43,484 bases of DNA from an uncultured Mycoplasmatota bacterium. Its GTDB lineage: Bacteria; Bacillota_I; Bacilli_A; RF39; UBA660. The first letter of the stretch is position 1, and the number at the start of each line of letters is the position of its first letter. Made by a program: the position numbers and the translations under genes. The notes under the pieces were generated by a model that saw only the letters and a list, made by a program, of their open reading frames with translations, searched no databases and was not told where the DNA came from. The stretch spans positions 1 to 43,484 of the forward strand of contig CAMEJC010000005.1 in the NCBI GenBank assembly GCA_945919295.1. The letters are read 5' to 3'. Positions 1 to 43,484 of the stretch are shown piece after piece.

Positions 1-301
1 AAAGTAAAACTAATAAGAAATGAATCTATAGGTTCATATTCATGGGATACATCTGCATCAGATATAAACTCAGGCTATGGAATAAATGAATGGAGTCAGG
101 CTGACTTAATGAAACTATTAAATCCCGGATATGAAAGTAATACTGACTTAAATAGTAGTGGCACTTCCATAACTGTAAATAATAGTTTATATTATAATAG
201 TGGTAGTGGTACTTGTTATAGTAATAGTAAAAATACAACCAAATCATGTGATTTTACAAGTACTGGAATAAAAAATGATACTACAAGAAATATGATCGCA
301 G
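1..301 (+). repeat. Paralogous DNA repeat, copy 1 (copy 2 at 15655-15955)
   Basis: Side-by-side reading shows long identical runs (for example around 107-150 against 15761-15804) with scattered, often synonymous, substitutions and a short variable patch near 220-245. Both copies are direct and in the same reading frame. They are about 15.6 kb apart, so they could recombine and delete or exchange gene ends. Confidence 0.8.
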
Positions 302-756
302 ATGCAACTTGGTATCTTGGAGGATGGCATGATACAAAAATATATTCAAATCAAATATATGAATATGAGAGAGGAACAAATGTAATAGTTAATCCAGGCG
401 ATGGAGTAACTAGGACAACAAGTTGGACAGGAAAAATAGCTTTAGCATATCCATCTGATGCTGGTTACACTGCTGATTTTACCAAGTGCAGTGATGCTTT
501 AATGTTTTATCATTTAAGTGATTGTTATAACAATTATTGGCTTTTTTCTACTTTATCTGCTTCTTTTTTAACGCCTTCAGATAATAATAATACGATTTGG
601 ATAGCGACTATGTACGGTTTTTATTCTGATGGTTTTAGATATGGTGAAGGAAATCCATATAGTCCTAGTTCTATTTATCCTACATTGTATTTATTAGATA
701 GTATTGCTATAGTAGGAGGTACTGGTTCAGAAGATAATCCATATAGATTAGGATAA
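1..756 (+). CDS. Surface protein, C-terminal part (5' end outside window); paralog of the gene at 14941-16410
   Basis: The frame is open from base 1, so only the last ~251 residues are present; the first in-window ATG (109) is internal. The first ~300 bases match 15655-15955 closely at DNA level and encode the same protein segment (INEWSQADLMKLLNPGYES and so on). The final ~75 residues differ: where the paralog has a G-V-R-P-V-L-N-L ending in GC-rich DNA, this copy has YPTLYLLDS in AT-rich DNA, then GTGSEDNPYRLG. By analogy with the paralog it is probably a secreted beta-rich surface protein with a C-type-lectin/DUF6273-like end; its signal peptide cannot be seen. A hairpin starts at the stop codon and a terminator follows. 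Family assignment is inference; the coding frame and the paralogy are directly visible. Confidence 0.85.
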   Translation, partial: KVKLIRNESIGSYSWDTSASDINSGYGINEWSQADLMKLLNPGYESNTDLNSSGTSITVNNSLYYNSGSGTCYSNSKNTTKSCDFTSTGIKNDTTRNMIADATWYLGGWHDTKIYSNQIYEYERGTNVIVNPGDGVTRTTSWTGKIALAYPSDAGYTADFTKCSDALMFYHLSDCYNNYWLFSTLSASFLTPSDNNNTIWIATMYGFYSDGFRYGEGNPYSPSSIYPTLYLLDSIAIVGGTGSEDNPYRLG

Positions 757-797
757 ACCGCAAATAACGTTAGTTATTTCGTAAGCGATAGCGGTTA
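754..797 (+). other. Nested hairpin starting at the stop codon
   Basis: An outer stem AACCGC (756-761) pairs with GCGGTT (791-796). An inner hairpin AAATAAC (762-768) pairs with GTTATTT (773-779) around GTTA. No U-run follows, so this is not an ordinary terminator. It contains CGTAAGC followed by GGTTAAT, two short words that recur in the same order in the structured tract downstream of the paralog (16491-16516). Confidence 0.6.
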
Positions 798-810
798 ATT
801 TAAAATAATA

Positions 811-851
811 AGAAAATAAGTAAACATATAGTTTATTTACTTTCTTTTTTT
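811..851 (+). terminator. Intrinsic terminator after the partial surface gene
   Basis: AAGTAAA (818-824) pairs with TTTACTT (836-842), followed by a T-rich run to 850. Confidence 0.6.
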
Positions 852-884
852 ATACTTGTATAGTATAATTATTATGGTGATGAT

Positions 885-1934
885 ATGGATAAAGATAGTG
901 TTATTGTCAGTGTAAAGAGTATAGATGATATATCTAAAATAAATAGTAATACTAAGTATATTAATATTTGTATTGATGATGTTAAAATGGAAGTTATCGA
1001 TTATTTTATTTTACATGGACAGAACTATTCATATTCTGATACTATTAATAATAGAAATGGTTTTATATATGTAGATTATAGTATGTTTAAAAGTGGTGAG
1101 GCTATCATAGATAGTATTATTGATGGTATGCCAATTAATTTAAATGATATAGAGAAAGTTAGATATATTTATATTTCTCTTGGCAGAACTTTGAGTGTTG
1201 ATATTAATATTATGAATAATAAGAATGATGTTATATCTTTTGGTAATATTAGTACGATAAATAATATTTGGGGCTCTTTATGTAAAGGTAAGATTACGGA
1301 TGTATCTATTTCTAAATTATTTATGTACTTATGTTCAAGAATTGGTATAAAAAGTGAACTTATTAATAGTAGTATTAATGGTCATGTTGCTAATAAGGTT
1401 TATATTGATGGTGGTTTTTTAGTAGTGGATCTTTATAGTGATATTTATAATATTCAAGGTGAATTTATTACACATTATTTTGATAAATTTAATAATAATA
1501 GTGATATGGATAAGAAAGTATTATATATAAAGGATCATTATATGGATTATTATATTGATAAAGTACTTAAGAATGTTGATTATACTAATCAAGATATTGT
1601 ATATGAGATACTTTCATTAACTGAGAAAATTCTTGATATAAATAATATTGGTGTAGTAGAATTATCTAAAATATATAGAGGTATTTTTGATAAGTACTGT
1701 CCTAACTATGATATAAAGATTAATAATTTCTTTGTTTATGATGATTTGAATAGTAGAAAAAAAGAACATTTTATTATAATTGGATATAGTGATAAATTTT
1801 ATAGTTTTAATTATAATAGAAAGTGCTTTATGAGTATTGATTATGATATGCTTTATGATAATTTAAAGAATAAGAAAATTGGTCTTTATAATGATGAGGA
1901 TTTTAATATAAAAGAAAAGAGTATGGTATTATGA
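885..1934 (+). CDS. Transglutaminase-like superfamily protein
   Basis: 349 residues, no clear signal peptide or membrane segment, so probably cytoplasmic. A segment around residues 128-185 has the layout of a transglutaminase-like (papain-fold) core: C133 in SLCKGK, H167 in NGHVANKVY and D182 in LVVDLYSD, a plausible Cys-His-Asp triad with usual spacing. The remainder has no domain I recognise. Such folds act as peptidases or amide-bond enzymes; substrate unknown. The start follows GGTGAT with a 3-base gap, and a TATAAT box sits at 864-869, giving a very short leader. The stop overlaps the next gene's start (ATGA), so the two are translationally coupled. The triad is visible; enzymatic activity is inference. 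Confidence 0.6.
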   Translation: MDKDSVIVSVKSIDDISKINSNTKYINICIDDVKMEVIDYFILHGQNYSYSDTINNRNGFIYVDYSMFKSGEAIIDSIIDGMPINLNDIEKVRYIYISLGRTLSVDINIMNNKNDVISFGNISTINNIWGSLCKGKITDVSISKLFMYLCSRIGIKSELINSSINGHVANKVYIDGGFLVVDLYSDIYNIQGEFITHYFDKFNNNSDMDKKVLYIKDHYMDYYIDKVLKNVDYTNQDIVYEILSLTEKILDINNIGVVELSKIYRGIFDKYCPNYDIKINNFFVYDDLNSRKKEHFIIIGYSDKFYSFNYNRKCFMSIDYDMLYDNLKNKKIGLYNDEDFNIKEKSMVL

Positions 1935-2866
1935 TGGTAGTGGTAATTGTATGTTTATTAATTGTTTTGGCTTTTTGTTCTATTTTTGAATCTTCTTTTT
2001 CTAGTCTTAATATTATTAGAATCAAGAAGATGATGGAATCTAAGAATAATAATGCTAAAATTGTTTATAATTTATATCAGAATTATTCGGAAGTTATTAC
2101 GACAATACTTGTTATTAATTGTATTGCTAGTGTTTTGGTTTCTTCGCTTGCTGTTTATTATTTTTCTAATTTATATGGTGATGAATGTGTTGGAATAGTA
2201 ACAATTATTTTAACTGTAATTATTTTAATTTTTACGGAGATTATACCTAAAATTTTAGGAAGAGAATATTCGGAAAATTTTGCGTTGAAGTTAGCTTTTA
2301 TACTTTCTTTTTTAGTAAAGCTATTTACTCCTATTAACAAGATTATTGGTAAATTTGAGAAGAAAGTAAAGAATGATCATAAGGTTACTGCGACTACTGA
2401 TGAACTTGTTGAAATTGTTAAAACGATAAAAGAAGAGGGAGTAATTGAAGAAAAAGAAAGTGCTTTTATACAGAAGGCTGTTTTGCTTAAAAAATTAAAA
2501 GTTCAAAATGTAATGGTTAATAAAGAATCGGTTTCTTATTTATATGATACAGATTCTTCTCTTAAGGTTAAAAAATGTATATTTAGAGATAATCATGATC
2601 GAATACCAATTATTACGAAAGATAATAAGATAGTAGGAATACTATATGAAGTTGATTTATTAGATGAAATACTTGATAATGGTACTATTAGTATTAAAAA
2701 ATCTATGAAGGAACCGATATGTATAAGTAAGAGTACTAATCTTGCTTCTTGTTTAGAACTATTGCATTCTGCGAGAGCACATATGGCACTTGTTACTGAT
2801 AGATATAATAATTTTCTTGGTATTGTAACGGTTGAAGATATTATTAATGAACTTATGAAGTCGTAG
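1931..2866 (+). CDS. CNNM/CorC (hemolysin C) family membrane protein with CBS pair
   Basis: 311 residues. The N-terminal half is a DUF21/CNNM transmembrane domain: hydrophobic segments near residues 2-20, 55-78 and 85-108, with the family's FTEIIPKILGREY motif near 101-113. The C-terminal half (from ~185) is a CBS pair, including DRIPIITKDNKIVGIL and LVTDRYNNFLGIVTVEDII. The family is linked to Mg2+ or other divalent cation export and homeostasis. It lacks the extra C-terminal CorC_HlyC domain, so is on the short side. It overlaps the upstream transglutaminase-like gene by 4 bases. A terminator hairpin overlaps its stop codon. Confidence 0.85.
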   Translation: MMVVVIVCLLIVLAFCSIFESSFSSLNIIRIKKMMESKNNNAKIVYNLYQNYSEVITTILVINCIASVLVSSLAVYYFSNLYGDECVGIVTIILTVIILIFTEIIPKILGREYSENFALKLAFILSFLVKLFTPINKIIGKFEKKVKNDHKVTATTDELVEIVKTIKEEGVIEEKESAFIQKAVLLKKLKVQNVMVNKESVSYLYDTDSSLKVKKCIFRDNHDRIPIITKDNKIVGILYEVDLLDEILDNGTISIKKSMKEPICISKSTNLASCLELLHSARAHMALVTDRYNNFLGIVTVEDIINELMKS

Positions 2867-2877
2867 ACTTCTTTTTT
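2857..2877 (+). terminator. Intrinsic terminator overlapping the CNNM stop codon
   Basis: GAAGTC (2857-2862), loop GTA, GACTTC (2866-2871), then six T. A TATAAT box at 2887-2892, with TAGACT at 2864-2869 as a weak -35, is the likely promoter for the next gene, so terminator and promoter are superimposed. Confidence 0.75.
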
Positions 2878-2908
2878 GTTTTTTGTTATAATATAAGTGT
2901 GATGAAGT

Positions 2909-4099
2909 ATGATAGTAAAAATTGATAAATTATCTCATGATTTTAAGGGCATTACGAGAATTGATGATAAGGTTACTTTTGTTTCTGATACTATTCCAGG
3001 TGAAGTTATCGATATTAAAATAATTAATGAAAAAAAGAAAATTAATGAAGGGAAAGTTATTGGTTATATTGAAACTAGCGATGATAGAATTAGTGAAGTG
3101 TGTCCTTATTCTGATAAATGTGGTGGATGTGATATTGCATATATGAAATATTCTAAACAAATTCAATATAAAAAGGAAATTGTTTGTGATATTATGAAGA
3201 AATATGCTGGTATTAGTGTTAATCCTCAAATTATTTTTGATAATAATATATATGGATATAGAAATAAGATAACTTTACGGGTTTTTGATGGTAAATTATC
3301 TTTGATTGAAAATGGTAGTAATATTTTAGTTAATATTGATAAGTGTCTTTTGGTTAATAATAATATTAATAAAATTATTAATTTAATTAATGAGATGGAT
3401 CTTACTGGGGTTAATGAAGTGATTATTAAGGGTACTAAAGAGATAATGGTAATAGTTAGTGGTGATCTTGATAGTGATAAACTTATCGATAAATTAAAAT
3501 TAGATGTTGATAGTATTATTTTAAATGATAAAGTTATATATGGTAATGATTATATTATAATTAGTATAGGGAATTTTAATTATGCTATTTCTCCTAAATC
3601 TTTCTTTCAAATTAATACTAATATGATAGATAAGCTATATGATAAGATACATGATTATGCTGGTATTGGTAATTCTTTACTTGATTTATATTGTGGCGCA
3701 GGGACAATTGGTATTTATTTAGCGGATAATTTTGAAATGGTTAGAGGTATTGAAATAAATGAAGATGCGGTAAATAGTGCTAATTTAAATAAGAAAATAA
3801 ATGGTATTAAAAATATTTCTTTTGAATGTAAAAATGTTAATCAAATATCTAAAATAGATGTTGATGTTGTAGTAGTAGATCCTCCTAGAGGTGGATTAGA
3901 TAAAATAACTATTAATAAGTTATTAGATGGTAATTGTAAAAAGATTGTTTATGTATCTTGTAATCCTATTACTTTGGCTAGAGATATTAAATTACTTAAG
4001 GATAAATATAATTTTGAAGATATAACTTTATTTGATATGTTTCCTAATACTAAACATGTGGAATGTGTGACGGTACTACATAGAAAGAGCTTTGAATAG
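2909..4099 (+). CDS. rlmD: 23S rRNA (uracil-C5)-methyltransferase, RlmD/RlmCD (RumA) family
   Basis: 396 residues, somewhat short for the family (usually ~450). The N-terminal region fits a TRAM-like RNA-binding domain (1-55). Iron-sulfur cysteines are C65, C71, C74 (in CPYSDKCGGC) and C146. The C-terminal Rossmann methyltransferase has the SAM-binding LDLYCGAGTIG, the VVDPPRGGLD motif, the catalytic-cysteine motif VYVSCNP and a C-terminal HVECVTVL. The family methylates uracil-C5 in 23S rRNA (positions equivalent to E. coli U747/U1939) using SAM; Gram-positive members may do both sites. It stands alone between terminators. The start follows GTGATGAAGT, another distal-type SD. Confidence 0.92.
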   Translation: MIVKIDKLSHDFKGITRIDDKVTFVSDTIPGEVIDIKIINEKKKINEGKVIGYIETSDDRISEVCPYSDKCGGCDIAYMKYSKQIQYKKEIVCDIMKKYAGISVNPQIIFDNNIYGYRNKITLRVFDGKLSLIENGSNILVNIDKCLLVNNNINKIINLINEMDLTGVNEVIIKGTKEIMVIVSGDLDSDKLIDKLKLDVDSIILNDKVIYGNDYIIISIGNFNYAISPKSFFQINTNMIDKLYDKIHDYAGIGNSLLDLYCGAGTIGIYLADNFEMVRGIEINEDAVNSANLNKKINGIKNISFECKNVNQISKIDVDVVVVDPPRGGLDKITINKLLDGNCKKIVYVSCNPITLARDIKLLKDKYNFEDITLFDMFPNTKHVECVTVLHRKSFE

Positions 4100-4283
4100 C
4101 AATGATTTTAAAAAATTAAAGAAAGCATATTTTTGATAAAAAAATGGTGATTTTTTCTAAAAATTATTTAATAGGTTGTCAGAAGAGTATATGTTTCCAT
4201 ATGTTTTTTTACATTATATTTGAAATTAATTAAATTTTGGTGTACACAATATGACAGTTATTTTTATATTTGAATTAAATATA

Positions 4284-4312
4284 TGTACAAAAAACATATC
4301 ATGTGATATAAT
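4284..4312 (+). promoter_or_regulatory. Promoter of the tetR-ABC operon
   Basis: TGTACA (4284-4289), 17-base spacer, TATAAT (4307-4312). An inverted repeat ATATGT (4281-4286) / ACATAT (4294-4299) overlaps the -35 box. The 250-base upstream gap is otherwise AT-rich without a gene. Confidence 0.6.
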
Positions 4313-4324
4313 TAGATTAGGTAA

Positions 4325-4336
4325 TACAATATTGTA
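4325..4336 (+). promoter_or_regulatory. Candidate TetR operator
   Basis: Perfect 12-base palindrome TACAATATTGTA just downstream of the predicted transcription start and touching the AAGGAG ribosome site. This is a suitable place for autorepression by the regulator encoded next; binding is inference. Confidence 0.45.
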
Positions 4337-4349
4337 AGGAGAAAAAGAT

Positions 4350-4907
4350 ATGACAAATATATCAAAAAGTACTAAACAAGATATAATAAATGTTGCTTTT
4401 GATATTGTAAGAAAAAGTGGTATTGAAAAAGTAAGTGCTAGAGAAATTGCTAAAAGATTATCTTGTTCTATACAACCTGTATTTTATTATTTTAATAATA
4501 TGGATTCATTAAAGAAAGAATTGTTAAAGTATTCTTTGAATTATTATCAAAAATTTTTATTAGATGATAGTGGTAATCAACCTAATTATAAACAAATAGG
4601 TATGAATTATATTAAATTTGCAAAAGAAGAGTCTAATTTATTTAAGTTTATATTTATGGGGGATTATCATATAAAAGTAAAGAATTTTTCTGCTTTTGAT
4701 AATAGTTATACTAAAGTAGAAGAAACTATTTGTGAAGAATATAAAATAGTAAGTGATAAAGCAGAAAAAATTCATTTAAAAATGTGGATGTTTACTCATG
4801 GTATTGCTTGCTTAGTTGCTAATGGAACTATTGATTTTAGTGATAATGAAATTAAAATATTGTTAACTGAGGAATTTCAATTACTTATGAAAAATGAAAT
4901 AAAATAA
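4350..4907 (+). CDS. TetR/AcrR-family transcriptional regulator
   Basis: 185 residues, typical TetR length. The N-terminal helix-turn-helix spans about residues 12-52, with SAREIAKRLSCS and then PVFYYFNNMDSLKKEL, the family's recognition helix and following helix. The C-terminal ligand/dimer domain is unassigned. SD AAGGAG. It is the first gene of a probable operon with the ABC exporter genes that follow after 20 bases, so it probably represses this transporter and itself. The ligand cannot be predicted. Confidence 0.9.
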   Translation: MTNISKSTKQDIINVAFDIVRKSGIEKVSAREIAKRLSCSIQPVFYYFNNMDSLKKELLKYSLNYYQKFLLDDSGNQPNYKQIGMNYIKFAKEESNLFKFIFMGDYHIKVKNFSAFDNSYTKVEETICEEYKIVSDKAEKIHLKMWMFTHGIACLVANGTIDFSDNEIKILLTEEFQLLMKNEIK

Positions 4908-4927
4908 ATTATGAGAGGAAGGTTTAT

Positions 4928-5638
4928 ATGATAGAAATTAAAAATGTAAGTAAAACTTATAATGGTGAAAAGAAAGCATTAAATAATGTGAGTTTTAATA
5001 TTAATGATGGTGAAATTTTTGCTTTTATTGGACATAATGGTGCAGGAAAAACTACAATGATTAAGTCATTACTTGGAATATTGGATTTTGAAGAGGGGGA
5101 TATTTTAATAAATAATAAATCAATAAAAGAAAATCCAATTGATTGTAAACTTGATATGGCTTATGTTCCAGATAATCCTGATCTTTATGAGAATATGAGT
5201 GCAATTGAATTTATAAATTTTGTTTGTGATATGTATGATACTCCTACTTATGTAAGAGATGAAAATATTAAGAAGTATGCTACTATGTTTGAACTAGAGG
5301 ATAATTTAAATGATGATATATCTTCGTTTTCGCATGGAATGAAACAAAAAGTTGCTTTAATAGCAGCTCTTGCTCATGATCCTAAAGTACTAGTTATGGA
5401 TGAGCCTTTTGTAGGATTGGATCCTAAAGCTGTGTTTGATGTTAAAGAATTAATGAAAAAAATGGCAAAAGAGGGTAAAACATTATTTTTTTCTACACAT
5501 ATTTTAGATGTTGCTGAAAAACTCTGTGATAGGGTTGCTATTATTAAAAATGGAAATATTGTTAAAATAGGTAAAATGAAAGACATTAAAGGAGATTCTT
5601 CATTAGAAAAAGTTTTCCTTGAATTAGGAGAAGAATAA
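4928..5638 (+). CDS. ABC transporter ATP-binding protein
   Basis: 236 residues. Walker A GHNGAGKTT (near 35-43), signature SSFSHGMKQ, Walker B VLVMDEPFVGLDP, and a switch-loop histidine in FFSTHIL. Overall pattern fits the CcmA/ABC-2 exporter ATPase class. SD GAGAGGAAGG. Its stop overlaps the permease start by one base (TAATG), so the two form one exporter. Substrate unknown; the upstream TetR gene suggests an inducible export function such as a drug or peptide. Confidence 0.93.
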   Translation: MIEIKNVSKTYNGEKKALNNVSFNINDGEIFAFIGHNGAGKTTMIKSLLGILDFEEGDILINNKSIKENPIDCKLDMAYVPDNPDLYENMSAIEFINFVCDMYDTPTYVRDENIKKYATMFELEDNLNDDISSFSHGMKQKVALIAALAHDPKVLVMDEPFVGLDPKAVFDVKELMKKMAKEGKTLFFSTHILDVAEKLCDRVAIIKNGNIVKIGKMKDIKGDSSLEKVFLELGEE

Positions 5639-7242
5639 TGAAAACAATTTCTTTATTAAAAGCTGCTCTTAGTCAAGATATGAATATGTTTAAATATTCT
5701 GTTAAAAGAAATTCAAGTAAATTAAAAAAAATATTATTTCCAGTTTTTCTTTTTATTGCTGTATGTGTAAGTATTGGAACTTATGCTTATATGATTGGAA
5801 AAGAATTAGCTCCGTATCATTTAACTTATGTTATGTTAAGCATGTTTGTTATCATTGTTACTGTTATGTCTTTTATTGAGGGAATATATAAATCTCAGGG
5901 AATATTATTCGAAGCTAGAGATAATGATTTATTATTTTCTCTTCCTATTAAGAAATCACAAATATTGTTTGTAAGAATAGTTAAGTTGCTATTATTTCAA
6001 CTTATATACAATTTTATGTTTTTATTGCCTGCTTTTGTGATTTATATATATTTTGAAAAGCCAACAATTAATTTTTATATTAGTTCATTGCTTATGAGTT
6101 TGTTAATTCCTATTATTCCTACGGTTATTTCGAGTATACTAGGTTATATTATTAAATTATTATCTTCTAAATTTAAATCTAAAAAAATTATACAAACCTT
6201 ATTATCTAGTGTTGTATTTTTAGTAATTTTCTACTTATGTATGAATTTAGATGGATTTATACAGGGTATTGCTTCTAAAGCTACAAGTATAAATGAAATG
6301 TTGATTAAAATTTATTATCCATTAGGATTATATATAAATTTGATTGATAATTTTGAAATATTGGATTTATTAAAATTAATTTTAATAAATTTAATTCCTT
6401 TTGGTTTATTTGTTTTATTTGGATCAAAATCTTATTTTAAAATTATTTCTAATTCTAAATCAAGTGCAACTAAACATAAGATAAATAGTAAGAAAAAATT
6501 TATTATTAAGAGAAAACCTATTGTTTCACTTGTTAGAAAGGAATTAAAAAGATATTTTTCTTCTCCGATATATATGTTTAATACATCATTTGGATTGTTA
6601 TTATGTGTTGTTGTAACTATAATTCTATGTTTTAAAGGTCAAGGTGTTTTTGATATGATTTTGGCTGATTATGGTGTAAAAGGAGAATTATCTTTATCTA
6701 TAATATTTTATTTCTTTATTTTATTTGTATGTTCTATGACATCTATAACATCTTCGAGTGTTTCTTTAGAAGGCAAAACAATCAATATTACGAAAAGTTT
6801 ACCCATTGATGAAAAGACAATATTAAATTCAAAAATACTTACTTGTTATGCTATTGAACTTCCATTTATTTTGTTTGGATATATTCTGTTTTTTATTAAG
6901 TTTAAACCAAGTTTATTATATGTTGTATTAATAACTTTATTGGGTATTTTAATGATTTTGTTAAATGCTTGTATTGGTTTAATTACTAATTTAAAATATC
7001 CTAAAATGAATGCTATGAATGATACTGAGGTGGTAAAACAAAGTATGAGTTCGATGATTTCAATATTTATTGGTATGGGCATTTTTGTAGGTAGTATTTT
7101 AGTTGTTTGTTTTTTGAATAAGTATTTAAATTTGGATTTACTTTTAATTTTGCATATTATTTTTATTGCTATTATTAGTGTAATTTTATATATAATTTTA
7201 ATGAAAGTAGGTGTTAAGGAATATAGAAGAATAAATGTATAA
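5638..7242 (+). CDS. ABC-2 type exporter permease
   Basis: 534 residues with about 12 hydrophobic segments in two similar halves (about 35-250 and 310-530) separated by a Lys-rich cytoplasmic loop (~275-290, KHKINSKKKFIIKRK). Each half has a short motif resembling putative ABC exporter permeases: DLLFSLPIKKSQI near residue 98 and ITKSLPIDEKTI in the second half. It is the membrane partner of the ATPase it overlaps. No known family member can be named from sequence alone. Confidence 0.85.
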   Translation: MKTISLLKAALSQDMNMFKYSVKRNSSKLKKILFPVFLFIAVCVSIGTYAYMIGKELAPYHLTYVMLSMFVIIVTVMSFIEGIYKSQGILFEARDNDLLFSLPIKKSQILFVRIVKLLLFQLIYNFMFLLPAFVIYIYFEKPTINFYISSLLMSLLIPIIPTVISSILGYIIKLLSSKFKSKKIIQTLLSSVVFLVIFYLCMNLDGFIQGIASKATSINEMLIKIYYPLGLYINLIDNFEILDLLKLILINLIPFGLFVLFGSKSYFKIISNSKSSATKHKINSKKKFIIKRKPIVSLVRKELKRYFSSPIYMFNTSFGLLLCVVVTIILCFKGQGVFDMILADYGVKGELSLSIIFYFFILFVCSMTSITSSSVSLEGKTINITKSLPIDEKTILNSKILTCYAIELPFILFGYILFFIKFKPSLLYVVLITLLGILMILLNACIGLITNLKYPKMNAMNDTEVVKQSMSSMISIFIGMGIFVGSILVVCFLNKYLNLDLLLILHIIFIAIISVILYIILMKVGVKEYRRINV

Positions 7243-7311
7243 TTAATTTATTGAAGAAATTGAATTTGTTTTTCTTATTTGGTAAGATAATTAGAGTTAG
7301 GATTTGGTGTG

Positions 7312-8238
7312 ATGAAAAAAGTATTAATTATTATATCTTCTATTATGGGGATGTTTCTGTGTTATGAATTATATTGTTTATTTGAAAATTATAACAATGT
7401 TAAATTGTTGAAAAATGAAATAAATAAAAGGGAAGAAGTTGATAATGAATATATTGAACTTTTAGATAGTATAACTTCAGAAGTTGGATCTTTTGAAAAA
7501 ATTGAAAATAAAGTTGGTCTTTTAGAGAGAACTTTTAGTCAAAATGAAGAACTTTTAGGTTTACTTGAAACTGATTTGAGTAATTTACAAATACAGAATA
7601 ATAATGTTGAAAATATGATTATTCAAATCGAAGAGGAAATAGCCGCTAAAAAGAATAGAGTGATTATTAATGGTAATTTTGTTTATAGTCAATTTCCTAA
7701 ATATCCAACTGGATGTGAAAGTGTTGCACTTTATTTATTGTTAAAATATAATGGAGTAGATGTAACAGTAGATGGTATTGTTGATAAAATAAAAAAAGGT
7801 GAACTTCCTTATGAATTGTCTGGTAAGGTGTATGGTGGTAATCCAGAAATAGAATTTATTGGTGATCCTAGAGATAACTATTCATACGGTGTATATAATA
7901 AACCTTTACAAGATGTTGCTAATATTTATAAAAATAATATTAATAGTGAAATAGGTTTGGAATTTAATAAAGTCTTAGAACTTGTTAAGAATAACAGACC
8001 TGTATTAGTATGGGTTTCGATTAATTTGTCTAAACCATATATATCTAAAACTTGGACATATAAGGAAACGGGAGAAACTATAAATTGGATTAGAGGAGAA
8101 CATGCTTTAGTAATAATTGGTTATAGTGATAATCAGGTAATTGTATCTGATCCTTATACTGGTACTATTAGATATTTTGATAGAGATTTGTTTAAATCTA
8201 GATATGATTATTTTGGAAAGAGGGCGCTTTATTATTAA
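7312..8238 (+). CDS. Membrane-anchored C39-like cysteine peptidase
   Basis: 308 residues from ATG 7312 (a GTG at 7309 lies in the SD-like GGTGTG and is less likely). Residues 2-24 form an N-terminal membrane anchor; ~28-115 are heptad-rich and likely coiled coil; from ~118 a C39-like (Peptidase_C39_2) domain follows. Candidate active site: C135 in YPTGCESVAL, H264 in GEHALVIIGY and D280 in VSDPYTG. The active site would face outside. It lies immediately before two other small anchored proteins with the same direction. C39-like domains cleave peptides (often at double glycine in transporter fusions, but here free-standing), so the substrate is unknown. Confidence 0.8.
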   Translation: MKKVLIIISSIMGMFLCYELYCLFENYNNVKLLKNEINKREEVDNEYIELLDSITSEVGSFEKIENKVGLLERTFSQNEELLGLLETDLSNLQIQNNNVENMIIQIEEEIAAKKNRVIINGNFVYSQFPKYPTGCESVALYLLLKYNGVDVTVDGIVDKIKKGELPYELSGKVYGGNPEIEFIGDPRDNYSYGVYNKPLQDVANIYKNNINSEIGLEFNKVLELVKNNRPVLVWVSINLSKPYISKTWTYKETGETINWIRGEHALVIIGYSDNQVIVSDPYTGTIRYFDRDLFKSRYDYFGKRALYY

Positions 8239-8539
8239 GAAGAAGAATTATATATTTATAGTTATTATTTTGCTTTTAACTATATTAATTATTGCTATTA
8301 TTTATTTAAATAATTTGAAACAGAAGGAAATAGATAGCCTTAATGTTATGCTGAAAGATATTGAAGAGAAAGAGGAACTTGTAGCTAGCTATAGTGAGGA
8401 GTTACCGAAGATAAAAGAATTAAAACAAAAGATCATGGGACAAGAGTATAAAATTGAAGAGTTTTCTAAACAGATTCAAGAAGTTACTAATCTTTTGATA
8501 GAGAATAAGAATAAGTTAGATAAATTACAAAATTATTAG
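8234..8539 (+). CDS. Small membrane-anchored coiled-coil protein; probable ATT start
   Basis: About 101 residues: short basic N-terminus (KKKN), hydrophobic anchor (~8-26), then a heptad-rich Glu/Lys coiled coil. It looks like a shortened relative of the anchor-plus-coil part of the upstream peptidase. The start is uncertain. The in-frame ATG codons at 8141 and 8204 lie deep inside the preceding gene and would add residues with no sensible signal-anchor layout. GGAAAGAGGG (8215-8224) is a good SD and points to an ATT at 8231 or 8234, overlapping the previous stop (TAA 8236-8238). TTG 8213 is another option. Function unknown. Confidence 0.5.
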   Translation: MKKKNYIFIVIILLLTILIIAIIYLNNLKQKEIDSLNVMLKDIEEKEELVASYSEELPKIKELKQKIMGQEYKIEEFSKQIQEVTNLLIENKNKLDKLQNY

Positions 8540-8553
8540 GAAAGAGGAATGTT

Positions 8554-9285
8554 ATGAAAAAATTGATATTAGTTTTATTTGTTGTTGTTGTTTTATTAGT
8601 GGGGGGATATTTTGTTTATAATAATATTTATTTGGAAAAGAATAAAGGGAATGACTTTGATGCTATTAGTGAAAAGGAATCATTTAATAATGATTTAGAA
8701 AGTATTGAAAAAAATTTGGGACTTTTGGTTATTTTGAATAGTGTTCATAATTATAATGATGGAGGTAAATATGAGCCTGATAAGGGTAAGAATTTGATAG
8801 GAGATGTTAGTGATAAACAATTGTTTGTAATGGAACAAATTCTTTTGAATACTTCAAACTATAGTAAATTTGTTATTTTGGATACTGAGGGTAAGGAAGA
8901 AATTAGTGGAGTAACTCCTAGTGATGAATATATATTAGCATATTATCCTTATGATTTATTTAATATTGAATATAAAAAGTATTTTAATGATAATTTTGAT
9001 ATTGATAATAGAATTAAGAGTAATATTAAAACTAAATATGATAATGATGATAATTATATTTATTATGAAAATAAAAAGCTCGGCCTTAATGGGGTAGGAA
9101 TAACTAATATGGAAGTTAATGATATTTCTTATGATGATAAAAGTAATGTGTATACTTCTAATGTTAAGATTAATTATACTGATAGAGCTAAAAATCTTTT
9201 AAATGTTGATAGTCATGATGGCATAATTAAATATGTAAGAGATAAGGATAATTTGTATTTGGTTTCTTTTGAAGTTAGTAAATAG
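8554..9285 (+). CDS. Anchored extracellular protein of unknown function
   Basis: 243 residues. An N-terminal signal anchor (2-24: MKKLILVLF then a Val/Leu-rich stretch) is followed by an Asp/Asn/Tyr-rich extracellular domain. I recognise no family. SD GGAAAGAGG, 14 bases after the coiled-coil gene, so the three genes from 7312 form a probable operon of cell-surface proteins ended by a terminator at 9292-9329. Confidence 0.75.
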   Translation: MKKLILVLFVVVVLLVGGYFVYNNIYLEKNKGNDFDAISEKESFNNDLESIEKNLGLLVILNSVHNYNDGGKYEPDKGKNLIGDVSDKQLFVMEQILLNTSNYSKFVILDTEGKEEISGVTPSDEYILAYYPYDLFNIEYKKYFNDNFDIDNRIKSNIKTKYDNDDNYIYYENKKLGLNGVGITNMEVNDISYDDKSNVYTSNVKINYTDRAKNLLNVDSHDGIIKYVRDKDNLYLVSFEVSK

Positions 9286-9291
9286 ATAAAT

Positions 9292-9329
9292 AAAAAATAT
9301 AGTTAAATTGTAACAACTATATTTTTTTT
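9292..9329 (+). terminator. Intrinsic terminator
   Basis: AAATATAGTT (9295-9304) pairs with AACTATATTT (9315-9324), followed by T to 9329. Confidence 0.85.
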
Positions 9330-9401
9330 GGACAAAATTATTTAATAAAAGAGTTTTAATTTCTTAGAAAATAGTGTAAAATTATTATAGGAGATTATTT
9401 T

Positions 9402-10037
9402 ATGAAAATAAATAAGTTGATAGGAAAATATTTTAAATTGATAATGCTTGTATTGTGCTTGATGATATTTTTTATATTGGCAATAAAGGTTTTTAATGAT
9501 AGTGTAGTGAAGAGTGATGCTTTTGGTTATCGTATTGTTTCTAATTATTTAATATCAGATTCTCATACACCTTTTATTAAATTAGTTACCAATCTCGGCG
9601 GTACTCTGTGTTTGATTATTTTAACTATATTGTCATTTCTTTTATTTAAGAATAAAAGGACAGGTATATCAGTAACTATTAATTTGATTATTATAACTTT
9701 ACTTAATATCGTGCTTAAAAATATTGTTGGTAGAGCGAGACCTATCGATAATAGAATTATTGAGGAAACGGGGTATAGTTTTCCATCTGGACATTCAATG
9801 ATCAGTATGGCTTTTTATGGTTATTTTATATATCTAATATATAAATATGTTAAAAGTAAAAAACTTAAATGGATATTAATTGTCATGTTAGAGTTTCTTA
9901 TTATAAGTATTGGTATAAGTAGAATATATCTTGGTGTTCATTATACTAGTGATGTTATATCTGGATTTCTGTTTTCGATTGCTTATTTGATTATATTTAC
10001 TAGTTTTGCAAATAAATATTTAGATGATAATAAATAA
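9402..10037 (+). CDS. PAP2-family membrane phosphatase
   Basis: 211 residues, about six transmembrane segments. All three phosphatase motifs are present: K106-x6-R113-P114 (KNIVGRARP), P128-S-G-H131 and S173-R174-x5-H180-x3-D184 (SRIYLGVHYTSD). The family dephosphorylates membrane lipid phosphates, such as phosphatidylglycerophosphate or undecaprenyl pyrophosphate, on the outer face; which one is not decidable here. SD TAGGAGA. Single gene flanked by terminators at 9292 and 10047. Confidence 0.9.
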   Translation: MKINKLIGKYFKLIMLVLCLMIFFILAIKVFNDSVVKSDAFGYRIVSNYLISDSHTPFIKLVTNLGGTLCLIILTILSFLLFKNKRTGISVTINLIIITLLNIVLKNIVGRARPIDNRIIEETGYSFPSGHSMISMAFYGYFIYLIYKYVKSKKLKWILIVMLEFLIISIGISRIYLGVHYTSDVISGFLFSIAYLIIFTSFANKYLDDNK

Positions 10038-10046
10038 TATTAATTT

Positions 10047-10085
10047 AATAATCAGATATTATATATTTGATTATTTCTTTTTTAT
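10047..10085 (+). terminator. Intrinsic terminator after PAP2 gene
   Basis: AATAATCA (10047-10054) pairs with TGATTATT (10068-10075), followed by TCTTTTTTAT. Confidence 0.75.
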
Positions 10086-10086
10086 C

Positions 10087-10115
10087 TTGACACTACTTCT
10101 TTATCTTAATATAAT
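10087..10115 (+). promoter_or_regulatory. Consensus sigma-A promoter for radC
   Basis: TTGACA (10087-10092), exactly 17 bases, TATAAT (10110-10115): both hexamers perfect, directly ahead of radC with SD GGAGGGA. Confidence 0.9.
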
Positions 10116-10142
10116 AAATATTAAAAAAATAATGGAGGGAAT

Positions 10143-10823
10143 ATGAAATTTAAAAATTTACCAAATGAAGAAAAGCCAAGAGAAAGATTTATAAAATATG
10201 GAAAAAAGAATATCTCTACTGATGAACTTATTGAAATTGTATTAAAATCTGGGACAAAAAAAGTGGGACTTAAAGAAATTTCTCATAATATATTATCATC
10301 GGTAAATAATATAAGTGAACTTAAAAATATGGAAATTAATACTTTAATGAATGTTGAGGGGATGAGTAAGATTAAAGCAATTGAATTACTTGCGGCGATT
10401 GAACTTGGAAGAAGAGTATATGAAGATAATGATTATAAGGAACTTGTATATTTAACTAATCCTACAACTATTATTAATTATTTTCATAATTTGTTTAGAG
10501 ATGAAAGGCAAGAATTATTTTATGTAGTATATTTAGATAATCAAAAGAAATATATTGATAAGAAATTGTTATTTAAAGGTACTGTTAATTTTTCTTTAGT
10601 ACATCCAAGGGAAATATTTAAAGAAGCATATTTGTTATCTGCTACTTATATTATATGTATTCATAATCATCCGTCAGGAGATGCTAGTCCAAGTTCTAAT
10701 GATATCCAGCTTACGAAAAAGATTAAAGAAATTGGTGATATTCATGGAATCGGAATTCTTGATCATATTATTATTGGAGATAATAATTACTATAGTTTTT
10801 ATGAAGATAATAATTTGCAATAA
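10143..10823 (+). CDS. radC: RadC-family JAMM/MPN+ protein
   Basis: 226 residues, full length for UPF0758/RadC. The N-terminal part has a helix-hairpin-helix-like region (EGMSKIKAIELLAAIELGRR, ~77-96). The C-terminal JAMM domain carries the metal site IHNHPSGDASPSSND. Once assigned to DNA repair, the family's role is unsettled. In many Bacillota it sits next to mreBCD, as here, where mreC follows after 67 bases with its own TATAAT (10861-10866). Strong consensus promoter. Confidence 0.93.
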   Translation: MKFKNLPNEEKPRERFIKYGKKNISTDELIEIVLKSGTKKVGLKEISHNILSSVNNISELKNMEINTLMNVEGMSKIKAIELLAAIELGRRVYEDNDYKELVYLTNPTTIINYFHNLFRDERQELFYVVYLDNQKKYIDKKLLFKGTVNFSLVHPREIFKEAYLLSATYIICIHNHPSGDASPSSNDIQLTKKIKEIGDIHGIGILDHIIIGDNNYYSFYEDNNLQ

Positions 10824-10890
10824 ATGGTAAATTAATCTTTTATTTTATAAAAAAATATTATATAATAAATTGTGATAGGAATGTGATATA

Positions 10891-11751
10891 ATGTTAGGAA
10901 GAAAGAAAAAAATGATACCTAAAAAATATGTTGTTGTGATGATCATTATTTTGATTATACTTATACTTATTATTTTTTCTTTTATGTTAAAGGGTGATAG
11001 AAAGCTTAATCCAGTTGAATCTTTTCTTAAAGATGGTTTAGTATATACTGAAAAGGTCGTTACGTATCCATTTAATTATATTTCTAATAAAATTAGTGAG
11101 TATAAAAAGCTTAAATCTGTTAATAAAGATAATGCTGTATTAGAGACTTCAATTGATAGAGTTTCTTCGATTGAAAGTGAAAATATTGAACTTAGAAGAC
11201 AACTTGATAAATTAAAAGAGGAACTTAATATTGATTATACTTTAGTTGATTATGAATATTTGAATGCTACGGTAGTAAGTAGAAATGTTGGGTTTTGGTA
11301 TAATACGATTACGATTGATAAAGGTAGTTATAATGGAGTAGAAAAGGATATGGTTGTTATTAATTCTAAAGGTCTTATTGGAAGGATAATTAGAACTAGT
11401 GCTTTTACTTCGGATATTAGACTTATTACTACTAGCGATACTAATAATAAGATTTCTGTTCATATTAGTAATGGAGATAATAATTTATATGGACTTATTA
11501 ATAATTATAATTATAGTGATAACTTATTGGAAGTAGAAGGGATTAGTAATACTAAAGATGTTACTATTGGAGATTATGTTTATACTTCTGGTCTTGGCGG
11601 TATATTTCCGTCGGGAATATTGATTGGTACTGTTAGTGAAATTTCAACGGATTCTTATGATTTGGCTAAAATTATTAAAGTGGTTCCTTCTGCTGATTTT
11701 ACTGATATTAATTATGTTAGTGTTTTAAAGAGAAAGAGTGTGGAAGAGTGA
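10891..11751 (+). CDS. mreC: Rod shape-determining protein MreC
   Basis: 286 residues: basic N-terminus, single membrane segment (~14-34), periplasmic-side coiled coil (~62-112) and the beta-barrel MreC domain (from ~120), with NVGFWYNTITIDKGSYNGV and VYTSGLGGIFPSGILIG, both typical of the family. It scaffolds the elongation machinery for lateral wall synthesis with MreD and RodA/PBP2. The stop (TGA) overlaps the GTG start of mreD. MreB is not encoded next to it. Confidence 0.95.
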   Translation: MLGRKKKMIPKKYVVVMIIILIILILIIFSFMLKGDRKLNPVESFLKDGLVYTEKVVTYPFNYISNKISEYKKLKSVNKDNAVLETSIDRVSSIESENIELRRQLDKLKEELNIDYTLVDYEYLNATVVSRNVGFWYNTITIDKGSYNGVEKDMVVINSKGLIGRIIRTSAFTSDIRLITTSDTNNKISVHISNGDNNLYGLINNYNYSDNLLEVEGISNTKDVTIGDYVYTSGLGGIFPSGILIGTVSEISTDSYDLAKIIKVVPSADFTDINYVSVLKRKSVEE

Positions 11752-12254
11752 TTATTACAATTATTTATTTAATATTTTCTTTTATATTAGAATGTTTTAT
11801 GTCCAATATGTTTTCTAGTACTTTTTCTGATATAAGTTACTTTACTACTATATATACAATTATTGCGTTGGTTATTATTTATCCTTATTTTTATAATTAT
11901 AAAAAGTATTATATTTTAGTACTGATATTTGGAATTTTATTTGATATGATATATACTTCAACTTTTTTACTTAATATGATAATATTTTTGATCATTGCCA
12001 TTGTTATTAAGATACTTAATAATATATTGTCAGAAAATATTATTATGATTAATTTAATTAGTATTGTTTCGATTATTTTATATCATATTCTTTCTTTTGT
12101 TATCCTTAGTTTAATTAATTATGGTAATTATGATATTATACTACTTATTAATATTATTACTCATAGTTTAATTATGACTATTATTTATACTAGTGTTAGT
12201 TATTTTGTTATTAAATTGATTTTTAATATGTTTAATATTAAACAAATAAAATAA
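11748..12254 (+). CDS. mreD: Rod shape-determining protein MreD
   Basis: 168 residues, almost entirely hydrophobic with five or six membrane segments, the usual size and layout of MreD. The GTG start sits in GTGA overlapping the mreC stop, with SD-like GGAAGA just upstream, so it is translationally coupled. Identification rests on position after mreC and topology more than on motifs. Confidence 0.88.
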   Translation: MIITIIYLIFSFILECFMSNMFSSTFSDISYFTTIYTIIALVIIYPYFYNYKKYYILVLIFGILFDMIYTSTFLLNMIIFLIIAIVIKILNNILSENIIMINLISIVSIILYHILSFVILSLINYGNYDIILLINIITHSLIMTIIYTSVSYFVIKLIFNMFNIKQIK

Positions 12255-12278
12255 AAAATTTCTTACAAGAAGAAATTT
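12246..12278 (-). terminator. Terminator, best for the minus-strand gene
   Basis: AAATTTCTT (12256-12264) and AAGAAATTT (12270-12278) form a stem. On the minus strand it is followed by a T-rich tail. It overlaps the last codons of the YqfQ-like gene and lies just after mreD, so it may serve both directions. Confidence 0.65.
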
Positions 12279-12748
12279 GGTTCGTTTTCATTTGTTTTCG
12301 ATGTAATAGTGGTAGTCTCATCTGAGGTGGTAGTACTATTTATTTCTTTAGAAGATGAAGATATGTCTTGATTTTCTTTTTTTATGTCAGTTTCATCTTT
12401 GAAGACAGAAGCTATTTTTAACATTGATCTCATATTATTCATCATCGGACCCACTTCTTTTACTATTGGAATGGCTTCTTTTACTACTCCTAAAGTTTTT
12501 GAGACATTTCCTAACATTCCACTCCAATTTAAACCTCTAAGACTTGATAATAGTCCACCACCTCTTCCACCTAATGTAGCAGATCCAAGTGACCCTAAAG
12601 GTCTTGATATTCCCATACCAGGTCCTGTCATTCCTCGCATCATTGGTCCTGCCATTGACCTTATCATAGGGTTAGTCATTCCTCCCATTATTGGTCCATA
12701 TGACATAGATGGAGTTATAAATGGACCTCCAAAGTTATTTCCATACAT
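12263..12748 (-). CDS. YqfQ (VrrA)-like Gly/Met-rich protein
   Basis: 161 residues. The N-terminal ~75 are low complexity, rich in Gly, Met, Pro and Arg (repeats of the type MRGMTGPGMG). Then comes GGGLLSSLRGLNWSGMLGN and a helix around residues 85-115 ending GPMMNNMRSMLKI, which resembles the conserved end of Bacillus YqfQ/VrrA proteins. The tail is Ser/Thr/Glu-rich. SD GGAAGGAG. The opposite strand is also open here but is a mirror of this composition. Function unknown in the family. Convergent with mreD, divergent from the pilC-like operon. Confidence 0.7.
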   Translation of the reverse strand: MYGNNFGGPFITPSMSYGPIMGGMTNPMIRSMAGPMMRGMTGPGMGISRPLGSLGSATLGGRGGGLLSSLRGLNWSGMLGNVSKTLGVVKEAIPIVKEVGPMMNNMRSMLKIASVFKDETDIKKENQDISSSSKEINSTTTSDETTTITSKTNENEPNFFL

Positions 12749-12771
12749 TTTATAATACTCCTTCCTAAAAT

Positions 12772-12825
12772 AATATATGAAAAAAATAAAAAAATGTTAA
12801 AAAAGTTAATGATATATGTTATAAT
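12772..12825. promoter_or_regulatory. Divergent promoters for the YqfQ-like gene and the pilC-like operon
   Basis: Minus strand: TTAACA (12800-12795), 17 bases, TATATT (12777-12772). Plus strand: weak TTAAAA (12797-12802), 17 bases, TATAAT (12820-12825). The two -35 boxes overlap, so the promoters may compete. The plus promoter lies inside any N-terminal extension of the pilC-like frame to 12794, supporting the start at 12851. Confidence 0.55.
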
Positions 12826-12850
12826 ATTTTATAGAATAGGTGATAAGATT

Positions 12851-14152
12851 ATGAATAGTCAAAATATTAGTAATAATACAAATAATTCTAATTTTAGTTC
12901 TAATCGTAATATATCGGGTAATAGTGCTGTTACAAAAGAGAAAACTAGATATAAATATACGGCTTTTGATAAGAACGGTAAACGTATAAAAGGTTATTTT
13001 GATGCTTTTAGAAGAATTGATGTTGAATCTTTTTTGACTACTCAGGGTTATAAAATAGCGGAAATTAAACCTACTAAAATTAGTAAGATGTCTACTTTCT
13101 TTACTTTTCAAAATGAAATGAAATATAAAGATTTGGTATTCTTTTTGACTCAATTATCTACTTATGTAAAGTCCGGTATTCCTCTTACTGATTCAATAGT
13201 AATATTGGAAAATCAGACAAAAAGTAAAAGAAATAAAGATTTATTTCAAAGAATCGTCTATGAGCTCAATACAGGTGCTCCCTTTAGTGAAGCTCTCGCT
13301 AGACAGGGAAATACTTTTCCACGTCTTCTTATTAATATGCTTAAAACTTCGGAACTTACTGGTAATTTAACTGAGGCATTAGATGATATGGCATCTTATT
13401 ATAAAACTGCTGATTCTAATAGAAAACAGATTATATCTGCTCTTACTTATCCTAGTGTTGTTCTTGTTATTTCGATTGCAGTACTTACTTTCTTGCTTAT
13501 ATATATTGTTCCTAAATTTGTTGATATATTTAATCAATTAGGTTCTGAACTTCCTGGTATTACTGTATTTTTGATTAATCTTAGTACTTTTGTTCAAAAT
13601 AATATTATTAAGATCGTTTTGACTTTGGCAGCTGTTATTGTTATTTTAATTGCTATGTATAAAAATATTAGAAAATTTAGATATATTGTACAGTGGGTTT
13701 TGATGCATATACCTGTAATAAAAGATGTTATTATTTACAATGAAGTTATTATGTTTACAAAAACATTTTCTTCTCTTATTAGACATGATGTATTTATTAC
13801 TGATAGTATTGAAATGTTAGGAAAAGTTACTAGTAATGAGATATTTAAAGATATAATAAAAGAGGCAGTAACTAATCTTAGTACAGGAGCTGGTTTATCT
13901 AAAGCGTTTGAGGATAAGTGGGCTTTTCCAAGAATTGCTTATGAAATGCTTGTTACAGGTGAAAAAACTGGTAGATTAGGAACAATGATGGAAAATGTTG
14001 CTAGTTACTATGAAGAAGAGCAAAAAAATTTGGTTCAAAGGTTAAAAAGTTTGATTGAGCCAGTTATGATAATACTTCTTGCAATAATAGTTGGTGTAAT
14101 ACTTCTTGCTATATTTATTCCAATGTTTAGTATGTATGGGGATATATTATAG
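12851..14152 (+). CDS. pilC: Type IV pilus/competence inner-membrane protein, PilC/GspF/ComGB family
   Basis: 433 residues from ATG 12851 (SD GGTGATAAG). After an Asn/Ser-rich N-terminal tail (~1-35) comes the family's KYTAFDKNGKRIKGYFDA start, then two T2SSF domains (about 90-210 and 290-415). Membrane segments lie near 200-225, 255-280 and 405-430. PilC/GspF proteins form the membrane platform of type IV pili, type II secretion or the ComG pseudopilus. The prepilin peptidase gene follows after 8 bases. The partner ATPase (PilB/ComGA) and obvious pilins are absent from the window, so whether this is a pilus or a competence system is open. Confidence 0.92.
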   Translation: MNSQNISNNTNNSNFSSNRNISGNSAVTKEKTRYKYTAFDKNGKRIKGYFDAFRRIDVESFLTTQGYKIAEIKPTKISKMSTFFTFQNEMKYKDLVFFLTQLSTYVKSGIPLTDSIVILENQTKSKRNKDLFQRIVYELNTGAPFSEALARQGNTFPRLLINMLKTSELTGNLTEALDDMASYYKTADSNRKQIISALTYPSVVLVISIAVLTFLLIYIVPKFVDIFNQLGSELPGITVFLINLSTFVQNNIIKIVLTLAAVIVILIAMYKNIRKFRYIVQWVLMHIPVIKDVIIYNEVIMFTKTFSSLIRHDVFITDSIEMLGKVTSNEIFKDIIKEAVTNLSTGAGLSKAFEDKWAFPRIAYEMLVTGEKTGRLGTMMENVASYYEEEQKNLVQRLKSLIEPVMIILLAIIVGVILLAIFIPMFSMYGDIL

Positions 14153-14160
14153 GTGATAGT

Positions 14161-14925
14161 ATGGAAATATATATATATATAATGATTTTTATCTTTGGCA
14201 GTGTAATGGGTAGTTTTCTTAATGTTTTAGCAGTAAGACTATCTAATAATGAATCGATATTATGGCCTCGTAGTCATTGTCATAATTGTCAACATAAACT
14301 TAGGTGGTATGAATTAATTCCAGTTATATCATATGTAATTCAGAAAGGAAAGAGTCGCTGCTGCAGGACGAATATTCCTATTAGTTATTTGGTAATTGAA
14401 GTAGTAACAGGTATTCTTTATATGGTTTCTTATCATTCTTTTGGATTTGGTTATGAATTCATCATTAGTTTGATATTTATATCTGCTCTTATTACAATAA
14501 TTGTCAGTGATATTGAATATATGATAATATTAGATGAGATAATAGCCGTTTCTTGTATATTAATTATTATATTAGAACTAATATTTTTTGGACTTAATTA
14601 TACAGTTGATAAAATATTAGGAGGGATACTTGCATTTATTACAATGTATGTGATAAAATTAATAGGGGATAAGTTATTTAAGAGAGAATCAATGGGTGGA
14701 GGAGATATTAAATTAATGTTCTTATTTGGAATAGTAATTGGTTATCCTTTATCGATATGTGATATATTTTTAGCTACTTTTATTGCTTTTCCAGTGGCGA
14801 TTTATTTACTTTTTAGTAGGAAAGATAGTTTGATACCGTTTGGACCATTTTTAGCGATGGGGGCGATACTTATTCATATATCAAAAGTTGATATGAATAG
14901 TATAATTAATTTTTTGATTAAATAG
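14161..14925 (+). CDS. pilD: Prepilin peptidase / N-methyltransferase (PilD/ComC type)
   Basis: 254 residues, about seven or eight membrane segments. The N-terminal GSVMGSFLNVLAVRL is the family signature. The cytoplasmic loop has C40 and C43 (SHCHNCQ) but C67-C68 adjacent instead of the usual second CxxC. Catalytic aspartates are D117 (SDIEYMIILDE) and D182 (GGGDIK). It cleaves the leader of type IV prepilins on the cytoplasmic face. SD AGGTGATAGT. The surface protein gene follows after 15 bases with its own SD, so all three are probably one transcript. Confidence 0.93.
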   Translation: MEIYIYIMIFIFGSVMGSFLNVLAVRLSNNESILWPRSHCHNCQHKLRWYELIPVISYVIQKGKSRCCRTNIPISYLVIEVVTGILYMVSYHSFGFGYEFIISLIFISALITIIVSDIEYMIILDEIIAVSCILIIILELIFFGLNYTVDKILGGILAFITMYVIKLIGDKLFKRESMGGGDIKLMFLFGIVIGYPLSICDIFLATFIAFPVAIYLLFSRKDSLIPFGPFLAMGAILIHISKVDMNSIINFLIK

Positions 14926-14940
14926 AAAGGAAGAAATATT

Positions 14941-16410
14941 ATGACTAAGAAGATTCCAGTTAAAAATCTTTATTTAATTGCTATTATTTCAATTGGATTA
15001 ATAGGTTTAGCAGTAGGTTCTACTTATGCAATGTTTACTGCGACTGCTGAAATTAGCGATCCAATTAGTTTATCTTCTAATCTAACTTATACTAGTGATA
15101 TTGTGGAGACTATGGATGTTACGGTAGCACCTGGCGAAAATGAACAGGTAATGTTAGATATTACTAATAGTACTGATAGTACACTTAATTATGCTATTTG
15201 GTATATTGATGATAGCGGTGATTGTGATTTTGGTACGGAATTCTCAGTTTCAAGTTATTCTACATCTGGGAGTATAGCTTCTAATAATTCTTTTTCAGCT
15301 ATAGTATATATAAGAAATAATGGTACTAGTACAGTTACCGTTACTTTAGGTGTGTCTAGTAGTATTGATACTTTGGTATTAGCAGATAATATGATAATAC
15401 TTCCTAGTAGTGGGTTGCCCGCTCCTAAAAATTTAGTTAAAAGAATAGAATATTTATATACAAATGCTACTAAAACAGAAGTAACTAATAATAGTATAAC
15501 TTATAACTATGCTACTTCAGTTAATTTAATGGAAGATACCGCAGGTAATATCAGATACTATGGACCATCTCCTAATAACTATATATATTTTAATTGTGAA
15601 ACTTATCCAAGTACTAACTGTGAAATATGGAGAATAATCGGGATAGTAGATGGTAAAGTAAAACTAATAAGAAATGAATCTATAGGAGATTATTCCTGGG
15701 ATACATCTGCATCAAGTGTAAACTCAGGATGGGGAATAAATGAATGGAGTCAGGCTGATTTAATGAAACTATTAAATCCCGGATATGAAAGTAATACTGA
15801 CTTAAATAGCAGTGGCACATCGATAACCGTAAATAATAGTTTATATTATAATAGTGGTAGTGGTACCTGTTATAATGGACAAAGTAATGCAACTACATCA
15901 TGTGATTTTACAAGTACTGGAATAAAAAATGATACCACAAGAAATATGATCTCAGACTCTACCTACTATCTAGGAGGAGGAACAGATGCAATTATATATT
16001 CAAATGATGCATTAACCATGGAAAGAGGAACAACGGTATATTCTGGTTCAAGTGATGGCATAACAAGAACAACGAGTTTGACCGGAAAGATAGGACTAAT
16101 GTATCCTTCTGATTATGGATATGCCACCGACTTTACTAAATGTAGTAAAAATCTATATAATTATGATAGCAGTACTGATTCATATGCCTGTCGAAGTAAT
16201 GATTGGCTCTATAATAGTGCCGATCAGTGGTTATTGACCCCGTACTCGTCGAATGCCTATGTCGCGTGGCTTGTGAACTCGACGGGCAAAGTTGACATCT
16301 TCTGGGTCTTTGGTGCGTTTGGGGTTCGGCCAGTCTTGAATCTAGATTCTGTACTAGTTATCGGGTCAGGAATTGGTACAGAGAGTGATCCATATAGAAT
16401 TAGTGCTTAA
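14941..16410 (+). CDS. Large secreted surface protein with SipW-type signal and DGR-like variable C-terminus
   Basis: 489 residues. The N-terminus has a basic start, a hydrophobic stretch (~10-26) and GSTYAMFTATAE, the TasA/camelysin-like (SipW-dependent) signal pattern, with likely cleavage after A30. Residues 31-150 fit a camelysin-like beta-sandwich. Residues ~155-489 form a second region containing EIWRIIGIVDGKVKLI, INEWSQADLMKLLNPGY and a C-terminal W-x-V-N-S-T-G ... G-V-R-P-V-L-N-L segment like DUF6273/C-type-lectin ends. The last ~40 residues are in GC-rich DNA unlike the rest. SD AAAGGAAG; third gene of the pilC-pilD operon. It lacks a prepilin-type G-FxxxE leader, so it is not a standard pilin. 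Displayed ligand-binding protein is inference. Confidence 0.85.
   Translation: MTKKIPVKNLYLIAIISIGLIGLAVGSTYAMFTATAEISDPISLSSNLTYTSDIVETMDVTVAPGENEQVMLDITNSTDSTLNYAIWYIDDSGDCDFGTEFSVSSYSTSGSIASNNSFSAIVYIRNNGTSTVTVTLGVSSSIDTLVLADNMIILPSSGLPAPKNLVKRIEYLYTNATKTEVTNNSITYNYATSVNLMEDTAGNIRYYGPSPNNYIYFNCETYPSTNCEIWRIIGIVDGKVKLIRNESIGDYSWDTSASSVNSGWGINEWSQADLMKLLNPGYESNTDLNSSGTSITVNNSLYYNSGSGTCYNGQSNATTSCDFTSTGIKNDTTRNMISDSTYYLGGGTDAIIYSNDALTMERGTTVYSGSSDGITRTTSLTGKIGLMYPSDYGYATDFTKCSKNLYNYDSSTDSYACRSNDWLYNSADQWLLTPYSSNAYVAWLVNSTGKVDIFWVFGAFGVRPVLNLDSVLVIGSGIGTESDPYRISA
15655..15955 (+). repeat. Paralogous DNA repeat, copy 2 (copy 1 at 1-301)
   Basis: Same reading frame and near-identical DNA to the left edge of the window; see copy 1. 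Identity falls away downstream, where the two genes have unrelated 3' DNA composition. Confidence 0.8.
16219..16340 (+). other. Putative DGR variable region (VR)
   Basis: By hand count 65 of 120 bases are G or C here (54%), against about a quarter in the flanking genes, and only about 18 of 120 are A on the coding strand. It encodes residues ~427-467. Conserved-looking residues (A442, W443, V445, N446, S447, T448, G449, V451, W455, A459, G461-V-R-P-V) alternate with codons GCC, TAT, GTC, CTT, GAC, ATC, TTC, GTC, TTT, GGT, TTT, all NNY. That is what adenine-specific mutagenesis of AAY codons in a template repeat gives. DGR variable regions are typically at the 3' end of a C-type-lectin-fold gene, as here. 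No template repeat or reverse transcriptase is in the window. Confidence 0.6.
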
Positions 16411-16545
16411 GCACTAATTCGTAGTGTGGTAGGAAGTACTCGGCAAAAAAGGTCCCTCGAGCGCTTTAGGGCGAGGGTGACCCGGCGGAGCGTAAGCACG
16501 TCGTCATGCTGGTTAATCCCGCGTTAAGCGGGAAGATTAAAATTT
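16397..16545 (+). other. Palindrome over the stop codon plus GC-rich structured untranslated tract
   Basis: 16397-16420 is a perfect 24-base palindrome with the TAA stop at its centre. Further hairpins follow: GGTCCCTCG (from 16451) with CGAGGG...GACC (ending near 16482), and CCCGC (16518-16522) with GCGGG (16528-16532), extended by TTAAT/ATTAA. GC content is far above the genome and no credible ORF is present. A hairpin just after the variable region is a known requirement in characterised DGR targets. It also holds CGTAAGC ... GGTTAAT as in the tract after the left-edge paralog. Confidence 0.6.
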
Positions 16546-16552
16546 TAGAAAT

Positions 16553-16577
16553 AGACTTTTATTAAGTCTTTTTTCTT
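16553..16577 (+). terminator. Intrinsic terminator ending the pilC-pilD-surface protein operon
   Basis: AGACTT (16553-16558), short loop, AAGTCT (16564-16569), then a T-rich run. Confidence 0.75.
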
Positions 16578-16600
16578 TATGTAAATATGATGTATAATCC

Positions 16601-16629
16601 TTGAAAATAAAGGGAAAATATAGTACAAT
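16601..16629 (+). promoter_or_regulatory. Promoter of parC
   Basis: TTGAAA (16601-16606), 17 bases, TACAAT (16624-16629); the start codon follows 19 bases later behind GGTGGT. Confidence 0.8.
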
Positions 16630-16647
16630 TAGTATGGTGGTAAATAT

Positions 16648-19161
16648 ATGGAAGAGATTATAAAGAAAATATATGATTATTCTTTGGAAGAAATTATGGG
16701 AGAGAGTTTTGGAAGATATTCTAAGTATATTATCCAAGATAGAGCTATTCCTGATGTTAGAGATGGTCTTAAACCTGTTCAAAGAAGAATTTTATATTCG
16801 ATGTATAAAGAGAAGAATACTTATGATAAACCTACTAAAAAGAGTGCTAATGCAGTAGGAGCTGTTATGGGTCATTATCATCCTCATGGAGATTCTAGTA
16901 TATATGAGGCAATTGTTAGAATGAGTCAGCCATGGAAAAATGAAGCTCCTTTAATTGAAATGCAAGGTAATAATGGATCTATTGATGGTGATCCTCCTGC
17001 GGCTAGTCGTTATACGGAAGCAAGACTTTCTAAGATAGCGGGTGAACTTCTTAGAGATATTGATAAGTCTGGTATTGTGGCTATGGCTCCTAATTATGAT
17101 GATAGTAGATTAGAACCTACGGTTCTTCCAAGTAGATTTCCTAATTTACTTGTAAATGGAACGGCTGGTATATCAGCAGGTTATGCTACAAATATGCCTC
17201 CACATAATTTGGGTGAAGTAATTGATGCAACAATATTTAGAATTGATAATCCAAACTGTAGATTAGATACTATTATGAATTATATTAAGGGACCTGATTT
17301 TCCGACTGGTGGTATTGCTCTAGGCATTAATGGTATTAAACAAGCTTATGAAACTGGTAGAGGTAAAATTTTTATAAGAGCAAAAGCTAGTATTGATAAA
17401 AATAAAATTATTATTAGTGAAATTCCTTTTGATGTTAACAAGCAAATACTTGTAAGAAAAATTGATGAGGTTAGAATTGACAAAAAGATTGATGGTATTG
17501 TTGAAGTGAGAGATGAATCTGATAAAGAAGGACTTCAAATTGCTATTGATTTAAAAAAAGAAGCTGATGCTAATAATATTCTTAATTATTTATATAAAAA
17601 TACTGATCTTCAAATATCTTATAATTTTAATAATGTTGTTATTGTTGATAGAAGGCCGATGCAACTTGGTTTACTTGGCATACTAGATGCTTATATTGCT
17701 CATCAAAGAGAAATTGTCTATAAAGGAACTGAATATGATTTAAGAACTGCTAGAAGTAGTTATCATATTATCGAAGGTCTTATTAAAGCAATATCGATAT
17801 TAGATGAAGTTATTGCTACGATTAGAAAGTCTAAGAATAAAGCTGATGCTATTATTAATTTAGTTGATGAGTATGAGTTTACTAATAGTCAAGCGGAAGC
17901 TATTGTTAATTTGCAACTTTATAGACTTACTAATACTGATATAGTTTTACTTGAGGAAGAAAAGAAAAAATTAGAGGAAAAGATTAAATTGTATGAAGAA
18001 ATTCTTTCTAATCCTGATAAACTTAATTCTGTAATTAAAGATGATTTAAGAAAAATTAAAAAAGAATATGGAATACCTAGAAGGACAGAAATAAGGGAAG
18101 AGGTAGAAGAAGTTAAGGTTGATACTACTAAGATGATTCCTAATGAAGCAGTAGTGGTAGTTCTTACTAATGAGGGTTATATTAAAAGAGTTTCTCAGAG
18201 AAGTTATAGTACTGCGAATGGAGAAGAAACTAATTTAAAAGAAAATGATTATATTATAGGGTTATATAATATTAATACAACTGATGTTTTATTAATATTT
18301 ACTAATTTAGGTAATTATTTATATTTACCTGTTTATGATATACCAGAAGCTAAATGGAAAGATTTGGGAAAACACATTAGTAATATTATTGGTTTGAGTC
18401 AGGAAGAGAGAATTATTTCTTCAATACCAGTATTTGATTTTGAAGAAGAAAAATATATTACTTGTTTTTCTAAGAATGGAATGATTAAGAGGACACCTCT
18501 TAATGAGTTTAAAGCTTTAAGATATAGTAAACCTATTAAGATGATGAATTTGAAAGATAATGATGAAGTAGTTACTGTTACTGATTCTAGTAATTCTAAT
18601 GTATTTATTACTACATCTTGTGGATATGGTCTTTGGTATGATATTAGTGAAGTTCCAATTTTAGGTATCAAAGCAGCAGGTGTTAAATCGATTAATTTGA
18701 AAGATGATTATGTTGTATGTGGTGCTATTTTTGATGCTGGTGAAGAGTATATAACTATTTTAACTGATAAGGGTACTGGAAAAAGAATGAGAATGACCGA
18801 ACTTGAAAAGACTTCGAGAGCTAAGAGGGGTATCTTACTTATGAAGATTATTAAGAGTAATCCTAGTAAAATTATAAAAACTTATATTACTAATTCAAAG
18901 GATTTGATTGGAATTATTTCGGATAATTATAGTAAAATAGTTAAGATAAATGAAATTCCAATAATGGATAGACATAGTAATGGATCTTATGTTATTAAAG
19001 ATAGAATTGTTAATTCTTATAAGGTAAGTAATCTTGCTTCAAGAGATGATAAAAGTAATATAAAAGAAGAAGTTAAAATAGAAAAGAAAGATATTTCTTT
19101 AAAAGAAATTGATGATAAATTATCTAGTATAGATAGTATAATTAGTGATATAGGTGAATAG
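16648..19161 (+). CDS. parC: DNA topoisomerase IV subunit A
   Basis: 837 residues, full length. The N-terminal breakage-reunion domain begins GRYSKYIIQDRAIPDVRDGLKP; the catalytic pair is R121-Y122 (AASRYTEARL). The quinolone-resistance region reads HPHGDSSIYEA with S83 and E87 intact, the susceptible state in ParC/GyrA. A coiled-coil follows to ~480, then a C-terminal beta-pinwheel-like domain (~500-800), without a clean GyrA box, favouring ParC over GyrA. It decatenates chromosomes with ParE, which is not adjacent here although it usually is in Bacillota. The Lys/Glu-rich tail (~790-837) is variable. Own promoter; the DUF3800 gene follows after 56 bases. Confidence 0.93.
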   Translation: MEEIIKKIYDYSLEEIMGESFGRYSKYIIQDRAIPDVRDGLKPVQRRILYSMYKEKNTYDKPTKKSANAVGAVMGHYHPHGDSSIYEAIVRMSQPWKNEAPLIEMQGNNGSIDGDPPAASRYTEARLSKIAGELLRDIDKSGIVAMAPNYDDSRLEPTVLPSRFPNLLVNGTAGISAGYATNMPPHNLGEVIDATIFRIDNPNCRLDTIMNYIKGPDFPTGGIALGINGIKQAYETGRGKIFIRAKASIDKNKIIISEIPFDVNKQILVRKIDEVRIDKKIDGIVEVRDESDKEGLQIAIDLKKEADANNILNYLYKNTDLQISYNFNNVVIVDRRPMQLGLLGILDAYIAHQREIVYKGTEYDLRTARSSYHIIEGLIKAISILDEVIATIRKSKNKADAIINLVDEYEFTNSQAEAIVNLQLYRLTNTDIVLLEEEKKKLEEKIKLYEEILSNPDKLNSVIKDDLRKIKKEYGIPRRTEIREEVEEVKVDTTKMIPNEAVVVVLTNEGYIKRVSQRSYSTANGEETNLKENDYIIGLYNINTTDVLLIFTNLGNYLYLPVYDIPEAKWKDLGKHISNIIGLSQEERIISSIPVFDFEEEKYITCFSKNGMIKRTPLNEFKALRYSKPIKMMNLKDNDEVVTVTDSSNSNVFITTSCGYGLWYDISEVPILGIKAAGVKSINLKDDYVVCGAIFDAGEEYITILTDKGTGKRMRMTELEKTSRAKRGILLMKIIKSNPSKIIKTYITNSKDLIGIISDNYSKIVKINEIPIMDRHSNGSYVIKDRIVNSYKVSNLASRDDKSNIKEEVKIEKKDISLKEIDDKLSSIDSIISDIGE

Positions 19162-19217
19162 AAGTTATTTAAATTTAGTAGTGAATATAATATGCTAATT
19201 ATGAGAGGTGGGGTTTG

Positions 19218-20105
19218 ATGCAGGTAAAAGAAAAAATAAATTGGTGGGAATATCCACAAAAAATAAAATATTGGGCATCTAATATAGATTATGTTATGTT
19301 TATTGATGAAAATGGAAATTCTGGTGCGATAAATAAGATATTTCAAAAAAGATTAAATGGGGAAACAGTTAGTGATGATGAAAAATATTTTACTATTACT
19401 GGGTGCATTTTTAAAAAAAGAGATTATTCAATAATGAGAAATAATATTAGAAAATTAAAAGAAAAATATTGGAAAGATGGTTATTATTATGATACTAAAC
19501 ATAATGATACTAGATATGTTTGTTTTCATTCTAGAGAAATTAGAATGCATACCGGACCATTTAATGAGAAACTTATTAATTATAAACAATTTGTTGATGA
19601 ATTAAGTTTTGTATTGTCAAATATTGATTGTAAAATAATATCTGTATCTATAAATTTAGAAGAATATATTTTGAGAAATGAGTCAATTTCTGTATATGAA
19701 AAAGCATTTGATTTGTTGTTGGAGAGATACATATATGCCACTGATAATAAAAAGAAAGGCATTATAATGCTAGAATCAAGAGGTAAAAAGGATGATAGAC
19801 TGTTATTGAAACATATTTATGATATTGTATGTATAAAGGGTGTAAGAGGGATAGGAACTGATGAATTAAATGAGAAAGTAATAGGCGTTTATTTTAATCC
19901 AAAATGGTATGGTGGTCATTCTTCTACTTTTTCCGGGTTGGAAATTGCTGATTTATTTTCTTATCCTATTCATCAATATGTTAAGTATAAAAAAGAAAAT
20001 CCTTCCTTTGATGTAATTAAAAGAAAGATTGATTGTTATCCTAATTATATAAATAAAGGAATTAAAATTTTTCCACAAGAAAAAGACGAAATACATCGTC
20101 TTTAA
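19218..20105 (+). CDS. DUF3800 domain protein
   Basis: 295 residues from ATG 19218 (a TTG at 19215 directly abuts the GAGAGGTGGGG ribosome site). The N-terminal FIDENGNSG matches the DUF3800 acidic start (F-x-D-E-S/N-G) and TITGCIFKK follows. Acidic residues recur (LESRGKKDD) and the end has GLEIADLFSYPIHQY, the family's terminal D-containing motif. The family has a predicted RNase H-like nuclease fold and is often found in mobile or defence contexts; its activity is not established. It differs in sequence from the second DUF3800 gene at 42454. A hairpin overlaps its stop codon. Confidence 0.8.
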   Translation: MQVKEKINWWEYPQKIKYWASNIDYVMFIDENGNSGAINKIFQKRLNGETVSDDEKYFTITGCIFKKRDYSIMRNNIRKLKEKYWKDGYYYDTKHNDTRYVCFHSREIRMHTGPFNEKLINYKQFVDELSFVLSNIDCKIISVSINLEEYILRNESISVYEKAFDLLLERYIYATDNKKKGIIMLESRGKKDDRLLLKHIYDIVCIKGVRGIGTDELNEKVIGVYFNPKWYGGHSSTFSGLEIADLFSYPIHQYVKYKKENPSFDVIKRKIDCYPNYINKGIKIFPQEKDEIHRL

Positions 20106-20143
20106 CCGTCCGCAATACTGCGAACCCCGAAGCGTTCTGCTTC
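20082..20143 (+). other. Three tandem hairpins at and after the DUF3800 stop codon
   Basis: AAAGACGA/TCGTCTTT (20082-20089/20096-20103, touching the stop), CGCA/TGCG (20111-20122) and GAAGC/GCTTC (20129-20143). The last two are in a short GC-rich patch, with no U-run. The rest of the gap to murF (to 20314) is AT-rich and holds an ATAAAACAT/ATGTTTTAT inverted repeat (about 20160-20200) and a lone AAAGGAG (about 20263-20269) too far from murF to be its SD. Confidence 0.5.
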
Positions 20144-20314
20144 CATAACATAATAATATCATAAAACATATTATCTGTCAAATGTATTATATGATGTTTT
20201 ATGGGAATATATTATTTTAGATATTAAATATATATTTATAATTTAATTTAAAAATAAGGGAAAGGAGTTTCTAATTATAGTAAGAAATAGTATGATTAGA
20301 TTGTGTGTATTTAT

Positions 20315-21670
20315 ATGATATATGTAAGAGATATTATTGATAAATTTAATGGTACTTTGATATGTGGTGATTTGAATTTGGTACTTGATAATTTTTCAAA
20401 GGATACAAGGACAATAAAAGAAGGAGATGTTTACATAGGAATTAAGGGGGAAAACTTTGATGGTAATTTATTCTTTAGAGATGCTTTTGATAAAGGAGCT
20501 AAGGCTTGTATATTAGATAATATTGAGATAAAAGATAATTTGGATGAATACAAGAATAAAACTATTATTAAAGTAGATGATAGTTTGAAATGTCTAGAAG
20601 CACTTGCTAAATATAAAAGAAGTTTGTATAATATACCAGTAATTGCAGTTACTGGTAGTGTTGGAAAGACTTCTACTAAAGATATGATTGCTTCAGTACT
20701 TCAAACTAAATATAGGGTTTTAAAGACTGAGGGTAATAATAATAATAATATTGGTCTTCCTTTTACTATTCTTAGGCTAAAAGACGAAGAAATTATGGTC
20801 CTTGAAATGGGAATGAATAATCCCGGTGAAATTTCTTTGCTTACTGATATTGCTAAACCGACAATTGGTGTTATTACAAATGTTGGTACTGCTCATATTG
20901 GTAATCTGGGTTCGAGAGAGAATATTATGAAGGCTAAACTTGAGATAGTTAAGGGATTATCGGGACCTCTTATTATTAATAATGATAATGATTTGTTAAA
21001 TAGTAATATTGATTATATTAAGTCTTTAACTAAAGTTATAACTATTGGTATTAATAATAATAGTGATTATATGGCTAAAGGTATTAGTGATGATTTGACT
21101 AAATTTAAAATAAATGGTAATGATATTGAATGTAATATTGGAAATACAGCTTTTATTTATAATTCATTAGCCTCTTATGTTATTGGTGATTTATGTAAAG
21201 TTGATATTGATAATATAAAAAATGGTATTAAGAATTTTAAACTTACTGGTAATAGACTTGAATATAAAAAGACTTCAGATGGAGTAATAATTATTGATGA
21301 TACGTATAATGCTTCTTTGGATTCGATTAAATCATCACTTGAAATACTTCGAAAAGAAAATGCTAAAAGACGAATTGCGGTAATTGGAGATGTTTTGGAA
21401 ACAGGTGAATATAATAAAGAAATACATAGAGAGATAGGTAAGGAACTTTTATCAAGTAATTTGGATTATATTATAACTATTGGGAATAATACTTTGTATA
21501 CTGATAAGTATCTTGATGATAATGAATTTAGTAATAAATATCATTTTACTTGTGAGAATGAATCTTATAATATATTAAAGAATCTTATAAAAGAAGGGGA
21601 TGTTGTTTTATTTAAAGGTTCGCATGCTATGAATTTGGGTAATATTGTTTCATATTTGATGAAGTGTTGA
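20315..21670 (+). CDS. murF: UDP-MurNAc-tripeptide-D-Ala-D-Ala ligase
   Basis: 451 residues. N-terminal substrate domain (FSKDTRTIKEGDVYIGIKGENFDG), ATP-binding P-loop VTGSVGKTSTK, central motifs EMGMNNPGEI and GVITNVGTAHIGNLGS, and a C-terminal IIDDTYNASLDS, all characteristic of MurF. It adds D-Ala-D-Ala to the cytoplasmic peptidoglycan precursor. The start is uncertain: ATG 20315 gives the usual MurF start (IYVRDII), GTG 20303 adds four residues, and neither has a strong SD. Stop is TGA, overlapped by the TTGACA of the next promoter. Confidence 0.92.
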   Translation: MIYVRDIIDKFNGTLICGDLNLVLDNFSKDTRTIKEGDVYIGIKGENFDGNLFFRDAFDKGAKACILDNIEIKDNLDEYKNKTIIKVDDSLKCLEALAKYKRSLYNIPVIAVTGSVGKTSTKDMIASVLQTKYRVLKTEGNNNNNIGLPFTILRLKDEEIMVLEMGMNNPGEISLLTDIAKPTIGVITNVGTAHIGNLGSRENIMKAKLEIVKGLSGPLIINNDNDLLNSNIDYIKSLTKVITIGINNNSDYMAKGISDDLTKFKINGNDIECNIGNTAFIYNSLASYVIGDLCKVDIDNIKNGIKNFKLTGNRLEYKKTSDGVIIIDDTYNASLDSIKSSLEILRKENAKRRIAVIGDVLETGEYNKEIHREIGKELLSSNLDYIITIGNNTLYTDKYLDDNEFSNKYHFTCENESYNILKNLIKEGDVVLFKGSHAMNLGNIVSYLMKC

Positions 21671-21695
21671 CAATTATTTATTATTAATGTATATT
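21667..21695 (+). promoter_or_regulatory. Promoter overlapping the murF stop codon
   Basis: TTGACA (21667-21672) includes the murF TGA; 17 bases; TATATT (21690-21695). It drives the phosphoglycerol transferase gene. Predicted transcription would start inside the left arm of the hairpin at 21698. Confidence 0.65.
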
Positions 21696-21697
21696 AT

Positions 21698-21728
21698 AAC
21701 TGTATTACAAATAGTAATACAGTTTTTT
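21698..21728 (+). terminator. Terminator of murF, at the 5' end of the next transcript
   Basis: AACTGTATTAC (21698-21708), loop AAATA, GTAATACAGTT (21714-21724), then T to 21728. It should end murF transcription. Confidence 0.85.
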
Positions 21729-21739
21729 GAGGTATTGAA

Positions 21740-23215
21740 ATGAAGAAAAAAATTGAGATAAAAAAATATATTCTTATTATAATTGCTTCTGCAATTATTG
21801 TATTTGGTACATATCTTAGTAGTAATATATATAATGCTTCTTTTGATCAATATATATATAGTTTACTTAAGAGTGTTGGAACTAGTGGTTCTGCTCTAGC
21901 AAAATATGCTGTAACTTTTTTTTATGCATTTTTATTATTTTCTTTATTTAATTTACTATTTATACTGCCAACATTGGATTTTGATAAGAAAATTGTAATT
22001 AAAAATAAGAAGAAAAATAGTGAAAAGCAAATATTTCCAATAAAAAATATTAAGAGATATAATAGAATTATCTTGGCAATTTCAATAATATATTTAGGTG
22101 TTGTAGTAGGATTTTTTGATTATGTGGGAAATAGTTTATTGGAGACTGATTTGTTTAAGAAGTATTATATTTCTCCTGATGATGTTGTAATTGAATTTCC
22201 TCAAGAAAAGAGAAATCTTATATATATTTTTTTGGAATCAACAGAAATGACGAATGTAAGTAAGGAAAATGGTGGAGTATTTGATACTTCAATAATGCCT
22301 AATTTAGAAAAACTAGCTCTTGATAATATTAATTTTTCTAATAGTAATTTACTTGGTGGAGCTCAAGAATCATATGGAACTGGGTGGACAGTCGCTGCGA
22401 TGATTGCTCAAACAGCAGGAATTCCTTTGAAATTAAAAATTGATGATTATGAAAGTAATAGTACTAATTTTAATAATATTACGACTTTAGGTGATATTCT
22501 TAATGATAATGGATATCATAGTTATTTACTTCTTGGTTCTGATTCTAATTTTGGTGGTAGAAGAGCATATTTTAGTAATCATAATTATAATATAAGTGAT
22601 TATTATTCAGCGATTGAAGAAGGTAAAATAAGTCAAGATTATTATGAATGGTGGGGTTATGAGGATTCAAAATTATTTGATTATGCAAAAGAAAAATTAG
22701 AAAAAATATCTAAGGATGATGAACCATTTAATCTTACTATTTTGACTGCTAATACGCATTTTACTGATGGATATTTGGAAGATAGTTGTGAAAATGTTTT
22801 TGATAATGATTATGCGAATTCTTTTTATTGTTCTGATCAAATGATTAGCGAGTTTATTTATTGGGTAGAAAAACAAGATTTTTATGATAATACAACGATT
22901 ATTATAACTGGAGATCATCCAACTATGCAGAATAATTTTTATGATATTGATAAAAATTATACGAGATGTTTATACAATGTATTTATTAATGTAGAAGTAG
23001 ATCATTTAAATAATAAAAATAGGATATTTACGACTATGGATATGTTTCCAACGACACTTGGTGCTCTTAATGTAAAAATTCAAGGTAATAGATTGGGTCT
23101 TGGTACTAATTTATTTTCTAATAAAAAAACTATTCCAGAAATGATGGGAATAGATAATTTTAATAGGGAATTGAAAAAGAATTCTGTTTACTATTATAAA
23201 TATATTAGAGGTTAA
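21740..23215 (+). CDS. Phosphoglycerol transferase of the MdoB/LtaS (sulfatase-fold) family
   Basis: 491 residues. Three N-terminal membrane segments (~9-28, 55-80, 108-128), then an extracellular alkaline-phosphatase-fold domain. Metal/active-site motifs: LIYIFLESTE (E166), YGTGWTVAAM with candidate nucleophile T214 or T217, TANTHFTDG, and IIITGDHPTMQ. The GTGWT-x-A-x-M ... GIPL stretch resembles MdoB (OpgB) more than LtaS. It probably transfers glycerol phosphate from phosphatidylglycerol to a wall glycolipid or polymer outside the cell. SD GAGG. Ends at a terminator shared with the convergent PBP gene. Confidence 0.85.
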   Translation: MKKKIEIKKYILIIIASAIIVFGTYLSSNIYNASFDQYIYSLLKSVGTSGSALAKYAVTFFYAFLLFSLFNLLFILPTLDFDKKIVIKNKKKNSEKQIFPIKNIKRYNRIILAISIIYLGVVVGFFDYVGNSLLETDLFKKYYISPDDVVIEFPQEKRNLIYIFLESTEMTNVSKENGGVFDTSIMPNLEKLALDNINFSNSNLLGGAQESYGTGWTVAAMIAQTAGIPLKLKIDDYESNSTNFNNITTLGDILNDNGYHSYLLLGSDSNFGGRRAYFSNHNYNISDYYSAIEEGKISQDYYEWWGYEDSKLFDYAKEKLEKISKDDEPFNLTILTANTHFTDGYLEDSCENVFDNDYANSFYCSDQMISEFIYWVEKQDFYDNTTIIITGDHPTMQNNFYDIDKNYTRCLYNVFINVEVDHLNNKNRIFTTMDMFPTTLGALNVKIQGNRLGLGTNLFSNKKTIPEMMGIDNFNRELKKNSVYYYKYIRG

Positions 23216-23218
23216 ATA

Positions 23219-23244
23219 AAGAGAGAATTTTTTGATTCTCTCTT
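23219..23244. terminator. Bidirectional terminator between convergent genes
   Basis: AAGAGAGAAT (23219-23228) and ATTCTCTCTT (23235-23244). It overlaps the PBP stop codon on the minus strand. Confidence 0.75.
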
Positions 23245-26200
23245 ACTTTATTTCTATTGTTCTTGTAGTATTTTCTGTTTCTGTTAGATATGTTACACTA
23301 TAGGTTATTTGATGTGTTCCAGCATCTAATTTATTTACAGCTTCTTCTAAATCACTAATAGAAAGATAGGTTTTATTATTTAATTTATATAATTTTATTA
23401 CACCGGTTTTATTGGTTATGTTTTCATCATCGTAAGTTATGGTAATTCCTTCTTCTACATAATTTCCTTTGGTAATTGTTAATGAACTATCTCCATTAAG
23501 TGTTACATTTAATTTTTCTTTACTATTAATAATATTGCTACTTTTAACAGTTATTTCTGTTCCATTACTAGCATTATTTTTAAAGTTTTTGTATTCAGCT
23601 TTAACTACTAATTCAATATTGCCAATAACATCAGGCTTATATATATATTCAGTATCTTCAGTAAAGGCTATTCTTTCTAGTGTACCATTTGCTTTCTTTT
23701 GATAAATACCAAAGCCGATTCCTCCAAGTGTGTTTGAATTGTAACTGATTCTTTCACTTAGATATTTAGCTGATTGATTTCCAAATACAGAATTATTAAA
23801 ATAATCATTTAAATATTTACTATCTAGAACATTAGGAACTTTCCAATTCCAAGTTAATTTATGGCCATCAGAAGTTATTGTATTATTTAGATTGGTAACA
23901 TCTTCTAATTTTGCATATCTTTCTGATACTTCTGTTGGTTGAGTTCCTTTTTTGAAATATTCAGTTGTTTTCATATTGTCTGGTGTATATTCGCTAGGAA
24001 GTTTAGCAGGCCATGTTTCTTTTTCAACAGTTATTTCGACGACAGATGATGGTACGCTCCAAGTTTTGGTTGTTTTTGGAATATACTTCATAATTGAACG
24101 CATAACAGCATCTTTTGGTGCACTAGCTCCACCTAAATAATGAGTGCTATCAACTTTTTCATAACCATACCACAATGCAATAGAATATTCAGGAGTATAA
24201 GCAACAGTCCATAAATCATTAACAGAACCAACAGGAATACCTTTTGCCTTACAGTCAGCTTCTGATAGGTTAGATGTACCAGTTTTTGCAGCTACGGTAG
24301 AACCATATACTTTAGCGCCTCCATTAAATCCATAATCAACAGCATATTTAAGTACATTGTTCATAAGATATGCAGTAGAATCAGACATAACTTTTTCTTT
24401 TTCTTCAGAGAAGTCAACTACTTCACCAGTACTTCTATATTCAATTTTAACAACAGCATGAGTTTCAATATGGTAGCCGCCATTAGCAAATGATGCATAA
24501 GCTTCAGCCATGTCAAGTGGAGTTACACCATAAGACATACCACCAATAGAGTAAGCTTCATTAAGTAAATTATCCGCTCCTGTATTTTCGTTTTTCTTAT
24601 AATTATCGGATTTAGTACTATAAGCTACATCAAGTCCTAGACTATTAACAAATGTAGCAATATTCTTTTTATCTACTTGTTGGAAAGCTTTTAACGCAGG
24701 AATATTTCTAGATACACTAAGGGCTTGCCTCAAAGTAATAAGACCTTGATAACTACCATCCCAGTTACCAATCTCTGGACCATTAGTATAAGTCCAAGGC
24801 TCATCGTTAAATAGAGTATAAGTAGAAAAATCATTATATTCCATACCTGGACCATAATCAAATAAAGGTTTAGCCGTACTTCCAGGTTGTCTAAGTGACT
24901 GTGTAGCATAGTTCCAATCTCCAGCTTTACGATTACGACCAGCACCAATAGCTACAATAGTACCATCGTTTACATTGGTAACGGCAACACCAGCTTGGAC
25001 AGTATCATCGGCCCAAGTATGATCTTCACCACTAAGAACTTTATTTATCCCATCTTGTACTGTTTTGTCCATGGCAGTATATATTTTCATGGATACTTGA
25101 CGAGGATTATTACCAGTTTTATTTTCTACTTCTTCAATTACAGTATCAATATAACCTTGATAATCACTTTCGGTAGCACCACCAGCTAACATACTTTCAA
25201 TGCTTACTGCTTCAGCCATTTCTTTTTCTTCTTCTGTAATATATCCATGTCTTACCATAAGAGAAAGAACAGTACTTCTTCTTTTTTCAGCAGCTTCTGG
25301 ATATTTATAAGGATTGTATCTATTAGGAGCTTGATACATACCAGCAAGTAATGCTGCTTCTGGTAAACTAAGTTCGGATACATTCTTATCAAAGTAATAT
25401 TTACTAGCTTCTTCAACACCATAGACAGTTCCACCTAAACAACTATCATTAACATACATTTCTAATATCTCATTTTTAGTATATTTCTTTTCCATAAAGA
25501 ACACTGATAAATAAACATCTTGAAATTTTCTTACTATTTTCTTAATTTTGTTAGTTTCAGTACTATCCTTTTTTGTCAGATTATTCTTTACGGTTTGCAT
25601 GGTAAGAGTAGAAGCACCACCAGCATCATCACGGCCTATTAAATTAAGAGCAGTAGCTTTCATAAATCTAGCCATATCAACACCGTTATGTTGATAGAAT
25701 CTAGAATCTTCTGTAGCAATAAGTGCATCAACAAGTACTTGAGGTAAATCATCGTAAGTAATAGATTCTCTTTTCTGATCTCCAAGTGTAGCTATAATTT
25801 CACCGTCTTTATCATATATAACTGTTTGATCTTGATTTTTTAAAGCTTCAGGATCAAAATTGCCAGTACTTATAACGATATATATTAGAAAAGCAATTGC
25901 TGCGAAAACACAAAAAATGGCAAATCCTAATAGTATTATAAGTATCTTTTTACCAATACTTTTTTTGCTTTTTGTTTTTTCTTTTCCCCTTGTTCTATTA
26001 TTAGTATTTTTATTATTTTTCTTTTTTGTAGTTTTTTTCTTTTTCTCTTCTTTTATTACCCCTTTTTTTCTATCTCTAGAATTCACAAATTCAACTTCCT
26101 TTCTTTCTGATAAACTTTTTTTATCATTTTTCCTTTTTAATATATTAATAATATTATTTGATTTAAAGTACATAATAATTAATGGTATGGTAATTAGTAA

Positions 26201-26281
26201 TATTAATAATCCTTTTAATTTGAAGACGATTACACTTAAAATTGTTATAATTATAAATAAGATAATTATGAATAATTGCAT
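23243..26281 (-). CDS. ponA: Class A penicillin-binding protein (glycosyltransferase/transpeptidase)
   Basis: 1012 residues, long for the class. Residues 1-40 are hydrophobic, 50-108 form a very Lys-rich linker, and 110-138 a second membrane segment. GT51 domain: catalytic E191 in ATEDSRFYQHNGVD, plus GGASTLTMQ. Transpeptidase: S468-T-A-K471, S524-R-N526 and K666-T-G-T. The C-terminal ~250 residues include Ig-like/fibronectin-like segments. It polymerises and cross-links peptidoglycan outside the membrane. recU lies just upstream and overlaps by 16 bases, the conserved recU-pbp arrangement of Bacillota. The extra N-terminal membrane segment is unusual; a later start (for example M37) would remove most of it. 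Confidence 0.95.
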   Translation of the reverse strand: MQLFIIILFIIITILSVIVFKLKGLLILLITIPLIIMYFKSNNIINILKRKNDKKSLSERKEVEFVNSRDRKKGVIKEEKKKKTTKKKNNKNTNNRTRGKEKTKSKKSIGKKILIILLGFAIFCVFAAIAFLIYIVISTGNFDPEALKNQDQTVIYDKDGEIIATLGDQKRESITYDDLPQVLVDALIATEDSRFYQHNGVDMARFMKATALNLIGRDDAGGASTLTMQTVKNNLTKKDSTETNKIKKIVRKFQDVYLSVFFMEKKYTKNEILEMYVNDSCLGGTVYGVEEASKYYFDKNVSELSLPEAALLAGMYQAPNRYNPYKYPEAAEKRRSTVLSLMVRHGYITEEEKEMAEAVSIESMLAGGATESDYQGYIDTVIEEVENKTGNNPRQVSMKIYTAMDKTVQDGINKVLSGEDHTWADDTVQAGVAVTNVNDGTIVAIGAGRNRKAGDWNYATQSLRQPGSTAKPLFDYGPGMEYNDFSTYTLFNDEPWTYTNGPEIGNWDGSYQGLITLRQALSVSRNIPALKAFQQVDKKNIATFVNSLGLDVAYSTKSDNYKKNENTGADNLLNEAYSIGGMSYGVTPLDMAEAYASFANGGYHIETHAVVKIEYRSTGEVVDFSEEKEKVMSDSTAYLMNNVLKYAVDYGFNGGAKVYGSTVAAKTGTSNLSEADCKAKGIPVGSVNDLWTVAYTPEYSIALWYGYEKVDSTHYLGGASAPKDAVMRSIMKYIPKTTKTWSVPSSVVEITVEKETWPAKLPSEYTPDNMKTTEYFKKGTQPTEVSERYAKLEDVTNLNNTITSDGHKLTWNWKVPNVLDSKYLNDYFNNSVFGNQSAKYLSERISYNSNTLGGIGFGIYQKKANGTLERIAFTEDTEYIYKPDVIGNIELVVKAEYKNFKNNASNGTEITVKSSNIINSKEKLNVTLNGDSSLTITKGNYVEEGITITYDDENITNKTGVIKLYKLNNKTYLSISDLEEAVNKLDAGTHQITYSVTYLTETENTTRTIEIK

Positions 26282-26817
26282 TCTTTTTTTATAATATTAT
26301 CTACTACTTTAATATAGTCTAATCTTGGTGCGTATTTTATTTCTAATTTATAACAATTTTTTTCGAAATAATCAAGTGGTATTGACTTTCTAGTGTTATT
26401 ATCTAGAAAATTAATTAATTGTTTTCCTGTAATTATATAGTCTTTATTAAGTAAGGTAAATCTTATGATTAAAAAGACAATACCATTTTGTTTAAGTACT
26501 TTTTTTATATAATCTATTTGATGTTTATGAATGTTATTTATAGTAAAGCTTGTTTTACTTCTTGTTTCTTTAGCATCGAATTCGATATAATAACCTTTAT
26601 ATACTCCGTTGTAGTCGAGAGTAGAAGTACATTCAAAGAAACCATCAATTACTCTTAAATTTTTATAATCTGTCTTTGTTACTCTAATTGGAGTAGGCTT
26701 TTTACAAATTAGTGCTATATCATAATCTATGTAGTATTTATTTGTCTCATTGATATCATTTTCAAGATTCATTCCACGATTAGCGAATGTACTGTTGAAG
26801 TTGGTTCTATGATTCAC
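26266..26817 (-). CDS. recU: Holliday junction resolvase RecU
   Basis: 183 residues from the GTG at 26817. This start places AGGTGAT four bases upstream, like other genes here, whereas ATG 26823 would sit inside that SD. Typical features: NRGMNLENDINETNKYY near the N-terminus, then IDGFFECTSTLDYNGVYKG, YIEFDAKET (PD-(D/E)xK nuclease residues) and HQIDYIKKV. It cleaves four-way junctions in recombination and chromosome segregation. A minus-strand TATAAT lies at 26839-26834. It overlaps the PBP gene by 16 bases. Confidence 0.92.
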   Translation of the reverse strand: MNHRTNFNSTFANRGMNLENDINETNKYYIDYDIALICKKPTPIRVTKTDYKNLRVIDGFFECTSTLDYNGVYKGYYIEFDAKETRSKTSFTINNIHKHQIDYIKKVLKQNGIVFLIIRFTLLNKDYIITGKQLINFLDNNTRKSIPLDYFEKNCYKLEIKYAPRLDYIKVVDNIIKKECNYS

Positions 26818-26970
26818 AAACATCACCTATTTAATTATACTATAAAATAGAAAAAAAATCTATATAATATAGTCAAAATTAAAATAATGTTAAATGATAT
26901 GTATATTTATTATTTTTGATTTTTAATAAAAAACTTTACTTGTATATAATTATGTTGACTTTAACATAAA

Positions 26971-26997
26971 AATAAAAAAAACTACAATGTGTAGTTT
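26971..26997 (-). terminator. Terminator of the DUF378 gene
   Basis: AAACTACA (26979-26986), loop ATG, TGTAGTTT (26990-26997); on the minus strand followed by a T-run. The 130 bases between here and recU hold only AT-rich DNA and the recU promoter. Confidence 0.8.
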
Positions 26998-27190
26998 AAT
27001 CTAAATCTTTAGTGAATATACCAATTTCGATGAGTCCTGATATAAAGACTAATATATATATGATTTTTGTAAGTATTGTACCATCTCCGAATAGATATTC
27101 AACTAAGTTAAAATTAAATAATCCTACTAGTCCCCAATTGATACATCCTACTATACCAAGGGTTAATGCTATTTTATATAATGTGTTCAT
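26996..27190 (-). CDS. DUF378 small membrane protein
   Basis: 64 residues, two membrane segments. GIVGCINWGLVGLFNFNLVEYLFG is the DUF378 (YuzA) signature region; family function unknown. Excellent SD AAAAGGAGG seven bases before the ATG. Stand-alone transcript with its own terminator, divergent from the lipoprotein gene. Confidence 0.88.
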   Translation of the reverse strand: MNTLYKIALTLGIVGCINWGLVGLFNFNLVEYLFGDGTILTKIIYILVFISGLIEIGIFTKDLD

Positions 27191-27295
27191 AATATCCTCC
27201 TTTTTAATTTTATTTTGTACGAAAATTTATAAATTATTCATCATATAAAGAAATTTTTTTAATATAATTTATCAGAAAGAGTAAAGAGGTGAAAT

Positions 27296-28474
27296 ATGAA
27301 AAAAAAGTTATTATTTTTAATAATGTTTGCTTTAATGTTTGTTTTGGGAGGATGTGGTAAAGTCAGTGAAAATGATGTTATCAAAGATTTGACTAAAAAA
27401 ATAAATGATTCCAAAGCTTATTATATTGAAGGAACTTTAGAAATTGTCAATAATGAAGATGTTTATACTTATGATGTGGAAGTTTCTTATGCTAAAAAGG
27501 ATAATTATAAAGTTAATTTAGTTAATACTGTAAATAATCATGAGCAAATTATTCTTAGAAATAGTGATGGTGTTTATGTTGTAACGCCTAGAATTAATAA
27601 GAGCTTTAAATTCCAAAGTGATTGGCCTTATAATAATTCCCAAGTATATTTATTGACACCATTACTTGAAGATATTACTAATGATGATAATAGGGAATTT
27701 ACAAAAATTGATGATGGATATAAGATTGTAGTAGCCGCTAATTATCCAAATAATCCAAAACTTGTTAAGCAAGAAATATTATTGGATAAAAAAATTAATA
27801 TTAAGAAAGTAACTGTTATGGATACAAATGGTAATCCACAAATTACTATGAAATTTGAAAAAATTGATTTAAATAGTAAATTTGAAGATGATTATTTCGA
27901 TTTAAAGGAAATAATTGATGTAAATGAAGATAGGGATGATATTAATAGTAATACTAATGTAAATAATAATACTAATACAAATGATAATTCTGATACTAAT
28001 AATAATGATAATAGTAATAATAACAATACTACAAATAATTCAAATGATACTTCAAATACTAATACCAATACTAATAATAATACCAATACAAATACTAATA
28101 CTAATAATAATGCTACAACTGAAGAGACTAGTTCGATTGAAGATGTGATTTATCCAATGTATATACCTGCTAATACTTATTTATCAAATAAGGAAAAGGT
28201 AAGTAAAGACAATGGTGAACGATTAATATTGACTTTCGATGGTGATAATCCATTTATGCTTATCGAAGAAACAGTAGCATATGAAAAAGAACATTTGATA
28301 GTTCCTACTTATGGAGATCTTGAACTTATGGCTTCAACAGTTGCAATAGTTAATGATAATTCAGTTAATTGGATTGATAATAATATTGAATATTATGTAG
28401 TAAGTGATAAGCTATCTAAGCAAGAGTTACTTGATATTGCAAGAAGTATTTCGGTACTTCCAGTAAGCAAGTAA
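27296..28474 (+). CDS. LolA-like lipoprotein with Asn/Thr linker and DUF4367-like C-terminus
   Basis: 392 residues. Lipoprotein signal with lipobox LGGC (C20). Residues ~25-213 fit a LolA/GerS/YdcC-like beta fold (YYIEGTLEI, VSYAKKDNYKVNL, LDKKINIKKVTV). Residues ~217-277 are an Asn/Thr/Asp repeat linker. The C-terminal ~110 residues resemble DUF4367 (VNWIDNNIEYYVVSDKLSKQELLDIARSI, split here only by reading). It probably sits on the outer membrane face of the cell; no lipid-carrying role can be shown in a monoderm. TATAAT at 27263-27268, SD GAGGTG. Confidence 0.8.
   Translation: MKKKLLFLIMFALMFVLGGCGKVSENDVIKDLTKKINDSKAYYIEGTLEIVNNEDVYTYDVEVSYAKKDNYKVNLVNTVNNHEQIILRNSDGVYVVTPRINKSFKFQSDWPYNNSQVYLLTPLLEDITNDDNREFTKIDDGYKIVVAANYPNNPKLVKQEILLDKKINIKKVTVMDTNGNPQITMKFEKIDLNSKFEDDYFDLKEIIDVNEDRDDINSNTNVNNNTNTNDNSDTNNNDNSNNNNTTNNSNDTSNTNTNTNNNTNTNTNTNNNATTEETSSIEDVIYPMYIPANTYLSNKEKVSKDNGERLILTFDGDNPFMLIEETVAYEKEHLIVPTYGDLELMASTVAIVNDNSVNWIDNNIEYYVVSDKLSKQELLDIARSISVLPVSK
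27945..28125 (+). repeat. Imperfect short tandem repeat coding for the Asn/Thr linker
   Basis: AAT, ACT, ACA and GAT codons alternate in short irregular periods (for example AATACTAATACC). Repeat number changes in units of 3 or 6 bases would alter linker length without shifting the frame. Confidence 0.7.
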
Positions 28475-28488
28475 ATCTTGCTTTTTTC
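28465..28488 (+). terminator. Intrinsic terminator of the lipoprotein gene
   Basis: AAGCAAG (28465-28471), loop TAAAT containing the stop codon, CTTGCTT (28477-28483), T-rich tail. Confidence 0.85.
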
Positions 28489-28524
28489 TTTTTCTTTATT
28501 TATAATTGTTTTAGGAGGTATAAT

Positions 28525-29136
28525 ATGAAGTGTTTAGTTAAGAGTATAATTGCAGGTGTTATGATAGGAATAGGAGGAACTGTTTATTTATCAGTGGAAA
28601 ATAAAGTAGTGGGTTCTGTTTTGTTTGCTATAGGATTATTTGCTATTGTGGTATATGGATTTAATTTATATACGGGGAAGATAGGATATTTAGTTACTAA
28701 TTTTAATTTTAAATATATAAAAGAATTGGTTATTACGTTAGTTGGTAATTTTATTGGTACTTTTTTTGTAGGATTTATACTAAGATATACAAGAATATAT
28801 TCTTTGATAAGTGAAAAAGCTAAAGCATTAGTGGATATAAAACTCGATGATAATATTATTAGTATTTTAATTCTTTCATTTTTTTGTGGAATACTTATGT
28901 ATTTTGCAGTTAATGGTTACAAGGAATTAAAGGATGTTGGTAGGTATATTGCGATATTTCTTGGGGTAATAGTTTTTATTTTATGTGGATTTGAACACTG
29001 CGTAGCTAATATGTATTATTTTTCGGTATCTTTTTCTTGGCGTTTGAATAGTTTTTTATATTTATTAGTTATGATATTAGGTAATAGTTTAGGTGGTATG
29101 TTGATTCCTCTATGTGATAAGATAATAAAAAAATAA
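28525..29136 (+). CDS. Formate/nitrite transporter (FNT) family channel
   Basis: 203 residues with six hydrophobic segments, compact compared with usual ~260-280. Family motifs: GIGGTVYLS near the N-terminus, NLYTGKIGYL, GNFIGTFFVG and CGFEHCVANMYY, matching the FocA/NirC-type central residues (GFEHxxANMY). It moves formate, nitrite, hydrosulfide or lactate across the membrane; substrate not decidable. SD AGGAGG. Convergent with the methyltransferase gene. Confidence 0.9.
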   Translation: MKCLVKSIIAGVMIGIGGTVYLSVENKVVGSVLFAIGLFAIVVYGFNLYTGKIGYLVTNFNFKYIKELVITLVGNFIGTFFVGFILRYTRIYSLISEKAKALVDIKLDDNIISILILSFFCGILMYFAVNGYKELKDVGRYIAIFLGVIVFILCGFEHCVANMYYFSVSFSWRLNSFLYLLVMILGNSLGGMLIPLCDKIIKK

Positions 29137-29160
29137 GTAGGCAATGCTTACTTATTTTTT
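29131..29160. terminator. Bidirectional terminator between convergent genes
   Basis: AAATAAGTA (29131-29139) and TACTTATTT (29149-29157), with an inner GC/GC pair, T-run on plus and T-rich on minus. It overlaps the 3' end of the methyltransferase gene. Confidence 0.8.
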
Positions 29161-29930
29161 TGAAGTATATCTAATACATGGGAAGAAGCTCCAAGTAATT
29201 CTTCTCTTTCACATATTGATAAATGATATTTAAAGTATATATCAAAAGTTTCATCATCCATTTTATTTATCACTTTTCTTAGATAGTCAGTAGGACCATC
29301 TTGAGCTAATATCTTAATTCTTTTTAAGTTTACTGTATCTTTATATCTATTGATATCTTCAAGTCTTACCATACTATATAAGTCTGTTTCTTTAGGGGTA
29401 ATATGAAAGGAGGAATCTACTAGATTATTTTTAATGTCTTCTTTAATGGTATTTTCTATAAAACCATGGGTAATAATTGCATATTCATTCATGTAGTAAC
29501 TAATTAATATTAGGCCACTTTTTTTTACTATTCTTTTGGCTTCTTTTAAAGCTTTAATTTTTTCTTCTTCAGTAATTAGATGATACATAGGTCCAAATAA
29601 GAGGACTATATTAAAACTATTGTCTTTAAAGTTATGTAAATCTGTTGCATTACCAAGATATGATTTGACTTTGGTATTTTTTCTTTTTAAAGTCATTAAA
29701 TTATGCTTAATTAGTTCGACTGCAGTAACATCAAATCCTTCTTCTGCTAGTGGGATGGAATAAGCACCTGTGCCTGCTCCAATATCGATTATTTTAGGAT
29801 TATCCATGGTATTAAGATAATCATGAATATATTTCATAGTGGTTTTATATTCAATAATACCATGTCTTCTAGTTAGTCTTTTATCTTCATTAAATTTATT
29901 ATAATAATTAATTAAATTTTTTTCATTCAT
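29148..29930 (-). CDS. Class I SAM-dependent methyltransferase
   Basis: 260 residues from ATG 29930; a GTG nine bases earlier is part of the GGTGAC ribosome site. Motif I is IIDIGAGTGAYSIPLAEEG, motif II ends in TAVELI, and NIVLLFGPMYHL is the post-motif region. Generic methyltransferase fold; substrate unknown. Monocistronic and divergent from the cysteine desulfurase gene. Confidence 0.88.
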   Translation of the reverse strand: MNEKNLINYYNKFNEDKRLTRRHGIIEYKTTMKYIHDYLNTMDNPKIIDIGAGTGAYSIPLAEEGFDVTAVELIKHNLMTLKRKNTKVKSYLGNATDLHNFKDNSFNIVLLFGPMYHLITEEEKIKALKEAKRIVKKSGLILISYYMNEYAIITHGFIENTIKEDIKNNLVDSSFHITPKETDLYSMVRLEDINRYKDTVNLKRIKILAQDGPTDYLRKVINKMDDETFDIYFKYHLSICEREELLGASSHVLDILQKNK

Positions 29931-30046
29931 TTTTGTCACCTGTTAATATAATAGACTAATCTAGAGAATAAATCAAATAATTTTATATCTTTTTCTTTAA
30001 TTTTAATTAAAGATATGATAAAATACTTAAGGAAAGAAGGAATACT

Positions 30047-31174
30047 ATGATATATTTTGATAATAGTGCTACGACAATGGTTGATGAGAAAGTACTTGAA
30101 ATTTTTAATAAAGTATGTTTAAATTATCCAGGTAATGTTAATTCAATTCATGGCTTGGGGGTTAAGTCCCAAGAGTTAGAAGACTATGCAACAGAGAAAA
30201 TAGCTAAATTATTAAAAGTAAAACCTACGGAGATTATTTATACTTCGGGAGCTACTGAATCTAATAATACAGTTTTAAAAGGAGTAGCTTCAAGATATAA
30301 AAATCGTGGTAATCATATAATTACTACTCATTTAGAGCATTCTTCTACTACTAAGACGGCTCAATATTTAGAAAGTAAAGGATTTATTATCGATTATGTT
30401 AAGATAAATGAAGATGGATTAATTGATTTAGATAATTTAAAAGAATTAATGACTGATAAAACAATATTAGTGGCTATTTCTTATGTTGATAGTGAACTTG
30501 GTATTAAACAAAATATTAAAGGAATAAGAAAAATTATTAATAACTATCCTAAGTGTTATTTTCATGTTGATGCTACTCAGGCTTTGGGTAAGATAGAAAT
30601 AGATTTTAATGATATGGATTTTATGAGTATGTCTGCTCATAAAATATTTGGAATGAAAGGAATAGGATTACTTATAAAAAAAGAAAATATTGTTATTGAT
30701 AATTTAATCCATGGGGGAAAGTCTACTACTGTTTATAGAAGCGGTACTCCAGCATTACCTTTAATATGTAGTCTTATGAAAGCTTTAGAATTAATTATTC
30801 CGAATATTAATAGTAATTATAATCATGTTAAAGAACTAAATGATAAATTGGTTTCTGTATTAAAAAAATATAGTGATGTTCATATAAATAGTACGGAAAA
30901 TAGTATTCCTTATATAATAAATTTTAGTATAACAAATATTAAACCTGAGACTTTTATTCATGCGATGGAAGAAGAAAATATATTTATATCTACTAAGAGT
31001 GCTTGTTCTACTAGTGAAATTTCTGGTAGTGTATATAGTTTATATCAAGATGATGTTATTGCAAGTCATAGTATAAGAATAAGTCTTTCTTATAAGAATA
31101 CGATGGATGAGGTAGAAACGTTTATTAAAGTATTTGATAAAGTTTATCATAAATTATCACTAAATGATGTTTAA
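30047..31174 (+). CDS. Cysteine desulfurase (NifS/IscS family)
   Basis: 375 residues. Fold-type I PLP enzyme: H98 (THLEHSS), D175 (FHVDATQALG), PLP-lysine K199 in SAHKIFG, and catalytic C320 in STKSACSTSEISGS. It removes sulfur from cysteine as a persulfide for Fe-S clusters or tRNA thiolation. No scaffold (IscU/SufU) or ThiI/MnmA gene is adjacent, so which pathway it serves is open. Good SD AAGGAAAGAAGG. Confidence 0.93.
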   Translation: MIYFDNSATTMVDEKVLEIFNKVCLNYPGNVNSIHGLGVKSQELEDYATEKIAKLLKVKPTEIIYTSGATESNNTVLKGVASRYKNRGNHIITTHLEHSSTTKTAQYLESKGFIIDYVKINEDGLIDLDNLKELMTDKTILVAISYVDSELGIKQNIKGIRKIINNYPKCYFHVDATQALGKIEIDFNDMDFMSMSAHKIFGMKGIGLLIKKENIVIDNLIHGGKSTTVYRSGTPALPLICSLMKALELIIPNINSNYNHVKELNDKLVSVLKKYSDVHINSTENSIPYIINFSITNIKPETFIHAMEEENIFISTKSACSTSEISGSVYSLYQDDVIASHSIRISLSYKNTMDEVETFIKVFDKVYHKLSLNDV

Positions 31175-31211
31175 AAAATATAATAATAGTACATATTAAT
31201 AATGAAGTAAT

Positions 31212-31264
31212 AAAAGAAGTTTTAAATAGTAAGATGTTTCTTAGTAGTTTAAGACTTCTTTTTT
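31212..31264 (+). terminator. Long-stem terminator of the desulfurase gene
   Basis: The arm at 31212-31226 pairs with 31248-31262 over 15 positions (one G-U pair), then a T-run. Confidence 0.75.
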
Positions 31265-31297
31265 ATATTCTTTTTTGATAAAAGATACTTATAATAA

Positions 31298-31325
31298 TTG
31301 ACAAAAAGATAAAATCTGTTATAAT
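31298..31325 (+). promoter_or_regulatory. Promoter of the sortase-adhesin operon
   Basis: TTGACA (31298-31303), 16 bases, TATAAT (31320-31325). Confidence 0.85.
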
Positions 31326-31358
31326 AGTAAACCATCTAAAGAGCTTGTGGGGGTTATT

Positions 31359-32099
31359 ATGGAAAGAAAAGGAAATGTTAAAAGAAAATTTGGTATTATA
31401 AGTTTATGTATATGTTTAATTGTAATTATTGTATTGATAATTATGTTATATATTAAAAATAACAATAGTAATTATTACTTAAATGTTAATATAGAACAAA
31501 ATGATAATGTAACAAATCCTATTAATTATAGTGAAATAATCACAAATATTAGAAATGAATATAATAATGAAGATATAAAAGGAATTTTAGAAATTGAAAA
31601 TACAGATTATATTGTTCCGGTATTACAAGGAAAAGATAATGAATATTATTTAAATCATGATGCATATGGAAAAAGTAATTATATGGGAGCAATATACTTA
31701 GACTACAGAGTTGATATTGACTCTAGTAGGAAGTTATTAATTTATGGTCATAATTCTTCAAATATTGATATGCCATTTAAGATACTTGAAGAATTCTATG
31801 ATAAAGATTATTATGATAATCACAAGTATGTAGATTTAACTACAAGTACTACTAAAAAGAAATATGAAATATTTTCTGTATATGTAGAACCAGAAGATTA
31901 TTCATATATGAATATTAATTTTAGTAGTGATTCTGAATACTTAAATCATTTGAAGAAATTAAAAAGTAAATCTATGTACGATACAGGGGTAGAAGTATCA
32001 TCAGATGATGAAATACTTATACTTCAAACATGCAGTACACATAAAGATTATTATAATTATCAAAAAAAATATTTATTAATAATATTAAGGAGGGTTTAA
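31359..32099 (+). CDS. srtB: Class B sortase
   Basis: 246 residues from ATG 31359 (the upstream GTG 31347 lies within the GTGGGGG ribosome site). N-terminal anchor (~10-32). Class B layout: ENTDYIVPVLQGKDNEYYL, GAIYLDYR, catalytic H131 in LLIYGHN, SMYDTGVEV, C225 in LQTCSTH and R244 in the C-terminal LRRV. It cleaves a C-terminal sorting signal and joins the protein to peptidoglycan. The adhesin gene begins at the base after its stop, so that protein is the obvious substrate. Confidence 0.92.
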   Translation: MERKGNVKRKFGIISLCICLIVIIVLIIMLYIKNNNSNYYLNVNIEQNDNVTNPINYSEIITNIRNEYNNEDIKGILEIENTDYIVPVLQGKDNEYYLNHDAYGKSNYMGAIYLDYRVDIDSSRKLLIYGHNSSNIDMPFKILEEFYDKDYYDNHKYVDLTTSTTKKKYEIFSVYVEPEDYSYMNINFSSDSEYLNHLKKLKSKSMYDTGVEVSSDDEILILQTCSTHKDYYNYQKKYLLIILRRV

Positions 32100-35000
32100 A
32101 TGAAAAAAGGTTTGATGAAGTTTACTAAAGTCTTAGTACTTATAGCAATGATTATATCAGATTTAATGACACCTATTAAGGTACTTGCTAATGAAATAAC
32201 AGATAGAGATCCTGTTAAAGGTGATGTAGGTATTAATAATGAAGTAACAAATAATGGCAATAGTGCTACTGTCAGTGTTGGCTCTATAGAAACTGAAGGC
32301 GGAGTAAAAGTTACCAAAACAGTTAGTAAGACGGACACTGAAGGTAGATATAAAATTGAATTCAAAATTGAAGGAAAGGATGTTAAAACAAGTACTGAAG
32401 TTAATAAACCAGTATATGCCGTTGTAGTATTTGATAGATCTGGTAGTATGGCAAGTACTGAAACCGAAACTGATGAGTGTATCAGATATGGAGAAAGGCA
32501 TGGAGTACAATATTGTGCTGAATATGCGACAACATCTGATGAGAAATGGGAAAGTGCTGTACAAGGAGCAAAAGATTTTGCAAATACACTATTAAGTAAG
32601 ATTCCTACTGCTAATATAGCTCTAGTAGCTTTCTCAGGAAATTCTGATTACGATTATGATTATTGGGGAAATGAATATCTAAAAACAGATGCTAAAAAAA
32701 ATGATGATGCTACAGTATTAAGAAACTTCTCTAATACTAATTTGGATAGTACTAATTTTGGCTCAGCTAATGGAGGTACTAACTTACAAGCAGGATTATA
32801 TGAAGCAAATAAATTATTAAATGCTTCTAGTATTCCAAATGATGCTTATAAGTATGTTGTTGTAATTAGTGATGGACAGCCTACATTCTACTATGATAAT
32901 AAAGGTTATACACAAGGTGAAGGAAATAGTACTAATACTGACACATATAATGCTACGATAAGTATGGCAAATACTGTTAAGAATACTACTAAAGCTGAAG
33001 TATTTTCTATTGGATATATGTTACCTTCAGGTAAAGTATATGGAAATAAAACAGCTGCAGATATTTTAACTGAAGTGTCTTCACCAGATAAAGAAGGTTC
33101 AGAAGTAAAACACTATGTCGATGGAAAACCTGAAGATGTTGCAAATGCATTTACTAATATAGCAGAAGAAATGGGTACAGCAAATGCTGGAACTAAAGCT
33201 ATTTTAACAGATAATTTAGGTGGACAATTTACATTAACTAATGATAGTAGTACTAGAAGTTATATAAGTGAAGAAATACCTACTATTACTGAAGAAGGAA
33301 CTACTTTATCTTTCTATGTTGATATTGATCAAGATAGTGAAACAGGATGGTATAATACAAATGAAGGATTTAAATTAGATTATACTGACTATAAAGGCAA
33401 AAAACAAACTTTAGAATGTAGTGAAAATCCACAGGTTTATTGGGTACAAAATACTTATGATTATGTAGTTAATTACTATAAAGATAGTTTTGATAATAAT
33501 AATCTAATTGAAAGTGAAACTAGAAAGGCTCCTAATGGAACTATTATTAATGAAAGTAATGTAGAAAGAGATAAGTATCTTCCTACTGGTTATGAATTTA
33601 ATACTATTAATCCAAGTAGTATTACCATAACTAATGATGGAGTAGTAAAAGAAATAAATATACTATATACAATAAAGAAATTTAATTATGTAGTAAATTA
33701 TTATTATGATGATGTTTTGGATAATACTATAACTAAAACAGATATTCCTTATGGAACTGAAGTAAATTCTGTAGATTATTACTTAGAAGATACTGATATA
33801 AGAGAAGGATACATTTTAGATACAGTAAAATCTGATAGTAGTGTTTATACTATTACTGATAGTGATGTAATAATAAATATTTATTATGAAAAGAATAGGT
33901 ATGGATATTCAGTAAATTATTTCTTTAATAGTGAATATGGATTTACTACAAATAGTGAAGCAATTTATGGAGATAAGATTACTGCTCAAAGTAAATGGTT
34001 AAGTAGTGAAAGATTAATTGAAGAAAACAAAAGTGATTATTTCTTAGATCCAAATAAGAATGAAGAAAATAATAAAGAAATTACTATTGGTACGGATGAA
34101 GATAAAAATGTATTAGATATATACTATATTAATACTAACTTTGATAATACTACTGAAACAATTTCAAAAGTAACTAATACTGAGAAAGCAACTAGTTCAA
34201 GTCAAAAAGTTAGTTATAAAGTAACATATAATACATCTATCAATAATGTAAGAAAAGGTGACAAAGTAGTAGTAACTATTACTGATACACTACCAGGAAG
34301 TATTATAGAAAATGATAGTACTTTAAATGGAGGAGTATATAACTCTAATGATAATACTATTACTTGGACTTATACTTATATTATCAATGAATATCAAAAA
34401 GTTTATAGAGTAAGCAAAGAAATTAATTATATAGTTAAATATGAAAATTATTTAAACTTTAATGGAAATACTTTAGTAAATACTGCTAATGGTTATACTA
34501 CAGTAAGTCATGAAGGATTAGATGATAAAGTAACTGAAGGTAAAGAAGACAGTGCTAGTACTAGAGTAGAAATTAAAGGTACTGTAAATGTATACTTTAA
34601 AGATAATAATGATAATGATATTTCTTCTAAAGAAGAATTAGGAGAGAAATTAGCAGGTACTTCTTATACTACTACTGCTAAGAATATTACTGGTTATACT
34701 TTAGATGAAACTAAATTACCAAGTAATGCAAATGGTAATTATATTGAAGGTAATATTGATGTAGTATATTATTATACTAAGAATGATGGTGATATTACTG
34801 AAAACGAAGTTACTAAAATAGGACCTGATTATGTAAGCAGTATTAATGATACATTTGATTATACTCTTACTTACAAAGGTAAAGTAGAAAATTATGTAGG
34901 TAATTCAACTTTAACTCTTACAGATAGATTACCTTATGATGCTACTATTGTAGATATTGATGATAGATGTGAATTTAATAATAATACTATTACTTGTACT

Positions 35001-36701
35001 ACTGCTTATGTAGTTGATGGCACTAAAGAAATAGATGAGTCATTTAATATTTCTGTTAAATACAGTAATATTGTTTCTGATAAAATTGTTAATAGTGTTA
35101 GTTCAAACCTCGTATTGGAAAATAATAGTGCTACTGATGAAGATGAGATTGAAACTGAAGTATATAAAGGAACAGTGGTAGCAACATATAGAGCTGAAGA
35201 TGGAACAGTATTACATGAAAATGTAGTTACAACAGATTTAGCTGGTACTAAATATACAACTGAAGAAAAATCATTCTATGGCTATACATTGAAAGAAGTA
35301 ACAGGAGCAGATAAAGAAGGAATATATAAAGCTAATACTACTTTAGAAGTAAACTATATATATACTAAAAATATTGGTGATGTTACTGAAAATAATGTAA
35401 ATAAAGTACAAAATAATATAATTACAGATATTAATTCAGAGTATCATTATGTATTAAGTTATAGTGGTAAAGTGGAAAACTATGTAGGAGATGTAACACT
35501 TGAACTTACTGATACATTACCATATAATGCAGAAATTATATCAAAAGATGATAAGTGTGTAGTAACTGGAAATACTATAGTATGTACAGATACATATACA
35601 ATAGATGAAAATCATCAAGTAATTAATGCTACATTTGATATAGTATTAAAATATATTAATGTTGGAAGTGAAGTAAAAAACATTGTTAATTCAAAATTAA
35701 TATATGGAAATAAAGTAGAAGAAGATACTGATGAAGTAATCGATACAATACCAAGTGGTAAAGTAATAGCTATCTATATTACTGATGAAGAAGTAAAATT
35801 ACATGATGATGTAACAACAACTGACTTAGTAGGTAAAGAATATACTACTTTAGAAAAAGATTTCTTTGGATATACTTTAAAAGAAGTAAAAGGTAATGAA
35901 ACAGGTACCTATACAGAAGAAACTATATATGTAGAATATATCTATACTAAAAATGCTGGAGATATTGAAAATCCTATTACTGAAAAGACAGGACCAGATA
36001 CCATTGAAAGTATCGATGGTGTATTTGAATATAATATTACTGCATCAGGATCTGTTAAAGAATATGTAGGTAATGTTAAATTAACTGTTAGTGATATTCT
36101 TCCATACGCTATTGATGAAGGAAAATCTGTATTAGATAATAGATGTAAATATGACGGTAATAATACTATTACTTGTGAAGTAGAATATGAAGATATTACT
36201 GAAGAAGATTATACTAATGGAGTTTATAATGTTAATGAAGTATTTAACTTAAAACTTGTATTTATTGGTATTGATTCAAATACAGTAATTAATAAAGCTA
36301 CATCAACAATTGATTTAGATGGTAATAAAATAACTACTGAAGATGAAAAAGAAACTGAAGTATATAAAGGAACAGTTGTAGCAACATATAAAGATACAGA
36401 TGGAAATAAGTTACATGAAGATGTTATTACTACTGACTTAGTAGGTACTGATTATGCTACAGAGGAGAAAGATTTCTTTGGATATAGTTTAAAAGAAGTA
36501 AAAGGTAATGAAACAGGTACTTATACAGAAGAAACTATATATGTAGAATATATTTATACTAAAACTACTGGTACGGGTGATATTGAAGAATTACCTCCTC
36601 AAACTGGAGTCAATGCAAATAATTTATATGAATACTTATTGCTAATTAGTATGATATTACTATCATTAAAAGGTTATAAGAAAGTAAAAGAGACTTTATA
36701 A
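32100..36701 (+). CDS. LPxTG-like wall-anchored vWA adhesin with MucBP-type repeats
   Basis: 1533 residues. Signal peptide (1-30, cleavage near VLA-N). A von Willebrand factor A domain (~104-355) has an intact MIDAS: D112-R-S-G-S116, T227, D258. C127 and C139 sit in an insertion right after the first MIDAS loop and may form a disulfide. From ~455 come several MucBP-like modules, then from ~826 repeats alternating a KGTVVATY ... EVxYxYTK module with an ENYVGxxxLxLTDxLPY beta-sandwich of the isopeptide/DUF11 type. Sorting signal: LPPQTG at 1498-1503, hydrophobic helix, tail KKVKETL. Probably binds host glycoprotein or mucin. SD AGGAGGG. It resembles pilus tip or backbone adhesins. Confidence 0.9.
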   Translation: MKKGLMKFTKVLVLIAMIISDLMTPIKVLANEITDRDPVKGDVGINNEVTNNGNSATVSVGSIETEGGVKVTKTVSKTDTEGRYKIEFKIEGKDVKTSTEVNKPVYAVVVFDRSGSMASTETETDECIRYGERHGVQYCAEYATTSDEKWESAVQGAKDFANTLLSKIPTANIALVAFSGNSDYDYDYWGNEYLKTDAKKNDDATVLRNFSNTNLDSTNFGSANGGTNLQAGLYEANKLLNASSIPNDAYKYVVVISDGQPTFYYDNKGYTQGEGNSTNTDTYNATISMANTVKNTTKAEVFSIGYMLPSGKVYGNKTAADILTEVSSPDKEGSEVKHYVDGKPEDVANAFTNIAEEMGTANAGTKAILTDNLGGQFTLTNDSSTRSYISEEIPTITEEGTTLSFYVDIDQDSETGWYNTNEGFKLDYTDYKGKKQTLECSENPQVYWVQNTYDYVVNYYKDSFDNNNLIESETRKAPNGTIINESNVERDKYLPTGYEFNTINPSSITITNDGVVKEINILYTIKKFNYVVNYYYDDVLDNTITKTDIPYGTEVNSVDYYLEDTDIREGYILDTVKSDSSVYTITDSDVIINIYYEKNRYGYSVNYFFNSEYGFTTNSEAIYGDKITAQSKWLSSERLIEENKSDYFLDPNKNEENNKEITIGTDEDKNVLDIYYINTNFDNTTETISKVTNTEKATSSSQKVSYKVTYNTSINNVRKGDKVVVTITDTLPGSIIENDSTLNGGVYNSNDNTITWTYTYIINEYQKVYRVSKEINYIVKYENYLNFNGNTLVNTANGYTTVSHEGLDDKVTEGKEDSASTRVEIKGTVNVYFKDNNDNDISSKEELGEKLAGTSYTTTAKNITGYTLDETKLPSNANGNYIEGNIDVVYYYTKNDGDITENEVTKIGPDYVSSINDTFDYTLTYKGKVENYVGNSTLTLTDRLPYDATIVDIDDRCEFNNNTITCTTAYVVDGTKEIDESFNISVKYSNIVSDKIVNSVSSNLVLENNSATDEDEIETEVYKGTVVATYRAEDGTVLHENVVTTDLAGTKYTTEEKSFYGYTLKEVTGADKEGIYKANTTLEVNYIYTKNIGDVTENNVNKVQNNIITDINSEYHYVLSYSGKVENYVGDVTLELTDTLPYNAEIISKDDKCVVTGNTIVCTDTYTIDENHQVINATFDIVLKYINVGSEVKNIVNSKLIYGNKVEEDTDEVIDTIPSGKVIAIYITDEEVKLHDDVTTTDLVGKEYTTLEKDFFGYTLKEVKGNETGTYTEETIYVEYIYTKNAGDIENPITEKTGPDTIESIDGVFEYNITASGSVKEYVGNVKLTVSDILPYAIDEGKSVLDNRCKYDGNNTITCEVEYEDITEEDYTNGVYNVNEVFNLKLVFIGIDSNTVINKATSTIDLDGNKITTEDEKETEVYKGTVVATYKDTDGNKLHEDVITTDLVGTDYATEEKDFFGYSLKEVKGNETGTYTEETIYVEYIYTKTTGTGDIEELPPQTGVNANNLYEYLLLISMILLSLKGYKKVKETL
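35859..35951 (+). repeat. 93-base direct repeat inside the adhesin gene, copy 1 (copy 2 at 36471-36563)
   Basis: The two blocks differ at only a few bases (for example C/T in GGTACC against GGTACT) and encode FFGYxLKEVKGNETG and on. They are 612 bases apart, an in-frame distance, so recombination would remove exactly one repeat module. Confidence 0.8.
36471..36563 (+). repeat. 93-base direct repeat inside the adhesin gene, copy 2
   Basis: Partner of the block at 35859-35951. Confidence 0.8.
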
Positions 36702-36716
36702 TAGTCTCTTTTAAAT
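36686..36716. terminator. Bidirectional terminator between adhesin and hydrolase genes
   Basis: AAAAGAGACT (36686-36695) and AGTCTCTTTT (36703-36712), around the adhesin stop codon. Confidence 0.8.
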
Positions 36717-37442
36717 TTTAAATTTTTCTTTTTTTCTTTTGGGATTTTTTCTTAAGAAAAATGTTATTATTTTTTTGACATCTTCATATCTATCATTGAT
36801 AAATAAATCATGTGTTAATGTTTTTATTTCAAATAAGGTTACACTTTTTGAACTGATGTTGTCGAAAACATAATTTACTGAATCTTTAGGAACTATTTCG
36901 TCTTTGGTACCCCATAATATTAGAGTAGGACAAGTTATTTTTTGAATATCGTTAGTGTGTTCTTCAACTAATTTCATAAATTCTTTGATAGTAGTTATTG
37001 GAACTTTAAAAAATCTAGATAGTATTTCTTCGCTTGGGTACTCTTTAAATAATTTTGGTACTTTTTTTAGACTTTGAACAACGTCTAGTTTGTCATTTTT
37101 GAATGAAAAATATCTGAAAGCTGGGGCTGCTAAAACTAATTTTTTTACTTCTTTATATTTACTTGCTAAATATGAAGCAATAACACCTCCCATACTATGA
37201 CCTATAATGTATATCTCATGATAACCATTATTTATTAATTTTTCAATTTGGGTTTCTGCTTTTTTAATCCAATCTTCTCTAGTTACATGATTTATGACTA
37301 CTTTATCATGGCCAGGTAATGTAAAGGTAAATACATCAAAGGAACGAAATAGTTCTAAATCGTTGCCTAAATCGCCATAGTCATAATTTCCACCGGCAAA
37401 TCCATGGATTAAAAGAATTGCTTTTCGAAATTTAAAATTCAT
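36711..37442 (-). CDS. Alpha/beta hydrolase (carboxylesterase/monoacylglycerol lipase-like)
   Basis: 243 residues. Oxyanion strand LLIHGFAGG, nucleophile S83 in GHSMGG, D181 in WGTKDEIVP and H211 in LTHDLF. Cap and size are similar to Est30-type esterases. Cytoplasmic. SD GGTGAT five bases before ATG. It hydrolyses an ester of unknown identity. Monocistronic, divergent from hrcA. Confidence 0.9.
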   Translation of the reverse strand: MNFKFRKAILLIHGFAGGNYDYGDLGNDLELFRSFDVFTFTLPGHDKVVINHVTREDWIKKAETQIEKLINNGYHEIYIIGHSMGGVIASYLASKYKEVKKLVLAAPAFRYFSFKNDKLDVVQSLKKVPKLFKEYPSEEILSRFFKVPITTIKEFMKLVEEHTNDIQKITCPTLILWGTKDEIVPKDSVNYVFDNISSKSVTLFEIKTLTHDLFINDRYEDVKKIITFFLRKNPKRKKEKFKI

Positions 37443-37514
37443 TTTTTATCACCTAATTATATTTTAGCATATTATTTATTGTTTTTGAAGATATCTTTAA
37501 AAAAAATTAAAAAA

Positions 37515-37541
37515 TTAGCATTTTTTAGTTGACTTTGCTAA
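37515..37541 (+). promoter_or_regulatory. Second, degenerate CIRCE element over the -35 box
   Basis: TTAGCA (37515-37520), 15 bases, TGCTAA (37536-37541): the same 27-base geometry as CIRCE, with inner arm positions lost. It overlaps TTGACT of the hrcA promoter. Confidence 0.55.
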
Positions 37542-37557
37542 ATAATAGTAATATAAT
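37529..37557 (+). promoter_or_regulatory. Promoter of the hrcA operon
   Basis: TTGACT (37529-37534), 17 bases, TATAAT (37552-37557), flanked by two CIRCE-like sites. Confidence 0.85.
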
Positions 37558-37561
37558 GATA

Positions 37562-37588
37562 TTAGCAATGAAAAAGTGAGATTGCTAA
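37562..37588 (+). promoter_or_regulatory. CIRCE operator (HrcA binding site)
   Basis: TTAGCAATG, 9-base spacer, GATTGCTAA. Arms and spacer have the length of the CIRCE consensus (TTAGCACTC-N9-GAGTGCTAA); eight of nine arm positions pair. It lies just downstream of the -10 box and ahead of hrcA, where HrcA would block transcription at normal temperature. Confidence 0.9.
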
Positions 37589-37601
37589 AGGAAGTGATAT
37601 A

Positions 37602-38606
37602 ATGATCACAAATAGACAAAAAGAAATTCTTAAGGTAATAGTAGAAGAATATATCAAGACTGCTAAGCCGGTTAGTTCAAATCATATTTGTAAGAAACTT
37701 AAGTGTTCATCTGCAACTATTAGAAATGAAATGGTTAGACTAGAAGAACTTAATCTTCTTGAAAAAAATCATTTTGCATCGGGAAGAATTCCTAGTGAAG
37801 ATGGATATAAGTATTATGTAGAAAATTTGATGACTCCTAAGAATATGACTGGAGAAGATATGTTAAAACTTCAAACTATCTTTCGAAATAATTCACTTGA
37901 TTTAAATGATACTATTAAGAAGAGTATTGAAATAATAAGTGAAATTACTAATTATACTGCTGTTGTTCTTGGTGCTACATCTAAAACAAATAGGCTTAAG
38001 AAAGTAGAAGTTGTTCCACTTGATGAAAATAAGATTTTATCGATTGTTATTACTGATAAAGGGGTAGTTCAACATAAGATATTATTTTTACCTAATACTG
38101 TTTCTAATGAAGAAGTAAGAAAAACTGTTGAACTTATTAATAAATTGGTTGTGGGTACTCCAATAAACGAAGTTAGTGAAAAACTTGAATATGAAGTTAA
38201 ACCAATTATTAAAGAATATGTTAATCAGTATGAAATACTTTATAATACTTTTTATGATGCTTTTCATGAGTTTACTGATGCCAAAGCAGATGTTCACTTT
38301 GGAGGAAGAACTAATATGCTTAAGCAACCAGAATTTTCAAATATTGATAAGGTAAAAGAAATTCTCGGTAAGTTTGATGATGTTAATAGTATTGAAAAGA
38401 TGAAAGAAGAAGACAATGGCATTAATATTTATGTTGGTAGTGAAACAGAACTTACTGATGATGTATCGGTAATAAAGACTAAATATAGTATTGATGGAGA
38501 AGAAGGTACTATCGCTATTATTGGTCCTAAGAGGATGGAATATGGTAGAGTTGTGGCACTACTTGATTATATTAAAAATAATTTAGGAGGAGATCATGGA
38601 AAATAA
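37602..38606 (+). CDS. hrcA: Heat-inducible transcription repressor HrcA
   Basis: 334 residues. N-terminal winged helix (1-70): NRQKEILKVIVEEYIKTAKPVSS, then SSATIRNEMVRLEELNLLEK, followed by the family's SGRIPSEDGYKYYV. The C-terminal GAF-like domain ends with the conserved IAIIGPKRMEYGRVVALLDYI. It represses this operon through CIRCE and is folded by chaperonin in known systems. Start ATG behind GGAAGTGAT. Overlaps grpE by 11 bases. Confidence 0.95.
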   Translation: MITNRQKEILKVIVEEYIKTAKPVSSNHICKKLKCSSATIRNEMVRLEELNLLEKNHFASGRIPSEDGYKYYVENLMTPKNMTGEDMLKLQTIFRNNSLDLNDTIKKSIEIISEITNYTAVVLGATSKTNRLKKVEVVPLDENKILSIVITDKGVVQHKILFLPNTVSNEEVRKTVELINKLVVGTPINEVSEKLEYEVKPIIKEYVNQYEILYNTFYDAFHEFTDAKADVHFGGRTNMLKQPEFSNIDKVKEILGKFDDVNSIEKMKEEDNGINIYVGSETELTDDVSVIKTKYSIDGEEGTIAIIGPKRMEYGRVVALLDYIKNNLGGDHGK

Positions 38607-39195
38607 GGAAAAAAATAATCATAAACAGCGTAATGATAATAAAAAAGAAAAAGAAATAAAAAAAGATAAATGTAAGTGCAATGAAGAGCATGATTTAGAT
38701 GGAATTTGTAATAAAGGGGAATGTTCTTGTTCTAATGAAAATGATGAGAGAGAACTATTGAGTAAAAGAATTAAGGAACTTGAAGATGATCTTCTTCGAA
38801 GTAAAGCAGAATTACTTAATTATCGAAAAAGAAAAGATGAGGAAACTTTAAGAGTAATTAAGTATGCTGAGGAAGATATATTAAAAGGATTTCTTCCAAT
38901 ACTTGATAATTTTGAGAGAGCTATTGATATGGATGATGATAATTTAAATGATGAAGTATCAAAGTTTCTTGAAGGGTTTAAACTTATGTATAAACAAATT
39001 AAAGAATTACTTAATAAATTTGAAGTAAAAGAAATAGAATGTTTAGGTAAAGAATTTGATCCAACTTATCATCAGGCTGTTGTTATGGATAAAGATGAAA
39101 CTAAGGAATCAGGAATTGTTACTGAAGTACTTCAAAAAGGATATATGTATAAAGATAGGGTACTTAGAACTGCGATGGTTAAGGTTAATGAATAG
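38596..39195 (+). CDS. grpE: Nucleotide exchange factor GrpE with N-terminal cysteine cluster
   Basis: 199 residues. The C-terminal GrpE domain (~50-199) is standard: long helix LLRSKAELLNYRKRKDEE, FLPILDNFERAI, and beta domain FDPTYHQAVVMDKDE ... VLQKGYMYKDRVLRTAMVKV. The N-terminal ~50 residues are basic then carry C26, C28, C38, C43 and C45, which is unusual for GrpE and suggests metal binding or redox sensing (inference). It releases ADP from DnaK. SD AGGAGG inside the hrcA end. Confidence 0.93.
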   Translation: MENKEKNNHKQRNDNKKEKEIKKDKCKCNEEHDLDGICNKGECSCSNENDERELLSKRIKELEDDLLRSKAELLNYRKRKDEETLRVIKYAEEDILKGFLPILDNFERAIDMDDDNLNDEVSKFLEGFKLMYKQIKELLNKFEVKEIECLGKEFDPTYHQAVVMDKDETKESGIVTEVLQKGYMYKDRVLRTAMVKVNE

Positions 39196-39203
39196 GAGAA
39201 TAT

Positions 39204-41269
<2,066 letters not shown>

Positions 41270-41276
41270 TAAAGTT

Positions 41277-41300
41277 AAAGTTCTAGCTTGCTAGAACTTT
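41277..41300 (+). other. Strong hairpin between dnaK and dnaJ
   Basis: AAAGTTCTAG (41277-41286), loop CTTG, CTAGAACTTT (41291-41300). No U-run follows, so it is more likely an mRNA stability or processing element, or a partial attenuator, than a full terminator. Confidence 0.6.
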
Positions 41301-41322
41301 ATACTTATGTATGGAGGAGACT

Positions 41323-42435
41323 ATGAATAAAAAAGATTATTATGAGGTACTTGGAGTACCTAAAACTGCAAGTCAAGATGAGATAAAATCAGCATTTAGA
41401 AAATTAGCTAAGAAATACCATCCTGATGTTTCTAAAGAGGAAAATGCTGCCGAAAAGTTTAAAGAGGCACAAGAAGCTTATGCTGTTTTATCTGATGAAA
41501 ATAAAAGACGTCAATATGATCAATTTGGGCATGCAGCGTTTACTAACAGTCAAGGTGGATTTTCTGGCTTTGATGGTTTTGACTTTGGTAGTATGGATGA
41601 TATTTTTGGTGATATTTTAAGAAACTTTGGTTTTAGTACTGGTGGTAGAACTAGAGGAAGCAGAAGAGAAGATGGTAGTGATTTATTATATCGTATGACT
41701 ATTTCTTTTGATGAAGCTGTTCATGGTGCTAAGAAAGATATTAAAGTTGAAGTTGAAGATCAATGCCCAGAATGTCATGGGCAAGGAGGATTTAATAGTC
41801 ATACTTGTCCAGAATGTAAAGGCTCTGGTACGGTAACTAAACAACAAAGTACAATGTTTGGTTCATTCTTATCGAAGACTACTTGTCCTCATTGTGGAGG
41901 AACTGGTACTTCTTTTGAAAAAGTATGTACTAATTGTCGTGGTAAAGGTAAAATAAAACAACCTAAAACTCTTACAGTTACTGTTCCTAAAGGTGTTGAT
42001 ACCGGAAATAGAATAAGACTTGTTGGTAAAGGAGAATCTGGTGTTAATGGAGGAAGTAATGGAGATCTTTATATAGAATTTACTGTTAAGGAAGATAATT
42101 TTTATCAAAGAGATGAAAATGATATTTATGCTGTTATTCCTCTTACAATTACTGAAGCAGTATTAGGATGTAAAAAAACTGTTCCTACTATTTATGGTAA
42201 TGTTGAACTTTCGATCCCTGAAGGTACAAAGAATAATAGTAAACTTAGATTAAAGGGTAAAGGTATTGATTCTGATATTAATGGTAAAAAGGGAGATATG
42301 TATATTATTGTTAATGTGATTATTCCTAGTAAACTTTCTAAAAAACAAAAAGATTTATTTAAAGAGTTATCTCTTACTGATTTAGATAATGATAGTGAAT
42401 TTACGAAATATAATAAAATGTTAGATAAGAATTAA
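41323..42435 (+). CDS. dnaJ: Co-chaperone DnaJ (type I Hsp40)
   Basis: 370 residues from ATG 41323 (an upstream ATG at 41311 lies in the GGAGGAG ribosome site). J domain with H33-P34-D35, Gly/Phe-rich region (~72-115), four zinc repeats [32 protein letters not shown], then the C-terminal substrate domains. It stimulates DnaK ATPase and delivers substrates. Last gene of the canonical heat-shock set. Confidence 0.97.
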
Positions 42436-42453
42436 TAAGCAGTATTAGGGGGC

Positions 42454-43200
42454 ATGATGAATAAAAATGAAAAACAAGTTATTTATATTAATTTAGATGA
42501 TTCGGGTAAACTTACTAAAAAGGAAGATATTTGTGTTTATAGTGGCATGGTATTTTTAACTAAAAGAGAAAAGGATAAATTTATTACACAGTATCGAAAA
42601 ATAGTTAATGAAATAAAGTGTAATTATTGCCATTTTCAAAAAGATGACTGTTTAAATAAATGTCCAGAGATAAAAAATACTAATATAAAACCTTCTGATA
42701 AGAGAAGAATAATGAATTATATAAAGAAATATTTTATTGTATCTTTAGTTATAAGGAATAATATGATATATGATTATATAATGGAAAGTAAGGCTTCAAA
42801 GGGGAGATACATCGATTTTACTTTGAGAGTATTAATAAAAGGAATTATCGAGGAACTTATAAAACTTGGCAAAGTAGATCCTTATAAACCTTTAAAAGTT
42901 ATTATAAATATCGATCAGCAGACTACGAAAAGCAATGGATATTATAATTTACATGATGGTCTTATTGAAGAACTTTTACATGGGATATCTAATTATAATT
43001 ATTTAAAGAAATTTAAACCGATTTTATTTAGTGAATTAGAACTTGAAATTAGTTATCAAGACTCTGGTAAAAGTTATGTCGTTCAAGGAGCGGATTTACT
43101 TGCGGGCACAGTTAGAAGAAAATGTATTGACTCTTTAAATGAAAACAAATCTATGAATGAAGAACTTTCGTTTGTCGATTTTAAAGTGTTTTTTCCATAA
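42454..43200 (+). CDS. DUF3800-like protein (second copy)
   Basis: 248 residues. The N-terminal YINLDDSGKL and YSGMVFL fit DUF3800 (F-x-D-E-S-G start), and the end has GADLLAGTVRRK, the family's terminal D-containing motif. The middle contains a Cys-rich stretch: C56, C59, C66 and C70 around HFQKDD, a possible small metal-binding insert. Predicted RNase H-like fold; function unestablished. It shows little direct similarity to the DUF3800 gene at 19218. Start ATG 42454 or 42457 behind AGGGGG. It follows dnaJ by 18 bases and may be read through from the heat-shock operon. Confidence 0.7.
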   Translation: MMNKNEKQVIYINLDDSGKLTKKEDICVYSGMVFLTKREKDKFITQYRKIVNEIKCNYCHFQKDDCLNKCPEIKNTNIKPSDKRRIMNYIKKYFIVSLVIRNNMIYDYIMESKASKGRYIDFTLRVLIKGIIEELIKLGKVDPYKPLKVIINIDQQTTKSNGYYNLHDGLIEELLHGISNYNYLKKFKPILFSELELEISYQDSGKSYVVQGADLLAGTVRRKCIDSLNENKSMNEELSFVDFKVFFP

Positions 43201-43203
43201 ACT

Positions 43204-43239
43204 AAAAAGAATTTTACTTATTACAGTGGAATTCTTTTT
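43204..43239 (+). terminator. Terminator of the second DUF3800 gene
   Basis: AAAAAGAATT (43204-43213) pairs with AATTCTTTTT (43230-43239). Confidence 0.7.
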
Positions 43240-43247
43240 CTTAAAAG

Positions 43248-43359
43248 AAAAAAAGCCACCTAAGTGACTTTTTCCCAATTAGGGCGGTGTACTTACAGTA
43301 CACTTAATTTATAAAAATCGGCACCTAACTATCGACCTGACAAAGATTTCTCTTCCGGT
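43248..43359 (-). ncRNA. Candidate stand-alone small RNA, ~112 nt
   Basis: Much richer in GC than its surroundings, with no ORF. The predicted transcript (minus strand) begins ACCGGAAGAG, has an AAGA/UCUU hairpin, a long-range stem AGUUAGG (43330-43324) with CCUAAUU (43283-43277), an enclosed GUGUAC/GUACAC hairpin (43303-43298 with 43292-43287), and ends in AGUCAC/GUGGCU plus a U-run (43254-43248). A promoter sits immediately upstream. The next thing downstream on its strand is the back of the convergent DUF3800 gene, so it is not a leader of a gene in this window. I cannot match it to 6S, SRP, tmRNA, RNase P or a riboswitch class. Confidence 0.6.
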
Positions 43360-43365
43360 AATACA

Positions 43366-43394
43366 ATAATACTACAATCTTAAAAAAAAGTCAA
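43366..43394 (-). promoter_or_regulatory. Promoter of the candidate small RNA
   Basis: Minus strand TTGACT (43394-43389), 17 bases, TATTAT (43371-43366). Confidence 0.7.
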
Positions 43395-43449
43395 TATATT
43401 ATTGCCATTATTCAGGATAAAATTTGTTGTGTATTTTAAAATATGAAGT

Positions 43450-43479
43450 GCACAATAGTTGTGCAATAAGTTTTATAAT
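43450..43479 (+). promoter_or_regulatory. Inverted repeat and -10 box at the right edge
   Basis: GCACAA-TAG-TTGTGC (43450-43464) lies just upstream of TATAAT (43474-43479), positioned like an operator over the -35 region of a gene beyond the window. Confidence 0.4.
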
Positions 43480-43484
43480 AGTGT

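Follow-up and report, generated by a model that had tools for sequence, protein, structure and literature searches.

The window (the whole stretch of 43,484 nucleotides analysed here) belongs to genome G000, a 1.27-Mb assembly in 77 contigs that is 96.5% complete. It carries a target-like gene encoding a 489-aa protein, preceded by genes for a prepilin peptidase and a type II secretion F-type protein. The locus lies between the prepilin peptidase gene and a gyrase/topoisomerase A gene. The features of the locus are as follows.

14161-14925, + strand: neighbouring prepilin peptidase gene (A24; Pfam PF06750 and PF01478).
14941-16410, + strand: target-like gene of 489 aa, an ORF with an N-terminal hydrophobic export signal and a C-terminal DUF6273 domain.
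16240-16341, + strand: putative variable region (VR), G+C-rich and A-poor, with NNY-type variable codons and a fixed scaffold.
16342-16396, + strand: nearly invariant coding tail, 89-100% identical between four paralogues.
16397-16420, no strand assigned: perfect 24-bp palindrome whose 4-nt loop, closed by a 10-bp stem, holds the TAA stop; candidate homing hairpin or cruciform.
16421-16545, + strand: conserved structured noncoding element with the motif GGTAGGAAGTACT and further predicted hairpins.

The N-terminus of the 489-aa protein may be of the SipW export-signal type; NCBIfam gave no hit. A profile search of solved structures with the window protein gave no match, and an AlphaFold2 model built from a 10-sequence alignment was unusable (mean pLDDT 36). 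Residues 401-470 match DUF6273 (Pfam PF19789; E 7.7e-6, 26.3 bits against a cut-off of 23.5). DUF6273 is reported to be a C-lectin-like domain that presents the VR as a surface hairpin (PMC10743442), and VRs have been placed at its C-terminus (PMC11792537). Elsewhere in the window, a possible mucus-binding adhesin of 1533 aa, containing VWA and MucBP domains, is encoded at 32100-36701.

The first-pass annotation had described an abrupt rise in G+C with few A near the end of the gene, and direct counting confirmed it. The tract 16219-16345 has 53.5% G+C and 15.7% A, compared with 31.8% and 35.8% in the preceding part of the same gene (14941-16200) and with 26.7% G+C in the whole window. When the window was scanned in 100-bp frames with a step of 10, G+C of at least 52% was reached only in the tract and in the adjoining noncoding stretch 16401-16550. 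Adenine occupies 4% of third codon positions in the tract core versus 32% upstream (Fisher p = 0.0009), and the VR itself has a G+C fraction of 0.56 and an A fraction of 0.13. The VR scaffold follows the pattern TCG...GCGTGG..TGT...GGGGTTCGGCCAGTC, with the annotated scaffold end G-V-R-P-V-L present at 16321-16338. The placement of the tract at the 3' end of the gene, followed by a palindrome, was likewise correct (ORF 14941-16410, palindrome 16397-16420). The codons listed as variable were rightly said to end in C or T, but the list was incomplete: codons 435, 438, and 446 also vary among paralogues. Codon 456 (GTC), which had been included, is probably scaffold, and codon 450 (AAA) is an exception to the C/T-ending rule in the window copy.

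At least 8 further relatives of the window protein are encoded in G000. Three of these paralogues (on contigs C24 and C44 and at C15 18761-20260) have the VR scaffold and the tract that follows it in common with the window gene. The end of the member at C15 12328-13287 is moderately rich in G+C but built on a different scaffold, and the negative controls C5a (window 1-753), C49, and C33 are without the compositional signature of the VR. The segment at window 1-753 is the C-terminal part of another family member with no G+C-rich end, and the contig begins within it. On C15, locus L025 (3372-6100 of that locus) contains genes, transposase-like by eye, between two family members.

The VRs of C24 and C44 align without gaps and differ at 18 sites. 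Codon positions 1 and 2 account for 17 of these 18 differences but for 21 of the 49 found upstream (Fisher p = 1.7e-4), and the sole third-position change falls in a serine codon and is explicable by TCA in the template. All four bases occur at the variable sites in similar numbers (11 G, 10 T, 9 A, 6 C), and the ratio of transitions to transversions is 4/14 in the VR versus 19/21 upstream (p = 0.09). Placing A at each differing site yields a reconstructed template reading P-N-S-S-D-T-T-N-A-W-N-V-F-S-S-G-N-V-Y-N-G-N-D-V-C-N-A-N, which is N-rich, as in DGR templates. Immediately past the VR the two genes return abruptly to 97-100% identity, with 1 difference in 87 nt of the tail. Variation confined to NNY codons is clear for this pair and partial for the window copy. 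The pairwise identity of the window copy with C24 and C44 is 0.57-0.69 in the VR and 0.91-1.00 immediately after it; its VR is one codon shorter, and third-position differences occur (for example GTG/GTC and ACG/TCC). Because of the codon gap, these third-position differences, and the AAA at codon 450, a single template common to the window copy and C24/C44 would be insufficient. Since adenine mutagenesis poorly explains the differences from C24/C44, and given the one-codon gap, the window copy would use another template or be a relic.

The near-invariance past the VR extends over ~210 bp in the four G000 copies, with 89-100% identity depending on the pair, and includes the structured noncoding element. 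This element, ~125 bp long and lying behind the palindrome, shows 86-100% identity among the four copies, and its RNA folding beats that of shuffled sequences (z -3.0 to -4.3); no Rfam family matches it. A search for its motif in 386 family genomes and the genome collection returned only the four G000 copies and one in the genome G004. Six matches to the motif in viral contigs were rejected, as they lie in or beside unrelated frames (GIY-YIG-like and HTH-like by eye) and have neither VR nor hairpins. The palindrome reads GAATTAGTGC-TTAA-GCACTAATTC. By itself it argues little, because the window contains as many as 8 perfect 10-bp hairpins, versus 0-4 in ten simulations.

The VR scaffold was found again in a second species, represented by G004, an uncultured Tenericutes MAG; the comparison thus covered a single genome for each species. 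Three VR-bearing relatives there (C2, C23, and C61) have scaffold codons in common: GCG-TGG and CCA-GTC, for example, are kept, the residues between them differ, and TCG-TCC-GGC is kept in two of the three genes. A palindrome of other sequence, GGTTATCTGT-TTCATA-ACAGATAACC, occupies the position equivalent to that of the window palindrome. That the palindrome keeps its place but not its sequence in this second species is the stronger point in its favor. The C2 gene of G004 also has an equivalent noncoding element, with an identical GGTAGGAAGTACT motif and hairpins of other sequence. The C23 gene has the palindrome without the element, so a VR can exist without the element.

G000 contains at least one complete DGR, which is unlinked to the window gene and acts on another gene.

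L022 (G000 C12) 3387-7138, - strand: complete DGR (RT, Avd-like ORF, template, and a local target).

Its RT (445 aa) carries IGCLSNQ, close to the DGR motif, and is the sole DGR RT found in the G000 assembly. Neither match of the 115-aa Avd-like ORF, to NF033474 (E 1.4e-7) or to bAvd (E 6.9e-6), reaches the curated cut-off. The template is rich in AAY codons and lies 321 bp downstream of the VR; 21 of the 24 differences between them fall at template adenines. A hairpin with a 9-bp stem, CGCGGGAAA-CCCT-TTTCCCGCG, is located between the target gene and the template. Taken as a positive control, the C12 VR has a G+C fraction of 0.60 and an A fraction of 0.11, lies near the 3' end of its gene, and ends in GVRPV, as does the window VR.

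Other reverse transcriptases were also considered. The RT on C16 was rejected as a DGR RT, being a retron RT (Ec107-like); at L021 (3890-5921, - strand) it follows an ATPase resembling PtuA/AriA, a possible defence system. No DGR RT was recognisable in G004, where the only candidate was of the AbiP2 type and was rejected. Another genome of the genus, G005, has avd, template, RT, and target in a single cassette, with 9 mismatches over 71 bp, all adenine-only; its avd is assigned from position and length alone. On contig C61 of G005 (L072/L046), the Avd-like ORF, an AAY-rich template, the RT with a canonical LGNWSSQ motif, and the target occur together.

The window gene had been proposed as a remote target of a DGR elsewhere in the genome, to be checked by finding its template beside an RT and avd. 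A DGR does exist, on C12, but its link to the window VR was not borne out by a template. Scaffold patterns (at most 3 mismatches in 21 bases or 2 in 15) and a translated-template search of the 77 G000 contigs revealed no template for the window VR, every hit being one of the four VR genes or a more distant paralogue. The C12 template encodes a different scaffold (FAGGNANVDNVNNDG...); it was rejected as donor after the window VR, compared without gaps along the C12 locus and with mismatches accepted at adenines only, gave no match. The search of G004 likewise brought up no template, only the three VR genes of that genome, and neither VR scaffold patterns nor protein relatives were found in viral contigs, phages, or plasmids. 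The missing template is not decisive, because assembly completeness is 96.5% and each of four contigs (C24, C44, C5, and C6) ends within a member of the window gene family. These same contig ends make the loss of a near-identical template during assembly plausible.

Taken together, we consider it likely that the segment at ~16240-16341 is a DGR-type variable region, which is the best reading of the locus. The compositional break, the NNY variation confined to this segment in two paralogues, the recurrence of the scaffold in G004, and the complete DGR on C12 with its other target are direct observations. The proposal that the gene is a DGR target gained support from the paralogues, from G004, from the C12 positive control, and from DUF6273, and fell short at the template match. 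The VR probably encodes the ligand-facing end of the DUF6273 (C-type-lectin-like) domain of an exported protein, and the gene would be one of about four related targets scattered over the genome. An error-prone reverse transcriptase would copy an AAY-rich template repeat, randomising its adenines, and the cDNA would replace the 3' end of the gene. The G+C-rich scaffold would direct this replacement, probably together with the palindrome just downstream, which may serve as a homing hairpin. We infer that the window VR has, or once had, a template that lies outside the assembled contigs. A second template could possibly be served by the C12 RT, and diversification at the window VR may be ongoing.

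Several other explanations were weighed. That neither G000 nor G004 yields a template, that G004 is without a recognisable DGR RT, and that the window and C15b copies differ in ways adenine mutagenesis hardly explains would all suit relic VRs, left to drift and be shuffled among paralogues after the lineage had lost its DGR template and RT. We regard this as unlikely: the G+C-rich scaffold is undrifted toward the surrounding 27-32% G+C, the clean pattern of differences between C44 and C24 points to recent rewriting, and G000 has an intact-looking DGR with avd. Alternatively, the pattern might have arisen with no retroelement, through import of a G+C-rich lectin segment that was then duplicated and recombined among the paralogues, with positive selection acting on surface residues. 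Such a history, to which we give little credence, would accord with the presence of at least 9 related genes in the genome, some near transposase-like genes, with the foreign-looking G+C content of the scaffold codons, and with a post-VR tract that appears homogenised between copies. However, selection alone would not hold third positions at C or T with four bases at positions 1 and 2, and it does not predict the abrupt 97-100% identity of C44 and C24 past the VR.

Diversification of the window gene by the C12 DGR from its known template is extremely improbable, since the template scaffold differs and the adenine-only scan was without a match, even though no other DGR RT was found in the assembly and both VRs end in GVRPV. 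It is rather doubtful that the ~210-bp invariant tract, made up of coding tail, palindrome, and structured element, is a dedicated homing module for dispersed DGR targets, with the template on a separate mobile element; if so, it would represent a trans-acting DGR arrangement with a previously undescribed nucleic-acid structure.

Should the DGR reading be right, this uncultured bacterium would have at least one complete DGR together with scattered lectin-like surface genes whose template is missing from the assembly. Remote- and multi-target DGRs, for which those of Treponema denticola reportedly provide a comparison system, resemble the window set in their scattered surface-protein genes, VRs at 3' ends, and adenine-type variation. 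They differ in that the template and RT for the window VR set were not found in the G000 assembly. Surveys of DGRs based on RTs miss remote targets (Roux et al. 2021, PMC8144416). DUF6273 DGR targets have been described in gut phages, including tentaclins (PMC10743442) and targets in Faecalibacterium prophages (PMC11792537). The window gene is like the Faecalibacterium prophage targets in having its VR at the C-terminus of DUF6273. In contrast to the gut-phage targets, it is chromosomal, has an export signal, lies beside a prepilin peptidase gene, and does not encode a phage receptor-binding protein; no relative of its product was found in phage records.

Efficient homing in BPP-1 depends on a hairpin downstream of the VR, in which the structure of the stem matters and its sequence does not (PMC3240598). 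BPP-1 and the window have in common a post-VR inverted repeat with the stop codon, a 10-bp stem, and a 4-nt loop, the position being kept and the sequence not. Between the window and G004 the stem is kept and its sequence changed, which fits the BPP-1 requirements (PMC3240598). The window palindrome differs from phage DGR hairpins in its A/T-rich stem, in an NTAA loop instead of GRNA, and in its distance from the VR (~55 bp, against a range of 4-34 bp in phages). Unlike BPP-1, the window has an additional 125-bp structured element after the palindrome, and the conserved post-VR tract gives an experimental way into the question of how a single template might serve many dispersed loci.
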